A DNA stretch of 64,000 nucleotides from Brachymonas denitrificans. GTDB lineage: Bacteria; Pseudomonadota; Gammaproteobacteria; Burkholderiales; Burkholderiaceae_C. The DNA lies in NCBI RefSeq assembly GCF_907163135.1, contig NZ_CAJQUA010000001.1:1751001-1815000 (forward strand), read 5' to 3'. Below, piece after piece: positions 1 to 64,000 of this stretch (position 1 is its first letter; every line of letters starts with the position of its first letter). The notes under the pieces were generated by a model. That model was not told where the DNA came from and did no database searches. It was given only the letters and a program-made list of their open reading frames with translations. The translations under genes were made by a program, and so were the position numbers.

Positions 1-279
1 GGCGTACTTGCGGCCCAGACCGGAGAAGTGCCAGTCGTTCCAGATGAAGGATTCGCGGGCCGGATCAGCCTCGACGCAGGCCAGCGGCTTCAGGCGCGTG
101 GTGGTGATCAGGTTCACATCCTGCAGTTCGCTGCAGCGTGCGGCCAGCGCCGCGTCGAATGCCTCGACGTTCTGCGCGAACTCGCCGACAAATACCGTGT
201 CGCCCGACTTCACCACGGCGGCCGCCACTTCGGCGGAGACATGCTTTTGTTGATACAGATTTTGCTCGTTCATTCCCAT
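1..279 (-). CDS. Acetyl-CoA hydrolase/CoA-transferase family protein, N-terminal part (cut by window edge)
   Basis: Only the first 93 codons are present; the gene runs off the left edge. The visible protein begins MGMNEQNLYQQKHVSAEVAA and contains KSGDTVFVGEF and, near its cut end, FIWNDWHFSGLGRKYA. This is the N-terminal pattern of the acetyl-CoA hydrolase/4-hydroxybutyrate (butyrate:acetate) CoA-transferase family, which moves CoA between short acyl groups; the glutamate that would form the enzyme-CoA intermediate lies beyond the window. Start at 279 is preferred because GGAGG lies 8 nt before that ATG; a second in-frame ATG at 273 is too far from it. It is divergent from ilvD. Acyl-group preference (acetate, succinate, propionate) cannot be read from this fragment. 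Confidence 0.8.
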   Translation of the reverse strand, partial: MGMNEQNLYQQKHVSAEVAAAVVKSGDTVFVGEFAQNVEAFDAALAARCSELQDVNLITTTRLKPLACVEADPARESFIWNDWHFSGLGRKYA

Positions 280-487
280 GGTCAACCCCTCCATTACAAC
301 TAGTAGGATTTTACCATTGTCAATAGGGGAATTCGCCAGCAAAGCCGCACCGGCACACCATGAATCCCGGGGTGGTCATGCCCCGGGCACGGGACGCCCC
401 CACACACTGGCTCCCCCGGTCGATTTGGCATAATCGCAAGATGCCGTGGACACTGCATGTCCGGCATCACCTCACAAGGAATTCCCC

Positions 488-2353
488 GTGCCCGCCTACC
501 GTTCCAAGACTTCCACGCATGGCCGCAACATGGCCGGCGCCCGCGCCCTGTGGCGCGCCACCGGCATGACCGACGCCGACTTCGGCAAGCCGATCATCGC
601 CATCGCCAACTCCTTCACCCAATTCGTTCCCGGCCACGTGCACCTGCACGACCTGGGCCAGTTGGTGGCACGCGAAATCGAGGCGGCCGGCGGCATCGCC
701 AAGGAATTCAACACCATCGCCATCGACGACGGCATTGCCATGGGCCACAGCGGCATGCTGTACAGCCTGCCCAGCCGCGACCTGATCGCCGACAGCGTGG
801 AATACATGGTCAACGCACATTGCGCCGACGCGCTGGTCTGCATCAGCAACTGCGACAAGATCACCCCCGGCATGCTGATGGCCGCCATGCGCCTGAACAT
901 CCCGACCATCTTTGTCTCCGGTGGTCCGATGGAAGCCGGCAAGGTCATCGCCATTGCCGACGGCAACAAGGTCGAACGCAAGCTGGACCTGATCGACGCC
1001 ATGATCGAGGCCGGCGACAGCAGCGTCTCCGACGAGACCGTGGCCCAGGTCGAGCGCAGCGCCTGCCCCACCTGCGGCTCCTGCTCCGGCATGTTCACCG
1101 CCAACTCCATGAACTGCCTGACCGAGGCGCTGGGCCTGTCGCTGCCCGGCAATGGCTCGCTGGTGGCCACCCATGCGCAGCGCAAAGAGTTGTTCCTCGA
1201 AGCCGGCCGCGTCGCCGTGGAACTGGCGCGCCGCTACTACGAGCAGGATGACGCCAGCGTGCTGCCGCGCAGCATCGCCACCAAGGCCGCATTCGAGAAC
1301 GCCATGAGCCTGGACATCGCCATGGGCGGCTCCACCAACACCATCCTGCACCTGCTAGCCGCCGCCAGCGAAGCCGGCGTGGACTTCAAGATGGCCGATG
1401 TCGACCGCCTGAGCCGCGTCGTTCCGTGCCTGTGCAAGGTGGCACCGGCCACACAGAAGTACCATATGGAAGATGTGCACCGCGCCGGCGGCGTGATGGC
1501 CATCCTGGGCGAACTGGACCGTGCCGGCCTGATGCAGACCGGCGTCAGCACGGTGCACGCACCCACGCTGAAGGACGCCCTGCAGCAGTGGGACGTGATG
1601 CAGACCGCCGAAGGCAGCGCGGCGCACCAGCGCTTTGTTGCGGCACCGGGCGGCATCCGCACCACGCAGGCCTTCAGCCAGAGCCGCGTCTACCCCAAAC
1701 TGGACGTGGACCGTGCCGAAGGCTGCATCCGCGACAAGGAACACGCCTACTCGCTGGAAGGCGGGCTGGCCGTGCTGTTCGGCAACCTGGCCGAGCGCGG
1801 CTGCGTGGTCAAGACTGCCGGCGTCGATGAAAGCATCTGGAAGTTCAACGGCCGCGCCCGCGTGTTCGAAAGCCAGGACGCCGCGGTCGAAGCCATCCTG
1901 GGCGACCAGGTGGTGGCCGGCGACGTGGTGGTGATCCGCTACGAAGGCCCCAAGGGCGGCCCGGGCATGCAGGAAATGCTCTACCCCACCAGCTACCTCA
2001 AGTCCAAGCACCTGGGCAAGGCCTGCGCGCTGCTCACCGACGGCCGCTTCTCCGGCGGCACCTCGGGCCTGTCCATCGGCCACGCCTCGCCCGAAGCGGC
2101 CGAGGGCGGCACCATCGGCCTGGTGGAAGAAGGCGACACCATCGAGATCGACATCCCGAACCGCCGCATCCACCTGGCCGTGAGCGACGAGGTGCTGGCC
2201 CAGCGCCGCGCCGCCATGGAAGCCCGCGGCAAGCAGGCCTGGAAGCCGGTCAACCGCGACCGCACGGTGTCCGCCGCGCTGCGTGCATACGCCGCGATGA
2301 CGACCAGCGCCGATACCGGTGCGGTGCGTGACGTGTCGCAAGTGGAGCGCTGA
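488..2353 (+). CDS. ilvD: Dihydroxy-acid dehydratase
   Basis: Dehydrates 2,3-dihydroxy-isovalerate and 2,3-dihydroxy-3-methylvalerate to the 2-oxo acids in valine, leucine and isoleucine synthesis; a cytosolic Fe-S enzyme. The start [20 protein letters not shown] closely parallels E. coli IlvD. Cluster cysteines are visible in NCDKITPGM (about residue 122) and [11 protein letters not shown] (about residue 192), and the C-terminal signature GRFSGGTSG is present. The length from this start, 621 aa, fits the family (E. coli 616). The GTG start is chosen over the longer frame from 446 because AAGGA sits 7 nt upstream and the homologous N-terminus begins there. It stands alone, followed by a hairpin and a DMT exporter gene. 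Confidence 0.97.
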
Positions 2354-2374
2354 GCAACGCTCAAACCTATGAAC

Positions 2375-2401
2375 CTGCAGGCGGCGGAGTGCCGCCTGCA
2401 G
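2375..2401. repeat. 11-bp perfect inverted repeat after ilvD
   Basis: CTGCAGGCGGC and GCCGCCTGCAG flank a 5-nt loop between the ilvD stop and the exporter start. There is no T-run on either side, so it is at best a weak terminator or an mRNA-stabilising hairpin for ilvD. Confidence 0.5.
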
Positions 2402-2420
2402 CTCCCTTCAAAACCTGACG

Positions 2421-3320
2421 ATGCGCCCATCCGACTACGCGCGGCTGCTCCTGCTGGGCGCCATCTGGGGATTCAGCTTCCTGTTCATGCGCATGGTGGC
2501 GCCGGTCATCGGCGCCATCCCTACCGCGTTCTTCCGGGTGCTGTTTGCCTCGCTCGGACTCATCGTGATCCTGCTGGCCTTGCGCACGCGCTGGGATTTC
2601 CGGGGCAAGCTGCGCCAGACGCTGCTGCTGGGCGCCATCAACTCGGGCGTTCCCTTCCTGATGTACACCCTGGCGGCACGCCTGCTGCCGGCCGGGTATT
2701 CGGCCATCTTCAATGCCACCGCACCGCTCATGGGCGTGCTCATCGGCGCCCTGTTCTTCCATGAAGCTGCCACGGCGCGCAAGCTGATCGGGGTGACCGT
2801 GGGCCTGGCCGGCGTCACCCTGCTGACTGCGGTGGGGCCGGTTGCCATGGGCTGGCCGGAACTGCTGGGGGCACTGGCCTGCCTGGTCGCAACCAGCTGC
2901 TACGGGATTTCGGGCTTTCTCACCCAGCGCTGGATTCACGAGCGCGGTGGCCTCAACCCAAAACTGGTAGCCACGGGCAGCCAGTTCGGGGCCACCCTGC
3001 TGTTGCTGCCGTTCTTTGCGGCTTCCGCCACGCTCGCGCCACCGCCGAGCTGGGGCAACCCGTCACTCTGGCTGGCACTGGCCGCGCTGGGCCTGCTCTG
3101 CACCGCCTGGGCCTACATCCTCTTCTTCCGCCTGATGGAGAATATCGGCCCGGTACGCTCCCTCACTGTCACCTTTCTGGTACCCGCTTTCGGCGTCCTC
3201 TGGGGCGTCCTCTTCCTGGGCGAGCAGGTGTCCTGGGCGCATCTGGCGGGAGGCGGCATGATCGGCCTGGCCCTGTGGCTGGTGGTGTCGCATCCGGGGC
3301 AGAAAGCGGCACGCCCCTGA
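2421..3320 (+). CDS. EamA/DMT-family transporter
   Basis: A 299-aa hydrophobic protein with about ten predicted membrane segments arranged as two EamA repeats. The N-terminal segment LLLLGAIWGFSFLFMRMVAP and the second-half motif PVRSLTVTFLVPAFGVLWG with LGEQ are typical of drug/metabolite-transporter superfamily exporters of the inner membrane. The ATG at 2421 is the first giving an intact first membrane segment. It follows ilvD on the same strand 67 nt away, so co-transcription is possible, and export of an amino acid or metabolite would fit, but the substrate cannot be deduced. Confidence 0.85.
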   Translation: MRPSDYARLLLLGAIWGFSFLFMRMVAPVIGAIPTAFFRVLFASLGLIVILLALRTRWDFRGKLRQTLLLGAINSGVPFLMYTLAARLLPAGYSAIFNATAPLMGVLIGALFFHEAATARKLIGVTVGLAGVTLLTAVGPVAMGWPELLGALACLVATSCYGISGFLTQRWIHERGGLNPKLVATGSQFGATLLLLPFFAASATLAPPPSWGNPSLWLALAALGLLCTAWAYILFFRLMENIGPVRSLTVTFLVPAFGVLWGVLFLGEQVSWAHLAGGGMIGLALWLVVSHPGQKAARP

Positions 3321-3352
3321 CAAGCTGGCTGCGACCTTCCAGGGCGATTGCA

Positions 3353-3382
3353 GAAAAGACAAGGCCCACCGAAGTGGGCCTT
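3353..3382 (-). terminator. Intrinsic terminator of the SLC23-like permease gene
   Basis: AAGGCCCAC-CGAA-GTGGGCCTT forms a 9-bp stem. Read on the minus strand it is followed by the T-rich GTCTTTTCTG, which fits termination of the minus-strand permease gene. It may also stop the plus-strand exporter transcript. Confidence 0.7.
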
Positions 3383-3415
3383 GCAGGAATGCCGGAGGCA
3401 GTCAGTCAGTCAGTA

Positions 3416-4843
3416 TCAGCTGTTGGGCTTCTTCAATGCCTGACCGTGCTCGTCACCGGCCTCGATGGAAGCAGTGTCGTCGGCAATGATGCTCAGGTCG
3501 CGCTTGCTGCGCTGCGCCGCGTTCGGGCGCTCGATCAGCCAGTACAGCGTCAGGCCGATCACCACGGCGTACACGGTGGCCTTGGCATCGGGCATGGCCA
3601 GCGTCACGGCCACGATACCGGCCACGCCGCGCTCGGCGGAGTTCTTCAGTTCTTCCATGCCCACCATGATGCAGATGTAGGCCGTCAGCACCAGCGTCAG
3701 CGACAGGGCAATCGGCAGCACGGGCTTGAACACCGACACCAGCGGCAGCATGAAGATGGCCAGCAGGCCGGTGATCCAGAAGGTACCGCCACCGGAATAG
3801 ATGGAGTCCATCGCCTTGCGGCCCAGGGCGTAGCGCTCGGCCACGGTGGCGTGTGCCGCCGTCCACAGCGGGCCGGCCAGACCCGGCCACGGAGCCAGCA
3901 GGGCATGCAGGCCGTTGCGCAGCGCGGTCACGATGTGCACGCGGGTCACGTCCAGTTCGATCTTCTCGTCCTGGCGAAGGTGGTCCACGCGCTTGCACAG
4001 GGCAAAGCCGACCAGGATGTCACCGAAGGCGATCACGTAGGCGATGATGGCGGTGGGAATGGCCAGCAGGAACATGTCGGCGCTGGGCATGCCGGTGTTG
4101 TAGACGAGGTAGTTCATCATCAGCGCGAAGTTCGGCTCGGTGATGCCCCACTCGATGTCGGGCAGCGGGTACTCGCTCACCGCCCAGCCGATGCCCATGG
4201 CGATCAGCATGCCGGGGATCATGCCGAAGTTCGAGATCATCTTGGCGAAACGGTTGGTTTCGACGATGTGCTTGAACGACAGCGAGAACAGGATATAGGC
4301 CGACACGATGGAGCCGATCAACAGGGAGATCGGGGTTGCGTCGATGCGGCCGCCGGTCTTCAGCTCACCCATCATGGCGGCGATACCGGCACCGATGATG
4401 ATGCCGGACTTCAGCGAGTTCGGAATCAGCGTCACCAGCTTGTTGCCCAGGCCGGTCAGGCCCAGCACCAGGAAGATGATGAACACTTCAAGCTGCAGCG
4501 CGAACATGGCGCGCACGGCCTCCGGGCCGGGTTCGAAGTTCTGCAGGTAGAGCAGCACGACCGGAATTGCCGGCGTGATCCAGCCCGGCACCAGCGGCAC
4601 GCCCATCAGGGCCGGCAGCAGGTAGCCGACACCGGCCACCACACAGAAGGCCAGCGCCGCCTCGTACGGCATGGCCAGGTACTTCATCAGCAGCGGAATC
4701 ATGCCGAGGCTGACGACAAACATGAACAGGCCCTGCACCATTTCGGGGAATTCCCAGCGGTAGTGGATGAAGGGCAATCGGATCTTGAAGGGGCCGGCTT
4801 TCCAGAACGGGTGTTCGGTGCCGTATTCGCGTTGAATGGCCAT
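3416..4843 (-). CDS. SLC23/NCS2-like permease, substrate unknown
   Basis: A 475-aa inner-membrane protein with about 12-14 hydrophobic segments between residues 35 and 450, followed by a charged cytoplasmic tail. It starts MAIQREYGTEHPFWKAGPFK, then MVQGLFMFVVSLGMIPLLMK. Layout and the mid-protein AYVIAFGDILVGFA resemble the nucleobase/ascorbate (xanthine-uracil, SLC23) permease fold, but the classical NCS2 signature is not clear and no purine gene is nearby. It is monocistronic between its own terminator and a promoter region carrying the palindrome at 4910-4923. A sulphate- or dicarboxylate-type permease cannot be excluded. Confidence 0.6.
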   Translation of the reverse strand: MAIQREYGTEHPFWKAGPFKIRLPFIHYRWEFPEMVQGLFMFVVSLGMIPLLMKYLAMPYEAALAFCVVAGVGYLLPALMGVPLVPGWITPAIPVVLLYLQNFEPGPEAVRAMFALQLEVFIIFLVLGLTGLGNKLVTLIPNSLKSGIIIGAGIAAMMGELKTGGRIDATPISLLIGSIVSAYILFSLSFKHIVETNRFAKMISNFGMIPGMLIAMGIGWAVSEYPLPDIEWGITEPNFALMMNYLVYNTGMPSADMFLLAIPTAIIAYVIAFGDILVGFALCKRVDHLRQDEKIELDVTRVHIVTALRNGLHALLAPWPGLAGPLWTAAHATVAERYALGRKAMDSIYSGGGTFWITGLLAIFMLPLVSVFKPVLPIALSLTLVLTAYICIMVGMEELKNSAERGVAGIVAVTLAMPDAKATVYAVVIGLTLYWLIERPNAAQRSKRDLSIIADDTASIEAGDEHGQALKKPNS

Positions 4844-4909
4844 GGGTATCTAATTGTTAAAAGAGTGACAAACACAGGGTTTATACCAATTACTCAGCAA
4901 AAACACTGA

Positions 4910-4923
4910 TAGGGTTTACCCTA
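4910..4923. promoter_or_regulatory. Palindrome TAGGGT-TT-ACCCTA in the permease promoter region
   Basis: Six-base perfect arms around a 2-nt centre, 67 nt upstream of the permease start. On the minus strand a TATAAA-like -10 lies between it and the gene. It looks like an operator for a dimeric regulator, but the regulator is unknown. Confidence 0.4.
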
Positions 4924-5078
4924 GTGCGGTATTGCCATGGATTTGTCATCGATCTGTCGCAAGATACCATTGCTTACACCATTCTTACCGGATGCGACAC
5001 AATCGGACTAGTCTGACAGCGCCCTCTTCTTTCTGCCGGCATACTGCGAAAGACCACCATCCCCAAGGAATTGTTCCC

Positions 5079-6278
5079 ATGCTGATCGCTGCCCCCCAGC
5101 CCCTCTCCGCTGCGCCTCGCAGGCATTTTCTGGCAGCCGCCTGCCTGTCCGTGATGTTGGCTGCCTGCGGCGGCGGAGGTGGCGGCAGCGGTAGCAGCGA
5201 GCCCCCTGGCAACCTGGGAGACCTGCGTGACGCACAAGCCATCAACACGTTGACAGCAGCCAGCATTTCGCAGGCTGCAGCACAGCCGGACAGCTGGTTC
5301 AAAGGCCTTGCGGCACGCTACGATGTCAAGACCTATCGCCTGAATTACATTACCTCGGATGCTGCGGGACGCAAGCTGCTTGCCTCGGGGCTGCTGAGCG
5401 TACCGGTCAAACCGGACGGCGCATCCAGCCCCGTCCTCAGTTATCAGCATGCCACCATCTTCCGCAACGCCGAGGCGCCGTCGCAGAACGTGGTAGCGTC
5501 CGAACCGCCAGCGCAACTGGCCGCACAGGGCTATATCGTGGTCGCGGCAGATTACATCGGCTTTGGTTCTTCGTTCGGCACACAGCATCCCTACATGGAA
5601 GCCACTCCGACGGCACGCGCGGTGGTCGACATGCTGCAAGCCAGCCGCGCATGGCAATCGCAGAACCAGGTCCGGGACAACGGGCAGCTGTTCATGATGG
5701 GCTATTCCGAAGGCGGCTACGCCACCATGGCCGCCCACCGTCTGATCCAGCAGACCGGCGGGTCCATGCTGGGCAGCCTGAAGGCGGCGGTTCCGGGCGC
5801 TGGGCCGTATGATGTCAAGGCCGCACTGGACGGCCTGCTGGAGCAGACCGTGGCAAAGTACCCGGAGCTGCAAGGGATTGTCACCCCTGAAAACCTGAGC
5901 CAGCTCGGCGACACCACACGCAAGCGCCTGCGCCAGCTGATGGTGCTGGTGCTGCTGCACAACAATCAGGGGGATGTGGTGTTCCGTGTCGATGGCATCG
6001 ACCGCTATCTGGCGGGGGACCTGGACGGCCTGGCCAGATACAACAGCGTGCACCTGGGCTGGGCGCCGACCGCGCCGGTCTACCTGTTCCACGGCAAGGA
6101 TGACAAGACCGTGCCCTATGCAGCCTCCACCTCCGCACTGCAGGCACTGCGGCAGCAAGGGGCGACGGCCGTGTCACTCACCGATTGCACGGCCAGCCCT
6201 GCGGACCACCTCCCTTGCGTGCCGGAATACCTGCGCTTTGCCCTGGACAGGATGGGCGCGCTGGCGCAGAACCTTTAA
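5079..6278 (+). CDS. Secreted lipoprotein alpha/beta-hydrolase (secretory-lipase type)
   Basis: A 399-aa protein from the ATG at 5079 (AAGGA 9 nt upstream). The N-terminus has a signal peptide ending in the lipobox LAAC, followed by a Gly/Ser spacer CGGGGGGSGSS, so a lipid-anchored envelope protein is predicted. The hydrolase fold shows the nucleophile elbow GYSEGG (Ser about 210), the acid in HGKDDKTVP (about residue 340) and a late histidine in PADHLPC (about 377). Order and spacing match secretory lipases/esterases acting on lipids or polyesters. Family members vary widely in substrate, so esterase is the safe statement. The longer frame starting at 4932 would place the signal peptide internally and is rejected. 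Confidence 0.85.
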   Translation: MLIAAPQPLSAAPRRHFLAAACLSVMLAACGGGGGGSGSSEPPGNLGDLRDAQAINTLTAASISQAAAQPDSWFKGLAARYDVKTYRLNYITSDAAGRKLLASGLLSVPVKPDGASSPVLSYQHATIFRNAEAPSQNVVASEPPAQLAAQGYIVVAADYIGFGSSFGTQHPYMEATPTARAVVDMLQASRAWQSQNQVRDNGQLFMMGYSEGGYATMAAHRLIQQTGGSMLGSLKAAVPGAGPYDVKAALDGLLEQTVAKYPELQGIVTPENLSQLGDTTRKRLRQLMVLVLLHNNQGDVVFRVDGIDRYLAGDLDGLARYNSVHLGWAPTAPVYLFHGKDDKTVPYAASTSALQALRQQGATAVSLTDCTASPADHLPCVPEYLRFALDRMGALAQNL

Positions 6279-6300
6279 GCACAGTCGGGCAGGGGATGCC

Positions 6301-6756
6301 TCAGGCCATCTCCAGCCAGATCGTGACCGGCCCGTCATTGACCAGGGCCACCTGCATGTCGGCCGCGAAAATCCCGGTGGCGACCTCGGGATGGAGCTTT
6401 CGGGCCTGCGCCACGGTGTAGTCATACAGCGCCTGCCCCAGCGCCGCAGGCGCTGCGCCGGTAAAACTGGGCCGGTTTCCCCCGCTGCAATCCGCAGCCA
6501 GCGTGAACTGGCTGACCAGCAGCAGTCCGCCCGCCGTGCTAGCGCCATCCAGATCCTGCACGCTGCGGTTCATCTTTCCCGCAGCATCGCTGAAAATCCG
6601 CAGTTTGAGGATCTTGGCCAGCAGCCGGTCGGCCACGGCCTCGGTATCCTGCGGTTCGGCGCACAGCAGCACCAGCAAGCCGGGGCCGATCTGCCCCGTC
6701 ACGGCGCCATCGACCGTGACGCTGGCTTCACGCACCCGTTGCAGCAAGGCTTTCAT
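6301..6756 (-). CDS. dtd: D-aminoacyl-tRNA deacylase
   Basis: Hydrolyses D-amino acids (and glycine) mischarged on tRNA, in the cytosol. The 151-aa length is standard. The protein starts [17 protein letters not shown]. The active-site stretch [20 protein letters not shown] and the C-terminal [10 protein letters not shown] (the Gly-cis-Pro region that reads the D-configuration) are intact. Its start overlaps the stop of the upstream isomerase gene by 4 nt, indicating translational coupling. Confidence 0.96.
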
Positions 6757-7388
6757 GCGTCGGTGCCTTCCGCGGTCGTGGCACGCGCCAGCACGGCCTC
6801 GCGCAGCATGGGCAGGCCCTCCACGCCCCAGAACACCTCCGGAGTGCCGCCCTCCTCTTCCGGCAGCAGCACGCAGGTGGGCACGCCGAAAACGCCGTGC
6901 GCAATGGCCGCCTCGCCAATGGCGAACAATTCCTGCTTCACTTCCGAGTCAGCCGGATCCCGCACGGCCGGCAGGTCTCGCACCAACTCCTGCCACACTG
7001 CTTCGCGCAGGGCCGGATCATCGGCATCACGGCCGCCCTGCCAGATCGCATCGAACAGCGTTTCGCACACATGGCGGCCGGGCTGCCCCTGCGGGCTGGC
7101 GGCCAGCGCCATGCGCAACCAGGGGATGGACGAAAACGGATGGCTCGCCGGCAGGGCAAACTCCAGTCCCTGTTCGCGCGCCAGCCAGCCGGCATGGCGA
7201 AACAGCCATTCGCGCTTGGGCGGCAGGCTCACCGGAACGGGCGTGCCATGCGCTTTCAGCAGCGCTCCCAGCACCAGCGGCCGATACACCATCTGGTAGG
7301 GCAGACCAAACAGCGTGCGCGGCAAGGCATGGAAGGCCACATAGGCGTAGGGCGAGACGAAATCGAAATAAAAGTGGATGACAGGCAT
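6753..7388 (-). CDS. DsbA-fold 2-hydroxychromene-2-carboxylate isomerase family protein
   Basis: A 211-aa protein starting [20 protein letters not shown], the kappa-GST/DsbA-like thioredoxin fold beginning with the conserved FYFDFxSPYAY and the central serine-proline. It also has the [10 protein letters not shown] loop (cis-Pro region), typical of glutathione-dependent HCCA isomerases acting in naphthalene-type aromatic degradation. Many bacterial homologues sit outside aromatic pathways, as here (with dtd and a DUF1289 gene), so the physiological substrate is open. There is no CXXC, so it is not a disulfide oxidoreductase. Confidence 0.85.
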
Positions 7389-7402
7389 GGCGGCAGAACT
7401 CC

Positions 7403-7657
7403 TCAGCGTGGCACGGCGGCCTGGCTGCGCGCCATCAGCGCCTGCCAGATCGCTTTCTTCTCGTCCTCGTCCAGCACCGACCAGTGGGCGATTTCATCCA
7501 GCGTGCGCCAGCACCCGCGGCACTGGCCGCTGGCCGGATCGATCTGGCAGACGTTGATGCAGGGGGACGGGACTTGCGGCATGGCGAGCGCACAGGCGAT
7601 GCGCTCCGCGAGCTTGCGGCTTTCTGCCGCCCGGTTGGATACGGAGGAACTGGGCAT
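7403..7657 (-). CDS. DUF1289 small cysteine-rich protein
   Basis: An 84-aa protein with the DUF1289 core PSPCINVCQIDPASGQCRGC followed by WRTLDEIAHW. Four cysteines in a C-x3-C-x8-C-x2-C pattern suggest a bound metal or Fe-S cluster. The function of the family is unknown. It lies 14 nt upstream of the isomerase gene on the same strand, so DUF1289-isomerase-dtd is probably one operon. An internal start at MPQVPSPC would remove about 25 poorly conserved residues. Confidence 0.85.
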   Translation of the reverse strand: MPSSSVSNRAAESRKLAERIACALAMPQVPSPCINVCQIDPASGQCRGCWRTLDEIAHWSVLDEDEKKAIWQALMARSQAAVPR

Positions 7658-7673
7658 GGACGCATTATCCAGG

Positions 7674-7699
7674 CAAAAGAAAGGGCCACCCCGTGGCCC
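7674..7699 (-). terminator. Intrinsic terminator after liuE
   Basis: The stem GGGCCAC/GTGGCCC with a 3-nt loop is followed on the minus strand by TTTCTTTTGCC. It ends the acyl-CoA ligase-liuB-liuC-liuD-liuE transcript and separates it from the DUF1289 operon. Confidence 0.75.
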
Positions 7700-7720
7700 C
7701 CGGAAAGCTCCCGTACCCGC

Positions 7721-8647
7721 TCAGGCGCAAGCGGCCGACGCGCGCTTGGTCAGCAGCGCGCGCGCCACGCGCGAGCCGGACGGACGGCCCAGGAAGTCGC
7801 TGATCATCTGGCCGGCGTCAATCAGCTTGTCCAGGTCGATGCCGGTATCGATACCCATGCCGTGCAGCATGTAGACCACGTCCTCGGTCGCCACGTTGCC
7901 CGTGGCGCCCTTGGCGTAGGGGCAGCCGCCCAGGCCGGCCACAGATGTTTCATGCTGCCACACGCCCATCTGCACCGCAGCCAGCGTATTGGCCAGTGCC
8001 TGGCCGTAGGTGTCGTGGAAGTGGCCGCTGATCTGGTCCACGCTGAAGTGCTTGAGCGTAGCCTCGATGGCACGCTGCACCTTGAGCGGGGTGCCGACGC
8101 CGATGGTGTCGGCCACGGCCACCTGCTGCACGCCGATGTTCTTCAGCAGGCCGGCCAGGTATTCCACGCGCTCGGGCGCAATCTCGCCCTCGTAGGGGCA
8201 GCCCACGGTGCAGCTCATGGCGGCACGCACTTTCATGCCCGCCGCCAGCGCGGCCTCGACCACCGGAGCGAAACGCTCGATGCTCTCGGCGATGGAGCAG
8301 TTGATGTTCTTCTGGCTGAAGGCCTCGCTGGCCGCACCGAACACGGTCACTTCATCCGGCCGGGTCAGCACGGCTGCCTCATAGCCCTTCATGTTCGGCA
8401 CCAGCACCGAGTAGACCACGCCCGGCTTGCGCTGGATCGCGTTCATCACCTCGGTGTTGTCGCCCATCTGCGGTACCCACTTGGGGCTGACGAAGCTGGT
8501 GGTTTCCAGCTTGGTCACGCCGGCATCCACCAGGCGATGGATCAGGTCCACCTTGATGTCGGTCGGCACGGTCTGCTTTTCGTTCTGCAGGCCGTCGCGC
8601 GGACCGAGTTCGATGATCTGGGCCTTGGTCGGCAGGGACATGCTCAT
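7721..8647 (-). CDS. liuE: Hydroxymethylglutaryl-CoA lyase
   Basis: Cleaves 3-hydroxy-3-methylglutaryl-CoA to acetoacetate and acetyl-CoA, the last step specific to leucine degradation. The 308-aa protein is a DRE-TIM-like barrel with the N-terminal ELGPRDGLQNE metal-site motif, SGHFHDTYGQ (metal-binding histidines) and the family signature GLGGCPYAKGATGNVATEDV with the catalytic cysteine. Start 8647 has AAGGAG 7 nt upstream. It lies 12 nt downstream of liuD and is the last gene of the operon. Confidence 0.97.
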   Translation of the reverse strand: MSMSLPTKAQIIELGPRDGLQNEKQTVPTDIKVDLIHRLVDAGVTKLETTSFVSPKWVPQMGDNTEVMNAIQRKPGVVYSVLVPNMKGYEAAVLTRPDEVTVFGAASEAFSQKNINCSIAESIERFAPVVEAALAAGMKVRAAMSCTVGCPYEGEIAPERVEYLAGLLKNIGVQQVAVADTIGVGTPLKVQRAIEATLKHFSVDQISGHFHDTYGQALANTLAAVQMGVWQHETSVAGLGGCPYAKGATGNVATEDVVYMLHGMGIDTGIDLDKLIDAGQMISDFLGRPSGSRVARALLTKRASAACA

Positions 8648-8659
8648 CGTGCTGCTCCT

Positions 8660-10702
8660 TTACGCCGACTTCAGGGTCAGCAGTTCATCGCCGTCCTGCA
8701 CCTGGTCGCCCGGGGCAAACAGCAGTTCGACCACTTCGCCATCGGCCGGTGCGGAGATAGTGTGCTCCATTTTCATGGCCTCCATCACCGCCAGCGGCTG
8801 GCCCTTGGTGACCTTGTCGCCGGCCTTGACGGCGAAGGACACCACCTTGCCCGGCATCGGCGCCGTCAGGCGGCCACCCTCGCCACCCTCGCCGGAGTGG
8901 AACAGGGAGTCGACCACGGTAATTTGACTGGAGCCACGCTGGCTGAACACGTTCAGTTCCTCGCCATCCAGCCAGGCCTGCAGCACCTGGCGGTCTTCGC
9001 CGTAGCGCACGTCCATGCGGCCGTCATCGCGCTCTTCCACGATCAGCGGGCCTTCGGTCAGGATTTCGGGGCGCAGCGTGCCGTCCGGCTTGCTGATCAC
9101 GATGTAGTAGCTGCCGTCGTGCTCGTAGCGCAGGTCTGCCTGCAGCGGCTGGTCGCGGTACATCAGCTGGAACTGGCGGCTGAAACCGCCATAGGCGCGC
9201 CAGCCGTCGCGGCGGCTGAACGGGTCCTTGCCCTGCAGCTGCTTGTTCTCGTTGAAGATGCGGTGGCCGATGGCGGCTGCCACGCTCATGGGCATGCCCA
9301 GGCTGTCCTGGCCGAACAGCACGTCGGCTTCGCGCGGAATCAGCGCGGTATCGAGCCTGGCCTGGCTGAAGGACTCGGTGGCCAGGATCTGGCGCAGGAA
9401 CTGCACGTTGGTGGTCAGACCGACGATACGCATATGCGCCAGCGCGCCGTCCAGGCGGGCCAGCGCCTGCTCGCGGTCGGCACCCCAGACGATCAGCTTG
9501 GCGATCATGGAGTCGTAGAACGGGCTGATGGCATCGCCTTCACGCACGCCGGAGTCCACGCGCGCGTCAGCACGTTCGAAGGTCACGCTCCATTCGGGCG
9601 TGCGGTACACCTTCAGCGTGCCGGTCACCGGCAGGAAGTTGTTCTCGGGATTCTCGGCGTTGATACGTGCCTCGATGGCGTGGCCCTTGATCTGCAGCTC
9701 TTCCTGCGTCTTGGGCAGTTTTTCGCCGGAGGCGACGCGCAGCTGCCACTCGACCAGGTCGGTGCCGGTGATGGCTTCGGTCACCGGGTGCTCCACCTGG
9801 AGGCGGGTGTTCATTTCCATGAAGTAGAACTTCATCTCTTCCGGCTTGTCGTAGCCACCCGGCTGCTCGACGATGAATTCCACCGTGCCGGCGCCCACGT
9901 AGTTCACCGCGCGGGCGGCGGCCACGGCGGCCTCGCCCATCTGCTTGCGCAGCTCGGGCGTCATGCCGGGAGCGGGCGCTTCTTCCAGCACCTTCTGGTG
10001 GCGGCGCTGCACGGAACAGTCACGCTCGAACAGGTACACGTAGTTGCCATGCGTATCGCCAAATACCTGGATCTCGATGTGGCGCGGACGCAGCACATAT
10101 TTCTCGACCAGCACGGCGTCATCACCGAAGCTGTTGATGGCTTCGCGCTTGCAGGATTCGAGCGCAGCGGCGAAATCTTCGGCCTTCTCGACCAGACGCA
10201 TGCCCTTGCCACCGCCACCGGCGCTGGCCTTGATCAGCACGGGGTAGCCGATGCGGTCGGCTTCCTTCTTCAGCAGTTCGGGATCCTGATCGGCACCGTG
10301 GTAGCCCGGCACCAGCGGCACGCCGGCCTGCTCCATCAGGCGCTTGGATTCGGCTTTCAGGCCCATGGCCAGAATGGCGGAGGCGGGCGGGCCGATGAAC
10401 ACCAGGCCGGCATCGGCACAGGCCTGGGCAAATTCCTCGTTCTCGCTCAGGAAACCATAGCCCGGGTGGATCGCCTGGGCGCCCTTGGCCTTGGCAGCAT
10501 CGATGATGCGCTGCCATTGCAGGTAGCTGTCCTTGGGCGCGCTGCCCCCCACGTGCACGGCCTCGTTGCACAGCTGCACGTGCTTGGAGCGGGCATCGGC
10601 ATCGGAATACACCGCCACCGTCTGCACGCCCATGCGGCGCGCCGTGGAAGCCACGCGGCAGGCAATTTCGCCGCGGTTGGCAATCAGGATTTTCTTGAAC
10701 AT
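8660..10702 (-). CDS. liuD: Methylcrotonyl-CoA carboxylase, biotin-containing alpha subunit
   Basis: Biotin carboxylase plus biotin carrier subunit of the enzyme that carboxylates 3-methylcrotonyl-CoA to 3-methylglutaconyl-CoA. The 680-aa protein starts MFKKILIANRGEIACRV (biotin carboxylase N-lobe) and has the ATP-grasp loop KASAGGGGKGMR. Catalytic-site residues appear in FMEMNTRLQVEHPVTE, and the biotinyl Lys is in EAMKMEH at about residue 644. The start at 10702 is chosen because AAGGAG lies 6 nt upstream; a longer frame from 10735 would add 11 residues before the conserved start. LiuB (13310-14932) is its partner. Confidence 0.97.
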   Translation of the reverse strand: MFKKILIANRGEIACRVASTARRMGVQTVAVYSDADARSKHVQLCNEAVHVGGSAPKDSYLQWQRIIDAAKAKGAQAIHPGYGFLSENEEFAQACADAGLVFIGPPASAILAMGLKAESKRLMEQAGVPLVPGYHGADQDPELLKKEADRIGYPVLIKASAGGGGKGMRLVEKAEDFAAALESCKREAINSFGDDAVLVEKYVLRPRHIEIQVFGDTHGNYVYLFERDCSVQRRHQKVLEEAPAPGMTPELRKQMGEAAVAAARAVNYVGAGTVEFIVEQPGGYDKPEEMKFYFMEMNTRLQVEHPVTEAITGTDLVEWQLRVASGEKLPKTQEELQIKGHAIEARINAENPENNFLPVTGTLKVYRTPEWSVTFERADARVDSGVREGDAISPFYDSMIAKLIVWGADREQALARLDGALAHMRIVGLTTNVQFLRQILATESFSQARLDTALIPREADVLFGQDSLGMPMSVAAAIGHRIFNENKQLQGKDPFSRRDGWRAYGGFSRQFQLMYRDQPLQADLRYEHDGSYYIVISKPDGTLRPEILTEGPLIVEERDDGRMDVRYGEDRQVLQAWLDGEELNVFSQRGSSQITVVDSLFHSGEGGEGGRLTAPMPGKVVSFAVKAGDKVTKGQPLAVMEAMKMEHTISAPADGEVVELLFAPGDQVQDGDELLTLKSA

Positions 10703-10742
10703 CACAGTCTCCTTGGTATCTATTGTCGGGATCAAGCGGCCG

Positions 10743-11474
10743 TCAGGGTGACGGCGCCGGCTCCGCCCCGAACCATGTTTTCAAACGGCGAATGGCGGCG
10801 CGCAGAAAGCGCACCAGAAGAATCGTTACGAGCACCATCAGCACCACGGCCACCAGCAGCACCACGCCAAAGATGACGGGCTGGTTGACCGCAAGCCAGA
10901 CGATGCCGACCACCAGCCCGTCCTCGAACAGGCTGGCCGCCACGTTGCTGAAAGGCTCGGGCGAAGTATTGATGGCAGCGCGCGTGGTGGTCTTGGCGGC
11001 CTGGCTGGTGGCAGCCAGGGTACCGCCCAGAATGGTGGCCACCAGCGTCATGGTGCCGCCATCGGCTCCGAACACGCTGCCGGCCAGCGCGGCGCCGGCG
11101 GGAATGCGGATCACGCTGTTGGCCAGATCCCAGACACTGTCCAGCCCCGGGATCTTGTCGGCAAAGAACTCCATGAACAGCATGAAGCCGCTGGCGGCGA
11201 GCACGACCGGACTTTGCAGCATGTGCATGCTCTCGGGCAGTGGCACCCAGCCCAACAGGCCGATCAGGCCGGTGATGAACACCACCGCGTACAAGCGGAA
11301 GCCGCTGGCCCAGCCAAGCGCGCCGGCCAGCGCCAGCATGCCTGCCATGTCCATGCGGCCAAGGGCCTGACCCGCGACATCTCCCGCTGCATGCCCCGCA
11401 CCGCTCATGGCAACGCCGGCCTGCTGCAGGTAGGGCAGCAACTGCTGCCACCATTGCATGAGGGTTTCCGTCAT
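10743..11474 (-). CDS. DUF4126 membrane protein inside the liu operon
   Basis: A 243-aa protein with a short soluble N-terminus and about five hydrophobic segments. The stretch SGFRLYAVVFITGLIGLLGW followed by PADKIPGLDSVWD-like residues (seen as FFADKIPGLDSVWDLANS) is characteristic of the DUF4126 family. The family has no assigned function. It sits between liuC and liuD on the same strand with short gaps and no visible promoter or terminator, so it should be co-transcribed with the leucine pathway although it is not a known pathway component. Confidence 0.85.
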   Translation of the reverse strand: MTETLMQWWQQLLPYLQQAGVAMSGAGHAAGDVAGQALGRMDMAGMLALAGALGWASGFRLYAVVFITGLIGLLGWVPLPESMHMLQSPVVLAASGFMLFMEFFADKIPGLDSVWDLANSVIRIPAGAALAGSVFGADGGTMTLVATILGGTLAATSQAAKTTTRAAINTSPEPFSNVAASLFEDGLVVGIVWLAVNQPVIFGVVLLVAVVLMVLVTILLVRFLRAAIRRLKTWFGAEPAPSP

Positions 11475-11596
11475 GGCTTCCTCCTCCCGGACTCCGCAGC
11501 ACGGCCCTGCGCCTGCTCTATGGGGAGCAGGGTCACAGCCGTGGAAATGCGGATGAAGTTCATGAGGATCTCAGGCATGGCAGCGCGGCAGGACGC

Positions 11597-12385
11597 TCAG
11601 TCCTTTTTCTCGAGCCAGGACGGCTTGCGCTTCTGCAGGAAGCTCTGCACGCCCTCGCGGCCCTCTTCGCTGGCACGGATGTCGGCAATGCCGGCCACCG
11701 TGTCTGCGATCAGTTCGGGGGTGATTTCCTGTTCGGCCACGTCCTGCACCAGCTGCTTGCAGGCCTTGACGGCCGCCGGACTGGCCATGCACAGGGCCTT
11801 GGCGATCTCTGCCACCTTGGCGTCGAGTTGCTCGGCCGTGACCAGTTCGTGCACGAAGCCGATGCGGTGCGCTTCCTTGGCATCAAAGCGTTCGGCCGTG
11901 AGGAAGTAGCGGTGCGAGGCGCGCGGGCCCATGGCACGGATCACGTAAGGGCTGATGGTGGCCGGGATCAGGCCGAGCTTGACTTCGCTCAGGCAGTAGT
12001 TGGCGGTGTCCACGCTGACCACCATGTCGCAGGCAGCCACCAGACCCATGCCGCCGGCATAGACGTCGCCCTGCACGCGGGCAATGGTCGGCTTGGGGCA
12101 GGTATAGATCACGCGCAGCATCTCGGCCAGCTTGCCCGCGTCGGCGAGGTTCTCGTCGCGCGTGTAGTCGGCCATGCGGCGCATCCAGTTCAGGTCGGCG
12201 CCGGCGCAAAAGGCCGGGCCTTCGGCCGCCAGTACCACGCAGCGCACGTCGGCGTTGTTGCCGATGTCGGTGAAAGCCTGGGTCAGCTCGGCGATGACTT
12301 CATCGTTGAAGGCATTGCGCACGTCCGGACGGCTCAGCGTGAGGGTGGCCACATGGCCTTCGATGGTGGTCACGAGTGCGGTCAT
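11597..12385 (-). CDS. liuC: Enoyl-CoA hydratase/isomerase family, probable methylglutaconyl-CoA hydratase
   Basis: The 262-aa crotonase-fold protein would hydrate 3-methylglutaconyl-CoA to HMG-CoA. The oxyanion-hole motifs are AFCAGADLNWMRRM and YAGGMGLVAACD. The CAGADLNWM sequence is characteristic of LiuC-type hydratases. The C-terminal helix (EGREGVQSFLQKRKPSW) is intact. The position between liuB and liuD and the presence of every other liu enzyme support the specific assignment; otherwise only 'enoyl-CoA hydratase' would be justified. Confidence 0.92.
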   Translation of the reverse strand: MTALVTTIEGHVATLTLSRPDVRNAFNDEVIAELTQAFTDIGNNADVRCVVLAAEGPAFCAGADLNWMRRMADYTRDENLADAGKLAEMLRVIYTCPKPTIARVQGDVYAGGMGLVAACDMVVSVDTANYCLSEVKLGLIPATISPYVIRAMGPRASHRYFLTAERFDAKEAHRIGFVHELVTAEQLDAKVAEIAKALCMASPAAVKACKQLVQDVAEQEITPELIADTVAGIADIRASEEGREGVQSFLQKRKPSWLEKKD

Positions 12386-12406
12386 GAATCAAACTCCGTC
12401 TTGTCG

Positions 12407-13294
12407 TTATGACTGGCTGCCGCGGCCGGTGCGCGCTGCACGCAGGCCGTGGCGATCCAGGAAGCTGGCCACGCGGGGCTGCCAGATTCCCGGAAAATGG
12501 GTAAACAGGGCATGGCCGTCGGCGCCCACGCGCCCCACGTCCACAAACTCGCCGGTGCCGCCGATGCGGCTGTAGGCGTCGAACCACTGCTTCGGTACAG
12601 TGGCACCGAAATAGCGGTCGTTGCTGGCATAGAGCCAGAGTGTCGGCACCCGCACGGCGGTGCCGAAACTGCGCAGCTGCTGCGCCAGCGGAAAGGTGGA
12701 ACAGGGTTGGCCAGGGCGCAGCCTGGAATCACCTCCGGCTCCGCCAGACACATTCACCACCGCCTGCAGGCCAGCCGGCTTGCGCGCCGCAACTGCCAGC
12801 GCAACGATGCCGCCATAGGAGTGGCCCACCAGCACGGTGCGGTCCTGCGCTATCGCGGGGCGCTTGCGCACCGCCTCGAGCACGGCCAGAGTCTGGTCGG
12901 CCGCAGCCTGGAAGCCCGGGCCGAACTCGCGCCGCTCGCAGTTGCCGGAAGCCTCCACATCGCGCCCGCCGGTCACGCCGTAGCCGATGCGCGTAGGCAC
13001 CGCCACCACGTAACCGCGCTTGACGAAGAAGTCGACCGCTGCCGAGAAGCGGGCCCGGCCCATGTCCGCCTTGGCCGCGCTGTCGGCCGGACGGCCGTGC
13101 AGGATGACGGCGACCGGTGCCACGCCCTTGCGCGCATCGTCGCGGAACAGCGAGGTGCGGACCAGCCGCGTTTCGCTCTGGCCGTAACGGTCCTGAACGG
13201 TGACCGGCACCTCCAGCCGCTCCTCCTGCAGGCGCGCCTGCGCACTGGCCGCCACGGCGGCCAGCGTTGCAAGAAGGAACAGCTTGCGCAGCAC
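12407..13294 (-). CDS. Exported alpha/beta-hydrolase encoded within the liu operon
   Basis: A 295-aa protein. The N-terminus MLRKLFLLATLAAVAASAQA is a Sec signal peptide with an AxA cleavage site, so the mature protein is likely periplasmic. It has the hydrolase elbow GHSYGG (nucleophile Ser), an acid in YASNDRYFG and a late histidine in VGADGHALF, in the order of a dienelactone-hydrolase-like or BAAT-type esterase. It lies between liuB (15 nt away) and liuC (21 nt away) on the same strand. It is not a known leucine-pathway enzyme; a periplasmic ester hydrolase releasing a branched acid is one possibility, but this is only inference. Confidence 0.8.
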   Translation of the reverse strand: MLRKLFLLATLAAVAASAQARLQEERLEVPVTVQDRYGQSETRLVRTSLFRDDARKGVAPVAVILHGRPADSAAKADMGRARFSAAVDFFVKRGYVVAVPTRIGYGVTGGRDVEASGNCERREFGPGFQAAADQTLAVLEAVRKRPAIAQDRTVLVGHSYGGIVALAVAARKPAGLQAVVNVSGGAGGDSRLRPGQPCSTFPLAQQLRSFGTAVRVPTLWLYASNDRYFGATVPKQWFDAYSRIGGTGEFVDVGRVGADGHALFTHFPGIWQPRVASFLDRHGLRAARTGRGSQS

Positions 13295-13309
13295 GGCCCG
13301 TCCTGCGTC

Positions 13310-14932
13310 TTACATGCGGAAGATACCGAACTTCGGCTCTTCGATCGGGGCGTTGTACGCTGCGCTCAGGCCCAGGGCCAGCATGCGGCGCGTGTCGGCC
13401 GGATCGATGATGCCGTCGTCCCACAGGCGAGCGGTAGCGTAGTAGGGGTGGCCCTGCTCTTCGTACTGCTGGCGGATCGGGGCCTTGAAGGCCTCCTCTT
13501 CCTCGGCAGACCAGGTGCCGCCCTTGGCCTCGATGCCATCACGGCGCACGGTAGCCAGCACACCAGCCGCCTGCTCGCCGCCCATCACGGAGATGCGGGC
13601 ATTCGGCCACATCCACAGGAAGCGCGGGCTGTAGGCGCGGCCGCACATGCCGTAGTTGCCGGCGCCGAAGGAGCCGCCGATCACCACGGTGAACTTGGGC
13701 ACGTTGGCAGTGGCCACCGCCGTCACCATCTTGGCGCCGTGGCGGGCAATGCCCTCGTTCTCGTACTTGCGGCCGACCATGAAGCCGGTAATGTTCTGCA
13801 GGAACACCAGCGGGATCTTGCGGTGGCAGCACAGCTCGATGAAATGGGCGCCCTTCTGTGCGCTCTCGCCGAACAGAATGCCGTTGTTGGCAATGATGCC
13901 GACCTTCATGCCCTCGATGCGGGCAAAGCCGCACACCAGCGTGGTGCCGAAGCGGGCCTTGAATTCGTCCAGTTCGGAGTCATCCACGATACGGGCAATC
14001 ACTTCGCGCACGTCAAACGGTTTGCGCGTGTCGGTCGGGATGATGCCGTAGAGTTCCTTGGCGTCGTAGCGCGGCGGCTTGGGCTCGGCGTACTGCGGCA
14101 GGTCGGCTTTCTGGTGGTTCAGGTTGTCCACGATGCTGCGCGCCAGCGACAGCGCGTGCATGTCGTTCTGCGCCAGGTGGTCGGCCACGCCGGACAGGCG
14201 GGTGTGCACATCGCCACCGCCCAGGTCTTCGGCCGTCACCACCTCACCGGTGGCCGCCTTCACCAGCGGCGGGCCGCCCAGGAAAATCGTGCCCTGGTTC
14301 TTGACGATGATGGTCTCGTCGCTCATGGCCGGCACGTAGGCGCCACCGGCGGTGCATGACCCCATCACCACGGCGATCTGGGCGATGCCCTGGGCGCTCA
14401 GGTTGGCCTGGTTGTAGAAGATGCGGCCGAAGTGGTCGCGGTCCGGGAACACATCGTCCTGGTTGGGCAGGTTGGCACCGCCGCTGTCCACCAGATAGAT
14501 ACACGGCAGGTGGTTCTGCTGGGCGATTTCCTGCGCACGCAGGTGCTTCTTCACCGTCATCGGGTAGTAGGTGCCGCCCTTGACGGTGGCGTCGTTGCAG
14601 ACGATCAGGCAGTCCACGCCGGAGACGCGGCCGATGCCGGTGATCACGCCCGCGCCGGGAGCGGAATCGCTGCCGTCACGGTCGGGGTACATGTTCATGG
14701 CGGCCAGCGGCGACAGTTCCAGGAAGGGCGTGCCGGGGTCGAGCAGCATCTCGACGCGCTGGCGCGGCAGCAGCTTGCCGCGGGCCACGTGCTTGTCACG
14801 GGCTGCCTCGGGGCCGCCCAGCGCCACGCGCTCGACGTGCTGGCGCAGGTCGTCCACAACGGCCTGCATGGCTGCAGCGTTGGCCTGGAATTCGGCCGAG
14901 CGCGCATTGAGTTTGGATTGGATAACGGGCAT
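13310..14932 (-). CDS. liuB: Methylcrotonyl-CoA carboxylase, carboxyltransferase beta subunit
   Basis: Transfers the carboxyl group from biotin on LiuD to 3-methylcrotonyl-CoA. The 540-aa protein has the carboxyltransferase N-half with [16 protein letters not shown] and [20 protein letters not shown], and the C-half with [15 protein letters not shown] and [20 protein letters not shown]. The [15 protein letters not shown] stretch is typical of MCC beta rather than propionyl-CoA carboxylase beta. The length fits the family. It follows the acyl-CoA ligase gene in the same transcript. Confidence 0.96.
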
Positions 14933-15023
14933 GGTGCAATCTCCTTGTGCGCAGGGCGCGCGCTGGCGCCCCGCTGACTTCTCGTATTCTGTGCGGCCGG
15001 CAACACAGCGCCGGCCTGGCCGA

Positions 15024-16775
15024 TCAGGCCGTCTTGGCTTCGTGCAGGCCCAGCTCTTCCTTCATCGCGTCGCGAATCTTGAACTTCTGGATCTTGCCGG
15101 TGACCGTCATCGGGAATTCCTCGACGAAGCGCAGGTACTTGGGCACCTTGTAGTGGGCGATCTGGCCCTTGCAGAATTCGCGGATCTGCTCTTCGTCCAG
15201 CTTCTGGCCGGGCTTGGCGATGATCCACGCGCACAGCTCCTCGCCGTAGCGCTCGTCGGGCACGCCGACCACCTGCACGTCCTGCACCTTGGGATGGCGG
15301 TACAGGAATTCCTCGATCTCGCGCGGGTAGACGTTCTCGCCGCCGCGGATCACCATGTCCTTGATGCGGCCGACGATGTTGACGTAGCCCTGCTCGTCCA
15401 TGGTGGCCAGGTCGCCGGTGTGCATCCAGCCTTCTTCGTCCACGGCTTCCTTGGTCTTGGCTTCATCGCCCCAGTAGCCGTGCATGACGGAGTAGCCGCG
15501 CGTGCACAATTCGCCGGAGGTGCCGCAGGCCACGGTCTCGCCGCTCTCGGGATCGACGATCTTCACTTCCAGATTGGGCTGCACCAGACCGACGGTGGAA
15601 ACGCGGCGGTCCAGCGGGGTATCGACGCTGGACTGGCAGCTCACCGGGCTGGTTTCGGTCATGCCGTAGGCGATGGTGACCTGGCTCATGTGCATTTCGC
15701 TCACGACGCGCTTCATCACCTCGATCGGGCAGGGAGAACCGGCCATGATGCCGGTGCGCAGCGTGGACAGGTCGAAATCCTTGAATTGCGGGTGGTCCAG
15801 TTCGGCGATGAACATGGTGGGCACGCCATGCAGCGCCGTGCATTTCTCGTCCTGCACGGTCTGCAGCACCAGCAGCGGGTCGAACGCATCGTTGGGGTAG
15901 ACCACGCAGGCGCCGTGCGTCATGCAGGCCAGGTTGCTCATCACCATGCCGAAGCAGTGGTACAGCGGCACCGGGCAGCACAGGCGGTCCTTGTCGGTCA
16001 GCTCGATGCACTCGCCGACGAACCAGCCGTTGTTCAGGATGTTGCGGTGCGTGAGCGTGGCGCCCTTGGGGAAGCCGGTGGTGCCGCTGGTGAACTGGAT
16101 GTTGATCGGGTCGGTGTTCTTCAGCGTCTTCTGCACGGCCGCGACCTGCGGATCGAGCTGGTCGCCGGTGGCAATCCATTCGGAGAAGCGCTGCATGCCG
16201 GGGATCTCATCGCCCTGGCCGGCCACGTCGATCCAGACGATGCGGCGCAGCGAGGGCATGCGGGAAATGGCCAGCATGCCAGGGTGGCACTTGGGCAGTT
16301 CGGGCGCCAGTTCCTGCAGCATGCCGACATAGTTGCTGGTCTTGAAGCTGGGCATGACGATGATGGCCTTGCAGCCCACCTTGTTCACCGCATACTCCAC
16401 CTCGGCCACACGGTAGGCCGGGTTGATGTTGACCAGCACCACGCCGATCTTGGCGGTAGCCACCTGCACCAGCAACCATTCGGCGTTGTTGTGCGACCAG
16501 ATGCCGACGCGGTCGCCCTTCTGCAGGCCGCTCTTGAGCATGGCGCTGGCCAGTTGCGTGGCCTTGAGCTGGAGCTGGTGGTAGGTGTAGCGGATACCCT
16601 GGTGACGGCTCACCAGCACTTCGTGATCGGGATATTTGGCAACCACGCCATCAAAGTGATCGCCGATGGTGACTTCGAGCAGGGGCTTGTCGGTGTCACC
16701 CTTGTCATAGCTGTTGGGCAGCGGCGCGTTGGGGGATTGCACCACGTGGTGTTGCGGAATATCTTTGGCGTCCAT
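15024..16775 (-). CDS. AMP-binding acyl-CoA synthetase, first gene of the liuBCDE transcript
   Basis: The 583-aa protein is an ANL-superfamily ligase that activates a carboxylic acid through an acyl-AMP. It has the P-loop [16 protein letters not shown], the YGMTETSP core, the [13 protein letters not shown] hinge region and the C-terminal catalytic-lysine segment [12 protein letters not shown]. Overall it resembles the ACSF2-like medium-chain or branched-chain acyl-CoA synthetases that often accompany liu genes. At 583 aa it is shorter than acetoacetyl-CoA synthetases (about 650 aa). It could activate isovalerate or a related acid to feed LiuA; this is inferred from context. The start at 16775 has an AGGAG just upstream. 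A LiuR-type box lies 204 nt upstream. Confidence 0.88.
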
Positions 16776-16978
16776 CGTTGTCTCCTGAGGTTTTGACCAG
16801 TTGTTCAGTGCAGCGCCGATGACGCTCGTGCCCCATCCTGCACGCTGCACTCCTATGAAACTTGTCGAGCTCCGGGGGCACCGTCTTGTGTGCGGTACTT
16901 GCCGGCGCCGGGCATGGCTTCGCCCGGCGGCCCGTCTGCAGGTTGAACATACCCTGTCTTCTTGACGGTTAAATTACG

Positions 16979-16994
16979 TTGACGTAAACGTCAA
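16979..16994 (-). promoter_or_regulatory. LiuR-type operator upstream of the acyl-CoA ligase-liuBCDE operon
   Basis: TTGACGTAAACGTCAA has perfect 6-base arms around TAAA. It is identical, with two extra flanking bases on each side (ACGTTGACGTAAACGTCAAT), to the box before liuA at 25649-25664. On the minus strand a TTTAAC hexamer starts 5 nt after the dyad, exactly where TATAAT stands at liuA. A MerR-type regulator gene (liuR) is in the cluster, so this is its likely site. Confidence 0.8.
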
Positions 16995-17015
16995 TACCGC
17001 GATTGTGCCAGCAAA

Positions 17016-17693
17016 TCAGCGCCAGTGCAGCGCAACGTCATCGAGTTTTGCAACGACCTGCTGTGCGCCGGCAGACAGCAGTTGTTCCGGCGACACAACG
17101 GGATTACCCGGAAGGCACAGTCCGCACACCGTGGCACCGGCGGCCACGCCGGCACGCACGCCGGTGACGGTGTCCTCGATCACCAGGCATTGGTCCGGCG
17201 CGACCTGCAGCCGGTCCATGGCTGCCAGATAGACATCGGGATGGGGCTTGCTGCGCGGCATGTCGTGGCCGCTGAAGATCCGCCCATCAAACCAGGGCAG
17301 CAGGCCGGTGTGGGAGAGCTGCAGGCCGATCTTGTCGCGATCGGCGCCCGAAACGCAGGCGATCTGGCCACCCGTGAGCGCATGGGCCTGCCGCACCAGT
17401 TCGGCGGCGCCGGGAATGGCCTGCAGATGCGCGCGCAGGGCCACGTCGCGCCGCGCCCAGAAACTGTGCAGCCACTCGGTGGTGAAAGGCTGGCCGGTTT
17501 CCCGCTCAATGCGGGCTGCCTCGTCCTTCGTGGCCTTGCCGACGAAGAGCTGCATGCACTCCTGCAATGTCATGCGCCAGCCGCGTTCTTCCAGCATGTC
17601 GCGCAGCACGCCCATGGTAAGCGGCTCGCTGTCGACCAGCACGCCGTCGCAGTCGAACAGGACGGCAGCGAAACGGATGCGCGGGGGATTCAC
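17016..17693 (-). CDS. HAD-superfamily phosphatase (subfamily IA, beta-phosphoglucomutase/phosphoglycolate-phosphatase-like)
   Basis: The 225-aa protein starts with the HAD motif I FAAVLFDCDGVLVDSEP (nucleophile Asp and general-acid Asp). It has a helical cap (residues about 20-90), motif II in IACVSGADRDK, motif III Lys in MPRSKPHPDVYL, and motif IV in CLVIEDTVTGVRAG. It is probably a small-molecule sugar-phosphate or phosphoglycolate phosphatase; the substrate is not determinable. It overlaps the ychJ stop-to-start by 4 nt, so the two are probably translated together. Confidence 0.9.
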   Translation of the reverse strand: MNPPRIRFAAVLFDCDGVLVDSEPLTMGVLRDMLEERGWRMTLQECMQLFVGKATKDEAARIERETGQPFTTEWLHSFWARRDVALRAHLQAIPGAAELVRQAHALTGGQIACVSGADRDKIGLQLSHTGLLPWFDGRIFSGHDMPRSKPHPDVYLAAMDRLQVAPDQCLVIEDTVTGVRAGVAAGATVCGLCLPGNPVVSPEQLLSAGAQQVVAKLDDVALHWR

Positions 17694-18118
17694 AGCATGT
17701 CTCCATCGACGTAATACCAGCGCAACACGCCCTGATCGTCTGCCTCTCGCACAAAACGGCTGCGCTCATGCAGGCGGATGGCGCGGCCCTGCAGGCGCGA
17801 ACGGGCGACGAACTCGACCTCGGCATGGGTGGCATCGATGATGCGATGCTGGCGCACTTCCAGGCCCAGCCATTTCAGGCCGGGCTCGAAATCCAGCTCG
17901 GCGGGACGGGTGGAGGCATGCCAGGTGGCCAGCAGGTAGTCGGCACGCTGCTGCACGAAGGCGGTGTAGCGCGAGCGCATGAGGGATTCGGCATCGGGGG
18001 CCGGAGTGTTCCAGTCAGCCAAATAGCGCTGGCAACAGTCGCCGACTACCAACGCAGTTAGTTTTCCAGCATGACGCCCACATGGACATAGGAGTCGCTT
18101 TCCTTGATCTGTGCTCAC
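17690..18118 (-). CDS. YchJ family (UPF0225) protein with SEC-C zinc motif
   Basis: The 142-aa protein has a metal-binding N-terminus LLCPCGRHAGK...GDCCQRYL followed by the family core APDAESLMRSRYTAFV and DYLLATWHASTRPAELDF. The C-terminal half is the YchJ cystatin/NTF2-like fold. The GTG at 18118 (AGGA 5-6 nt upstream) is preferred. An in-frame ATG at 18148 would overlap the stop of the upstream gene as ATGA and add 10 residues, so translational coupling to that gene is the alternative. The first 35 codons lie in lower-GC DNA than the rest. Molecular function is unknown. Confidence 0.85.
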   Translation of the reverse strand: MSTDQGKRLLCPCGRHAGKLTALVVGDCCQRYLADWNTPAPDAESLMRSRYTAFVQQRADYLLATWHASTRPAELDFEPGLKWLGLEVRQHRIIDATHAEVEFVARSRLQGRAIRLHERSRFVREADDQGVLRWYYVDGDML

Positions 18119-18144
18119 TGAATTCCTATCGATCATGACCCTGG

Positions 18145-18543
18145 TCATTCAGCAGCACGTAGCTGCAGTTCAAATCGGCTCGGACGACCTGTGAGCAGCG
18201 TACACCCCACCACATCAACCTGTCCCATATAAACAAAATCGGAATGGTGCTTTTCACGATAGAAGAGATGAATCTCATCACCCTGCCGTTGAGCACACTG
18301 CATACGCTCTTCAGCGAAGTGATCGTTTGGCCCCTCCCAATGCAGCACCGCTCCTACCAAATAATCGCGGTACTGCTCAGACGAGCTCTGCTTATCTTGC
18401 GTGACAAACAGAATGATCTTGTTATCGCCCTTAGGAGTCACAACGCCACGCGCAATGGCCTGATAGCTTCGATAGCCCCAAAGGCTCGCTAACTCTTTAC
18501 GCGAGTAATGCTGATTCGGAACGATTCTGGCAAACGACACCAT
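18145..18543 (-). CDS. Low-GC orphan gene, DUF3427-like domain (tentative)
   Basis: A 132-aa protein, MVSFARIVPNQHYSRKELAS at the start, with an SD-like AAGGGGGA shortly before the ATG. The pattern YSRKEL-ARGVV-KIILFVT-YRDYL-LHWEG-GDEIHLFYRE-FVYMG resembles the DUF3427-type domain found at the ends of some superfamily-2 helicases and nuclease proteins of restriction/defence type. Here it would be a stand-alone domain. GC is near 48% in the segment sampled (18241-18300), well below the neighbours, suggesting transfer from elsewhere. The family match is from pattern memory and is not certain; a role in recognising modified or foreign DNA is speculation. Confidence 0.55.
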   Translation of the reverse strand: MVSFARIVPNQHYSRKELASLWGYRSYQAIARGVVTPKGDNKIILFVTQDKQSSSEQYRDYLVGAVLHWEGPNDHFAEERMQCAQRQGDEIHLFYREKHHSDFVYMGQVDVVGCTLLTGRPSRFELQLRAAE

Positions 18544-18625
18544 TAGCTTTCCCCCTTGCAGGCATTCTATCGGTCACCACGCAAAGCCACCCGAAGCAAA
18601 GAGGGCACAGCGAAACTACACGCAC

Positions 18626-18659
18626 AAAAAAAACCCTTCCACGTACAACGTGAAAGGGC
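18626..18659 (-). terminator. Intrinsic terminator after the acyl-CoA dehydrogenase gene
   Basis: A 10-bp stem with one mismatch (CCCTTCCACG/CGTGAAAGGG) and a 5-nt loop is followed on the minus strand by a run of eight T. It closes the transcript that includes the downstream acyl-CoA dehydrogenase. Confidence 0.85.
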
Positions 18660-18681
18660 TATCCCTCACGACGCAGAATGC

Positions 18682-19809
18682 TTACAGCGAACGCGTAATG
18701 ATGATCTTCTGCACATCACTCGTGCCCTCGTAGATCTGGCACACGCGCACGTCGCGGTAGATACGCTCCACCGGGAAGTCGGCCGTCACGCCGTAACCAC
18801 CCAGGGTCTGGATCGCCACGGAGCAGACCTTTTCGGCCGTTTCGCTGGCGAACAGCTTGGCCATGGCGGCTTCGCGCAGGCAGGGCTTGCCGGCGTCGCG
18901 CAGGCTGGCTGCATGCCAGATCAGCTGGCGTGCGGCCTCGAGCTGCGTGGCGCAGTCGGCCAGACGGAAGGCCACAGCCTGGTGCTCGATGATCGGCACG
19001 CCGAAGGCTTCACGCTCCTTGGCGTACTGCACGGCAAAGTCCAGCGCGCTGCGGGCCATGCCTACGCTCTGCGAGGCGATGCCGATGCGGCCGCCTTCCA
19101 GCGCGGACAGGGCAATCTTGTAGCCCTCGCCTTCCTGGCCGATCAGGTTCTCGGCGGGAATGCGGCAGTTGTCGAACAGAATCTGCGCCGTGTCGCTGCT
19201 GTGCTGGCCCAGCTTGTTCTCCAGGCTGGCCACTTTCCAGCCGGGGTTGTCGGTGCTCACCATGAAGGCGCTCAGGCCCTTCTTGCCGGCGTTCTTGTCG
19301 GTGACGGCAATCACCACGGCCGCCTGACCGTTCTTGCCGCTGGTGATGAACTGCTTGGTGCCGTTGATGACGTATTCGTCGCCTTCCTTCACCGCGGTGG
19401 TGCGGATGGCGGAAGCATCGGAGCCCACGTGCGGCTCGGTCAGGCAGAAGGCGCCGAGGATGTCGCCGCGGGCAGCGGGCACCAGCCATTGCTGCTTCTG
19501 CGCCTCGTTGCCGTACTTCATCAGGATGGCGTTGTAGGGGCAGTTGGTCACGGAGATGGCCGTGCTGGTGCCGCCGTCACCGGCCGCGATTTCTTCCAGC
19601 ACCAGGGCCAGCGTGACATAGTCCAGACCGGCGCCGCCGTATTCTTCCGGCACGCAAATGCCATAGGCACCCAGCTCGGCCAGGCCCTTGTGCGCTTCCT
19701 TGGGGAAGCTGTGCTCCTTGTCCCACTTGGCGGCGTTCGGCCACAGCTGTTCCTGGGCAAAGGCGCGTACCGCTTCGCGGATCATCTCCTGGTCTTGTGT
19801 CAGTAGCAT
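18682..19809 (-). CDS. Acyl-CoA dehydrogenase (short/branched-chain type)
   Basis: The 375-aa FAD enzyme oxidises an acyl-CoA to the 2-enoyl-CoA. It starts MLLTQDQEMIREAVRAFAQE, with the flavin/substrate segment LGAFCLTEPHVGSDASA and the C-terminal QIYEGTSDVQK carrying the catalytic Glu at the short-chain ACAD position. This separates it from LiuA, which has Ala there. Butyryl- or 2-methylbutyryl-CoA are plausible substrates. It is the last gene of the minus-strand run after the thiolase and SDR genes, and is followed by a strong terminator. Confidence 0.92.
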   Translation of the reverse strand: MLLTQDQEMIREAVRAFAQEQLWPNAAKWDKEHSFPKEAHKGLAELGAYGICVPEEYGGAGLDYVTLALVLEEIAAGDGGTSTAISVTNCPYNAILMKYGNEAQKQQWLVPAARGDILGAFCLTEPHVGSDASAIRTTAVKEGDEYVINGTKQFITSGKNGQAAVVIAVTDKNAGKKGLSAFMVSTDNPGWKVASLENKLGQHSSDTAQILFDNCRIPAENLIGQEGEGYKIALSALEGGRIGIASQSVGMARSALDFAVQYAKEREAFGVPIIEHQAVAFRLADCATQLEAARQLIWHAASLRDAGKPCLREAAMAKLFASETAEKVCSVAIQTLGGYGVTADFPVERIYRDVRVCQIYEGTSDVQKIIITRSL

Positions 19810-19867
19810 GGGGATTCCTTATTGATTTTTTGAAAACAAACGGTCGTGATGCCGAGGGCAGCCTGCA

Positions 19868-20551
19868 TCACCATGTATCGTAAGCGACGCCATCGCGATG
19901 GACAAAATGTCCCGATGATGACAATGTGATTTGCGTCAAGTTCCGCCGCAGTGCGGCAGCACTGTCCTCTGCCGACAACGGGGCCGAGGGGCCGCCCATG
20001 TCGGTGCGGACCCAGCCCGGATCCAGGCAGACCATGGCCGCGCGCGGATAGCTGTGGCGCGCCGAAGCCACCGCCATGTTCAGCGCTGCCTTGCTCACGC
20101 GATACAGCCACCAATCGCTATCGGCGGCCTGCGTGATGTTGCCGAGCCCGCTGGAAATGAACCCGAACACGCCGCCCTGTCCGTTGCGCCCCGCCTCGAC
20201 CAGGGGCGCCACCTGCGGGATCACCTGCATGGCACCCAGCACATTGGTGTGCATCACACGGTCGAAATCGTTTTGCGTGGGCGGGCTGGTGGCATCGGCG
20301 CGGTGGCCGACGCCAGCCACGTAGATGGCCACATCCACCGACTCGCCATCGAGCTGCCAGGCCAGGCCGCTGACGCTGGCCGGCTTGGCCACGTCCACGC
20401 GCAGGATCTGCTGCACACCCGCCTGGTGCAGGTGTTCGGCGCCGGCATCGCTGCGTGCCGTGGCAATGACACGGTCGCCGGCCGCCGCATACTGGCGCGC
20501 CAGTTCCAGGCCGATGCCGCGCGAGGCGCCGATGATGACGATGGTGGACAT
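19868..20551 (-). CDS. Short-chain dehydrogenase/reductase
   Basis: The 227-aa SDR has the Rossmann motif IIGASRGIGLELARQY at the N-terminus, VDVAIYVAGVGHR (NAG-equivalent), a serine in GFISSGLGNI and the catalytic YRVSKAALN. The C-terminal DPGWVRTDMGGPSAPLSAE resembles CsgA/C-factor-like SDRs. Start 20551 is taken as the first methionine before the Rossmann strand; no clear SD precedes it. It lies between the thiolase and acyl-CoA dehydrogenase genes. Substrate unknown. Confidence 0.85.
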   Translation of the reverse strand: MSTIVIIGASRGIGLELARQYAAAGDRVIATARSDAGAEHLHQAGVQQILRVDVAKPASVSGLAWQLDGESVDVAIYVAGVGHRADATSPPTQNDFDRVMHTNVLGAMQVIPQVAPLVEAGRNGQGGVFGFISSGLGNITQAADSDWWLYRVSKAALNMAVASARHSYPRAAMVCLDPGWVRTDMGGPSAPLSAEDSAAALRRNLTQITLSSSGHFVHRDGVAYDTW

Positions 20552-20567
20552 GGGAGGGCTCACGCAA

Positions 20568-20593
20568 GGCGGGCATGCCGCAGCATGCCCGCC
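20568..20593. repeat. 11-bp perfect inverted repeat between thiolase and SDR genes
   Basis: GGCGGGCATGC and GCATGCCCGCC surround a 4-nt loop. It has no T-run, so it is more likely a processing or attenuation hairpin than a full terminator. Confidence 0.5.
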
Positions 20594-20613
20594 CGTTCTG
20601 GTTCTGACCGGAA

Positions 20614-21795
20614 TTACACCAGTTCCAGACAGACGGAAGTGCCTTCGCCGCCGCCGATGCACAGCGTGGCCAGGCCCTTCTTCAGGCCGCGCGCCTTCAG
20701 GGCGTGGATCAGCGTGACCATGATGCGGGCACCGGAAGCACCGATGGGGTGACCCAGGGCGCAGGCGCCGCCGTTGACGTTGACCTTGTCGTGCGGCACG
20801 TTCAGTTCCTTCATCAGGGCCATGGGCACCACGGCGAAGGCTTCGTTCACTTCCCACAGGTCCACATCCTCGACTTTCCAGCCGGCTTTTTCCAGGGCCT
20901 TCTGGCTGGAGTACACGGGAGCGGTGGTGAACCAGTTCGGTTCCTGCGCAAAGGTGGCCGAGCTGACGATGCGGGCCAGCGGCTTGCAGCCCAGTTCCTT
21001 GGCCTTGCTCTCGGTCATCAGCACGATGGCGGCAGCGCCGTCGTTGATGCTGGAGCTGGCGGCGGCGGTGATGGTGCCATCCTTCTTGAAGGCGGGCTTG
21101 AGCGTGGGGATCTTGTCGATCTTGATCTTGCCCGGACCTTCGTCGGTGTCGACCACGCGCTCGCCCTTGCGGTCGGCCACGGTCACGGCAGCGATCTCGT
21201 CCTTGAAGGCGCCGGCGGCGATGGCGTCCTGTGCGCGCTGCACGCTGGCCATGGCGAACTTGTCCTGGTCTTCACGGGTGAAGTTGTACTTCTCGGCGCA
21301 CTCTTCGCCGAAGGTCCCCATGCTGCGGCCGGCTTCGTAGGCGTCTTCCAGGCCGTCCAGCATCATGTGGTCATACACCTTGTCGTGGCCGATGCGGTAG
21401 CCGCCACGGGCCTTCTTCAGCAGATAGGGGGCGTTGGTCATGCTTTCCATGCCGCCGGCCACCATGATGTCGGCGTTGCCGGCAGCGAGGGTGTCGGCCG
21501 CCATCATGACGGTCTTCATGGCGGAGCCGCACACCTTGTGCACGGTGACAGCGCCGGTGGACTTGGGCAGGCCGGCCTTGATCACGGCCTGGCGTGCGGG
21601 AGCCTGGCCCTGGCCAGCCATCAGCACGTTGCCGAAATACACTTCGTCGACCTGCTCGGGCTTGATGCCGGCCTGCTCGACAGCGGCCTTGATGGCCACG
21701 GCGCCCAGATCGCTCGCCGCCAGATTGGCGAAATCGCTCTGGAACGAGCCCATGGGGGTGCGCTTGGCGCCAACGATGACAATGGATTCAGCCAT
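20614..21795 (-). CDS. Acetyl-CoA acetyltransferase (thiolase)
   Basis: The 393-aa thiolase cleaves acetoacetyl-CoA or condenses two acetyl-CoA. It has the nucleophilic Cys89 in VHKVCGSAMKT, the His motif GACALGHPIGASG, and a C-terminal general-base Cys in ATLCIGGGEGTS. Length and NVNGGACALGHP suit the AtoB/PhaA biosynthetic type. Start 21795 has AGGAGA about 8 nt upstream. It is well placed to handle acetoacetyl-CoA derived from LiuE's acetoacetate; no CoA-transferase or PHB synthase is adjacent, so a role in polyhydroxybutyrate synthesis is equally possible. Confidence 0.93.
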   Translation of the reverse strand: MAESIVIVGAKRTPMGSFQSDFANLAASDLGAVAIKAAVEQAGIKPEQVDEVYFGNVLMAGQGQAPARQAVIKAGLPKSTGAVTVHKVCGSAMKTVMMAADTLAAGNADIMVAGGMESMTNAPYLLKKARGGYRIGHDKVYDHMMLDGLEDAYEAGRSMGTFGEECAEKYNFTREDQDKFAMASVQRAQDAIAAGAFKDEIAAVTVADRKGERVVDTDEGPGKIKIDKIPTLKPAFKKDGTITAAASSSINDGAAAIVLMTESKAKELGCKPLARIVSSATFAQEPNWFTTAPVYSSQKALEKAGWKVEDVDLWEVNEAFAVVPMALMKELNVPHDKVNVNGGACALGHPIGASGARIMVTLIHALKARGLKKGLATLCIGGGEGTSVCLELV

Positions 21796-21817
21796 TTCAA
21801 GTTCTCCTGAGGTTAGG

Positions 21818-23617
21818 TTAACGGGTCTTGCGCTCGAAGCGCTTGTCTTGTTCATACGGGAACACGTCCAGCACTTCGCCGCGCTGGATGCGCTCCTTGT
21901 GCGCCTGCCAGAACTGCGAATCCAGCAGGTCGGCATGGTGTTTCATGAAAACCTCGCGCACGGCATCATTGCCGAGCAGGAAGGGACCGAAGGTTTCCGG
22001 AAACACGTCCTTGGGGCCGACGCTGTACCAGATTTCTCCGGACATTTCATCTTCCTCGTTGCGCGGTGCCGGCACCTTGCGGAAGTTGCAGTCGGTGATG
22101 TACTCAATCTCATCGTAGTCGTAGAAAACGACCTTGCCATGACGGGTGACGCCGAAGTTCTTCCAGAGCATGTCGCCAGGGAAGATGTTCGCAGCCACCA
22201 GATCCTTGATCGCATTGCCGTATTCGACCACCGCATGCTCCATCTGGTGACGCGAGCGACTGGTTTCCATGCCGGCGTCGAAGGCTTCCTGCAGGTACAT
22301 GTTGAGCGGGATCATGCGGCGCTCAATGTAGATGTGCCTGAAAATCACCTCTTCCTCGCCATCGTCGTCGAGATCGGCGATTTCCATCTGGCTCGGGGCG
22401 AACTTGCGGATCTCCTCGATCAGGTCCTCGTCGAAGCGGTCACGCGGGAAGGCGATGTTGCGGAATTCGAGCGTGTCGGCCATGCGGCCGACACGGTCGT
22501 GGTGCTTCACCAGACGGTACTTGGACTCGATCAGCTCGCGCGTGGTTTCCTTCTGCGGCGGATAGTAGTCCTTGATGATCTTGAACACGTAGGGGAAGGA
22601 CGGCAGGTCGAACACCAGCATCACCATGCCCTTGATGCCGGGGGCAATGCGGAAGTTGTCGGTGCTGTGCAGCAGGTGGAACAGGAAGTCGCGGTAGAAC
22701 AGCGTCTTGCCCTGCTTGGCCAGCCCCAGTGCGTTGTAGATTTCGGCGCGCGGCATGCCGGGCATGAGGCTGCGCAGGAACTGCACGTAGGCGCTCGGCA
22801 CTTCCATGTCGACCATGAAGTAGGCGCGCGAGAAGCTGAACAGCGCGCGCATGTCGTTCTCGCCGTGCAGCACGGCATCGATGTAGAGCTTGCCCTCGTG
22901 GTTGAACAGGATGGGCAGCGAGAACGCCACTTCGCGGTAGCTGTTGACGATCTTGCCCACCACGTAGGCACCCTTGTTGCGGTAGAACAGGCTGCTGAGC
23001 ACCTGGATCTGGAAATTGGCACGCAGCTTGACGTCGCCGATCTGGTGCTTGAGCACCTCGACCACGCGGGTGATGTCACGCTCCAGGTCTTCGTAGGGAA
23101 CGTGCAGGTTGTAGTCGGTGAGGATGGTGCGGATCGCGTCGTGCAGCTGCTCGAACTTGGGATAGTAGGCACGGAACGACGGGTGCAGCACGTCTTCCTG
23201 ACACTCGATGTACTCGGTGCTGATGGCCGGCAGGATGAACAGGAAGTCGTTCCTGAAGTGGCTGTGGTGCAGGATGGTGGTGGTGACCGAGTTGAAGAAG
23301 GTTTCGGCCAGCTCGGGCTGGTGATGGTTCACCAGCAAGCCGATGTAGAACAGCTTGACCTGCTGCCACACATTCATGGGCAGCTCGTGGGCACGGAATT
23401 CGCGCTCGAGCCGCATGATGCATTCGTCCACCCGCAGGTCGTAGAACTCGATGCGGTCCCGCTGGGCGCGCTGTTGCGCGTGCCAGTCCTGCGTCTCGAA
23501 GCGGTGCTTGGCACGCCCCGATTCGGAACGGAACAGGCGATAGTGACGGTCGAAACCGTCCAGCATCGCCCTGGCAATTTCATACGCCTCAGGTGCGTCC
23601 AGTCGTTGGGGGAACAT
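21818..23617 (-). CDS. aceK: Isocitrate dehydrogenase kinase/phosphatase
   Basis: This bifunctional cytosolic enzyme phosphorylates and dephosphorylates isocitrate dehydrogenase, diverting isocitrate to the glyoxylate shunt during growth on acetyl-CoA sources. At 599 aa it is full-length. An N-terminal regulatory domain ([18 protein letters not shown]) is followed by the kinase-like half with [40 protein letters not shown] and the metal-binding FYDYDEIEY. The ATG at 23617 (GGAG 5 nt upstream) is preferred to the one at 23632, which has no SD. No isocitrate lyase or malate synthase gene is in the window. It is preceded by carbonic anhydrase and followed by thiolase. Confidence 0.96.
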
Positions 23618-23657
23618 CGTGTCTCCGTGCATTTATGGTGGTTGTATTAACCTTCCA

Positions 23658-24341
23658 TTATGCGCAGTATCGGCTGTCCCAGCTCTCCAGTGCCTGCTTG
23701 TAGACGGGCAGCAATTCATCATTGCCGCCACAGGTCATGCGCATGTCGTTCACCAGGCCGTCGCTGATGCCGTAGACCCAGCCGTGCAGGGTCACATCCT
23801 GGCCACGGCTCCAGGCATCCTTCATGACGGTGGTCTGCGCCACGTTGACCACCTGCTCGATGGCATTGAGTTCGCACAGCGCATCGAGCTTGCGCGCCTC
23901 GGGTACGCGCTGCATGCGCTTGAAGTGGCGGTCGGCCACGTCGCGCACATGGCGCAGCCAGTTGTCGGCCAGGCCCACGCGCAGGTCGAACAGCGCCGCC
24001 TTGACGCCGCCGCAGCCATAATGGCCCACCACCATCAGGTGCTTGACCTTGAGCTGGTCCACCGCGTACTGGATGGTGGACAGGCAGTTCAGATCGGTCG
24101 GAACCACCACGTTGGCCACGTTGCGATGCACGAACACCTCGCCCGGAGCCAGACCGGTGATCTGGTTGGCCGGCACGCGACTGTCGGAACAGCCGATCCA
24201 CATGTATTCGGGATTCTGCTGTTCCATCAGGCCGGTGAAGAAGCCGGGACGCTTCTTTTCCATTTCGGCTGCCCACTGACGGTTGGCCTCGAACAGGTTT
24301 TCCAGCTTGTCGCGTGCGGGTAAGGTGGGGGTATCGTTCAT
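23658..24341 (-). CDS. can: Beta-carbonic anhydrase
   Basis: The 227-aa enzyme interconverts CO2 and bicarbonate. Zinc ligands are visible: Cys51 and Asp53 in GCSDSRVPAN, His107 and Cys110 in GHYGCGGV. Bicarbonate is the co-substrate of the LiuB/LiuD carboxylase, so the location next to liuA may be functional. The gene lies 66 nt downstream of liuA and 40 nt upstream of aceK. Confidence 0.95.
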   Translation of the reverse strand: MNDTPTLPARDKLENLFEANRQWAAEMEKKRPGFFTGLMEQQNPEYMWIGCSDSRVPANQITGLAPGEVFVHRNVANVVVPTDLNCLSTIQYAVDQLKVKHLMVVGHYGCGGVKAALFDLRVGLADNWLRHVRDVADRHFKRMQRVPEARKLDALCELNAIEQVVNVAQTTVMKDAWSRGQDVTLHGWVYGISDGLVNDMRMTCGGNDELLPVYKQALESWDSRYCA

Positions 24342-24407
24342 CGCAGTCCGGTTCAGAGAAAAATGGCCGCAGTGCCTTGCAGCAGCTGCGCCATGAAGGG
24401 GGAAAAA

Positions 24408-25589
24408 TTACATGGTTTCGGCGAACAGCTCGCGGCCGATCAGCATGCGGCGGATTTCGCTGGTGCCGGCGCCGATTTCGTACAGCTTGGCATCGCGCCA
24501 CAGGCGACCCAGCGGGTATTCGTTGATGTAGCCGTTGCCGCCGAAGATCTGGATGCCGTCGCCGGCCATCTTGGTAGCCATCTCGGCCGTCCACAGGATG
24601 ACGGAGGCGCAGTCCTTGCGCACCTGGCGGGCGTGGCCGCCACCTAGGGAATCCAGGTTCTTGCCGATGGTGTACAGGAAGGAACGGCCGGCCTGCAGCA
24701 CGGTGTACATGTCTGCCACCTTGCCCTGGATCAGCTGGAATTCGCCGATGGACTGGCCGAACTGCTTGCGGTCGTGGATGTAGGGCACCACGTTGTCCAT
24801 CACGGCCTGCATGATGCCGACCGGGCCGGCAGCCAGCACGGCACGCTCGTAGTCCAGACCGCTCATCAGCACCTTCACGCCACCGTTGAGTTCGCCCAGG
24901 ATGTTCTCGGCCGGGACTTCCACGTCCTGGAACACCATCTCGCCGGTGTGGCTGCCGCGCATGCCCAGCTTGTCCAGCTTCTGGGCGGTGGAGAAGCCCT
25001 TCATGCCCTTCTCGACCACGAAGGCGGTGATGCCGCGCGCGCCCAGCTCGGGCTCGGTCTTGGCATAGACCACCATGGTGTCGGCGTCGGGGCCGTTGGT
25101 GATCCACATCTTGCTGCCGTTGAGCAGGTAGTAGCCGCCCTTGTCCTCGGCCTTGAGCTTCATGCTCACCACGTCGGAGCCGGCACCCGGCTCGGACATG
25201 GCCAGCGCACCGATGTGCTCGCCGCTGCACAGCTTGGGCAGGTATTTCTGCTTCTGTGCCTCGTTGCCGTTGCGCTTGATCTGGTTCACGCACAGGTTGG
25301 AGTGCGCGCCGTAGGACAGGCCGATGGAGGCGCTGGCGCGGCTGATTTCTTCCAGCGCGATCATGTGCGCCAGGTAGCCCATGTTGGTGCCGCCGTATTC
25401 TTCGGGCACGGTCATGCCCAGCACGCCCAGCTCGCCAAACTTCTGCCACAGGTCCATCGGGAACTGGTCGGTACGGTCGGCTTCGGCCGCGCGCGGGGCG
25501 ATTTCAGCCTGGGCGAAGGTGTAGACGGCGTCGCGCAGTGCGTCGATGTCTTCGCCAAGCTGGAAGTTGAGTCCGGGCATGTTGCTCAT
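24408..25589 (-). CDS. liuA: Isovaleryl-CoA dehydrogenase
   Basis: The 393-aa FAD enzyme oxidises isovaleryl-CoA to 3-methylcrotonyl-CoA. The diagnostic features are both present: the catalytic Glu on the helix in [13 protein letters not shown], and Ala instead of Glu at the usual ACAD position in [13 protein letters not shown]. It also has [16 protein letters not shown]. The IVD signature and its place downstream of liuR with a LiuR-type box 60 nt before the start make the assignment firm. It is probably followed in the same transcript by can, aceK and the thiolase gene. Confidence 0.96.
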
Positions 25590-25637
25590 GAAATGTCTCC
25601 TGTGGGTTCTCTATGGTTGGTAGGAATGATCCGGCAG

Positions 25638-25670
25638 ATTATATGACGTTGACGTAAACGTCAATGACAA
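25638..25670 (-). promoter_or_regulatory. liuA promoter with LiuR operator
   Basis: On the minus strand TTGTCA (-35-like, 25670-25665) is followed immediately by the dyad TTGACGTTTACGTCAA (25664-25649), then five bases and TATAAT (25643-25638). The 21-nt spacer containing the dyad is the architecture expected for MerR-family regulation, where the regulator remodels an over-long spacer. The same box recurs at 16979-16994. Confidence 0.8.
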
Positions 25671-25709
25671 CTTGCTGACAGCCGCACACTGCCCTGCAGC
25701 TTCGGTATA

Positions 25710-26132
25710 TCACTTTTTGATGGCACGTTCGTTGCCGGCATTCATCATGCGATTGAGCAGCGTGCGGGCTTCCTTCTCGTGGGCCTTGACCTCCTCGAGG
25801 TTGGCCTGGATTTCTCCCAGCTGGATTTCGAGCTGGCGGCGGTGCGTGGCCAGGGTGTCGAGATACAGACGCATCTGCGGCAGCGTGTCGCGCGGGCTGT
25901 CGTACAGGTCGATGATCTGCTTGGCCTCGCTCAGGCTGAAGCCCAGGCGCTTGGCACGCAGCGTGAGCTTGAGTCGGGTCCGGTCGCGCGGGGTATAGAC
26001 CCGCACACGGCGCCCTTCGCCGGTGCGCTGCGGCTGCAGCAGCCCCATGTCCTCATAGAAGCGGATGGCACGCGTGGTCAGGTCGAACTCCTTGGCCAGA
26101 TCACTGATGGAATAGGTTACCCCTGTAGCCAC
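25710..26132 (-). CDS. liuR: MerR-family regulator of leucine/isovalerate degradation
   Basis: The 140-aa protein has an N-terminal MerR winged helix ([20 protein letters not shown] and [20 protein letters not shown]) and a C-terminal coiled-coil dimerisation helix (about 75-130) without the cysteines of metal-sensing MerR proteins. Genes of this type next to liuA in beta- and gammaproteobacteria are the known LiuR regulators. It is transcribed toward liuA, with the candidate operator in the 120-nt gap. No box is seen upstream of liuR itself. Confidence 0.9.
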
Positions 26133-26388
26133 GAACTGTCTCCCGAAGATGTGGGTGGGATGCCATACAAAAAGGCATGCTCACGATGTTGTTTTTGCAT
26201 CGGATATTGTAGGGCCGCCGCTGCCCGCAGGGGAGAAAACAGGCGCCTGCGCTCTGCTACCGGTCTGCATGAAAGGCTTGCATTTAACTGAATTATTCAA
26301 TGAATTCATCAGCTTATCATGCGGGCATTCGGCAAATCCACCACAAAATTGTTGCCATGGTGTCCAGATGCAGTTATTCTCGGCCGTC

Positions 26389-27120
26389 ATGAAAAACACA
26401 TTCCTTATCAAGAACAGGAGTGATGTGCTGCGTACCTTGTGCCTGGCCGCCGGCCTCGGCATGAGCAGCATGCTGCTGGGAACGGCCTGGGCACAGCCCG
26501 CCGAAGCCCTCTCCACTCCCCGGATTTCCGCCCGGCCGGCCGCTCCCGCCGGCGAGCCCTTCTCCTCCACCCCGCAGGCCGAGCCGGAGGTGTTTTCGGA
26601 AACAGCCCAGCCGGCAGTGGCCATGCCCGCCGCGCCCAGCTTCTCCCGGGATGCCCGCGTGGCCCAGGAAGGCAAGCGCAAGAGCCGTCGCAACAGCCAG
26701 CGCCCCGCCTATGCCGCGCCTGAAGTGGCCGACATCGGCCCAGGCATCGGCAAGCCGACCGAACTGCTGGCTGACGCCGAGGGCGCCTCGTTCCAGCAGG
26801 GCAAGGCTTCCTGGTATGGCGATCAGTTCCACAACCGCCTGACGGCCAATGGCGAGCGCTACAACATGAATGCCATGACGGCGGCGCACAAGACGCTGCC
26901 TTTCGGCACCATGGTGCTGGTGAAAAGCCCGGATACCGGCAAGTCGGTGATGGTGCGCATCAACGACCGTGGTCCCTACGTGCATGGCCGCATCATCGAC
27001 CTGAGCCGCGCCGCAGCCACCAAGCTGGGCGTGAAGAACCACGGCGTGTACCGCGTGATGCTGTACAAGACGCGCAAGGACGGCAAGCTGCAGCGCATTG
27101 CGCAAGGCACGGAAAGCTGA
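26389..27120 (+). CDS. rlpA: RlpA-family septal-ring lytic transglycosylase-like protein
   Basis: The 243-aa exported protein has a signal peptide ([19 protein letters not shown]), a Pro/Ala-rich linker (residues about 35-125), and a C-terminal double-psi beta-barrel with [36 protein letters not shown] and [20 protein letters not shown]. The Asp in INDRGP is part of the conserved RlpA catalytic site. There is no SPOR domain and no lipobox, unlike E. coli RlpA, so it is a short form. The start is uncertain: the ATG at 26389 precedes the signal peptide but lacks an SD; an ATG at 26368 is possible. It is divergent from liuR. Confidence 0.85.
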
Positions 27121-27144
27121 GCCTTCCCGCCGCCCTCCCCGATC

Positions 27145-27169
27145 AAGCCCTGCCGATGCAGGGCTTTTT
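27145..27169 (+). terminator. Intrinsic terminator after rlpA
   Basis: AAGCCCTGC-CGAT-GCAGGGCTT is followed by TTT on the plus strand. It lies between the convergent rlpA and ygjP-like genes and can serve both. Confidence 0.8.
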
Positions 27170-27177
27170 CGTGGGCC

Positions 27178-28011
27178 TTACGCCGCCAGCCACACCGGCA
27201 GGCGGCAGGCCTTGAGCTGCTGGCGCAGCAGGCGATAGTCGGGCAGGATGGATTCGACCAGTTGCCAGAAGCGCGCACTGTGGTTCATTTCTCGCAGGTG
27301 GCACAGCTCGTGCACCACCACGTAATCGATCAGCTCCGGGGCAAAGTGCAGCAGGCCCCAGTGCAGGCGAATGACGCCGCGTGCCGTGGCACTGCCCCAG
27401 CGCGTGCGGGCACTGCTGAGATGCAGCGACTGGCAGCGCACGCCCAGCAGGGGCGAGAAATGGTCGATGCGCTGCGCGAAATGCTCCAGCGCCTGCTCGC
27501 GGAACCAGCGCTGCACGCTGTGGCTGATTTGCCGGGGCTCGGTGCCCGGCGGCAGCGGCACCGCAAGTACCAGATCGGTACCGAGGGCCAGGTGCGCCGC
27601 CGGGCTCCGGCGCGGACGCGCGCCGGCAGGCTCTGTCAGGACCAGGGGCAAAGCGCCGCCCAGATAGGGCAGCAGCATGCCATGCTGCCAGTGCAGCACG
27701 TTCTGCTGGCGTGCGGGGTGCGAGGGATGGTGTTCGCGCAGCTTGCGCACGATCCAGGCGGCCTTGCGTTGCAGGATCAGTTCCACCTGGGCCAGCGGCA
27801 GGCCGCCCGGGGCGGTGACGACCAGCCCCTGGTCGGTGATGCGCATGCCCACGCTGCGCCGGCGTGCGCGTTGCAGCAGGTAGTGCACCATCTCGCCCTG
27901 CAGCAACAGCTGGCCGCTGGGCGCGGGATGCTGCAGCAGCGGAGGCGTCTGTGCGTCGGGCGACGCATGCAGCAGGGGCGAGGACAACACGGCGTGCCGC
28001 ACGACAGGCAA
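27178..28011 (-). CDS. YgjP-like M48-type metallopeptidase
   Basis: The 277-aa protein has the DUF45/YgjP zinc-protease motif VVVHELCHLREMNHSARFW (HExxH plus downstream His and W) near residue 240. Before it stands the SSARTRWGSATARGVIRLHW segment typical of the family. The N-terminal 40 residues are poorly conserved. It follows gmhB by 9 nt, probably at the end of the glyQ-glyS-gmhB transcript. The substrate is unknown. Confidence 0.9.
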   Translation of the reverse strand: MPVVRHAVLSSPLLHASPDAQTPPLLQHPAPSGQLLLQGEMVHYLLQRARRRSVGMRITDQGLVVTAPGGLPLAQVELILQRKAAWIVRKLREHHPSHPARQQNVLHWQHGMLLPYLGGALPLVLTEPAGARPRRSPAAHLALGTDLVLAVPLPPGTEPRQISHSVQRWFREQALEHFAQRIDHFSPLLGVRCQSLHLSSARTRWGSATARGVIRLHWGLLHFAPELIDYVVVHELCHLREMNHSARFWQLVESILPDYRLLRQQLKACRLPVWLAA

Positions 28012-28020
28012 TGACGGCGC

Positions 28021-28650
28021 TCAGGCCGCCAGGGTGCCCTGTCCCGGAGGCACCTGGACCCCGGGATCCTCGGGCTGCGGCTCCTGCCCGATCAGGTAAT
28101 GGGCAAAGGCCAGCAGGTCGGGATGCTTGATGGTGTGCTGCGGGAAGGCCTCGTCCAGCGGACGGTCCAGCCATTGCTCGCCCTCGCCGGTACACACCAG
28201 ATGCGGGATGCAGCCGGCGGCAGCGGCCGCCTGCACATCGCGCAGGGCGTCACCCACACCGTGCACTTCGGACAGCTCCACCCCGTAGCGCTCGCCGATT
28301 TCCTGGAACAGGCCGGGCGCGGGCTTGCGGCAGTTGCAGGCTTCTTCCGGGCTGTGCGGGCAGAAGAACACGGCATCGATGCGCGCGCCCACGGCCGCCA
28401 GCTGCTTGTGCATGACGGCGTGGATGGCATGCAGCGTGGCCACGTCCATCACGCCGCGACCCACGGCCGGCTGGTTGCTGGCCACCACCACATGCCAGCC
28501 GCTGCGGTTGAGCAGCGCAATCGCCTCCAGCGCGCCGGGCACCGGCTCCCACTCCTCCGGTTCCTTGATGTAGCCCTCGCGGAAGACATTCAGCGTACCA
28601 TCACGGTCGATGATGACAAGCTTGAGGTTGTTCTTGTTGCGACGGACCAT
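28021..28650 (-). CDS. gmhB: D-glycero-beta-D-manno-heptose 1,7-bisphosphate 7-phosphatase
   Basis: Removes the 7-phosphate in ADP-heptose synthesis for lipopolysaccharide core. The 209-aa HAD protein has motif I KLVIIDRDGTLNVFREGYI, SNQPAVGRG and the zinc-binding CPHSPEEACNCRKPAPG loop that defines GmhB. It has a short C-terminal extension of about 25 residues (Gln/Pro rich). It is encoded 31 nt after glyS, the usual Burkholderiales order. Confidence 0.93.
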   Translation of the reverse strand: MVRRNKNNLKLVIIDRDGTLNVFREGYIKEPEEWEPVPGALEAIALLNRSGWHVVVASNQPAVGRGVMDVATLHAIHAVMHKQLAAVGARIDAVFFCPHSPEEACNCRKPAPGLFQEIGERYGVELSEVHGVGDALRDVQAAAAAGCIPHLVCTGEGEQWLDRPLDEAFPQHTIKHPDLLAFAHYLIGQEPQPEDPGVQVPPGQGTLAA

Positions 28651-28681
28651 GGCGTTTCTCCTGCTGGTGCGGCTACCGGCC

Positions 28682-30859
28682 TCAGACGGCCAGGCGGGCC
28701 AGATCCGCGACGCGGTTCATGGCATTGTGCAGCAGCTTGAGCAGGCCCTGACGGTTCATGCGCAACGCCGCATCTTCGGCGTTGACCATCACGTCGTCGA
28801 AGAAGGCATCCACCGGAGCGCGCAGCGCCGCCAGCGTCTGCAGGGAATCGGTGTAGCGGCCGGCGTCGAAGTGGGCATCAGCCTCGGGCACGATGCGGTT
28901 GACGGCGGCGAACAGGTCCTTCTCGGCCTGCTCCTGCAGCAGCATCTCGCTGACGTGGGCATCGACCACCTGGCCGGCATCGCCGGCTTTTTTCAGGATG
29001 TTGCCGATGCGCTTGTTGGCAGCGGCCAGCGCCTGCGCCTCGGGCAGCGCGGCGAAGGCACGCACGGCCTCGAGGCGACGCGGGATTTCGCCCCAGGGCG
29101 GACGCACGGCAACCACGGCATCGGCTTCCTGGGCCGTAAAGCCCAGATCGCGCAGGTAGCCGCTGATGCGCTCGTAGATAAAGGCCTGCAGTTGCTGGTT
29201 GCTGGTTTCGGCCTCGGGCAGCAGGGTGCCGAAAGTGCCGGCGGCGGCGGCCAGCAGGTCGTCCAGCTTGAGCGGCAACTGCTTCTCGATCAGGATGCGG
29301 ATCACGCCCAGGGCGTGGCGACGCAGCGCGAAGGGATCCTTGTCGCCGGTGGGCAGATTGCCGATGCCGAACATGCCGACCAGGGTTTCGAGCTTGTCGG
29401 CCAGCGCCAGCACGGTGCCGGTGTGGTTGCGCGGCAGCGCATCGCCGGCGAAACGCGGCTTGTAGTGGTCCTCGATGGCGATGGCGACGCCGTCGCGCAG
29501 GCCTTCGTGGCGGGCGTAGTAGTTGCCCATGGTGCCCTGCAGCTCGGGGAACTCGCCCACCATGTCGGTCAGCAGGTCGGTCTTGGCCAGTTGCGCGGCT
29601 TGCTGTACCTTGCTGTCGAGCACGTCGTATTCGTCCTTGGCCTCGACCGTGTAGGGGTGCGTGGCCAGACGAAGCTGGTTGACGATGGCGTGGGCGATGC
29701 CGCGCACGCGCTCGCTGCGCTCGCCCTGCGTGCCCAGCTTGTTGTGGTACACGACCTTGGCCAGGCCGGGGATGCGGTCTTCCAGCTTCTTCTTGCGATC
29801 CTGATCGAAGAAGAACTTGGCATCGGCCAGGCGCGGGCGCACCACGCGCTCGTTGCCGCCGATGACGGCGCTGGCATCGTCCGGACGGATGTTGCTGACG
29901 ACCAGGAACTGGTTGGTCAGCTTGCCTTCGGCATCCAGCAGCGGGAAGTATTTCTGGTTGGCCTTCATGGTCAGGATCAGGCATTCCTGCGGCACGTCGA
30001 GGAATTCCTTTTCGAATGCGCAGGTGAGCACGTGCGGGCGTTCGACCAGGGCGGTGACTTCGTCGAGCAGGGCTTCGTCGCTGATGGGGGCGCAGCCGCC
30101 GCCAATCCTGGCGGCCGCTGCACCGAGCTGGCTGGCGATCTCGGCCTTGCGCTCATCGAAGCTGGCGATGACGGCGCCCTGCTCGCGCAGCGTGGCGGCG
30201 TAGCTGTCGGCATCGGGAATCACGACCGGATCCACCTGCGCCTCGAAACGGTGACCGCGCGTGCTGTTGCCGGCACGCAGGCCCAGCGCCTTGACCGGCA
30301 CCACGGTGCTGCCGTGCAAGGCCACCAGACCGTGCGCCGGGCGCACGAACTGCACGCTGCTCCAGCCGGGCAATTCGCAGTCGGTCTCGAGCTGATACGT
30401 CATCACCTTGGGGATCGGCAGTTTGGCGATGGCCTCTTCCAGCGCCTTCTGCAGGCCGGTGTCGAGGACGGCGCCGTCGACGATGCTGTCGTAGAACAGG
30501 GCTTCGGTCTTGCCGTCCTGCTGGCGCTTGAGCTGCGGCACCACGCTGGCGTCGGCACCGATGGCCTGCAGCTTCTTGAGCAGGGCCGGCGTGGGCTTGC
30601 CTTCCGCATCCAGGCCGACGCTGACCGGCATCAGCTTGAGCTGCACCGGCTTGTCGGCCGCCTTGGCGGCGACGCGCGTGATGTGGGCCGCCAGGCGGCG
30701 CGGGCTGGCAAACGGGGTGACGACGCTGTCGCCATTGGCCAGACCCTGCGCGCGCAGCGAGGCCAGCAGGGAATCGGCGAAGGATTCGCCCAGCTTTTTC
30801 AGGGCCTTGGGCGGCAGTTCTTCAACAAACAGTTCGACGAGAAGGTTGGGGGTAGTCAT
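28682..30859 (-). CDS. glyS: Glycyl-tRNA synthetase beta subunit
   Basis: The 725-aa subunit of the bacterial alpha2beta2 glycyl-tRNA synthetase, which binds tRNA-Gly. It starts MTTPNLLVELFVEELPPKAL (family N-terminus). It has FASPRRLAAHITRV, TRGHRFEAQ, ECLILTMKANQKYFPLLDAE and the HD-type region LADKLETLVGMFGIGNLPTG. The start is 30859, the first Met of the conserved N-terminus; it begins 11 nt after the glyQ stop. Confidence 0.97.
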   Translation of the reverse strand: MTTPNLLVELFVEELPPKALKKLGESFADSLLASLRAQGLANGDSVVTPFASPRRLAAHITRVAAKAADKPVQLKLMPVSVGLDAEGKPTPALLKKLQAIGADASVVPQLKRQQDGKTEALFYDSIVDGAVLDTGLQKALEEAIAKLPIPKVMTYQLETDCELPGWSSVQFVRPAHGLVALHGSTVVPVKALGLRAGNSTRGHRFEAQVDPVVIPDADSYAATLREQGAVIASFDERKAEIASQLGAAAARIGGGCAPISDEALLDEVTALVERPHVLTCAFEKEFLDVPQECLILTMKANQKYFPLLDAEGKLTNQFLVVSNIRPDDASAVIGGNERVVRPRLADAKFFFDQDRKKKLEDRIPGLAKVVYHNKLGTQGERSERVRGIAHAIVNQLRLATHPYTVEAKDEYDVLDSKVQQAAQLAKTDLLTDMVGEFPELQGTMGNYYARHEGLRDGVAIAIEDHYKPRFAGDALPRNHTGTVLALADKLETLVGMFGIGNLPTGDKDPFALRRHALGVIRILIEKQLPLKLDDLLAAAAGTFGTLLPEAETSNQQLQAFIYERISGYLRDLGFTAQEADAVVAVRPPWGEIPRRLEAVRAFAALPEAQALAAANKRIGNILKKAGDAGQVVDAHVSEMLLQEQAEKDLFAAVNRIVPEADAHFDAGRYTDSLQTLAALRAPVDAFFDDVMVNAEDAALRMNRQGLLKLLHNAMNRVADLARLAV

Positions 30860-30870
30860 GGGGTTCTTTC

Positions 30871-31788
30871 TCAGGCGGCCTTCTTGTCCAGGGTCTTGTC
30901 GATTTGCGCGACCCATTCGCGCGGCGCCATCGGGAAACCGAGGCGTTCGCGGCTTTCGTAATAGGCCTGCGCTACGGCGCGCGCCAGGTTGCGGATGCGG
31001 CCGATGTAGGCGGCACGCTCGGTGACGCTGATGGCACCACGGGCATCCAGCAGGTTGAAGGTGTGCGCGGCCTTGAGCACCTGCTCGTAGGCCGGCAGTG
31101 CGAGTTGCTGCTCCATCAGGTACTTGGCCTGCTTCTCGTGCGCGGCAAAGGCGGTGAACAGGAAATCCGCATCGCTGTGCTCGAAGTTGTAGGTGGACTG
31201 CTCCACCTCGTTCTGGTGGTAGACGTCGCCGTAGCTGAGCGTGTCGGTCCACTTGAGGTTGTAGACGTTGTCCACGCCCTGCAGGTACATGGCCAGGCGC
31301 TCCAGGCCGTAGGTGATCTCGCCGGTGGCGGGCTTGCAGTCGATGCCGCCCACCTGCTGGAAGTAGGTGAACTGGGTGACTTCCATGCCGTTGAGCCAGA
31401 CCTCCCATCCCAGACCCCAGGCGCCCAGCGTGGGGTTCTCCCAGTCGTCCTCGACGAAGCGAATGTCGTTCTTCTTCAGGTCGAAGCCGAGCGCTTCCAG
31501 GCTGCCCAGATAGAGCTCGAGGATATTGGACGGGGCCGGCTTGAGCACGACCTGGTACTGGTAGTAGTGCTGCAGGCGGTTGGGGTTGTTGCCATAGCGG
31601 CCGTCCTTGGGACGGCGGCTGGGCTGCACGTAGGCGGCCTTCCAGGGTTCGGGGCCGATAGCGCGCAGGAAGGTGGCGGTGTGGCTGGTGCCGGCGCCGA
31701 CCTCCATGTCATAGGGTTGGAGCAGCGCGCAGCCCTGGGCGTCCCAGTATTGTTGCAGCTTGAGGATGATTTGTTGGAAGGTCAGCAT
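30871..31788 (-). CDS. glyQ: Glycyl-tRNA synthetase alpha subunit
   Basis: The catalytic subunit that activates glycine; 305 aa, standard length. It starts [20 protein letters not shown], with the class-II motifs in [19 protein letters not shown] and [20 protein letters not shown]. No SD sequence is visible before the ATG (upstream bases GTTTAGAACGCA), and a 6-bp hairpin repeat ends 12 nt before it, so translation initiation may be controlled. Cotranscribed with glyS and gmhB. Confidence 0.97.
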
Positions 31789-31800
31789 TGCGTTCTAAAC

Positions 31801-31891
31801 GTGCCCAAGCAGGGGCACTTTCTCCATTCTGCCCAACGAGGGGCGTTTTTCCCGGGACAGGAACTTCGCGCATTTGCCCAACCAGGGGCAT
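31801..31891 (-). repeat. Three 18-nt hairpin-forming direct repeats upstream of glyQ
   Basis: Read on the minus strand the copies are ATGCCCCTGGTTGGGCAA (31891-31874), ACGCCCCTCGTTGGGCAG (31846-31829) and GTGCCCCTGCTTGGGCAC (31818-31801). All have GCCC/GGGC arms and a CT-NN-TT loop; the last is a perfect 6-bp hairpin 12 nt before the glyQ start. The variable loop centre and conserved arms suggest RNA structure rather than a protein-coding repeat. Spacing between copies is 45 and 28 nt. Confidence 0.75.
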
Positions 31892-32005
31892 TTCTTCTGC
31901 GGGACTCTATGGATTTTAAGGGGGATTCCCGGCAGCCAGCCTCCGCGCATGGCGAATGCTGCCGGAGAGCGCAGGCGGGTGGCGCCCTCCTCCGCGGCTC
32001 GCTGG

Positions 32006-33739
32006 TCAGCGCCTGCGCGTTCCCAGCAGCAGCACACCGGCCGCCAGCAGGCCCAGCAGCCACAGCGGCGCCAGCCCCAGACGCGCCGCCCACCAGGCAA
32101 AAGGCGTGACGCCTTCGCGCCCCTGTACCTCGCCGGCCAGCACGGCACGCTGCAGGCGCGGCAGTTCCTGCTGCACATGACCCGCATGGTCGATGATGGC
32201 GGTGGCGCCGGTATTGGTGGCACGCAGCATGGGCCGGCCCAGTTCGAGGGCGCGCATGCGGCTGATGTGGCGGTGCTGGTCGATCGCCACCGTGTCGCCG
32301 AACCAGGCGATGTTGCTGACGTTGACCAGCACGGTAGGCGCCACCCCGCCCTCGCCGAAGCTGGCGGCCAGTTCCTCGCCGAACAGGTCTTCGTAGCAGA
32401 TGTTGGGCTGGATGCGCTGGTCCTGCCAGAGCAGGCGCGGCTGGCTGAGCGCGCCGCGCTGGAAGTTGCCCAGGGGCATCTGCATCAGGTCGACGAACCA
32501 CTGAAAGCCAAAGGGGATGAATTCGCCGAAGGGCACCAGATGGTGCTTGGCGTAGCTGTATTCGGGCAGCGCCGCGGGGGGCAGCGCCAGTTCGGCCTGC
32601 CGGGTGCCGCCGATGGTGCGCACGCCACCGGGCGCCATGCCGACCACGGCATTGGCGTAGCCGGTGTCGGCATTGCCGGCCGGCATGCCCAGCAGCGCAG
32701 CCTGCCCGCCCTGGCCGAAGCGCTGCTGCAGCGCCTGCCAGTAGTCGGGCGGCAGTTGCTGGGGCAGCATGGGCAGTGCGGTTTCGGGGATCACCACCAG
32801 GTCGGAGCGGGAGGCGCCCAGCTGTTCGCCATACCACTGCAGCGCCACCAGTACGCCGCCGTTGGGCTGGAACTTCTCGTTCTGCGGGATGTTGCCCTGC
32901 AGCAGTTCCACGCGCAGCGGACGTTCGCCGGCGGCGCGCGTCAGGCCGGGATTGACCATCTGCTGCAGCACCAGCCCGAGGCCGACGGTGCCGAGTGCCA
33001 GCACCAGCGTGCCGCGCGGCGTGGCCGGGGTGGCGCGACGCGGCATGCGGCCGGTGCGCAGCTTCCACAGCATCTGCCCCAGCCCGGCAGCGAACCAGGC
33101 CGCGACGAAGCCGATGCCGTACACCCCCAGCCAGGGAGCAAAACCCGCCAGTGGGCCGTCGACGTGCGCATAGCCCGCAGCGCCCCACGGAAATCCGGTA
33201 AACAGCACGCCGCGGCACAGCTCTGCCAGCAGCCAGAGCGCCGCGAACAGCAGGCCGCCCCAGGGACGGAAGGGATGCGCGCTGCGCCAGGCGAGCCAGA
33301 GGCCGGCTGCCAGCGCGTAATACAGCGAGAGCCCGGCCGCCAGCAGCAGCACGGCGCCTCCGGCCAGCCAGGGCGGCATGCCGCCATAGGTGTGCATGGA
33401 CACATACAGCCACCAGAAGGTGGCGCACAGCCAGGCCAGGGCAAACAGCCAGCCACGCAGAAAGCCCGCCCGGAAGGCGCGCCGACGCGAAGCACCGCCC
33501 GGCACGGGCTGGCCGATCAGCCAGACAGCGCCCGCCAGCGCCAGCAGCTGCAGCCACCACTGAGCCTGCCCGCTCCAGGGCCAGGCGACGCTGCCGGCAT
33601 GCAGCATACCGGCCAGCATCAGCGAAGGCGCGAGCAGCCAGGCCCACAGGCCGGCTGCAGCCGATGTTGAAGGTTCTGCAGGCGCTGCCGGCGATGCAGT
33701 GGCAGCGCGCACGGCGCCTGCCTGGTTTTCAGGCTGCAT
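32006..33739 (-). CDS. lnt: Apolipoprotein N-acyltransferase
   Basis: Adds the third acyl chain to lipoproteins at the inner membrane. The 577-aa protein has about seven hydrophobic segments in the first 230 residues, then a periplasmic nitrilase-fold domain with the catalytic Glu in VVIPETALPML, Lys in YAKHHLVPFGEFIP and Cys in NICYEDLFGEE, and a C-terminal membrane segment. It has an N-terminal extension of about 30 Ala/Pro-rich residues. It overlaps the corC end by 11 nt. This gene pairs functionally with the lolCD and lipoprotein genes at 58-61 kb. Confidence 0.96.
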   Translation of the reverse strand: MQPENQAGAVRAATASPAAPAEPSTSAAAGLWAWLLAPSLMLAGMLHAGSVAWPWSGQAQWWLQLLALAGAVWLIGQPVPGGASRRRAFRAGFLRGWLFALAWLCATFWWLYVSMHTYGGMPPWLAGGAVLLLAAGLSLYYALAAGLWLAWRSAHPFRPWGGLLFAALWLLAELCRGVLFTGFPWGAAGYAHVDGPLAGFAPWLGVYGIGFVAAWFAAGLGQMLWKLRTGRMPRRATPATPRGTLVLALGTVGLGLVLQQMVNPGLTRAAGERPLRVELLQGNIPQNEKFQPNGGVLVALQWYGEQLGASRSDLVVIPETALPMLPQQLPPDYWQALQQRFGQGGQAALLGMPAGNADTGYANAVVGMAPGGVRTIGGTRQAELALPPAALPEYSYAKHHLVPFGEFIPFGFQWFVDLMQMPLGNFQRGALSQPRLLWQDQRIQPNICYEDLFGEELAASFGEGGVAPTVLVNVSNIAWFGDTVAIDQHRHISRMRALELGRPMLRATNTGATAIIDHAGHVQQELPRLQRAVLAGEVQGREGVTPFAWWAARLGLAPLWLLGLLAAGVLLLGTRRR

Positions 33740-34619
33740 CGGTCGCCACGGCCGGTGTGACCTTGAACCAGCGCACTGCCCCGTGCTGGGTGTGCATCAC
33801 GATGAAGTTCAGGCCGGCCAGCGTGATGTATTCGCCGCGCTTGGGCACATGGCCCATTTCGTGCGCGATCACGCCGCCAATGGTGTCGAAGTTGTCGGCA
33901 TCTTCCGGATCGCTGGTCTGCACCTCGACCTCGAAGTGCTCGTTGATGCGCTCGATCGGCGTGTCGCCGCTGACGCGGTAACTGCCATCGGCCAGCTTGA
34001 AGATGCTGCCCTCTTCCTCCGGCTCGTCGAACTCGTCGTCGATCTCGCCGACGATTTCTTCCAGGATGTCCTCGATGGTGAGCAGGCCGGCCAGACGGCC
34101 GAATTCGTCGATCACCATGGCCAAGTGGCTCCGCTTGGCGCGGAACTCGCGCAGCAGGTCGTTCAGGCCCTTGCTTTCGGGAATGAAGAGCGGCGTGCGC
34201 AGCAGCACGCGCAGGTTCAGTTCGGGGGCACGCTGCAGCTTGAGCAGGTCCTTGGCCATCAGCACGCCGATGATGTTGTCGCGCTCGCCCTCGTACACCG
34301 GGAAGCGCGAATGGGCGGTGGTGATGACGGTGCGCAGCAGCTCCTGGTAGCTCCAGTTGATGTCGAGCAGGTCCATGCGCTTGGCCGGCACCATCACGTC
34401 GCCCGCGGTGAGGTTGGCGATGCGGATCACGCCCTCGAGCATGATGCGGCTTTCGGCGCTGATGACCTGGTTGTGCTCGGCCTGGGACAGCGTGTTGTAC
34501 AGCTCCTCGTGCGAATCGGGGCCCGGGTGCAGGAATTCGGCAATTTTTTGCAGCAGGCCGCGTTTGTCTTCGTGCCCTATGCCGGGCGCAGGCGATGATT
34601 CACTCACTGAGCTGTGCAC
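33729..34619 (-). CDS. corC: CorC/HlyC-family CBS-domain protein
   Basis: The 296-aa soluble protein has two CBS domains (about residues 70-190; GDVMVPAKRMDLLDINWSY and HLAMVIDEFGRLAGLLTIED) and a C-terminal CorC_HlyC domain (GDTPIERINEHFEVEV...). It is linked to magnesium/cobalt efflux in enterobacteria, though the exact role is debated. The corC-lnt order is conserved in proteobacteria. A T-rich terminator lies just upstream, so corC-lnt has its own promoter. Confidence 0.92.
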   Translation of the reverse strand: MHSSVSESSPAPGIGHEDKRGLLQKIAEFLHPGPDSHEELYNTLSQAEHNQVISAESRIMLEGVIRIANLTAGDVMVPAKRMDLLDINWSYQELLRTVITTAHSRFPVYEGERDNIIGVLMAKDLLKLQRAPELNLRVLLRTPLFIPESKGLNDLLREFRAKRSHLAMVIDEFGRLAGLLTIEDILEEIVGEIDDEFDEPEEEGSIFKLADGSYRVSGDTPIERINEHFEVEVQTSDPEDADNFDTIGGVIAHEMGHVPKRGEYITLAGLNFIVMHTQHGAVRWFKVTPAVATDAA

Positions 34620-34656
34620 CTATGGTGCGAAAGTTGCAATACATTCAAGCATACAC

Positions 34657-34690
34657 AAAAAAAGGCCATCCCTGATGTCGGGATGGCCCT
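34657..34690 (-). terminator. Intrinsic terminator after the GNAT gene
   Basis: GGCCATCCC/GGGATGGCC with a 7-nt loop is followed on the minus strand by CTTTTTTTG. It separates the acetyltransferase gene from corC. Confidence 0.85.
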
Positions 34691-34761
34691 TGTCGCAAGC
34701 GGGCAGCAGACTGTCTGCCACGGCTGTGCAGGCGCGGCGCAAACGTGCTGCGCCCTGCGGA

Positions 34762-35457
34762 TCAGCGCCCGTCCTGGGGACGGCTGGCGTTGGCGCCGGT
34801 GCGCAGATCGTGCAGGAAATCCAGGAAGGCCCAGAACTGGCGCACCTGCTGCTTGATGCGGTAGTCGGTACGGGCGACGCTGTCGTCGAGCAGTTCCTCG
34901 ATGCGGGTGGCCACGGTGGCTTCGGGCAGCACCAGGTGCGCCTCGGATTCGGAGCCGCTGCGTTCGACGATGGCGCCGGCGTTGCGGGCGATCTTCAGCA
35001 TTGCCTTGTTCTCGGACAGGGCATGGATGAACAGCAGGTGGGCGCCACGGTTGCGGCAGTGCAGGATGGCACGATCGAACAGTTGCTGGCCCAGGCCGCG
35101 GCCGCGTTCGGTCTTGTTTACCGAACCGCCGAATTCCGCGCACTCGCGATGCTGCGGATCTTCGGAATAGGCCAGGTGCGCCAGCGCCACCAGTTCCAGG
35201 TTGTTCTCGTAGACGCCGTACAGTTCATCGCGCGAGAAATCCAGGCTGTTCACGTAGCGCGTGATCTGCGCATCGTTGGCCATGTAGCCGAAGCGCAGGT
35301 AGCGGTCGCGCTCGTCCAGCGCCAGCAGATGGCGCAGGATGCGCTCGCGATGGCGCTCGGGTACTTCGCGGATGGGGGCATCGACGCGCAGCAGCGCCTT
35401 GTGCGCCGGCTTGTCGCCGGAGTTCTCGGTGGCGGTCAATTCTTCGGTCATCAGCAT
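34762..35457 (-). CDS. GNAT-family N-acetyltransferase
   Basis: A 231-aa protein with a GNAT fold in residues about 30-180. The acetyl-CoA loop is ERGRGLGQQLFDRAILHCRN, and the preceding strand is LVALAHLAYSE. The segment RDRYLRFGYMANDAQITRYV matches the family of single-domain GNATs common in Burkholderiales. The C-terminal 50 residues are helical and outside the fold. The acceptor is unknown. It is monocistronic, with a terminator directly downstream; a TATACT (-10-like, plus-strand AGTATA at 35551-35556) lies 94 nt upstream of the start. Confidence 0.85.
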   Translation of the reverse strand: MLMTEELTATENSGDKPAHKALLRVDAPIREVPERHRERILRHLLALDERDRYLRFGYMANDAQITRYVNSLDFSRDELYGVYENNLELVALAHLAYSEDPQHRECAEFGGSVNKTERGRGLGQQLFDRAILHCRNRGAHLLFIHALSENKAMLKIARNAGAIVERSGSESEAHLVLPEATVATRIEELLDDSVARTDYRIKQQVRQFWAFLDFLHDLRTGANASRPQDGR

Positions 35458-35941
35458 GGTCTATGCCTTTCTTCATGGTGGCTGCGCTGGCATGTGGGTT
35501 TCTGCCAACAATTGCCTGCACTGATGGGTGCAGCATGAAACTTCGGGCGCAGTATACGGGTTTTCCCTGATGCGATCCAGCACTTTGTTGCACCGCAGCA
35601 AATTTGCCGGGCCGGATGTAAAAAAACGTGATCTGTCAAGCACTTGGCGGCTTTTGGCGCTTGCTTTCCAGACCACAAGGCAGCCTCTTGATTACGGCTA
35701 ACTTACATTTATAACAACAAGATGACAGTTGCGAAAGACGTGTTTTGCACGCCCCTACCCATGCTCGGGAAAACCCTCGATTTCTGCGCGGCAATGGCCG
35801 CAGACTCCCCCCTGCAACCGGCCCGCATGACCATCCGCCCCGATCAGAACGCACCAACAACAACGCCTGGAAGCCATAAGGCCATCCGGGCATGGAATCA
35901 CGCAGGGCGGAGGTGCCGATGGCGCCCCCGCGCAGGCAGCC
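35458..35941. other. 484-nt gap without a supported gene
   Basis: It lies between two minus-strand genes. Open frames here (for example an 85-codon one around 35636-35893) have no RBS and no recognisable protein pattern. The part next to the GNAT gene contains a TATACT hexamer and a perfect TTGACA (minus strand, about 35641) without a well-spaced -10. The middle section around 35680-35730 is noticeably AT-rich. No RNA gene was recognised. Confidence 0.5.
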
Positions 35942-36445
35942 TCAGTTGCGCTCGGCGTACTGTTTCATCTTGATGGCGGCGGCCAACAGGGCCACGCCAC
36001 CGAGGGCCTTGATCAGGCCGGAGTGCTGGGAATAGAACTCGCTCAGCTGCCGGCTGATTTCCGGACGCTGGGCCTGGGCCTCGTTCACCACGGATGTGAC
36101 CTCGTCGGCAGACAGCTGGGCCACATCGGCGGCATCGACCTGGCTGGAGCCGGGCTTGAGCACCTTCTGCAGCACGCCTCCGGCCAGCGCCGTGGCGGCA
36201 GCCGGGCCCAGGGCCTGGATGATCTGGTTGATCAGGCCGGCCTGCTGCTGGTTGCTGGACTGGCCGAACATCTGGCCGACCAGGTTGCCGATGGAGGGGG
36301 TGTCCTTGGAGTCGAACGCCTCGCGCAGGCCTTGCGACAGCACGTCGGCCGGGGCCTGCTGCAGTTCGTCCACATGCTGGGGCTGCGGCTGGCTGTTCTG
36401 GCTGGCGGCATTGACAATCTGGGTGAGGGTATCGAGAAGGCCCAT
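35942..36445 (-). CDS. Uncharacterised Gln-rich protein with a C-terminal membrane helix
   Basis: A 167-aa protein starting MGLLDTLTQIVNAASQNSQP (AGGAG 7 nt upstream). It has a Gln/Ser-rich segment (about 18-75), a hydrophobic stretch in INQIIQALGPAAATALAGGV, a mid region VDAADVAQLSADEVTSVVNE and a C-terminal hydrophobic helix LIKALGGVALLAAAIKM before a charged end. Not recognised with confidence; the N-terminus recalls YidB/DUF937-type small proteins. A longer frame from 36529 lacks an SD and is not used. It is divergent from hemE. Confidence 0.7.
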   Translation of the reverse strand: MGLLDTLTQIVNAASQNSQPQPQHVDELQQAPADVLSQGLREAFDSKDTPSIGNLVGQMFGQSSNQQQAGLINQIIQALGPAAATALAGGVLQKVLKPGSSQVDAADVAQLSADEVTSVVNEAQAQRPEISRQLSEFYSQHSGLIKALGGVALLAAAIKMKQYAERN

Positions 36446-36667
36446 GGAGTGCTCCTTGTTGACTGTGGGGGATGCCTGCGGACCGGAAGCGGCCCGTGCT
36501 GTTGCATTATTTGCGCCGTTTCGTGGCAATTACAAGGCAGTCCGCCCGCTTGCTTATCAATGGTTACAACTGCGCGCGGGGCTGGCGGATTGACGGCGCG
36601 CAACCCCGGGCAAGGCCATCGGGGATGGTGAAGGGTCTTGCCGCCTTTCCCTGCGACAATAGCGGCC

Positions 36668-37786
36668 ATGACTACTTCCGCCTTTGCACCGCTGTCCAAC
36701 GACACCTTCCTGCGCGCCTGCCGCGGCCTTGCAACCGATTACACCCCGCTGTGGCTGATGCGCCAGGCCGGACGGTATCTGCCCGAATACCGCGAAACAC
36801 GCGCCAAGGCAGGCAGTTTCATGGGCCTGGCTACCAATGTGGATTACGCCACGGAAGTGACGCTGCAGCCGCTGGAGCGCTTTCCGCTCGACGCCGCCAT
36901 CCTGTTCAGCGACATCCTGACGGTGCCCGACGCCATGGGCCTGGGCCTGAGCTTCCAGCTGGGCGAAGGCCCGAAGTTCGAGCGCAATGTGCGCGACGAG
37001 GCTGCCGTGAATGCGCTGTCTGTGCCGGACATGGACAAGCTGCGCTATGTCTTTGATGCGGTGACCAGCATCCGCAAGGCGCTGAATGGCCGCGTGCCGC
37101 TGATCGGCTTCAGCGGCAGCCCCTGGACGCTGGCCTGCTATATGGTGGAAGGCGGCGGCAGCGATGACTACCGCGCCGTGAAGACGCTGATGTACAGCCG
37201 CCCCGATCTGATGCACCGCATCCTCTCGGTGAACGCCGACAGCGTGGCTGCCTACCTGAATGCCCAGATCGACGCCGGGGCGCAGGCCGTGATGGTGTTC
37301 GACAGCTGGGGCGGCGTGCTGGCCGATGGCGCCTTCCAGGCCTTCAGCCTGGCCTATACGCAGCGCGTGCTGGGTCAGCTCAAGCGCACCGGCCCGGACG
37401 GGCAGGACGTGCCGCGCATCGTGTTCACCAAGGGTGGCGGCCTGTGGCTGTCGCAAATGCAATCGCTGGATTGCGACGTGCTGGGCGTGGACTGGACCGT
37501 GAACCTGGGCGCCGCGCGCGAACTGCTCTGGAAGGATGGCAAGGGCAAGGGCCTGCAGGGCAACCTGGATCCCAATGTGCTGTTTGCGCCGCCCGAAGCG
37601 GTGCAGGCCGAGGCACGCAAGGTGCTGGACAGCTTCGGCAAGCCCCACCAGGGCGAAGGCCGCGGACCGACGCACATCTTCAACCTGGGCCATGGCATCA
37701 GCCAGTTCACGCCGCCGGAGCATGTTGCCGCGCTGGTAGAGACGGTGCACGGCCACTCCCGTGCCATGCGGCAGACCGCTATCTGA
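36668..37786 (+). CDS. hemE: Uroporphyrinogen decarboxylase
   Basis: Removes four carboxyl groups from uroporphyrinogen III in haem synthesis. The 372-aa enzyme has the N-terminal signature [19 protein letters not shown] (Arg/Gly loop that binds substrate) and the second signature [20 protein letters not shown]. The catalytic Asp is in [13 protein letters not shown]. The ATG at 36668 begins [20 protein letters not shown]; there is no SD. A hairpin follows the stop, then a 1.1-kb non-coding repeat region before alkB/priA. Confidence 0.97.
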
Positions 37787-37809
37787 TCCGGCTACCTGCC
37801 ACACCCGCT

Positions 37810-37843
37810 ACAGCCCCTTCCGGTTCCTGCCGGCAGGGGCTGT
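37810..37843 (+). terminator. Hairpin after hemE, probable terminator
   Basis: Nine-base arms ACAGCCCCT/AGGGGCTGT enclose a second small stem (CCGG...CCGG); the downstream sequence CTGCTTT is only weakly T-rich. Confidence 0.5.
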
Positions 37844-37910
37844 CTGCTTTGGTGTGCATGTACGGCCCGTGTTCCGCGCTACGGCTTGGCGGCCTCCCTT
37901 ATACCGGGTT

Positions 37911-38160
37911 TTCGGGCCGTTCCACGCGGACTTGTACACATTTTTTTGCGGGCGGGAGGCAGCCCCGGCACTCCCTACCCGACTGTATGTCCGGGTTATG
38001 CAAGCGCACTCCATCCCCTTGATTTTATTCATGAATTCATAACCCGGCGATTTTTCCAAACAAGCTGCAAGCGCTTGATTTATCAAGGATAAGCCGGGTT
38101 GCGCACGGACTATGCACAAAGTTATCCACAGATTGCTGCACAACCCCGATATTCCCTGTG
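37911..38160 (+). repeat. Repeat unit 1 of the hemE-priA intergenic region
   Basis: Order of landmarks: TTCGGGCC at 37911, CTTGTACACA at 37931, TTGATTTT at 38019 inside the CCGGGTTATG/CATAACCCGG hairpin, and CACAAAGTTATCCACAG at 38115. The 20-nt, 88-nt and 103-nt landmark distances are almost exactly those of unit 2. Confidence 0.75.
38122..38130 (+). promoter_or_regulatory. DnaA box, perfect consensus (unit 1)
   Basis: TTATCCACA, within CACAAAGTTATCCACAG, 103 nt after the TTGATTTT block. Confidence 0.8.
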
Positions 38161-38271
38161 GTGACAAGTGCTTAGCGCCGGATGATGGTGGGAAGCTTCA
38201 GCAATCGCCCGGATCTTGCCCTTGACAGACCGGGAATTGGAAGGTCCGGAAACCCCTGAAATCTGGGGCTG

Positions 38272-38518
38272 TTCGGGCCCCTCACTGTTTACTTGTACAC
38301 ACCTTGCGTGGCAGTGCCCATGTTCCATCGGCAATTTTCAGGCCGCCCTGCAGAGTGCGGAAATCTTTCGCTAAACCGTTGATTTTGTTTGAATTCACGA
38401 AAATGCCTTATTTATGGGCAAGCTGTTGGAAGCCTTGCCCATCAAGGCTTTGGCGCATCCGTCCCAAAGCCATCCACAAAGTTATCCACAGTTCGTGTGG
38501 GCAGGAGATCATCCCCGC
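38272..38518 (+). repeat. Repeat unit 2 of the hemE-priA intergenic region
   Basis: Landmarks: TTCGGGCC at 38272, CTTGTACACA at 38292, TTGATTTT at 38379, CACAAAGTTATCCACAG at 38475, then TGTGGG 4 nt after the box and ATCCCCGC 9 nt later. It is 360 nt downstream of unit 1. Confidence 0.75.
38482..38490 (+). promoter_or_regulatory. DnaA box, perfect consensus (unit 2)
   Basis: TTATCCACA, followed by G-TTCG-TGTGG so that CCACA/TGTGG can pair across a short loop. Confidence 0.8.
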
Positions 38519-38771
38519 CAAAAGCCTTGTTTCATGCGGTTTCCAACAGGGCCCCCGCTGGAACCCGCATGCACGCTGGCTTGCAGCGCGGACCGGGCTG
38601 TAGGCCTTGTCTGACAAGGCTTGCAGCGGATGACTGGATGGAAAGACAGGGTTTTTTGCGGCCAAAACCGCAAATGTCACGCAACAGACATGCAGTTGTC
38701 CCCAGTCAGGCAACTGCAAACCAGGCAGGCGGGCGCAAGCGCACGGGTTGCCTGGCGCATTCCGTAAGTAC

Positions 38772-38910
38772 TTGATTTTTAAAAGAACATCGGAAATGCC
38801 CGTTTTTCCGGCAGCCTGTACAAAGCCTTGCCCCACGCGGGTTTAGCGCACCCGTCCCAAAGTCGCCCACAAAGTTGTCCACAGACGCTGTGGGAATGTG
38901 GAAATCCCCG
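38772..38910 (+). repeat. Repeat unit 3 (3' part) of the hemE-priA intergenic region
   Basis: TTGATTTT at 38772, CCCGTCCCAAAG (also in unit 2), CACAAAGTTGTCCACAG ending at 38884, TGTGGG 4 nt later and ATCCCCGC 9 nt after that, spacings identical to unit 2. The 5' part with CTTGTACACA is not recognisable here. It is 393 nt after unit 2. Confidence 0.7.
38875..38883 (+). promoter_or_regulatory. DnaA-box-like sequence (unit 3)
   Basis: TTGTCCACA, one mismatch to TTATCCACA, at the position homologous to the perfect boxes. Confidence 0.6.
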
Positions 38911-39537
38911 CTAGCCTTGCCGGCGCACGCGGAAGGCGCAGCTGATGCGGGGACCCACGCTGTCGCGCGTCTTGGGAATGCCGTGCTCGTGCGTGATCTG
39001 CGACGCATGGCTCATGGCCAGCACGCTGCCCGGCTCGAGGCAGACTCTTAGCGGACGATGGCTGCCGTCCTTGGCGCGCAGCAGCATGTCACGCGCATGC
39101 CCGAGCGAAACCAGCACGATGGGCTGGCCGGGGGCCAGGTTGTGCAGGCGATCGTTGTGCATGGCCACGCTATCCTGTCCATTGCGGTAGAGGTTGAAAC
39201 CGACGTGGGTAAATGGCGCCGGAACCAGCTCCTGCGCCAGTTGCAGCGCGCCCAGTACGGCGGGAATGACACAGGCTTCGGCCACAGGCAGGCTGGCGTG
39301 CAGGCGAGGCACGTCCAGCATGCGCTCGTACATCTGGCGCCGTTCTTGCTGCCAGGGCACCGCTTCGAGCAATTGCCGGAACCAGGCCTGCTGCTGCTCC
39401 GCCGAAAGGCGCGGCGGCCAGTAGCGCATGCCCTCTTCCGCACCGGGAATCAGCGTCAGCGGCTCGGCAGCGAACAGGCTGCCCTGGACAAGCCCGCACG
39501 AGGAGGATGGCGAGGAAACAAGGGAGAAGCGCTGCAT
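38911..39537 (-). CDS. AlkB-family 2-oxoglutarate/Fe(II) dioxygenase
   Basis: The 208-aa protein would repair alkylated DNA/RNA bases by oxidative demethylation. It has the double-stranded beta-helix pattern FNLYRNGQDSVAMHNDRLHN (HxD iron ligands), PIVLVSLGHARDMLLR, a distal His in SHASQITHEHGIPKT, and the C-terminal RISCAFRVRRQG arginines that bind 2-oxoglutarate. It is close to plant/bacterial ALKBH2-3-like proteins rather than E. coli AlkB in length. Start 39537 is chosen because the conserved region follows. A near-consensus LexA box lies 55 nt upstream. Confidence 0.88.
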   Translation of the reverse strand: MQRFSLVSSPSSSCGLVQGSLFAAEPLTLIPGAEEGMRYWPPRLSAEQQQAWFRQLLEAVPWQQERRQMYERMLDVPRLHASLPVAEACVIPAVLGALQLAQELVPAPFTHVGFNLYRNGQDSVAMHNDRLHNLAPGQPIVLVSLGHARDMLLRAKDGSHRPLRVCLEPGSVLAMSHASQITHEHGIPKTRDSVGPRISCAFRVRRQG

Positions 39538-39591
39538 GGGACTACCTGTCAACGGCCCGGGCTTTTGGAGACAGCTGGCAAAGGCCTTAAA

Positions 39592-39611
39592 TACTGTATT
39601 TACATACAGTA
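39592..39611 (-). promoter_or_regulatory. LexA (SOS) box upstream of the AlkB-family gene
   Basis: TACTGTATTTACATACAGTA: CTGT-N8-ACAG core intact, two mismatches to the E. coli 20-nt consensus, perfect outer arms TACTGTAT/ATACAGTA. It sits 55 nt before the alkB-like start and about 200 nt before priA. Confidence 0.85.
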
Positions 39612-39732
39612 TATTTCCGTTCCCGATGCTCCGCAATCCCCTGCCACGGCAAGCTGCCCCTTTTTCACGCAGCGTCTTGAAGGCCACGGCTGGCGCGGCT
39701 TTCGACAGTTGTCCCTGCGCAGGCCCACATAC

Positions 39733-39741
39733 TTGTCCACA
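39733..39741 (+). promoter_or_regulatory. DnaA-box-like sequence just upstream of priA (fourth repeat remnant)
   Basis: GCCCACATACTTGTCCACAG followed by GATG and TGTGGG. This is the same box-4nt-TGTGGG arrangement as units 2 and 3, 69 nt before the priA start. Confidence 0.6.
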
Positions 39742-39809
39742 GGATGTGTGGGTAGTTCGACACATTGGCCGCTGCGGAGCGGCGGCGCCGAACGGTTACA
39801 GTGCTGGCT

Positions 39810-41945
39810 ATGGATTCTGCCCACCCTGCCGAGACGGCGCCTGCCCTGCCAGGCGGCAGCCTGCATGTGCTTCCGGTACTCGTCGCCTTGCCCGCGCACA
39901 GCCCGCTGTCGGCCACTCCCCTGCATTACACGCATAGCGAGCCGCTGCCTGCGGGAACGCTGGTGCGGGTGCCGCTGGGCGCGCGCGCCGTGCTGGGCGT
40001 GGTGTGGGACGATGTGCCGCTGCCGCAGCAGGAAGGGCTGCAACTGCGGCCGCTGCTGGAGGCGTTCGCCGCCCTGCCCCCGCTGGATACCGGCTGGCGC
40101 CGGCTGGTCGGCTTCACGGCGCACTATTACCAGCGCAGCATGGGCGAAGTGGCCCTGTCGGCGCTGCCGCCGCAACTGCGCGATCTGGATGGCACGCAAC
40201 TGGCGCGCCGGCTCCGGAAGCTGGCTGCCGGCAAGGCCGCAGAAGCCGGCGCGGCAAGCAGCGCGCTGCCGCTGACGGAACAGCAACACGCCGCCCTGGA
40301 AACCCTGCTCAAGCCTTTCCCATCCGGCAAGGCCCCCCGCCCCTGCCTGCTGTTCGGCAGCACCGGCAGCGGCAAGACGGAGGTCTACCTGCAGGCCGTT
40401 GCCCGCACACTGGAGCAGGATCCTGCCGCCCAGGTGCTGGTGATGGTGCCCGAGATCAATCTCACGCCGCAACTCGAGCAGCGCTTTGCCGACCGCTTTC
40501 CGGCCGAGCGCATCGCTGCCATGCACAGCGGCCTGACGCCGGCGCAACGCCTGCAGGGCTGGCTGGCGGCGCATACCGGTCAGGCGCGCATCGTGCTGGG
40601 CACACGCATGGCGGTACTGGCCTCGCTGCCGGGCCTGCGCCTGATCGTGGTGGACGAGGAACACGATCCCAGCTACAAGCAGCAGGAAGGCGCGCGCTAT
40701 TCGGCGCGGGATCTGGCGATCTACCGCGCCCACCATGCGCAGGCGCGCATCCTGCTGGGATCGGCCACGCCCTCGCTGGAGAGCTGGCACCAGAGCCGCC
40801 CGCCCGGCGATGGCGATGCCGGGGGGCGCTACCTGCGCCTGGCCATGCCGGCGCGCATCGGTGCTGCGCCGCTGCCGCGCGTGCGCCTGATCGACATGAA
40901 CCACCAGCCGCGCCGCTGTGTGTTCAGCCCGCAATTGCTGGAGGCCATGGCCGGGCGCGCCGCCCGCGGCGAGCAAAGCATGGTGCTGCTGAACCGCCGC
41001 GGCTACGCCCCGGTGCTGCACTGCGCCGATTGCGGCTGGAAGAGCGAGTGCCCGCACTGCAGCGCCTACCGCGTGTTCCACAAGATCGACCGCACGCTGC
41101 GCTGCCACCACTGCGGTTTTACCGAGCGCGTGCCGCGCGCCTGCCCTTCCTGCGGCAATCTGGATGTGCAGACGCTGGGCCAGGGCACGGAACAGCTGGA
41201 GGAAGCCCTGGCGGCCGAGCTCCGTTCCCTGGCCCGGCCGGATGGCAGCCCGCTCGTGATCGCGCGCATCGACGCCGACACCACGCGCCATGCGGGCAGC
41301 CTGGAGCAGCAGCTGGCGCGCGTGCACAGCGGCGATGTGGACGTGCTGGTGGGCACGCAGATGATTGCCAAGGGGCATGATTTCCGCCGCATCACGCTGG
41401 TGGCGGCACTCAACCCGGACACCGCCCTGTTCAGCAGCGACTTCCGGGCGCCGGAGCGGCTGTTCAGCCTGCTGCTGCAGGCCGGGGGGCGCGCCGGGCG
41501 CGATGCCGCCATCGGCAGCACCAGCGAGCTGTGGGTGCAGACGCGCTTTCCCGCCCATGCACTGTTTGGCGCGCTGCAACGGCACGACTACCCGGCCTTT
41601 GCCGCACAGCAGCTGGAAGAGCGCGCTGCCGCCGGCATGCCGCCCTTCAGCTACCAGGCGCTGGTACGCGCCGAAAGCCGCGAACAGCAGGCGGCGCAGG
41701 ACTTTCTCAATGCGGCCGGTGCCGCCGCGGCGGATCTGCCCGAAGCGGCCGAAGTGTTCTGCTACCCCGCCATCCCGATGACGCCCCAGCGCGTGGCCAA
41801 TCGGGAGCGTGCGCAGATGCTGCTGGAAAGCGGCAATCGCACGGCCCTGCAGCGCTTCCTGCCGCAGCTGGCACACCAACTGCATGCCGGGCGTACGCGC
41901 GCCATCCTGCGCTGGGCGATTGACGTGGATCCGCTGGGCATATGA
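39810..41945 (+). CDS. priA: Primosomal replication protein N', replication-restart helicase
   Basis: The 711-aa helicase that reloads the replisome at stalled forks. It has an N-terminal 3'-DNA-binding domain (about 20-110), Walker A LLFGSTGSGKTEVYL, Walker B VVDEEHDPSYKQQ and a zinc-binding cysteine cluster (LHCADCGWKSECPHC...RCHHCGF...CPSCGN). The C-terminal helicase lobe has VGTQMIAKGHDF and QAGGRAGRD. All are intact. Start MDSAHPAETA at 39810 is the shortest giving the full N-terminal domain. A DnaA-box-like repeat lies in its promoter region. Confidence 0.97.
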   Translation: MDSAHPAETAPALPGGSLHVLPVLVALPAHSPLSATPLHYTHSEPLPAGTLVRVPLGARAVLGVVWDDVPLPQQEGLQLRPLLEAFAALPPLDTGWRRLVGFTAHYYQRSMGEVALSALPPQLRDLDGTQLARRLRKLAAGKAAEAGAASSALPLTEQQHAALETLLKPFPSGKAPRPCLLFGSTGSGKTEVYLQAVARTLEQDPAAQVLVMVPEINLTPQLEQRFADRFPAERIAAMHSGLTPAQRLQGWLAAHTGQARIVLGTRMAVLASLPGLRLIVVDEEHDPSYKQQEGARYSARDLAIYRAHHAQARILLGSATPSLESWHQSRPPGDGDAGGRYLRLAMPARIGAAPLPRVRLIDMNHQPRRCVFSPQLLEAMAGRAARGEQSMVLLNRRGYAPVLHCADCGWKSECPHCSAYRVFHKIDRTLRCHHCGFTERVPRACPSCGNLDVQTLGQGTEQLEEALAAELRSLARPDGSPLVIARIDADTTRHAGSLEQQLARVHSGDVDVLVGTQMIAKGHDFRRITLVAALNPDTALFSSDFRAPERLFSLLLQAGGRAGRDAAIGSTSELWVQTRFPAHALFGALQRHDYPAFAAQQLEERAAAGMPPFSYQALVRAESREQQAAQDFLNAAGAAAADLPEAAEVFCYPAIPMTPQRVANRERAQMLLESGNRTALQRFLPQLAHQLHAGRTRAILRWAIDVDPLGI

Positions 41946-41957
41946 CCGGTGCTGTAA

Positions 41958-42998
<1,041 letters not shown>

Positions 42999-43210
42999 AG
43001 CCCTTGCCCCCTGTCCGGAACACGCTATGCTGTCCGTGGACGCAAGCGCTGCTGCGCACCGGGAATATCCCGGCACGCGGCCCGGCGGCATGCCGGACTG
43101 GCGCGACTACACTCTGTCTGTGCAGGACTACACGACCGCCGCCCGGCGCCGGCTTAGACTGCACTGGCAGGCTCTGTCCTGACCCATACCAACCAGAGGA
43201 GATATCAGAC

Positions 43211-43765
43211 ATGACACGTATTGCCTTCCGCACTGCCCTGATGGCTGCCGCCCTCGCCGCCTCGTTTGGCGTTTCCGCCCAAAGTGCACCGCCGAGCGAA
43301 AGCGGCGCACGCAAGGGCTACCAGTCCGCCGGTGCGCACGAAGCGGCTGCCGCGCGCGGCGCTCCGGGCCAGTTGACGACCGAACCCGTGAGCGAATATG
43401 CCGCCAACGCCCTGGCCCGCTGCGCCCCGCTGCCCGCCGGCTTCAAGGAAGCCTGTGAAGAGCGCGTGCGTGGCGCCGGCGACCGCGTCGGCAGCGTGCA
43501 GGGTGGCGGCATCCTGCGCAGCAGCGAAACCACCGCTCCGCTGAGCAGCATGGGCGATACCCTGCCGCCGCAGGCCTCTCCCGCTGCCATTGCTGCTGCC
43601 GAAAAGCCGGTAGCCGTCAAGGCTGGCCCCAAGGCCAAGAAGGCCGTGAAGGGCAAGAACACCGGCTACAAGAAGGGCGTGCGCAAGCAGGTGCACAAGT
43701 CCACCACGCAGATGAATCCGGAGGCCATTTCCACCTCCACCAAACCGGCTAACGCCAAGCCCTGA
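43211..43765 (+). CDS. Small secreted protein of unknown function
   Basis: A 184-aa protein with a Sec signal peptide MTRIAFRTALMAAALAASFG followed by VSAQ (AxA-like site). The mature part has a conserved-looking core (SEYAANALARCAPLPAGFKE and ACEERVRGAG) with two cysteines that could form a disulfide. The C-terminus is Lys/Ala-rich and basic (KAGPKAKKAVKGKNTG). An AGGAG lies about 10 nt before the start. Not recognised; probably a periplasmic protein. It ends at a strong bidirectional terminator shared with catalase. Confidence 0.75.
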   Translation: MTRIAFRTALMAAALAASFGVSAQSAPPSESGARKGYQSAGAHEAAAARGAPGQLTTEPVSEYAANALARCAPLPAGFKEACEERVRGAGDRVGSVQGGGILRSSETTAPLSSMGDTLPPQASPAAIAAAEKPVAVKAGPKAKKAVKGKNTGYKKGVRKQVHKSTTQMNPEAISTSTKPANAKP

Positions 43766-43837
43766 ATGGCATAAAACCAGGTCATGAACCACGCTGGTTC
43801 ATGTACCTGCCGCCCGGTTGTTCACGCACCGGGCAAT

Positions 43838-43865
43838 AAAAAGGCTCGCAACTGCGAGCCTTTTT
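43838..43865. terminator. Bidirectional terminator between the secreted-protein and catalase genes
   Basis: AAAAAGGCTCGC-AACT-GCGAGCCTTTTT: a 7-bp GC stem with A and T runs on both sides, between convergent genes. Confidence 0.9.
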
Positions 43866-43883
43866 CCGTTCCGCCCCGTGCAA

Positions 43884-45404
43884 TCAGGCGGGCAGCGCGA
43901 CCAGCGGATTGCCGAACATCGGATCATCCTGCTTCGAGTCCAGCGCCTTCTGCAGATCCAGTCCCAGCGCCCGGGCAATCCCTGCGCCGTAGGCCGGATC
44001 GCAGGCATGGCAGTTGCGGATGTGGCGGAACTTGATGAATTCCGGCGCGTCGCCCAGGGCGCGGGCCGTGTTGCCGAACAGCGCCTCCTGCTGCTCCGGC
44101 GTCATCAGCTGGAACAGCTTGCGCGGCTGCTCGAAGTAGTTGCTGTCGTCCTCGTGGTAGCTCCAGTGCGCAGCGTTGCCGGTCAGCTTGAGGGGCGGTT
44201 CCTGGAAATCGGGCTGGCTTTGCCACTGTCCGAAGCTGTTGGGCTCGTAATGCGGCAGGCTGCCGTAGTTGCCATCGACACGACCGAGACCGTCGCGGTG
44301 GTTGCTGTGCACCGGGCAGCGCGCCTGGTTGACCGGAATCTGGTGGTAGTTGGTGCCCAGGCGGTAACGCTGCGCGTCCGCGTAGTTGAACAGGCGTGCC
44401 TGCAGCATGCGGTCCGGGCTGGCGCCGATGCCGGGCACCAGATTGCTTGGCGCAAAGGCGCTCTGCTCCACGTCGGCGAAAAAGTTGTCCGGATTGCGGT
44501 TGAGTTCGAACTCACCCACCTCGATCAGCGGGTAGTCGCCCTTGTACCAGACCTTGGTCAGGTCGAACGGATGCAGGCGGTACTTCTCGGCATCCGCTTC
44601 GGGCATGATCTGCACGTACATGGTCCACTTGGGGAAGTCGCCACGCTCGATGGCCTCGTACAGGTCCTTCTGGTGGCTTTCGCGGTCGCGGCCCACCAGC
44701 TCAGCGGCTTCGGCATCGGTCAGATTCTTGATGCCCTGCTGGGTGCGGAAGTGCATCTTGACCCAGAAGCGCTCGCCGTCCTTGTTCCAGAAGCTGTAGG
44801 TGTGCGAGCTGAAACCGTGCATATGGCGGTAGCTGGCGGGAATGCCGCGATCGCTCATCACCACGGTGACCTGGTGCAGCGCCTCGGGCACCAGCGTCCA
44901 CCAGTCCCAGTTGTTCTGCGCGCTGCGCATGTTGGTGCGCGGATCGCGCTTGACGGCCTTGTTCAGATCCGGGAACTGGCGCGGATCGCGGATGAAGAAC
45001 ACCGGCGTGTTGTTGCCGACCATGTCCCAGTTGCCCTCTTCCGTGTAGAACTTCAGGGCAAAGCCGCGGATGTCACGCTCGGCATCAGCCGCGCCGCGCT
45101 CGCCGGCCACGGTGGTGAAGCGGGCGAACATCTCGGTCTTCTTGCCGACTTCGCTGAAGATGGCGGCGCGCGTGTAACGGGTGATGTCTTTCGTCACGGT
45201 GAAGGTGCCGAAGGCGCCGGAGCCCTTGGCGTGCATGCGGCGCTCCGGGATCACCTCGCGCACGAAATTGGCCAGCTTTTCCTGCAGCCACACGTCCTGT
45301 GCCAGCAGCGGGCCGCGCGGGCCGGCGGTGAGGCTGTCGCGGTTGGTAGGAACAGGGGCGCCGAAGTCGGTGGTCAAATGGGTGACGGGGCACTTGGATT
45401 GCAT
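43884..45404 (-). CDS. katA: Monofunctional haem catalase
   Basis: The 506-aa small-subunit catalase decomposes hydrogen peroxide. Active-site His58 is in [15 protein letters not shown] and the catalytic Asn in [19 protein letters not shown]. The haem-ligand Tyr is in [14 protein letters not shown]. There is no signal peptide, so the protein is cytoplasmic. Start 45404 has AAGGAGG 8 nt upstream; a longer frame has no support. Catalases of this clade often respond to peroxide via OxyR, but no convincing OxyR site was found. Confidence 0.96.
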
Positions 45405-45703
45405 GACGGATTCCTCCTTGATGTGGGTCTGGAACAGGTGCGAAAGCTCAGAGATGGGCGCCATAGGCCTCTGCCATGGCAGCAAGGCGGTGCATCCAGT
45501 CCTGCCGCCATGACGACGCGCCAAGCGCAGGAAGCGGGCCAGAAGAATGGATGGTGGCGGACATGACGGAACCTCCGGTGTATTTCGCCGAGTTCTGCAG
45601 CAGCCCCATGCCGCTGCAAACCGGCGATGGGTTTACTGTAGTTTTTATCTATCAAATCATCAATGCAATAGTATTTATTTGATTAATAGGAATTTCCAAT
45701 GCT
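45405..45703. other. 299-nt gap between catalase and AEC transporter genes
   Basis: The 80 nt nearest the AEC gene (about 45630-45700) are strongly AT-rich, with ATAG-N7-CTAC on the minus strand recalling half an OxyR site. The rest is ordinary GC-rich sequence. No gene or RNA is supported. Confidence 0.4.
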
Positions 45704-46690
45704 TCAGCTCATCCAGCTGGCCACCAGCGTGAAGCTGCCGAACGCAAGCACGGTGGTGAGCAGGATGATGCGGGCGATGCGTGCCGTATCGGCCCCGAAG
45801 CGCTCGGCCAGCAGCGAGACGTTGCTGGCGCTGGGCAGTGCGGCGGCCATGGTCATCACGGTGATCACCGCATCGCTCAGGGGCAGGCCCACTGCCTGTC
45901 CGGCCTTGCCCATGCCGAAGGCCAGCAGCGGGTGCAGCACCAGCTTGAACAGGGCCACCGGCCACACGCCACTCCAGCCGCCTTGCCCCTGACGGCCCTG
46001 CCCCGCCACCATGTTGGCACGCGCCAGCACGGCGCCGATGGTGAACAGCGCCACCGGCGACGCAGCATTGCCGAGCAGCGCCACCGTCTTGTCGAGTGCG
46101 GCAGGCAGATGCAGGCCCGTGGCCGACGCCAGAGCGCCCAGCACCATGGACCAAGCCATCGGATTGCCGAGCACGCTGCGCAAGGCCTTGCCCAAGGCCA
46201 GCCGCAGACGGCGGGACGGGGGCAGCGTGGCCGTTTCGGCATCGCCATCCAGCCGCGACAGCGCAATGCAGACCGAAGAGGTCACCACCATATCCGCCGC
46301 CAGCAGCACGATGATGGGGCCGGTCGCCACCTCGCCCAGCAGCGCGACCAGCATCGGCACACCCATGAAGCCCACGTTGGGAAAGGTCGCCACCAGCGCG
46401 CCCAGGGCGGCGTCGTTCCAGCCAATGCGGCCGCGTTTGGTCACCACGATGGTCAGCGTGATCATGATGGCCGCTACCAGCAGATAGACGCTGAGCAGCG
46501 CCGTGTCGAGCAGCTCGGCGATTGGCGTCTGCGCGCTGTAGCGGTAGAGCATGGCCGGCAGCGCGAAGTACAGCACGAAGCTGTTCAGGCCCGGAATGGC
46601 CGCCAGCGGCAGCATCTCGCGCCGCGCCGCCACATAGCCGCACAGCACCAGTGCAAAAAACGGAAAAGTCACTCCGAGGATGGCCAGCAC
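45704..46690 (-). CDS. AEC-family (auxin efflux carrier-like) transporter
   Basis: The 328-aa inner-membrane protein has ten predicted membrane segments in two five-helix halves. The N-terminal half has VTFPFFALVLCGYVAARREM and LNSFVLYFALPAMLYRYSA, the C-terminal half NAASPVALFTIGAVLARAN and AALPSASNVSLLAERFGAD. It is probably an exporter or carrier of organic acids such as malate. Starting with GTG at 46690 (GGGAG 7 nt upstream) places the first membrane helix at the N-terminus; an ATG at 46771 would add 27 residues with no SD. Confidence 0.85.
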   Translation of the reverse strand: MLAILGVTFPFFALVLCGYVAARREMLPLAAIPGLNSFVLYFALPAMLYRYSAQTPIAELLDTALLSVYLLVAAIMITLTIVVTKRGRIGWNDAALGALVATFPNVGFMGVPMLVALLGEVATGPIIVLLAADMVVTSSVCIALSRLDGDAETATLPPSRRLRLALGKALRSVLGNPMAWSMVLGALASATGLHLPAALDKTVALLGNAASPVALFTIGAVLARANMVAGQGRQGQGGWSGVWPVALFKLVLHPLLAFGMGKAGQAVGLPLSDAVITVMTMAAALPSASNVSLLAERFGADTARIARIILLTTVLAFGSFTLVASWMS

Positions 46691-46807
46691 GCCTTGTCTC
46701 CCTGCTTGTTCTTGTGGGTTCCAGATGCACATGCTAGCGCCAACGAGCCGGTGTTGCGGGGCTTGCAGCAAAGATCAAGCCCTGCCGCCTGCCCGCACGG
46801 GATCGGC

Positions 46808-46874
46808 TACACTAGACCGCAATCTGGCGCCCTTTTGCGGTGCCCGCCTCCAAACCCGCTGCGGCGGGTTTTTT
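46808..46874 (+). ncRNA. Two-hairpin leader ending in an intrinsic terminator, upstream of rep
   Basis: TACACT (46808-46813, -10-like) is followed by hairpin 1 ACCGCAA/TTGCGGT (46816-46822, 46835-46841) and then hairpin 2 AACCCGC/GCGGGTT (46853-46870) with TTTT, a textbook rho-independent terminator. No plus-strand gene ends before it, so it either attenuates rep or makes a ~60-nt small RNA. No -35 element of good quality is visible. Confidence 0.55.
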
Positions 46875-46906
46875 GCTTGATCCCCTTTGCAGTTTCCCCT
46901 GAGCCC

Positions 46907-48982
46907 ATGTCCGCCGGCCTGAACGTCTCCCAGCAAGAAGCAGTCAACTACCTGCACGGCCCCTGCCTGGTGCTGGCCGGTGCCGGCTCGGGCAAGACAC
47001 GCGTGATCACGCACAAGATCGCGCGCCTGATCCAGGCCGGCTGCGAGCCCAGGCGCATCGCCGCCATCACCTTCACCAACAAGGCCGCCGCCGAAATGCG
47101 CGAACGCGCCAAGGGGCTGATCGGCAAGGCGGCCAAGGACGTGATCATCTGCACCTTCCACGCGCTCGGCGTGCGCATGCTGCGCGAGGATGGCGCGGCG
47201 CTTGGCCTGAAGGCACAGTTCAGCATCCTGGACAGCGATGACGTGCTGGCCCTGCTCAAGGACTGCGGCGGCACCACCGACGCCGCCGTAGCGCGCCAGT
47301 GGCAGTGGACCATCAGCCTGTGGAAGAACCAGGGCCTGAACGCCGACACCGCGCTGGCCCAGTGCACCGTGGGCAATGACGAGCACCGCAGCGCCGCCAT
47401 GGTGATGAAGCTCTACCAGGAGCGCCTCACGGCCTACCAGAGCGTGGATTTCGACGACCTGATCGGCCTGCCGCTCAAGCTGCTGCAGAACCACTCCGAC
47501 GTGCGCGAAAAATGGCAGAAGGCGCTCGGCCACGTGCTGGTGGACGAATACCAGGACACCAACGCCACCCAGTACGAACTGCTCAAGCTGCTGGTCGGCT
47601 GGCCCGACAAAGCCGATGCGCGCTTCACCGCCGTGGGCGATGATGACCAGAGCATCTACGGCTGGCGCGGCGCCACGCTGGACAATCTGCGCAAGCTGCC
47701 GGTAGATTTTCCCAGCCTCAAGGTGATCAAGCTGGAGCAGAACTACCGCTCCACCGGCACCATTCTGGAAGCCGCCAACAACGTGATCGGCCCCAACCCC
47801 AAGCTGTTCCCCAAGAAGCTGTGGAGCGCGCTGGGCGATGGCGAGCCGGTGCGCGTGGTCGATGCCGACAACGAGGAGCACGAGGCCGAGCGCGTAGTGG
47901 CGCGCATCCAGAGCCTGCGCGCCAACTCGGCGCACAAGGAGTTCAAGGATTTTGCCGTGCTCTACCGTGCCAACCACCAGAGTCGCCTGCTGGAAACCGC
48001 GCTGCGCCGCGCGCAGATTCCGTACAAGGTCTCGGGCGGCACCAGCTTTTTCGATCGCGCCGAGATCAAGGACCTGTGCGCCTGGTTCCGCCTGCTGGCC
48101 AACCAGGACGATGACCCAGCCTTCCTGCGCGCCATCACCTCGCCCAAGCGCGGCATCGGCCACACCACGCTGCAGCAACTGGGCGAGTTTGCCGGCAAGT
48201 ACAAGATCAGCATGTTCGAGGCCCTGTTCAGCGCCTCGCTGGCGGCCGCCCTGCCCAAGCGTGCGGTGGACGGCCTGCACGAGTTCGGCCGCTACCTGAA
48301 CGAGCTGGAATTCCGTGCCAAGTCCACCACCGGCGCCGAGGCGGCCAGGGAATTCCTGGCCAACTGGCTCAAGGAAATCCACTTCGAGAAATACCTGTAC
48401 GACAGCGAGGACAGCGAGAAGATCGCCGCAGCGCGCTGGAACAACGTGCTGGAATTCTGCGACTGGATGGCGCAGCGCTGCGGCGGCGTGATCGAGGATG
48501 TGGCCGGTGTCACCACGCAAAGCGAAATCCGCAGCATGCTGGAAATCGCGCAGAACGTGGCGCTGCTCTCCACCATCAGCGAGCGCGAGCAGGATCAGAA
48601 CGTGGTCACGCTGTCCACGCTGCATGCCTCCAAGGGACTGGAATGGCCGCATGTGATGCTGGTGGGGGTGACGGAGGGCATGCTGCCGTTCCGGGTGGAG
48701 GATGCCGAAGGTGACAGCGAGGGCCTGCTGCAGCGTATCCAGGAAGAACGCCGGCTGATGTATGTGGGCATCACGCGCGCGCAGCGCTCGCTTGCCGTGA
48801 GCTGGCCAAAAAAGCGCAAGAAGGGCCGCGACATCGTCGCTACCTCGCCGAGCCGCTTCATCAAGGAAATGGCGCTGGACAAGGCGACCGTGAAGGAAGA
48901 TCCGCGCGAGAAGCTGAAGGCGTTGCGGGCGGAGTTTGCGAAGAAGGCCGCGGCGAGCGGGGCCAGCAAGTCGCAGAACTGA
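46907..48982 (+). CDS. rep: ATP-dependent DNA helicase Rep
   Basis: A 691-aa SF1 3'-5' helicase that removes proteins from DNA ahead of the fork. The start MSAGLNVSQQEAVNYLHGPC gives the Q motif. It has Walker A VLAGAGSGKTRVITHK, Walker B VDEYQDTN, DDDQSIYGWRGA, KLEQNYRST, VTLSTLHASKGLEW and EERRLMYVGITRAQRSL. Length and the GLPLKLLQNH region suit Rep rather than UvrD (about 720 aa). There is no SD, and a terminator-like structure lies 33 nt upstream of the start, suggesting an attenuated leader. Confidence 0.95.
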   Translation: MSAGLNVSQQEAVNYLHGPCLVLAGAGSGKTRVITHKIARLIQAGCEPRRIAAITFTNKAAAEMRERAKGLIGKAAKDVIICTFHALGVRMLREDGAALGLKAQFSILDSDDVLALLKDCGGTTDAAVARQWQWTISLWKNQGLNADTALAQCTVGNDEHRSAAMVMKLYQERLTAYQSVDFDDLIGLPLKLLQNHSDVREKWQKALGHVLVDEYQDTNATQYELLKLLVGWPDKADARFTAVGDDDQSIYGWRGATLDNLRKLPVDFPSLKVIKLEQNYRSTGTILEAANNVIGPNPKLFPKKLWSALGDGEPVRVVDADNEEHEAERVVARIQSLRANSAHKEFKDFAVLYRANHQSRLLETALRRAQIPYKVSGGTSFFDRAEIKDLCAWFRLLANQDDDPAFLRAITSPKRGIGHTTLQQLGEFAGKYKISMFEALFSASLAAALPKRAVDGLHEFGRYLNELEFRAKSTTGAEAAREFLANWLKEIHFEKYLYDSEDSEKIAAARWNNVLEFCDWMAQRCGGVIEDVAGVTTQSEIRSMLEIAQNVALLSTISEREQDQNVVTLSTLHASKGLEWPHVMLVGVTEGMLPFRVEDAEGDSEGLLQRIQEERRLMYVGITRAQRSLAVSWPKKRKKGRDIVATSPSRFIKEMALDKATVKEDPREKLKALRAEFAKKAAASGASKSQN

Positions 48983-49164
48983 CGACCTGACGACGTTCTT
49001 CACGATCAGCGCTTGAGCCGGGCCGAGCTGAAGAGCATCTCCCTGACCGAAGCAGCCGACTCAAAACCGCTTGTTACCTCGACCAAGCGACTGTAATCTC
49101 CATCACAACGCGTACTTTCAAGCCCCTGCCAGCCACAGCGCAAACGGCTAGCCGGCGCGCCCTC

Positions 49165-50160
49165 TCACAGCATCAGCACACTACACCCCGTAGTCTGTCG
49201 CGCCTCCAGCGTGCGGTGCGCCTCCTGCACATCGGTCAGCGCAAAACGCTGGTCGATGTGGATCTTCACATCGCCGCTTTCCACCGCGGCGAACAGGTCA
49301 TCGGCCATGGCCTGCGTCGCTTCGCGGCCGCGCATGTGCATGAACAGGGTCTGGCGCGTGAGGTAGAGGCAGCCCTTCTGCGCCAGCAGCGCCGGCGCCA
49401 CCGGCGGCACCGGGCCGGAAGCGTTGCCGAAGCTCACCATCAGGCCGAAGGGCATCAGGCAGTCCAGCGAGCCCTCGAAGGTGTCCTTGCCGACCGAGTC
49501 GTAGACCACTTTCACGCCCGCACCGCCCGTGATTTCGCGCACGCGCTCGGCAAAGTTTTCCTTGCGGTAGTTGATGGCATGGGCAGCCCCGTTGGCCAGC
49601 GCCAGCGCGCATTTTTCGTCGCTGCCTGCAGTGGCGATCAGCTGCAGGCCCATGGCGCGCGCCCACTGGCAGGCGATCAGGCCGACACCGCCGGCGGCGG
49701 CGTGGAACAGGATGAAATCGCCCGCCACCACTTCGTGCTGGCCGCGCACGCGGCGCAGCAGGTACTGCGCGGTCAGGCCCTTGAGCATCATGGCGGCGCC
49801 CACGTCAAAGCCGAGCCCATCGGGCAGGCGGCACACGGTGTCGGCCGGCAAAGTGCGGGCATCGGCATAGCTGCCCGGCGTGGCGGCCACGTAGGCCACA
49901 CGCTCGCCCGGCTGCAGGTGCGTCACGCCGCTGCCGACGGCATCGACCACGCCCGCCGCTTCCATGCCCAGCGTGGCCGGCATGGGCAGCGGATAGAGGC
50001 CGGTGCGGTGGTACACATCGATGAAGTTCAGGCCCACGGCACGGTGCGCCACGCGCACCTCGCCCGGCCCCGGCTCGGGCACCTCGATCTGGCGCAGCTG
50101 CATGGCTTCGGGGCCGCCGGGAGCGTCGATCTGGATGGCGCGGCTGGTCAGTACGGGCAT
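49165..50160 (-). CDS. NADPH:quinone oxidoreductase (zinc-free MDR family)
   Basis: The 331-aa protein has the MDR architecture: a GroES-like N-terminal domain with VGLNFIDVYHRTGLYPLPMP and an NADPH-binding Rossmann domain with LFHAAAGGVGLIACQWARAM. There are no structural-zinc cysteines, as in Qor/zeta-crystallin. Start 50160 has AAGGAG 6 nt upstream. It reduces quinones by one or two electrons. Confidence 0.92.
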   Translation of the reverse strand: MPVLTSRAIQIDAPGGPEAMQLRQIEVPEPGPGEVRVAHRAVGLNFIDVYHRTGLYPLPMPATLGMEAAGVVDAVGSGVTHLQPGERVAYVAATPGSYADARTLPADTVCRLPDGLGFDVGAAMMLKGLTAQYLLRRVRGQHEVVAGDFILFHAAAGGVGLIACQWARAMGLQLIATAGSDEKCALALANGAAHAINYRKENFAERVREITGGAGVKVVYDSVGKDTFEGSLDCLMPFGLMVSFGNASGPVPPVAPALLAQKGCLYLTRQTLFMHMRGREATQAMADDLFAAVESGDVKIHIDQRFALTDVQEAHRTLEARQTTGCSVLML

Positions 50161-50258
50161 GGGGTTCTCCTTGAAATCCGGTGTTGCTTTCCCACCGCAT
50201 CCTAGCCGCTTTCCGCTTGCCCCTGCGCCGGTGCCATCCCGCATTTCTTGCTACAGTG

Positions 50259-51194
50259 ATGCCCCATATGTCTTCCCCTACCCCATCGGCCAGCAGTGGC
50301 CTGACTCCACGCGCCGCGCTGATGCTGGTACTGCCCCCCTTGCTGTGGGCAGGCAATGCGGTGGTCGGCCGCGCAGTCACCGACCTGATTCCGCCAGTCA
50401 CCTTCAACCTGGTGCGCTGGGCACTGGCGGCACTGATCCTGCTTCCCATGGCCTGGCAGACACTGCGCCCGAGCAGCCCGCTGTGGACACACTGGAAGCG
50501 CTATTCCATCCTCGGCCTGCTGGGCATCGGCTGCTACAACATGTTCCAGTACATGGCGCTGAAAACCTCCACGCCGGTGAACGTGACGCTGGTGGCCAGC
50601 AGCATGCCGCTGTGGATGATGCTGATCGGCCGCCTGTTCTACGATGCCCCGATCACGCGCTACAAGCTGGGCGGCGCCGTGCTGTCGCTGGCGGGGGTGC
50701 TGTTCGTGCTGTCACGGGGCACCTGGAACAACCTGCTGCAACTGCAGCTGGTGATTGGCGATCTGTACATGGTGGCGGCGACGATCGCCTGGTCGCTCTA
50801 CAGCTGGATGCTGCTGCATACGCGCGAACCGGCAACCGTGCGTGCCAGGTGGCAGGCCTTCGTGCTGGCGCAGGTGGTGTTCGGGCTGGCCTGGTCGGGC
50901 GTATTTACCGGAGTGGAGTGGGCGCTGCAGCCGCATCTGCATATCGATTGGAGCCCGAAGCTGCTCGGTGCGCTGGCCTATGTGGCGATCGGCCCGGCCG
51001 TGCTGGCCTATGCGTTCTGGAGCCGCGGCGTGCAGATGGTGGGGCCGACGGTGGCGGGGTTCTTCGTCAACCTCACGCCGCTGTTCGCAGCCATCCTCTC
51101 GGCCCTGTTCCTGGGCGACATGCCGGCCTGGTACCACGCGGTGGCATTCACGTTGATTGTGGCGGGGATTCTGGTTTCCTCGCGGCAGCGATAA
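50259..51194 (+). CDS. EamA/DMT-family transporter
   Basis: A 311-aa inner-membrane protein with about ten segments. Key sequences are LMLVLPPLLWAGNAVVGRAV, the proline/charge region PPVTFNLVRWALAA, and the second-half GPAVLAYAFWSRGVQMVGPT. Divergent from the quinone oxidoreductase gene. Start is uncertain: ATG at 50259 or 50268, neither with an SD; a TACAGT -10-like element overlaps 50259, so a leaderless mRNA is possible. Substrate unknown. Confidence 0.8.
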   Translation: MPHMSSPTPSASSGLTPRAALMLVLPPLLWAGNAVVGRAVTDLIPPVTFNLVRWALAALILLPMAWQTLRPSSPLWTHWKRYSILGLLGIGCYNMFQYMALKTSTPVNVTLVASSMPLWMMLIGRLFYDAPITRYKLGGAVLSLAGVLFVLSRGTWNNLLQLQLVIGDLYMVAATIAWSLYSWMLLHTREPATVRARWQAFVLAQVVFGLAWSGVFTGVEWALQPHLHIDWSPKLLGALAYVAIGPAVLAYAFWSRGVQMVGPTVAGFFVNLTPLFAAILSALFLGDMPAWYHAVAFTLIVAGILVSSRQR

Positions 51195-51224
51195 CCAGCC
51201 AAGGCTGACGTGCACACCCGACCC

Positions 51225-51264
51225 AAAGCAACAAGGGCCGGAGATTTCCGGCCCTTGTTGCTTT
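51225..51264. terminator. 18-bp perfect inverted repeat, bidirectional terminator
   Basis: AAAGCAACAAGGGCCGGA and its exact complement TCCGGCCCTTGTTGCTTT around a 4-nt loop lie between the convergent EamA and BON-protein genes; each strand ends in CTTT. Confidence 0.85.
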
Positions 51265-51282
51265 GATGGATGCTGCGCGTAC

Positions 51283-51603
51283 TTACGGGCGCACCACGAT
51301 GCTGTTGCGCACCGACTTCACGCCGCTGGTCATGCGTGCCAGTTCCTCGGCGCGGTCCTTCTCGGCCTGCGTCTTGGCAAAGCCGGTCAGCTGCACCTCG
51401 CCATTGAGCGTTTCCACCTTGATGGCGGCGGCGGACACCAGGCGGTCCTCGATGAAGCGTGCGCGGATGGCCGTGGAGATGGCGGCGTCATCGATATACG
51501 CGCCCACGGTCTGCTGGTCGCGCGCCACCGAGCAGCCGGTGGCCGTCAGGGTCATGACGCCGGTGATGGCCGCGATGGTGATGAGTTTGGCGGATGCTTT
51601 CAT
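51283..51603 (-). CDS. BON-domain lipoprotein
   Basis: A 106-aa protein with a signal peptide MKASAKLITIAAITGVMTLT and lipobox ATGC (Cys about 25). The mature part is one BON domain: DDAAISTAIRARFIEDRLVS, then IKVETLNGEVQLTGFAKTQA. The domain is found in OsmY/DolP-type envelope-stress proteins that bind phospholipids. It resembles DolP (YraP), but DolP carries two BON domains, so it is a shorter relative. Start 51603 is the M before the signal peptide. Confidence 0.88.
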   Translation of the reverse strand: MKASAKLITIAAITGVMTLTATGCSVARDQQTVGAYIDDAAISTAIRARFIEDRLVSAAAIKVETLNGEVQLTGFAKTQAEKDRAEELARMTSGVKSVRNSIVVRP

Positions 51604-51776
51604 GAGAGGCTCCAGTCTTGTTTGAAGGTCAACACATGCCGGCCATGGGGCCGACACCGCCGCCGCTGCGTCTGTGACGCCCAGGTTGCGGTTGGATGTC
51701 ATCTTCAGGCATGACCGTGCACCGGCCTGTCGGAAGCCTCAGGGGATGGCTGTGGGAGCCTGCCTACAGCCTGCTT

Positions 51777-52580
51777 TCAGAAAGTGCCGGGATAAGCGCC
51801 GCCGTCGAGCAGGATGTTCTGCCCGGTCAGATACCCCGCCTGCTGGCTGCACAGGAAGGCGCAGACGGCGCCGAACTCCGCCGGCGAGCCGAAGCGCTGC
51901 GCCGGAATGCTGGCCTGCTGCGCCGCGCGCACCGCATCCTCGCTGTTGCCGCTCTCGCCGGCGATGCCGGCAAAGGTGCTGGCCAGACGATCGGTATCGA
52001 ACTTGCCGGGCAGCAGGTTGTTGAGCGTGACATTGCGCGACGCCAGTTCGGGACTGCGCGCCAGGCCTGCGACAAAGCCGGTCAGGCCACTGCGCGCGCC
52101 GTTGGAGAGGCCGAGGATATCGATCGGCGCCTTCACCGCGCTGCTGGTGATGTTGACAATGCGGCCGAAGTCGCGCTCGGCCATGCCATCGATGGTGGCG
52201 CGGATCAGGGCGATCGGCGTGAGCATATTGGCATCCACCGCCTGCATCCACATGTCGCGGTCCCAGTCGCGGAAGTCGCCTACCGGCGGGCCGCCGGCGT
52301 TGGTGACCACGATGTCGAAGCTGTCGTGCTGGGCAAAGACCTGCTGGCGGCCGTACTCGCTGGTCACGTCTGCGGCCAGTGCCAGCACCTGCGGCGTGCT
52401 GCCACGATAGTCCTGCGCCAGCTCGCGCAGCTCCTTCGCAGCCTCGGCCAGTACGTCCGGGCGGCGCGCCACCACCAGCACGTTCACGCCCTCCTGCACC
52501 AGCGCCGCGGCGCAGCCGAAACCCAGCCCCCGGCTGGCGCCGCACACCAGCGCCCACTTGCCTGCAATGCCCAGATCCAT
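51777..52580 (-). CDS. Atypical SDR-family protein lacking the catalytic Tyr
   Basis: A 267-aa SDR-fold protein with the cofactor motif LVCGASRGLGFGCAAALVQE, the NAGG strand (IVVTNAGGPPVG) and an ITSSAVKAP serine strand. Where classic SDRs have YxxxK it reads LGLSNGARSGL, so the Tyr and Lys are replaced. Members of this subgroup ('LSNxxR') exist among FabG-like SDRs and have no proven activity. The ending YLTGQNILLDGGAYPG is typical of the family. It is probably cotranscribed with the EamA gene that ends 24 nt downstream of its start side. Confidence 0.85.
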   Translation of the reverse strand: MDLGIAGKWALVCGASRGLGFGCAAALVQEGVNVLVVARRPDVLAEAAKELRELAQDYRGSTPQVLALAADVTSEYGRQQVFAQHDSFDIVVTNAGGPPVGDFRDWDRDMWMQAVDANMLTPIALIRATIDGMAERDFGRIVNITSSAVKAPIDILGLSNGARSGLTGFVAGLARSPELASRNVTLNNLLPGKFDTDRLASTFAGIAGESGNSEDAVRAAQQASIPAQRFGSPAEFGAVCAFLCSQQAGYLTGQNILLDGGAYPGTF

Positions 52581-52604
52581 GTCCGTCTCCTTGGTTCGTA
52601 TTGT

Positions 52605-53537
52605 TCAGCGTTTCAGCCAGGTCACGGCAAACACCCCGGCCAGTACCAGCACTGTACCCGCCAGCACCCAGCCGGTAAATGGTTCGTCCAGCAGCAGCGC
52701 GCCCATGGCGATGGTGGCCATGGGCCCGACCATGCCCACCTGCGAGGCCAGCCCGGAACCGATGCGCTCCACGGCCCGCATCACCAGCCAGACCGGCAGC
52801 ACCGTGCAGGCGATCGCATTGAGCAGCGACAGCCACAGTACCGGCTCGGGCACCAGCGCCGCCGACAAGGGCCGCATCGCCACGAACTGCAGCAGGCAGA
52901 ATCCCGCCGCCACACTGGATGCCAGCCCCACCAGCCGCAGCGAGCCCAGCCGTTGCACCATGCGCCCGCTGCCGACCAGATAGATGGCGTAGCTGAGCGC
53001 GCTGGCAAACACCAGCGCCGCGCCAAGCAGGGTGCGCGCCCCGTCCCAGCGCACCTCGTGCGCAAACACCAGCAGCACGCCGGCGTAGCTCAATGCCATC
53101 GCGGCCCACTGGCCCCGGCCCACCGGCTTGCGCGTGAGCAGCCAGCCCAGCAGCAGCACCAGCGTGGGATTGAGGTAGAGAATCAGCCGCTCCAGCGAGG
53201 CGCTGATGTATTGCAGGCCGACGAAATCCAGATAGCTGGCCAGGTAATAGCCGCTGAAACCCAGCAGCAACACCCCGCCCCAGTCCCTGCGCGTGAGAGG
53301 CTGCGCGCCGGGCCGGCGGCCCGCCCACCAGGCCATCAGCAGGAATACCGGCAGCGCCAGCAGCATGCGGTACATCAGCAGCGTGATGGCATCCACCTGC
53401 CAGCGATAGGCCAGCTTGACGATGATGGCCTTGCCGCTGAAGCTGATGGCGCCTAGCATGGCCAGGCCGATGCCGGAGTACAACAGGCGACGCTGCTGCG
53501 CCTGGCTGTCGGCAGTGGAACGGTTCTCAACCGTCAT
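52605..53537 (-). CDS. EamA/DMT-family transporter
   Basis: A 310-aa ten-helix exporter with LLYSGIGLAMLGAISFSGKA at the first helix, SLERLILYLNPTLVLLLGWL in the first repeat and GPMATIAMGALLLDEPFTGW in the second. The start at 53537 is two nt beyond the upstream stop, so it should be translationally coupled to the spermidine-synthase-like gene. The pair may serve polyamine or related metabolite handling; this is inferred from order only. Confidence 0.85.
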   Translation of the reverse strand: MTVENRSTADSQAQQRRLLYSGIGLAMLGAISFSGKAIIVKLAYRWQVDAITLLMYRMLLALPVFLLMAWWAGRRPGAQPLTRRDWGGVLLLGFSGYYLASYLDFVGLQYISASLERLILYLNPTLVLLLGWLLTRKPVGRGQWAAMALSYAGVLLVFAHEVRWDGARTLLGAALVFASALSYAIYLVGSGRMVQRLGSLRLVGLASSVAAGFCLLQFVAMRPLSAALVPEPVLWLSLLNAIACTVLPVWLVMRAVERIGSGLASQVGMVGPMATIAMGALLLDEPFTGWVLAGTVLVLAGVFAVTWLKR

Positions 53538-53539
53538 CG

Positions 53540-54322
53540 TTACCGCCGCACCAGCGGACGCAGCGCGTTCAGCCACTTGTTGGCCGGCAGGCCCCAGCGT
53601 TCGCGGATGATGTCGGCGCGCTGCTCCCACACGGCGCGACTCGGGCGGCTGGCCGTGCGCTGCGCCAGCACCACGGTGTTGCCTTCGCGCGTGGGTTTGA
53701 AGGCCCAGAGCGCCTCGTCGCCAAAGGCCGCTGCAATGCGCTCCACGCTCTGGTCGAAGCTGCTGCTGCGGCCGAACAGGTTCACCGTCATGATGCCGTC
53801 CGGCGTGAGCAGGTTGCGGCAGTCCTGGTAGAAATCGGCGTCGTCCAGCACCGGGGCGGCAGCCTCGTGGTCGTACAGGTCTACCTGCAGCGCATCGATC
53901 GCGCCCTGCCACTCGGGCTGGCGGATTTCGCGGCTGGCATCGGCCAGCACCACATTCAGCGTTGCATTGTTGTCCGGCAGGCGGAACCACTGGCGGCAGG
54001 CGGCATACACCACCGGGTTGAGTTCGATGCAGGAGGTGAGCAATTCCATGCGCTGGTGGGTGAAGCGCGTCAGGCTGGCGGCACCCAGGCCGAGCTGCAT
54101 GGCGTGGCGCTCGGGCACGCTGTCCGGGTCCATGAACAGCAGCCAGGCCATCATGCGCTGGATGTACTCCAGCTCCAGTACCAGCGGATCGTCCAGCCGC
54201 ATGGCGCCCTGGATCCATTCCGTGCCCAGGTGCAGGTAGCGGCACTCGCCGTCTTCGGTGAAGTTGACGGGCGGCAGCTCGCCGGACGCGGGGGGGGATG
54301 CTCGGGAACGTTTCTTGGCCAT
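53540..54322 (-). CDS. Spermidine-synthase-like methyltransferase-fold protein
   Basis: The 260-aa protein has a Rossmann-like core with MQLGLGAASLTRFTHQRM (motif I of the PABP/SpeE fold), IELNPVVYAACRQWFRLP, the acidic DALQVDLYDHEAAAP (aminopropyl-transfer site analogue) and LTPDGIMTVNLFGRSS. It lacks the N-terminal beta-domain of canonical SpeE. Members of this class are often annotated as spermidine synthase without proof. Start 54322 places MAKKRSRASPP at the N-terminus. Confidence 0.75.
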   Translation of the reverse strand: MAKKRSRASPPASGELPPVNFTEDGECRYLHLGTEWIQGAMRLDDPLVLELEYIQRMMAWLLFMDPDSVPERHAMQLGLGAASLTRFTHQRMELLTSCIELNPVVYAACRQWFRLPDNNATLNVVLADASREIRQPEWQGAIDALQVDLYDHEAAAPVLDDADFYQDCRNLLTPDGIMTVNLFGRSSSFDQSVERIAAAFGDEALWAFKPTREGNTVVLAQRTASRPSRAVWEQRADIIRERWGLPANKWLNALRPLVRR

Positions 54323-54360
54323 GGCGAGGATTGTAAGAGGCCGCCCCCGCGGCGCCCGGA

Positions 54361-56043
54361 TCAGATGAAGCCGAGCACCTTCCACCACAGCGTACCCACC
54401 GTCAGCCAGATCAGCAGGTTGACCACGCTCATCACGAAACCGGTGCGCCACCATTCACCCAGGGTGGCGTAGCCGGAGCCGAAAATCACCGGTGCCGTCC
54501 CCGTGGCGTAATGCGTCAGCGTCATCATGATGTTGGACGCCGCCGCCATGATCAGCGCCCACGCCATGGGCGGCGCTCCCAGTGCCAGGCCGGCAGCATA
54601 GAAGGCGGCAAACATGCCGGTGATGTGCGCCGTGGTGCTGGCAAACATGTAATGCGCATACAGGTAGGCCAGCAGCAGCAAGGTACTCGCGCCTTCCCAG
54701 CCCAGGCCCAGCGCCCCGATCCCGTCCTTCAGGCTGCCGGAGAACCAGGCCACCAGCCCCAGCTTGTTGAGGAAGTCGGCCATCATCACCAGCGCGCCGA
54801 ACCAGATGATGGTGTCCCAGGCGCTCTTTTCCTTGAGCACGTCATCCCATTCCAGCACGCCGGTCAGCAGCAGCAGCGACAGGCCGATGAAGGCCGTGGT
54901 GGTCGGATCGACCGCATACTGCTTGCCGAACAGCATGGCCGGCACGCCCGCCCACAGGAACAGCAGCAGGGCAAAAATGGCCACCATGATTTTTTCGCCG
55001 CGCTGCATGGCACCCAGTTCACGCAGCTTGCCACGGGCAAACTCGGTGGCGTTGGGCGTGTTGGTGATCTCGGGCTTGTTCATCCAGTACACCACCAGCG
55101 GCATCACCAGCAGCGCCACCAGACCAGGCAGCAGCATGCTCAGCGCCCACTGGCTCCAGCTCAGGTGAATCTGGCTGCCGGTGGCCTTGGCGATCAGGTC
55201 CACCACCAGCGGGTTGGGTGCGGTGGCGGTGATGAACATGGCCGAGGTGATCGGGTTGGTCTGGTAGTTGGTCAGCGCCAGATAGCGTCCGATGCGGCCT
55301 TGCGTGCCATTCTCCGGCTTGGAGTCGAAACTGTCGGCAATGGCACGCATGATCGGGTGGATGATGCCGCCGCCACGCGCCGTGTTGCTGGGCGTGACCG
55401 GCGCGATCACCAGTTCGCTCAACGCCAGCGCATAGCCGATGCCCAGCGTCTTCTTGCCGAACAGCGAGATGAACCAGTAGCCGATGCGCGCCCCCAGGCC
55501 GGTCTTGATCAGGCCGCGCGAAATCATGATGGAAATGCCGATCAGCCAGATCAGCGAGTTGGACATGGCCGAGAGGGCATCGCGGATCAGGTCGGCGGGC
55601 GTGGACGGCTTCCTGGCTTCTGGCTTGACTACCGGCTTGGCTGCAGCCGCCGATGCCGGTGCAGCCGGAGAAGCGCTGGCGGCCGGGGCCTGGGCCGTTG
55701 CCGGCAAAGACGCCACCGTGGCCGTCTTCGCGGCAGCAGCGGATGCACCCGCGACTGGTGCCGGCCCGGCTGCGCTGGCAGCTGTTGCCGCAACCGGCGC
55801 AGTCACCGCCGGTTTGGCAGCCCCCTCGTTCCCGGTGACTCCCGAGACGGCCACCAGCGTGATCGCCACGATGGACAGGGCGCCGATCGGCATGGCCTTG
55901 CCGATGATGGCAGCAATCGTTGCAACAAACAGCGCGAGCAGATGCCAGGCGTTTTCAGTTACCCCTTCGGGCACCGGAATCACGAACCAGATCAGCAATC
56001 CAAGCGCCACAGCGATCAGCATCGGGATGCGTTTGAAACCCAT
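54361..56043 (-). CDS. DASS-family dicarboxylate/2-oxoglutarate-malate translocator with an Ala/Pro-rich insert
   Basis: A 560-aa inner-membrane carrier. The core is DASS/CitT-like: SNSLIWLIGISIMISRGLIK, APVTPSNTARGGGIIHPIMR, TNPITSAMFITATAPNPLVV (the SNT motifs) and TLTHYATGTAPVIFGSGY. After the first two membrane helices there is an inserted stretch of about 75-80 Ala, Pro, Val and Thr residues (roughly residues 75-150) that ordinary family members lack. Start 56043 (MGFKRIPMLIAVALGLLIWF) gives a proper first helix. It probably exchanges citrate, tartrate, succinate or similar acids. Confidence 0.9.
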   Translation of the reverse strand: MGFKRIPMLIAVALGLLIWFVIPVPEGVTENAWHLLALFVATIAAIIGKAMPIGALSIVAITLVAVSGVTGNEGAAKPAVTAPVAATAASAAGPAPVAGASAAAAKTATVASLPATAQAPAASASPAAPASAAAAKPVVKPEARKPSTPADLIRDALSAMSNSLIWLIGISIMISRGLIKTGLGARIGYWFISLFGKKTLGIGYALALSELVIAPVTPSNTARGGGIIHPIMRAIADSFDSKPENGTQGRIGRYLALTNYQTNPITSAMFITATAPNPLVVDLIAKATGSQIHLSWSQWALSMLLPGLVALLVMPLVVYWMNKPEITNTPNATEFARGKLRELGAMQRGEKIMVAIFALLLFLWAGVPAMLFGKQYAVDPTTTAFIGLSLLLLTGVLEWDDVLKEKSAWDTIIWFGALVMMADFLNKLGLVAWFSGSLKDGIGALGLGWEGASTLLLLAYLYAHYMFASTTAHITGMFAAFYAAGLALGAPPMAWALIMAAASNIMMTLTHYATGTAPVIFGSGYATLGEWWRTGFVMSVVNLLIWLTVGTLWWKVLGFI

Positions 56044-56135
56044 AACCGTTCCCCAGAGTTGCCATGCCAATCGATTGTGGCACTATCCCCCGGCACGCTT
56101 CCACATTTTTTTTGCAGCCATCCGAGAAGTTTTTT

Positions 56136-56660
56136 TCACGCAACCCCGTGCGCCTGCAGCACCTCGCGCCAGGCCTGCAGCTTGCGCTCGAACGTCCAGC
56201 TGGCGTTGGCCGGACTGGTGGAAGGCAGCTTGTACACCGGCAGGCCCAGCGACTGCGTGTGCTTGTGATGCCGCCAGCTTTCTCCGCCGTTGTGCGCAAT
56301 GGCCTGCAGTTGCGGACAGCGCAACTGCAGCGCTGCAAAGTCATTCACCACGGCATTGCGGATGGCGCTGTCCAGACTGCCGGCGCGCTCGCAGCACGCA
56401 TACACGTCCCAGATGCCCAGGCCGTGCGCCTGCGCGGCCTGGCAGCGTTGCACATAATCCATCTGCGGCAGCGGCTCGTTCCACAGCGTGCCCAGAATGC
56501 GCCAGAAATGGTTTTGCGGATGCGCGTAATACTGCTGCAGCTGCAGCGAGCGCACGCCGGGAAAGCTGCCAAGCACCAGCACCCGCGCCGTGACATCGAT
56601 CACAGGAGCCAGTCCTTTCAGCGGCGTTGCGGCCGCTTCGGACGATCTAGTCCTTACCAT
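56136..56660 (-). CDS. DNA-deoxyinosine glycosylase (uracil-DNA glycosylase family 6)
   Basis: The 174-aa protein has the N-terminal motif VLVLGSFPGVRSLQLQQYY followed by AHPQNHFWRILG, the distinctive SFPG...HPQNxFW pattern of the hypoxanthine-DNA glycosylase branch of the UDG superfamily, and a late STSPANASW loop. It excises hypoxanthine (and possibly uracil) from DNA, a base-excision repair start. An ATG further in could be the real start because the first 25 residues are poorly conserved. It is divergent from mscS. Confidence 0.88.
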   Translation of the reverse strand: MVRTRSSEAAATPLKGLAPVIDVTARVLVLGSFPGVRSLQLQQYYAHPQNHFWRILGTLWNEPLPQMDYVQRCQAAQAHGLGIWDVYACCERAGSLDSAIRNAVVNDFAALQLRCPQLQAIAHNGGESWRHHKHTQSLGLPVYKLPSTSPANASWTFERKLQAWREVLQAHGVA

Positions 56661-56711
56661 GCAGCAGCGTGCAGGCTCTGGCCTGCCTTCCTCATTTTCC
56701 GGAGCACGCTC

Positions 56712-57557
56712 ATGAACATCAATCTGGACAACGTATCAACCTTCATCGCCACGCAAGGCGTGGACATCGGCCTGAAAATCATCGGTGCGATTGTGGCATG
56801 GATCGTCGGCCGCTGGCTGATCAGCCTGGCCGTGGGACTGGTCGGCAAGGGGCTGGACCGCGCCGGCAAGCTCGATCCGACGCTGGTGAAGTATCTCAAG
56901 TCCATCCTGTCGGTGCTGCTGACCATCGTGCTGATCCTGGCCATTCTGGGCCTGTTCGGCGTGGAGACTACCTCGTTTGCCGCCCTGCTGGCTGGCGCCG
57001 GCCTGGCCATCGGCACAGCCTGGGGCGGGCTGCTGGCGCATTTTGCCGCCGGCGTGTTCATGCAGGTGCTGCGTCCCTACAAGGTCGGCGATTTCGTGCA
57101 GGCTGGCGGCGTGACCGGCACCGTCACCGAGCTGGGCCTGTTCACCACCACCATCGTCACCCCCGACAACGTGGCCACCATGGTGGGCAACAACAAGATC
57201 TTCTCGGACAACATCCAGAACTTCAGCACACTACCGGTGCGCCGCGTGGACTGCGTGGCCAAGGTCGCGAACGGCGTGGACGTGCAGGACGCCATCGCGC
57301 GCCTGCGCCCGGTGATTGCCGCGCTCCCCAACGTCGTGCAAGCGCCGGCACCGGACATCGAGATCCTCGAGTTCACCCCCGAAGGCCCCAAGCTGTGCGT
57401 GCGCCCCTACACCAACAACCAGCACTACTGGCAGGTGTATTTCGACACGCACAAGGCCATTGTCGATACCTTCGGCGCGGCCGGCTATCCGATACCGGAG
57501 ACGCCGATGAGCTACCGCGGCCTGCCGCTGCCAGCCGCTGCCCCGGTGCAGGCCTGA
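56712..57557 (+). CDS. mscS: Small-conductance mechanosensitive channel
   Basis: The 281-aa inner-membrane channel opens on hypo-osmotic shock. It has three N-terminal helices (IGAIVAWIVGRWLISLAVGL, LSVLLTIVLILAILGLFGV and the pore helix AALLAGAGLAIGTAWGGLLA). The glycine/alanine pattern of the pore helix is clear. The cytoplasmic vestibule domain contains VGDFVQAGGVTGTVTELGLF. The start at 56712 is MNINLDNVSTFIATQG. It is a standard-length MscS, with a strong terminator following. Confidence 0.94.
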   Translation: MNINLDNVSTFIATQGVDIGLKIIGAIVAWIVGRWLISLAVGLVGKGLDRAGKLDPTLVKYLKSILSVLLTIVLILAILGLFGVETTSFAALLAGAGLAIGTAWGGLLAHFAAGVFMQVLRPYKVGDFVQAGGVTGTVTELGLFTTTIVTPDNVATMVGNNKIFSDNIQNFSTLPVRRVDCVAKVANGVDVQDAIARLRPVIAALPNVVQAPAPDIEILEFTPEGPKLCVRPYTNNQHYWQVYFDTHKAIVDTFGAAGYPIPETPMSYRGLPLPAAAPVQA

Positions 57558-57577
57558 GGCAGGTTTTCACCCCGCGC

Positions 57578-57609
57578 AAAGCCGCCAGCTCGCCGCTGGC
57601 GGCTTTTTT
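57578..57609 (+). terminator. Intrinsic terminator after mscS
   Basis: GCCGCCAGC/GCTGGCGGC with a 5-nt loop is followed by TTTTTT on the plus strand. Confidence 0.9.
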
Positions 57610-57622
57610 CATCCGGAATGCG

Positions 57623-58462
57623 TCATGCGTGCTGCAAACGCTGCAGCCCCGGCAGCACGGCCAGGGCATTGCGACCGGTCTGCTCCTGCACCTCGGCCAG
57701 CGGCATGCCACGCAATTGCGCCAGGGTCTGCGCGATACCGGGAATCTCGGCCGGCGTGTTGCGCGCCTGCGGCTTGCCCACCGCGCGCTCCTCCGCCGTC
57801 ACGTACAGCCAGTGCGGCGCGATATCGGGCGCATCGGTTTCGAGCACGATGCTGTCCAGCGGCAGCCCGGTGGCCAGTGCACGCAGCCGCGTGGCCCGCT
57901 CGAAGGTCACAGCCCCGCCAAAGCCCAGCTTGCAGCCCAGCCCGATGAACGCATCGGCCTGCTGCCGGCTGCCGACAAAGGCATGCGCAATGCCCCCGGG
58001 CGGCGTCACCTGCCGCAATTGCCCGAGCACGGCGTCGACCGAGCGGCGCGAGTGCAGCAGCACCGGCAGGTCAAAGCGGCGCGCGAGTTTCAGCTGCTCG
58101 TGCAGAAAGAATGCCTGCTTGTCGCGCATGGCCGGTGTTTCCAGCCCCGGCACGAAAAAGTCCAGGCCGATCTCGCCGACCGCCACCAGATGCGGATCGT
58201 CCTGCGCGGCCTGCAAGGCCTGCTCCAGCACCTGCAGATCGTCCTCCTGGGCCGTGGGCACGCACATGGGATGGATGCCCAGCCCGTAGCCATCGCCCCA
58301 GCGCCGCGCCAGCCGCTGCACGGCGGCCAGATTGTCCACGGCAACGGCGGGAATCACGCACAGCCCGACACCGGCGTCGCGGGCACGGGCGCGCACCGCA
58401 TCGCGGTCGGGCGCGAACGCGACATCATCGAGGTGGCAATGGGTGTCGATCCAGGGAATCAT
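57623..58462 (-). CDS. tatD: TatD-family metal-dependent DNase
   Basis: The 279-aa TIM-barrel hydrolase has IDTHCHLDD (HxH metal site), the Glu in VGEIGLDFFVPG, His in VLLHSRRS and IAHAFVGS, and the Asp in ETDAPDIAP. These mark the YcfH/TatD family of 3'-5' exo-DNases involved in DNA repair and turnover. The NTPAEIPGIAQTLAQLR C-terminus is typical. Its start overlaps the stop of the upstream lipoprotein gene by 4 nt. Confidence 0.93.
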   Translation of the reverse strand: MIPWIDTHCHLDDVAFAPDRDAVRARARDAGVGLCVIPAVAVDNLAAVQRLARRWGDGYGLGIHPMCVPTAQEDDLQVLEQALQAAQDDPHLVAVGEIGLDFFVPGLETPAMRDKQAFFLHEQLKLARRFDLPVLLHSRRSVDAVLGQLRQVTPPGGIAHAFVGSRQQADAFIGLGCKLGFGGAVTFERATRLRALATGLPLDSIVLETDAPDIAPHWLYVTAEERAVGKPQARNTPAEIPGIAQTLAQLRGMPLAEVQEQTGRNALAVLPGLQRLQHA

Positions 58463-58899
58463 GGCAAATCGGGAGCGCTGCCGGCACGGTCTGCGGGGTG
58501 CGGGGGAGCCATGTGGAACCAGCGCTTGCGCACCTGCTCGCCAGCGGCCTCGCGGGCGGCTGCCGCATCAGGGCACTTGCCATCGCCACGGCCGGTAAAG
58601 CCCCCGGAAGGAGCACACAGGTAGGTTCCCTGCGCGTCATACAGTTCATTGAAACGGTCGCAGCAGCCGGCCTGGATTTCGTAGACCGTGCGCCCCTGAT
58701 ACGGCCACTCCCACACCGCAATCACGGAGGGGTTGCGCTCATCGGCATTGACGCGCGCCAGATGCGACGGCAGCCAGGGCGGCAAATCGGCCAATCCCGA
58801 AGCGCCGGGATGCACGCAGCCTGCCAGTGTGCCCGCGCCCGCCAGCACACCCGCACTGGCCACCAACCACGCCAAACGCCTGAATCCCGAGTTGCGCAT
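58459..58899 (-). CDS. DUF6970-like lipoprotein
   Basis: A 146-aa protein with a signal peptide and lipobox LAGC (Cys about 28). The mature part has the pattern YEIQAGCCDRFNELYD, then LCAPSGGFTGRGDGKCPD, which matches the DUF6970 domain by pattern (paired cysteines and the GRGDGKCPD motif). It is probably attached to the outer or inner membrane by lipid. Function unknown. It overlaps tatD by 4 nt and lies 30 nt downstream of lolD. Confidence 0.8.
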   Translation of the reverse strand: MRNSGFRRLAWLVASAGVLAGAGTLAGCVHPGASGLADLPPWLPSHLARVNADERNPSVIAVWEWPYQGRTVYEIQAGCCDRFNELYDAQGTYLCAPSGGFTGRGDGKCPDAAAAREAAGEQVRKRWFHMAPPHPADRAGSAPDLP

Positions 58900-58929
58900 G
58901 ACTTTCTCCCTGGTGCAGCCGGCGTGCCG

Positions 58930-59643
58930 TCAGGCGGCCTGCGGCAGCATCGGCATCAGCTGCCCGCGATCCATGCGGAACTGGCGGTCGCAGCGCGCGG
59001 CCAATTGTTCGTCGTGCGTGACGAGCACAAACGCCGTGTTGTGGTCGCGTGCCAGCTGGAGCATCAGACCGAATACCTGTTCGGCCGTGTTGCGATCCAG
59101 GTTGCCGGTCGGCTCGTCGGCCAGCACGCAGGCAGGTCGCGTCACCAGTGCGCGCGCAATTGCCACGCGCTGGCGCTCGCCACCGGAGAGCTCGGCCGGA
59201 CGGTGCTCGGCACGTTCGCCCAGTCCCACCTGCGCCAGCATGTCCAGCGCCAGCTTGCGCGCCTCGGGCCGGCCCATGCGGCGCACCCACAGCGGCATGG
59301 CCACGTTTTCGGCGGCGGTGAACTCCGGGAGCAAATGGTGAAACTGGTAGACAAAGCCCAGATGCGCATTGCGCAACTCGCCCTGCTGCGCCAGCGACAG
59401 GCGCGACAGCTCCTTGCCCATGATGTGCACGGTGCCGCTGGTCGGCGCATCCAGCCCGCCCAGCATATGCAGCAGCGTGCTCTTGCCGGAACCGGACGCA
59501 CCGACGATGGCAACCGTCTCGCCGGCCTGCACCGCCAGATCCACCCCGCGCAGCACCGTCAGATCGATATTCTTGCCCTCGTGGAAGCGCTTGGTCAGAC
59601 CGCTGGCCTGCAGCACCGGGCCGTTGTGGACAGCATTATTCAT
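58930..59643 (-). CDS. lolD: Lipoprotein-releasing ABC transporter ATPase
   Basis: The 237-aa ATPase powers extraction of lipoproteins from the inner membrane toward LolA. It has Walker [18 protein letters not shown], the Q-loop [10 protein letters not shown], signature [15 protein letters not shown] and Walker [13 protein letters not shown]. The [16 protein letters not shown] stretch is typical of LolD/FtsE-type ATPases. It overlaps the lolC-type gene by 8 nt. Confidence 0.95.
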
Positions 59644-60889
59644 AGCGCAGCGCCTCCGCCGGGTTCACACGGCTGGCGCGCCAGCTCGGATACAGGGTGG
59701 CCAGGAAGGCCAGAATCAGCGACACCACCACGATCGGCACGATATCGCTCGCCTCAGGATCGCTCGGCATCTTGCTGATCAGGTAGATGTCCTGCGGCAG
59801 GAAGGAGGTCTGCAGCAGGTTCTCGATGAAGGGCACGATCACGTCGATATTGAAGGCGATCAGCAGGCCCAGCGCCAGGCCCGACAGCGTGCCGATTATG
59901 CCCGCCGTGGCACCCTGCACCATGAAGATGCGCATGATGCTGCGCGGCGAGGCGCCCAGCGTGCGCAGGATGGCGATGTCGGCGCGCTTGTCCTGCACGC
60001 TCATCACCAGCGTGCTCACCAGGTTGAAGGCCGCCACGGCGACGATCAGCGTCAGGATGATGAACATCATGCGTTTTTCCACCTGCACGGCTGCAAACCA
60101 GCTGCGGTTCTGCTGCGTCCAGTCGCTGATGCGGTACTGGCCGTCGAGCGCGTTGCCGATCTGGCCGGCCACGATGGGCGCCTGGTTCAGGTCGCGGATC
60201 TTCAGGCGCACGCCGCTCGGCCCTTCCAGCTGGAAGATGCGCGCCGCATCCTGCACGTGCAGCATCACCATGCCGGCGTCGAATTCGTAATGGCCCGAGT
60301 CGAAGGTGCCGACGACCGTCACCTGCTTCAGCCGCGGCATCACGCCCGCCGGCGTGACCTGGCCGCTCGGCGCCACCAGCGTCACCTTGTCGCCCGGCTG
60401 CACGCCCAGCGCGCGCGCCAGCTGCACGCCCAGCACGGCGCCGAAGCTGCCCGGCTGCAGTTGCTTGAGCACTTCCTGATTGCTGGCCGCCACGTTAGCC
60501 ACCTGCGGCTCCAGCTCGGGCTCGATACCACGCACCAGCACGCCGCGCATGTCCTCGCCATGCGCGATCAGCGACTGGCCGTTGACGAAGGGCGCGGCGC
60601 CCACCACCTCGGGCTGCGTCTTCACGCGCTGCAGCAGGCCCGGCACGTCCTGCAGGCCGCTGCCGTCCACGCTCATCACTTCGATGTGCGAGACCACGCC
60701 CAGCATGCGGTCACGCACTTCCTTCTGGAAGCCGTTCATGACCGACAACACGATGATCAGCGCCGCAACGCCCAGCGCAATGCCGACGATGGACGCTGCC
60801 GAAATAAAGGAGATGAACCCGTTGCGGCGGGTGGAGCGGCCCGCGCGTGTGTAGCGCCAGCCCAGCAATAGTTCGTACGGAGTCTGCAT
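59636..60889 (-). CDS. lolC: Lipoprotein-releasing ABC transporter membrane subunit (LolC/E type)
   Basis: The 417-aa MacB-type permease has a first helix [20 protein letters not shown], a large periplasmic domain (about 45-265) and three C-terminal helices beginning [40 protein letters not shown] is the LolC/LolE family signature. Only one such permease gene accompanies lolD, so the complex is probably a LolF-type homodimer with LolD, as in many betaproteobacteria. Start 60889 gives [20 protein letters not shown]. Confidence 0.93.
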
Positions 60890-61055
60890 GTGTTCTTGGT
60901 TGTATGCCTCGCCTGTTGAGTCCCCGGAATGCCATGGCACACCGGAGCGAAGACTATTGTGGCATGCCGCATTCCCCCTCCCCTGTGAGCAGGCATGCAA
61001 GGTTGCAACATATCGTCAGGCTACACTTGGCCTGTCGCGGACTTTTCCCTGAGCC

Positions 61056-62420
61056 ATGCACTTTTCGCCCGATTCCCTGAGCCAGCGCAGCCTGCGCAGC
61101 GTCTGGCACCCCTGCACCCAGATGAAACAGCACGAGAAGCTGCCGCCGCTTGCCATCGTGCGCGGCGAAGGCGCCTGGTTGCAGGACGAAAACGGCGACC
61201 GCTATCTGGACGGCATCAGCAGCTGGTGGGTCAATCTGTTCGGCCATGCCAACCCGCGCATCAATGCGGCACTGATCGACCAGCTCGGCAAGCTCGAGCA
61301 CGCGATGATTTCCGGCTGCACCCATGCGCCGGTGGTGGAACTGTCCGAGCGCCTGGCCACGCTCACCGAGCACCAGCTCGGCCATGCCTTCTATGGCTCG
61401 GATGGGGCCTCGGCGGTGGAGATCGCCCTCAAGATGAGCGCGCACTACTGGCGCAACAAGGGTCTGCCGGACAAGCACCGCTTCGTCTATCTGGAAAAAA
61501 GCTACCACGGCGAAACCCTGGGCGCGCTCAGCGTGACCGACGTGGACGTGTTCCGCCATGCCTACCATCCGCTGCTGCAGCATGCCTTCATGGCCCCCAG
61601 CCCGGATGCGCGCAGCGCCGAAACTCCGGCCAAGGCCGCCTGCCATGCCATCCAGGCCATGGATGCGCTGCTGACCGAACACGCCGGCGAGATCGCCGCC
61701 GTCATCGTCGAGCCGCTGGTGCAGTGCGCCACCGGCATGGCCATGCACGATCCCTCCTACCTGCAGCAGCTGCGCATTCTGTGCGACCGCCACCAGGTAC
61801 ACCTGATCGCCGACGAGATTGCCGTGGGCTGCGGCCGCACCGGCAGCTTCTTCGCCTGCGAACAGGCCGGCATCTGGCCGGACTTCCTCTGCCTGTCCAA
61901 GGGCATTACCGGCGGCTACCTGCCGCTGTCGCTGGTGCTCACGCGCGATGCCATCTACCAGGCCTTCTACGACGACGACGTGCGGATGGGCTTTCTGCAC
62001 TCGCACTCCTACACCGGCAACCCGCTGGCCTGCCGCGCCGCACTGGCCTGCCTGGACATCTTCGAGAATGACGACGTACTGTGCATGAACGAGCTGCTGG
62101 CAGAGCGGCTGGACAATGCGCTGCAACCGCTGGCCAGCCACGGCGCGGTGCGCCATGCGCGGCGCCAGGGCCTGATCTGGGCCTTCGATGTGGATCCGCA
62201 AGCCATCCCGGCGATTTCTGCCGACGATGCCGCAGACGGCATGGCGGGCGGCAGCTTCGCCCAGCGCTACCACCTCGCGGCACGCCGCCACGGCCTGCTG
62301 CTGCGCCCGATCGGTCACACGCTCTACATGATGCCCCCCTACATCCTGAACCACAGCGAAGTGACGCACCTGGCGCAGGGGGCGCTCGCTAGCCTGAACG
62401 ATGTGCTGAAACCGGCGTAA
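61056..62420 (+). CDS. bioA: Adenosylmethionine-8-amino-7-oxononanoate aminotransferase (biotin synthesis)
   Basis: The 454-aa PLP enzyme makes 7,8-diaminopelargonic acid using SAM as amino donor. It has the BioA-specific HPCTQMKQHEKLPPLAIVRG, DGISSWWVNLFGHANPRINA, FYGSDGASAVEIALKM and the PLP lysine in CLSKGITGGYLPLSL. The length is within the family. Biotin is the cofactor of the LiuD carboxylase. No other bio gene is in the window, so biotin genes are dispersed or lie to the side. It is divergent from lolC. Confidence 0.95.
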   Translation: MHFSPDSLSQRSLRSVWHPCTQMKQHEKLPPLAIVRGEGAWLQDENGDRYLDGISSWWVNLFGHANPRINAALIDQLGKLEHAMISGCTHAPVVELSERLATLTEHQLGHAFYGSDGASAVEIALKMSAHYWRNKGLPDKHRFVYLEKSYHGETLGALSVTDVDVFRHAYHPLLQHAFMAPSPDARSAETPAKAACHAIQAMDALLTEHAGEIAAVIVEPLVQCATGMAMHDPSYLQQLRILCDRHQVHLIADEIAVGCGRTGSFFACEQAGIWPDFLCLSKGITGGYLPLSLVLTRDAIYQAFYDDDVRMGFLHSHSYTGNPLACRAALACLDIFENDDVLCMNELLAERLDNALQPLASHGAVRHARRQGLIWAFDVDPQAIPAISADDAADGMAGGSFAQRYHLAARRHGLLLRPIGHTLYMMPPYILNHSEVTHLAQGALASLNDVLKPA

Positions 62421-62555
62421 CAACGAAATGGCCCGGCCAGTAGCAAGCAATCCTGCCCAGCTTGGCATAAGCCCTGCCATCGGCCCCTTGCTGATCGCGA
62501 ACGCCCTCCGCATATTGCAACAGACACGTAACACCGCCCAGCGCAGCGGTGCGGC

Positions 62556-62586
62556 TTTACACATAAAGTCCAAGGCCTTCTACAAT
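62556..62586 (+). promoter_or_regulatory. Candidate promoter for the gene before recJ
   Basis: TTTACA/TTACAC (62556-62562) and TACAAT (62581-62586) are separated by 18-19 nt, 75 nt upstream of the start codon at 62661, in an otherwise GC-rich gap after bioA. Confidence 0.45.
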
Positions 62587-62660
62587 AGAAGTCAATTGTC
62601 GTCGCGTGGCCGGTTGGCCGGCACGGCAGGCCTGTGTTCCGCCGTCTGTTCCCTGCCTCC

Positions 62661-63692
62661 ATGTCCGCTGCTCTTGCCCACCATCTGATCGTTCCCTTTG
62701 CTTCGGCCAGCTCCCCAGGCTGCCAGCAGGCCCTGCAGCAGCTCTCGCTGGGCAATCTGCCGGCCCTGCTCGACCGCCTGCAGGCCGATCCGGTATGGGA
62801 ATGCGACGAGTACAGCTACAGCACGCCGCATGAGCACAAGCTGGCCGAAGCGTTGGCCTGGCCGCAAGAACTCTGCCTTGACGGCCAGATGCCCTGGGCC
62901 GCGCACACCGCGCGCCTGCTCGGGGTGGCTTCCAAGCTGCCCATGGCTTGGGGCCTGGTCACGCTGTGCCACTGGCAAATCCATGCCGACCATGTCACCA
63001 TGGCGCACCCGGCCGAACTGGCGCTCAAGCCGGAAGAGGCACACAGCCTGTGCGAATCCATGCAGCCCTGGTTTGCCGAAGAAGGCCTGCATCTGGTCGA
63101 GCTGCCGGTGGACAAATCCGGCATCGTGCAATGGCTGGCCCATGGCCGCATGCTCGAGAACCTGCGCACCGCCTCGCTCGATCGCGTCTGCGGCCGCAAC
63201 GTCGAGAGCTGGATGCCGACCTCCACCCGCGCCAGCACCAGCCCCACGGCCGCCCGCGCCGCGCCGCTGCAGCGCCTGCAAAGCGAAATGCAGATGCTGC
63301 TCTACACCCATCCGGTGAACGAACGCCGCCTGGCGCACAACGAACTGCCGGTCAACTCGTTCTGGGTCAGTGGCGCCGGCATTCTGCCGACCGAAGTGCC
63401 GGTACTGCCCGAGGCCGAGGACGCCCTGCAGCCGCACCTGCTGCGCCAGCTCGTCACCCCGGCCCAGCGTGAGGACTGGCAGGCCTGGCTCACCGCCTGG
63501 AAGTGGCTGGACGAGGCCGTGTTCGGCCCGCTGCTGCAGCGCCACAAGGAAGGCAAGGTGCAGCGCCTGCGCATCACCCTGTGCAGCGAACGCCGCGCCA
63601 TGACCTGGAATGCGGCCCCCGTTTCCCTGCTCCAGAAAGCCGGCCGCGCACTGCGCCCCAGCCGCGCCAGCACGCTCCTCAAGGCCCTGTAA
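62661..63692 (+). CDS. Uncharacterised betaproteobacterial protein encoded upstream of recJ
   Basis: A 343-aa acidic soluble protein: start MSAALAHHLIVPFASASSPG, then PAELALKPEEAHSLCESMQP, LARSRL-like helices and a C-terminal basic segment. Such genes are routinely annotated 'phosphoglycerate mutase (2,3-BPG independent)', but no catalytic residues of either PGM class can be found in this sequence, so that name is not adopted here. It lies 3 nt before recJ. Function unknown. Confidence 0.7.
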   Translation: MSAALAHHLIVPFASASSPGCQQALQQLSLGNLPALLDRLQADPVWECDEYSYSTPHEHKLAEALAWPQELCLDGQMPWAAHTARLLGVASKLPMAWGLVTLCHWQIHADHVTMAHPAELALKPEEAHSLCESMQPWFAEEGLHLVELPVDKSGIVQWLAHGRMLENLRTASLDRVCGRNVESWMPTSTRASTSPTAARAAPLQRLQSEMQMLLYTHPVNERRLAHNELPVNSFWVSGAGILPTEVPVLPEAEDALQPHLLRQLVTPAQREDWQAWLTAWKWLDEAVFGPLLQRHKEGKVQRLRITLCSERRAMTWNAAPVSLLQKAGRALRPSRASTLLKAL

Positions 63693-63695
63693 GCC

Positions 63696-64000
63696 ATGCG
63701 CCTGATCGAGCGCGACGTGCCGCCGCGCGCCCGCTGGGCACTCGAGCAAGGCGGCCTGCACCCCCTGCTGGCCCAGCTCTACGCGGCCCGCGGCGTAACC
63801 CAGCCGTCCGAACTGGACGATGCGCTGACGCACCTGCTGCCGCCCACCGAGTTGCGTGGCACCAGCGAGGCGGCGCGCCTGCTGGCCGATGCCATGGCCG
63901 CCGGCAAATCCATCTGCATCGTGGCCGACTACGACTGCGACGGTGCCACTGCCTGCGCGGTCGCCGTGCGCGGCCTGCGCCTGCTCGGCGCGCGCCAGGT
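63696..64000 (+). CDS. recJ: Single-stranded-DNA exonuclease RecJ, N-terminal part (cut by window end)
   Basis: The start MRLIERDVPPRARWALEQGG leads into VADYDCDGATACAVAV, the DHH-family motif (two metal-binding Asp, plus Asp-Gly) of RecJ, a 5'-3' ssDNA exonuclease in recombination and mismatch repair. About 101 codons are visible; the rest lies outside the window. Its start is 3 nt after the preceding stop, implying coupling. Confidence 0.9.
   Translation, partial: MRLIERDVPPRARWALEQGGLHPLLAQLYAARGVTQPSELDDALTHLLPPTELRGTSEAARLLADAMAAGKSICIVADYDCDGATACAVAVRGLRLLGARQ

Follow-up and report, generated by a model that had tools for sequence, protein, structure and literature searches.

The window analysed here, a stretch of 64,000 nucleotides of Brachymonas denitrificans DNA, contains hemE (uroporphyrinogen decarboxylase, PF01208; 36638..37786, + strand) and priA (primosomal helicase; 39765..41945, + strand), the left and right anchors of the locus. 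A sequence-only reading of this DNA had placed three diverged repeat units between these two genes. The units are found there, but a gene resembling 2OG-Fe(II) oxygenases (window 38911-39540) intervenes before priA. This gene is also present in the nearest relative (genome G004, locus L014) and is absent from the hemE–priA gaps of two genomes of the same genus (G002 and G006).

The distance from the word TTGATTTT (at 38019, 38379 and 38772) to the main DnaA box is 103 nt in all three units, as the reading had stated. This box is TTATCCACA at 38122 in unit 1 and at 38482 in unit 2, and TTGTCCACA at 38875 in unit 3; the description of the boxes as perfect therefore holds for units 1 and 2, the third box being one mismatch away from TTATCCACA. 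Two further landmarks were found as described: TTCGGGCC is followed by CTTGTACACA at 20 nt in units 1 and 2 (37911/37931 and 38272/38292), and TGTGGG lies 3' of the box in units 2 and 3, at a distance of 5 nt from the 9-mer, and is missing from unit 1. The word TTGATTTT overlaps the right half of the IHF consensus YAANNNNTTGATW, which is perfect in units 2 and 3 and carries one mismatch in unit 1, so that the 103 nt correspond to the distance between an IHF site and the main DnaA box. The reading missed both this and the DARS layout of the box cluster, in which box III is followed after 3 nt by box II (the main box) and, after 5 nt more, by a reversed box I. The control of the DnaA nucleotide cycle by DARS was worked out in E. 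coli, and the first DARS paper is reportedly that of Fujimitsu et al. 2009.

Each unit also includes an outer DnaA box, 179-190 nt 5' of the main box (at 37932, 38293 and, with one mismatch, 38696). All of the unit features are on the + strand, and their offsets are given relative to box II. Unit 1 begins with the outer box TTGTACACA (box A; 37932..37940, -190), at the place of the TTATGCACA box in relatives. It continues with an IHF-like site, CATCCCCTTGATT, one mismatch away from YAANNNNTTGATW (38012..38024, -110), and a perfect IHF consensus, CAAGCGCTTGATT (38068..38080, -54), a place used in 9 of 47 cores of relatives. The core of this unit (38110..38130) consists of box III CTATGCACA, 3 nt and box II TTATCCACA; there is no box at the position of box I (8 mismatches). 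A degenerate inverted second IHF-like site with two mismatches is present at +40 (38162..38174), a place likewise used in relatives.

Unit 2 has the outer box TTGTACACA (38293..38301, -189), the perfect IHF consensus TAAACCGTTGATT (38372..38384, -110) and the DARS-type core CCATCCACA.AAG.TTATCCACA.GTTCG.TGTGGGCAG (38470..38504), in which boxes III, II and reversed I carry 2, 0 and 3 mismatches. Unit 3 has a degenerate outer box, TTGTCCCCA (38696..38704, -179; the same in locus L014), the perfect IHF consensus TAAGTACTTGATT (38765..38777, -110) and the DARS-type core TCGCCCACA.AAG.TTGTCCACA.GACGC.TGTGGGAAT (38863..38897; 3, 1 and 3 mismatches). A fourth, degenerate core, AGGCCCACA.TAC.TTGTCCACA.GGATG.TGTGGGTAG (39721..39755, + strand; 4, 1 and 2 mismatches), is located 5' of priA. 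It has no IHF site at the fixed offset and is a weak match to the unit model described below.

In the 2.75-Mb genome there are 7 copies of the word TTATCCACA, two of them at hemE–priA, and 4 copies of a control pattern (the word read backwards). The number of boxes is in itself unremarkable: there are 7 in the window when one mismatch is tolerated, versus an expectation of 4.2, and at least as many were obtained in 12 of 100 shuffles. What stands out is how the boxes are clustered and spaced.

Conservation of the spacing in related genomes

The hemE loci of other genomes were collected by a protein search with HemE, and the best 80 of 578 loci were analysed; the top matches belong to Paracidovorax, Acidovorax, Comamonas and their kin, and they point to a source of the window in Burkholderiales, close to Comamonadaceae. 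The gene priA is downstream of hemE in 72 of these 80 loci. Within the 72 gaps, which come from related species and thus measure conservation rather than independent origins, there are 96 pairs of TTGAT and TTRTCCACA 85-130 nt apart, and in 81 of them the distance is 102-104 nt. Pairs of DnaA boxes 150-210 nt apart occur in 70 of the 80 loci and constitute 90 units, 72 of them with a distance of 185-189 nt.

Cores were defined by a main box with at most one mismatch and outer boxes (III and I) with at most three mismatches each. Such a core, with spacers of 3 and 5 nt, is present in 44 of the 72 hemE–priA gaps, and each of the other 98 spacer pairs in at most one. No core was found in 20 rounds of dinucleotide shuffling or in 360 kb of other B. 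denitrificans stretches (15 kb of which were masked), and the flanks of the 80 hemE loci, 722 kb in all, contain a single core. The IHF sites also keep fixed offsets. Around 47 cores, the perfect consensus occurs in the forward direction at -109 (26 cases), -110 (13) and -54 (9) and in the inverted direction at +40 (32), +41 (7) and +39 (1), and nowhere else between -250 and +150, as far as the slices reached. Counted per core, a forward site at -109 or -110 is present in 39 of 47 and an inverted site at +39 to +41 in 40 of 47.

The core is not universal: 28 of the 72 gaps have none at three or fewer mismatches per outer box, two short gaps of 84-94 nt (L066 and L073) have no box at all, and the seven hemE loci without a downstream priA have no core within the 4.9-6 kb covered. 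The gap of about 1.5 kb in Acidovorax sp. A1169 (L077) contains four box pairs, forming tandem units (approx. 7146-8383).

In an alignment of 58 of the 69 non-redundant units, the core is nearly invariant and is accompanied by an IHF half-site and an inverted IHF-like motif, while the sequence between them drifts; the marks of conservation are somewhat too high here because 11 units, some of them among the more divergent, were removed by hand. The counts of box pairs, spacers and IHF offsets do not depend on this alignment. The earlier suggestion that the spacing is selected while the interior has drifted is thus borne out, since the boxes and their distances are kept in relatives, with the exceptions of L066 and L073. 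In the close relatives, neither the gap nor the 103-nt spacing was found to be lost.

The stretch between the IHF site and the core contains some further patterns: a conserved TGC..T-run..GCA motif (alignment columns 41-57), an inverted repeat AAGCCTTGA..TCAAGGCTT and the second IHF match (-54).

The fixed spacing had been attributed to either a DNA–protein assembly or a structured element, and the former fits the data. The near-fixed length of the units and the inverted repeat, present in many of them, could be taken to indicate a non-coding RNA or another transcribed structured element. Folding of the 58 aligned units with RNAalifold gave just three base pairs, at -0.19 kcal/mol and with a covariation term of 0 (two of these pairs have one sequence each changed on both sides), and an Rfam search of 37500-40000 returned no match up to E 1. 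A conserved RNA fold was rejected for want of conserved, covarying base pairs, and a transcribed element of this kind seems scarcely credible.

A second locus at xseA and the wider range of the unit

A second core with an IHF site at -108 is present in B. denitrificans between xseA and lpxK (C1:1677342; position 7343 of L055). The search for further copies, which the sequence-only reading had advised, identified strict cores at hemE–priA and xseA only, in the 785 kb sampled of the 2.71-Mb chromosome. A search of 40 genomes of the family returned XseA from 38. Among 30 xseA loci fetched by protein, 21 have a core upstream of the gene, in every case with spacers of 3 and 5 nt (the other 79 spacer cells are empty), and nine lack a strict core. 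The best IHF match within -125 to -85 of these 21 cores is a perfect consensus at -108 in 13, and it is found there with at most one mismatch in 16. The gene lpxK lies inside the 1.5-kb flank in only 4 of the 30 loci and is present in 14 of the 16 xseA regions fetched by place.

The range of the unit was estimated with a model derived from sequence only, which consists of the IHF site and the core. At E <=0.01 matches to it were obtained in 115 of 120 genomes belonging to the order and in 109 of 150 sampled from the phylum; the E-values are rough, weak matches are counted as they stand, and since the model itself contains both elements its matches show range and give no independent proof of the spacing. 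Five listed members of one family (f81) are among the 41 phylum genomes that the model does not match. A 3/5 core is present in every one of the 18 best-scoring new loci from the phylum (L216-L233); in 13 of them an IHF site with no more than one mismatch lies at -109 to -112. Among the core sites of loci found with the model, a perfect IHF consensus at -108 to -112 accompanies 20 of 32 at hemE/priA, 8 of 24 at xseA and 9 of 32 at other sites.

Regions were also fetched by place in 20 genomes chosen by their model matches. In 14 of these, hemE/priA and xseA each supplied one region, with a strict core at both in 13; the other six genomes have at least one matched region with neither anchor. 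Members of family f69 (G193, G197 and others), outside the class, have up to nine unit-model matches per genome. In two distant genomes, cores overlap on opposite strands (L195, 3248 and 3270) and at least five cores are found within 1 kb, adjoining xseA (L197, 2558-3471).

These distributions bear on the idea that DnaA and IHF act here in the transcriptional control of priA or hemE, for which the vicinity of priA, a replication-restart gene, could be cited. The same layout recurs upstream of xseA, however, and in both B. denitrificans and G004 another gene separates the units from priA, which makes this explanation very unlikely.

Comparison with E. coli DARS1, DARS2 and datA

The layout of the unit core is identical to that of both E. 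coli DARS cores (strain MG1655). The DARS1 core, in what we take to be its place between bioD and uvrB, is TAATACACA.TGG.TTATCCACA.GGAAT.AGTGGATAA. The DARS2 core, placed by a published primer and located between rppH and mutH, is TTCTTCACA.ACT.CTATCCACA.GAAAA.GGTGAATAA. According to the portion of the review PMC5742627 that was available, equal spacing of the three boxes and an opposite box I are the common structure of DARS1 and DARS2, and head-to-head contact is a prominent feature. Units 2 and 3 have the equal spacing and, like the fourth core, a box I whose direction is opposite to that of boxes II and III; unit 1 has neither.

As in DARS2, an IHF site is present at a fixed distance from the core in the hemE–priA family (39 of 47 at -109/-110). 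The excerpt of PMC4245941 reports that DARS2 requires IHF at IBS1-2 and Fis at FBS2-3. E. coli DARS2 contains two IHF 13-mers with one mismatch each, 3 bp apart, and this pair fits IBS1-2 as presented in that excerpt, the assignment being ours. The IHF sites are on the box III side, as in the units, and the presumed IBS2 has the same orientation and starts at -99 from box II. The IHF site of the units is therefore 10-11 bp further out, or about one helical turn. The same source states that displacement of the IBS away from the DARS2 core is more harmful by 5 bp than by 10 bp, and that displacement towards the core is harmful at both distances.

The units differ from DARS2 in other respects. 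They are present in tandem copies, the relatives have two additional sites (an inverted IHF site at +40 and, at about -187, an outer DnaA box), and the neighbours are hemE–priA and xseA, whereas DARS2 lies between rppH and mutH; the latter neighbourhood characterises the locus in E. coli rather than the mechanism. The bioD–uvrB stretch scanned for DARS1, unlike the units, has no perfect or one-mismatch IHF consensus.

The outer parts of the units are also reminiscent of datA, in which, as described in the available text of PMC5742627, an IHF site lies between DnaA boxes of the same direction. The outer box, the IHF site and box II follow one another in this manner, and tandem copies would suit titration. 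The units might thus hold DnaA or promote ATP hydrolysis and so block re-initiation. The reversed box I at a fixed spacing of 5 nt is, however, shared by DARS1 and DARS2, and no three-box core with a reversed box I is present in the datA stretch scanned in E. coli. We consider a datA-like function unlikely.

DARS-like sequences in other proteobacteria are already known from reviews, as far as the excerpts of these go. The DARS2 core is reported as conserved among gamma-proteobacteria related to E. coli (PMC4245941, excerpt), the conservation of DARS is given as beta or gamma in PMC5742627 (excerpt), and DARS1/DARS2-like sequences are described as conserved across many proteobacterial species (PMC10380432, excerpt); the cross-species comparison of PMC8682772 covers, in the part available, seven species close to E. 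coli. No paper was recognised, by its title or the start of its abstract, as describing the hemE–priA or xseA loci, in a literature search with subscription papers mostly outside its scope.

Relation to the replication origin and possible role

DnaA boxes, IHF sites and T-rich stretches are also compatible with the hemE–priA locus being the chromosome origin or a second origin. In one genome assembled as a single contig (G042), about 31 kb separate the locus from mnmG, and the GC skew of B. denitrificans, although noisy, has a small positive value (+0.011) in the stretch containing the locus. The polarity of GGGNAGGG argues otherwise: it is 5 reverse versus 0 forward around the locus, and over 40 sampled stretches, where GC skew tracks it roughly and with noise, it switches near 0.9 Mb and near 2.2-2.4 Mb and not at the locus (1.79 Mb). 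In addition, the cumulative skew in the window peaks near the locus, which is the wrong way round, and a separate cluster of four boxes in approx. 370 bp upstream of mnmG (C1:2309024-2309396; L060 9025-9397) is a candidate oriC. With the origin placed near mnmG by the polarity of the sampled stretches, some 0.5 Mb from the locus, the latter is probably not oriC. This identity was rejected on the position of the polarity switch, the skew alone being noisy, and an origin or second origin here appears very improbable.

The gene dnaA (2.158 Mb) was dropped as an origin marker because the surrounding 20 kb in B. denitrificans have no TTRTNCACA box on either strand. A conserved distance to the origin was also rejected: in nine genomes with a hemE/priA match and mnmG on one contig, the two are separated by about 31 kb to 1.4 Mb; outside B. 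denitrificans, mnmG is no more than an assumed marker. In Cupriavidus metallidurans, clusters of DnaA boxes lie some 90 kb away from dnaA and also farther upstream, and they are treated as origin features in the available part of PMC2864759.

On the basis of its anatomy, the hemE–priA gap is probably a tandem array of DARS-type, DARS2-like elements. Several observations do not favour this interpretation. Unit 1 lacks a box I and matches the IHF consensus better at -54 than at -110, boxes III and I of units 2 and 3 carry two or three mismatches, the IHF site lies between two boxes of the same direction as in datA, and its offset differs by 10-11 bp from that of E. coli. The varying distance to mnmG and the gaps and xseA loci without a core also count against it. 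The genes for the partner proteins are present in B. denitrificans: that for Hda scores over the cut-off of TIGR03420 (and not of other Hda models), that for IHF alpha over the cut-offs of both models, and that for IHF beta over that of NF001222 and just under that of TIGR00988. Their presence makes RIDA and IHF-dependent control plausible.

From the arrangement of the sites we infer protein binding, bending, nucleotide exchange and an effect on initiation. A full unit would offer DnaA a strong binding site in box II and weak ones in boxes III and I, the last in a head-to-head manner, and IHF would bend the DNA at its site 110 bp away, so that the outer box meets the core. If the analogy with E. 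coli DARS2 holds, ADP-DnaA assembled there would lose its ADP, leave as apo-DnaA and reload ATP, and the level of ATP-DnaA would thereby be raised before the next initiation at oriC. Another element with this layout is present upstream of xseA.

More tentatively, and with rather less confidence than even chances would give, the combination of IHF site and core could be the ancestral DnaA-recharging device of the phylum, retained in Burkholderiales at two sites tied to priA and xseA, and multiplied there in tandem. E. coli DARS1 and DARS2 might then be relocated and altered descendants, DARS2 being one helical turn shorter and Fis-dependent.

The units may help to set the timing of chromosome replication in B. 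denitrificans. With a DARS-type site recognisable by its anatomy at two recurrent places in Burkholderiales, the recharging of ATP-DnaA becomes testable as a phylum-wide feature, and so does the need for the distance from the IHF site to the core to stay in helical phase.
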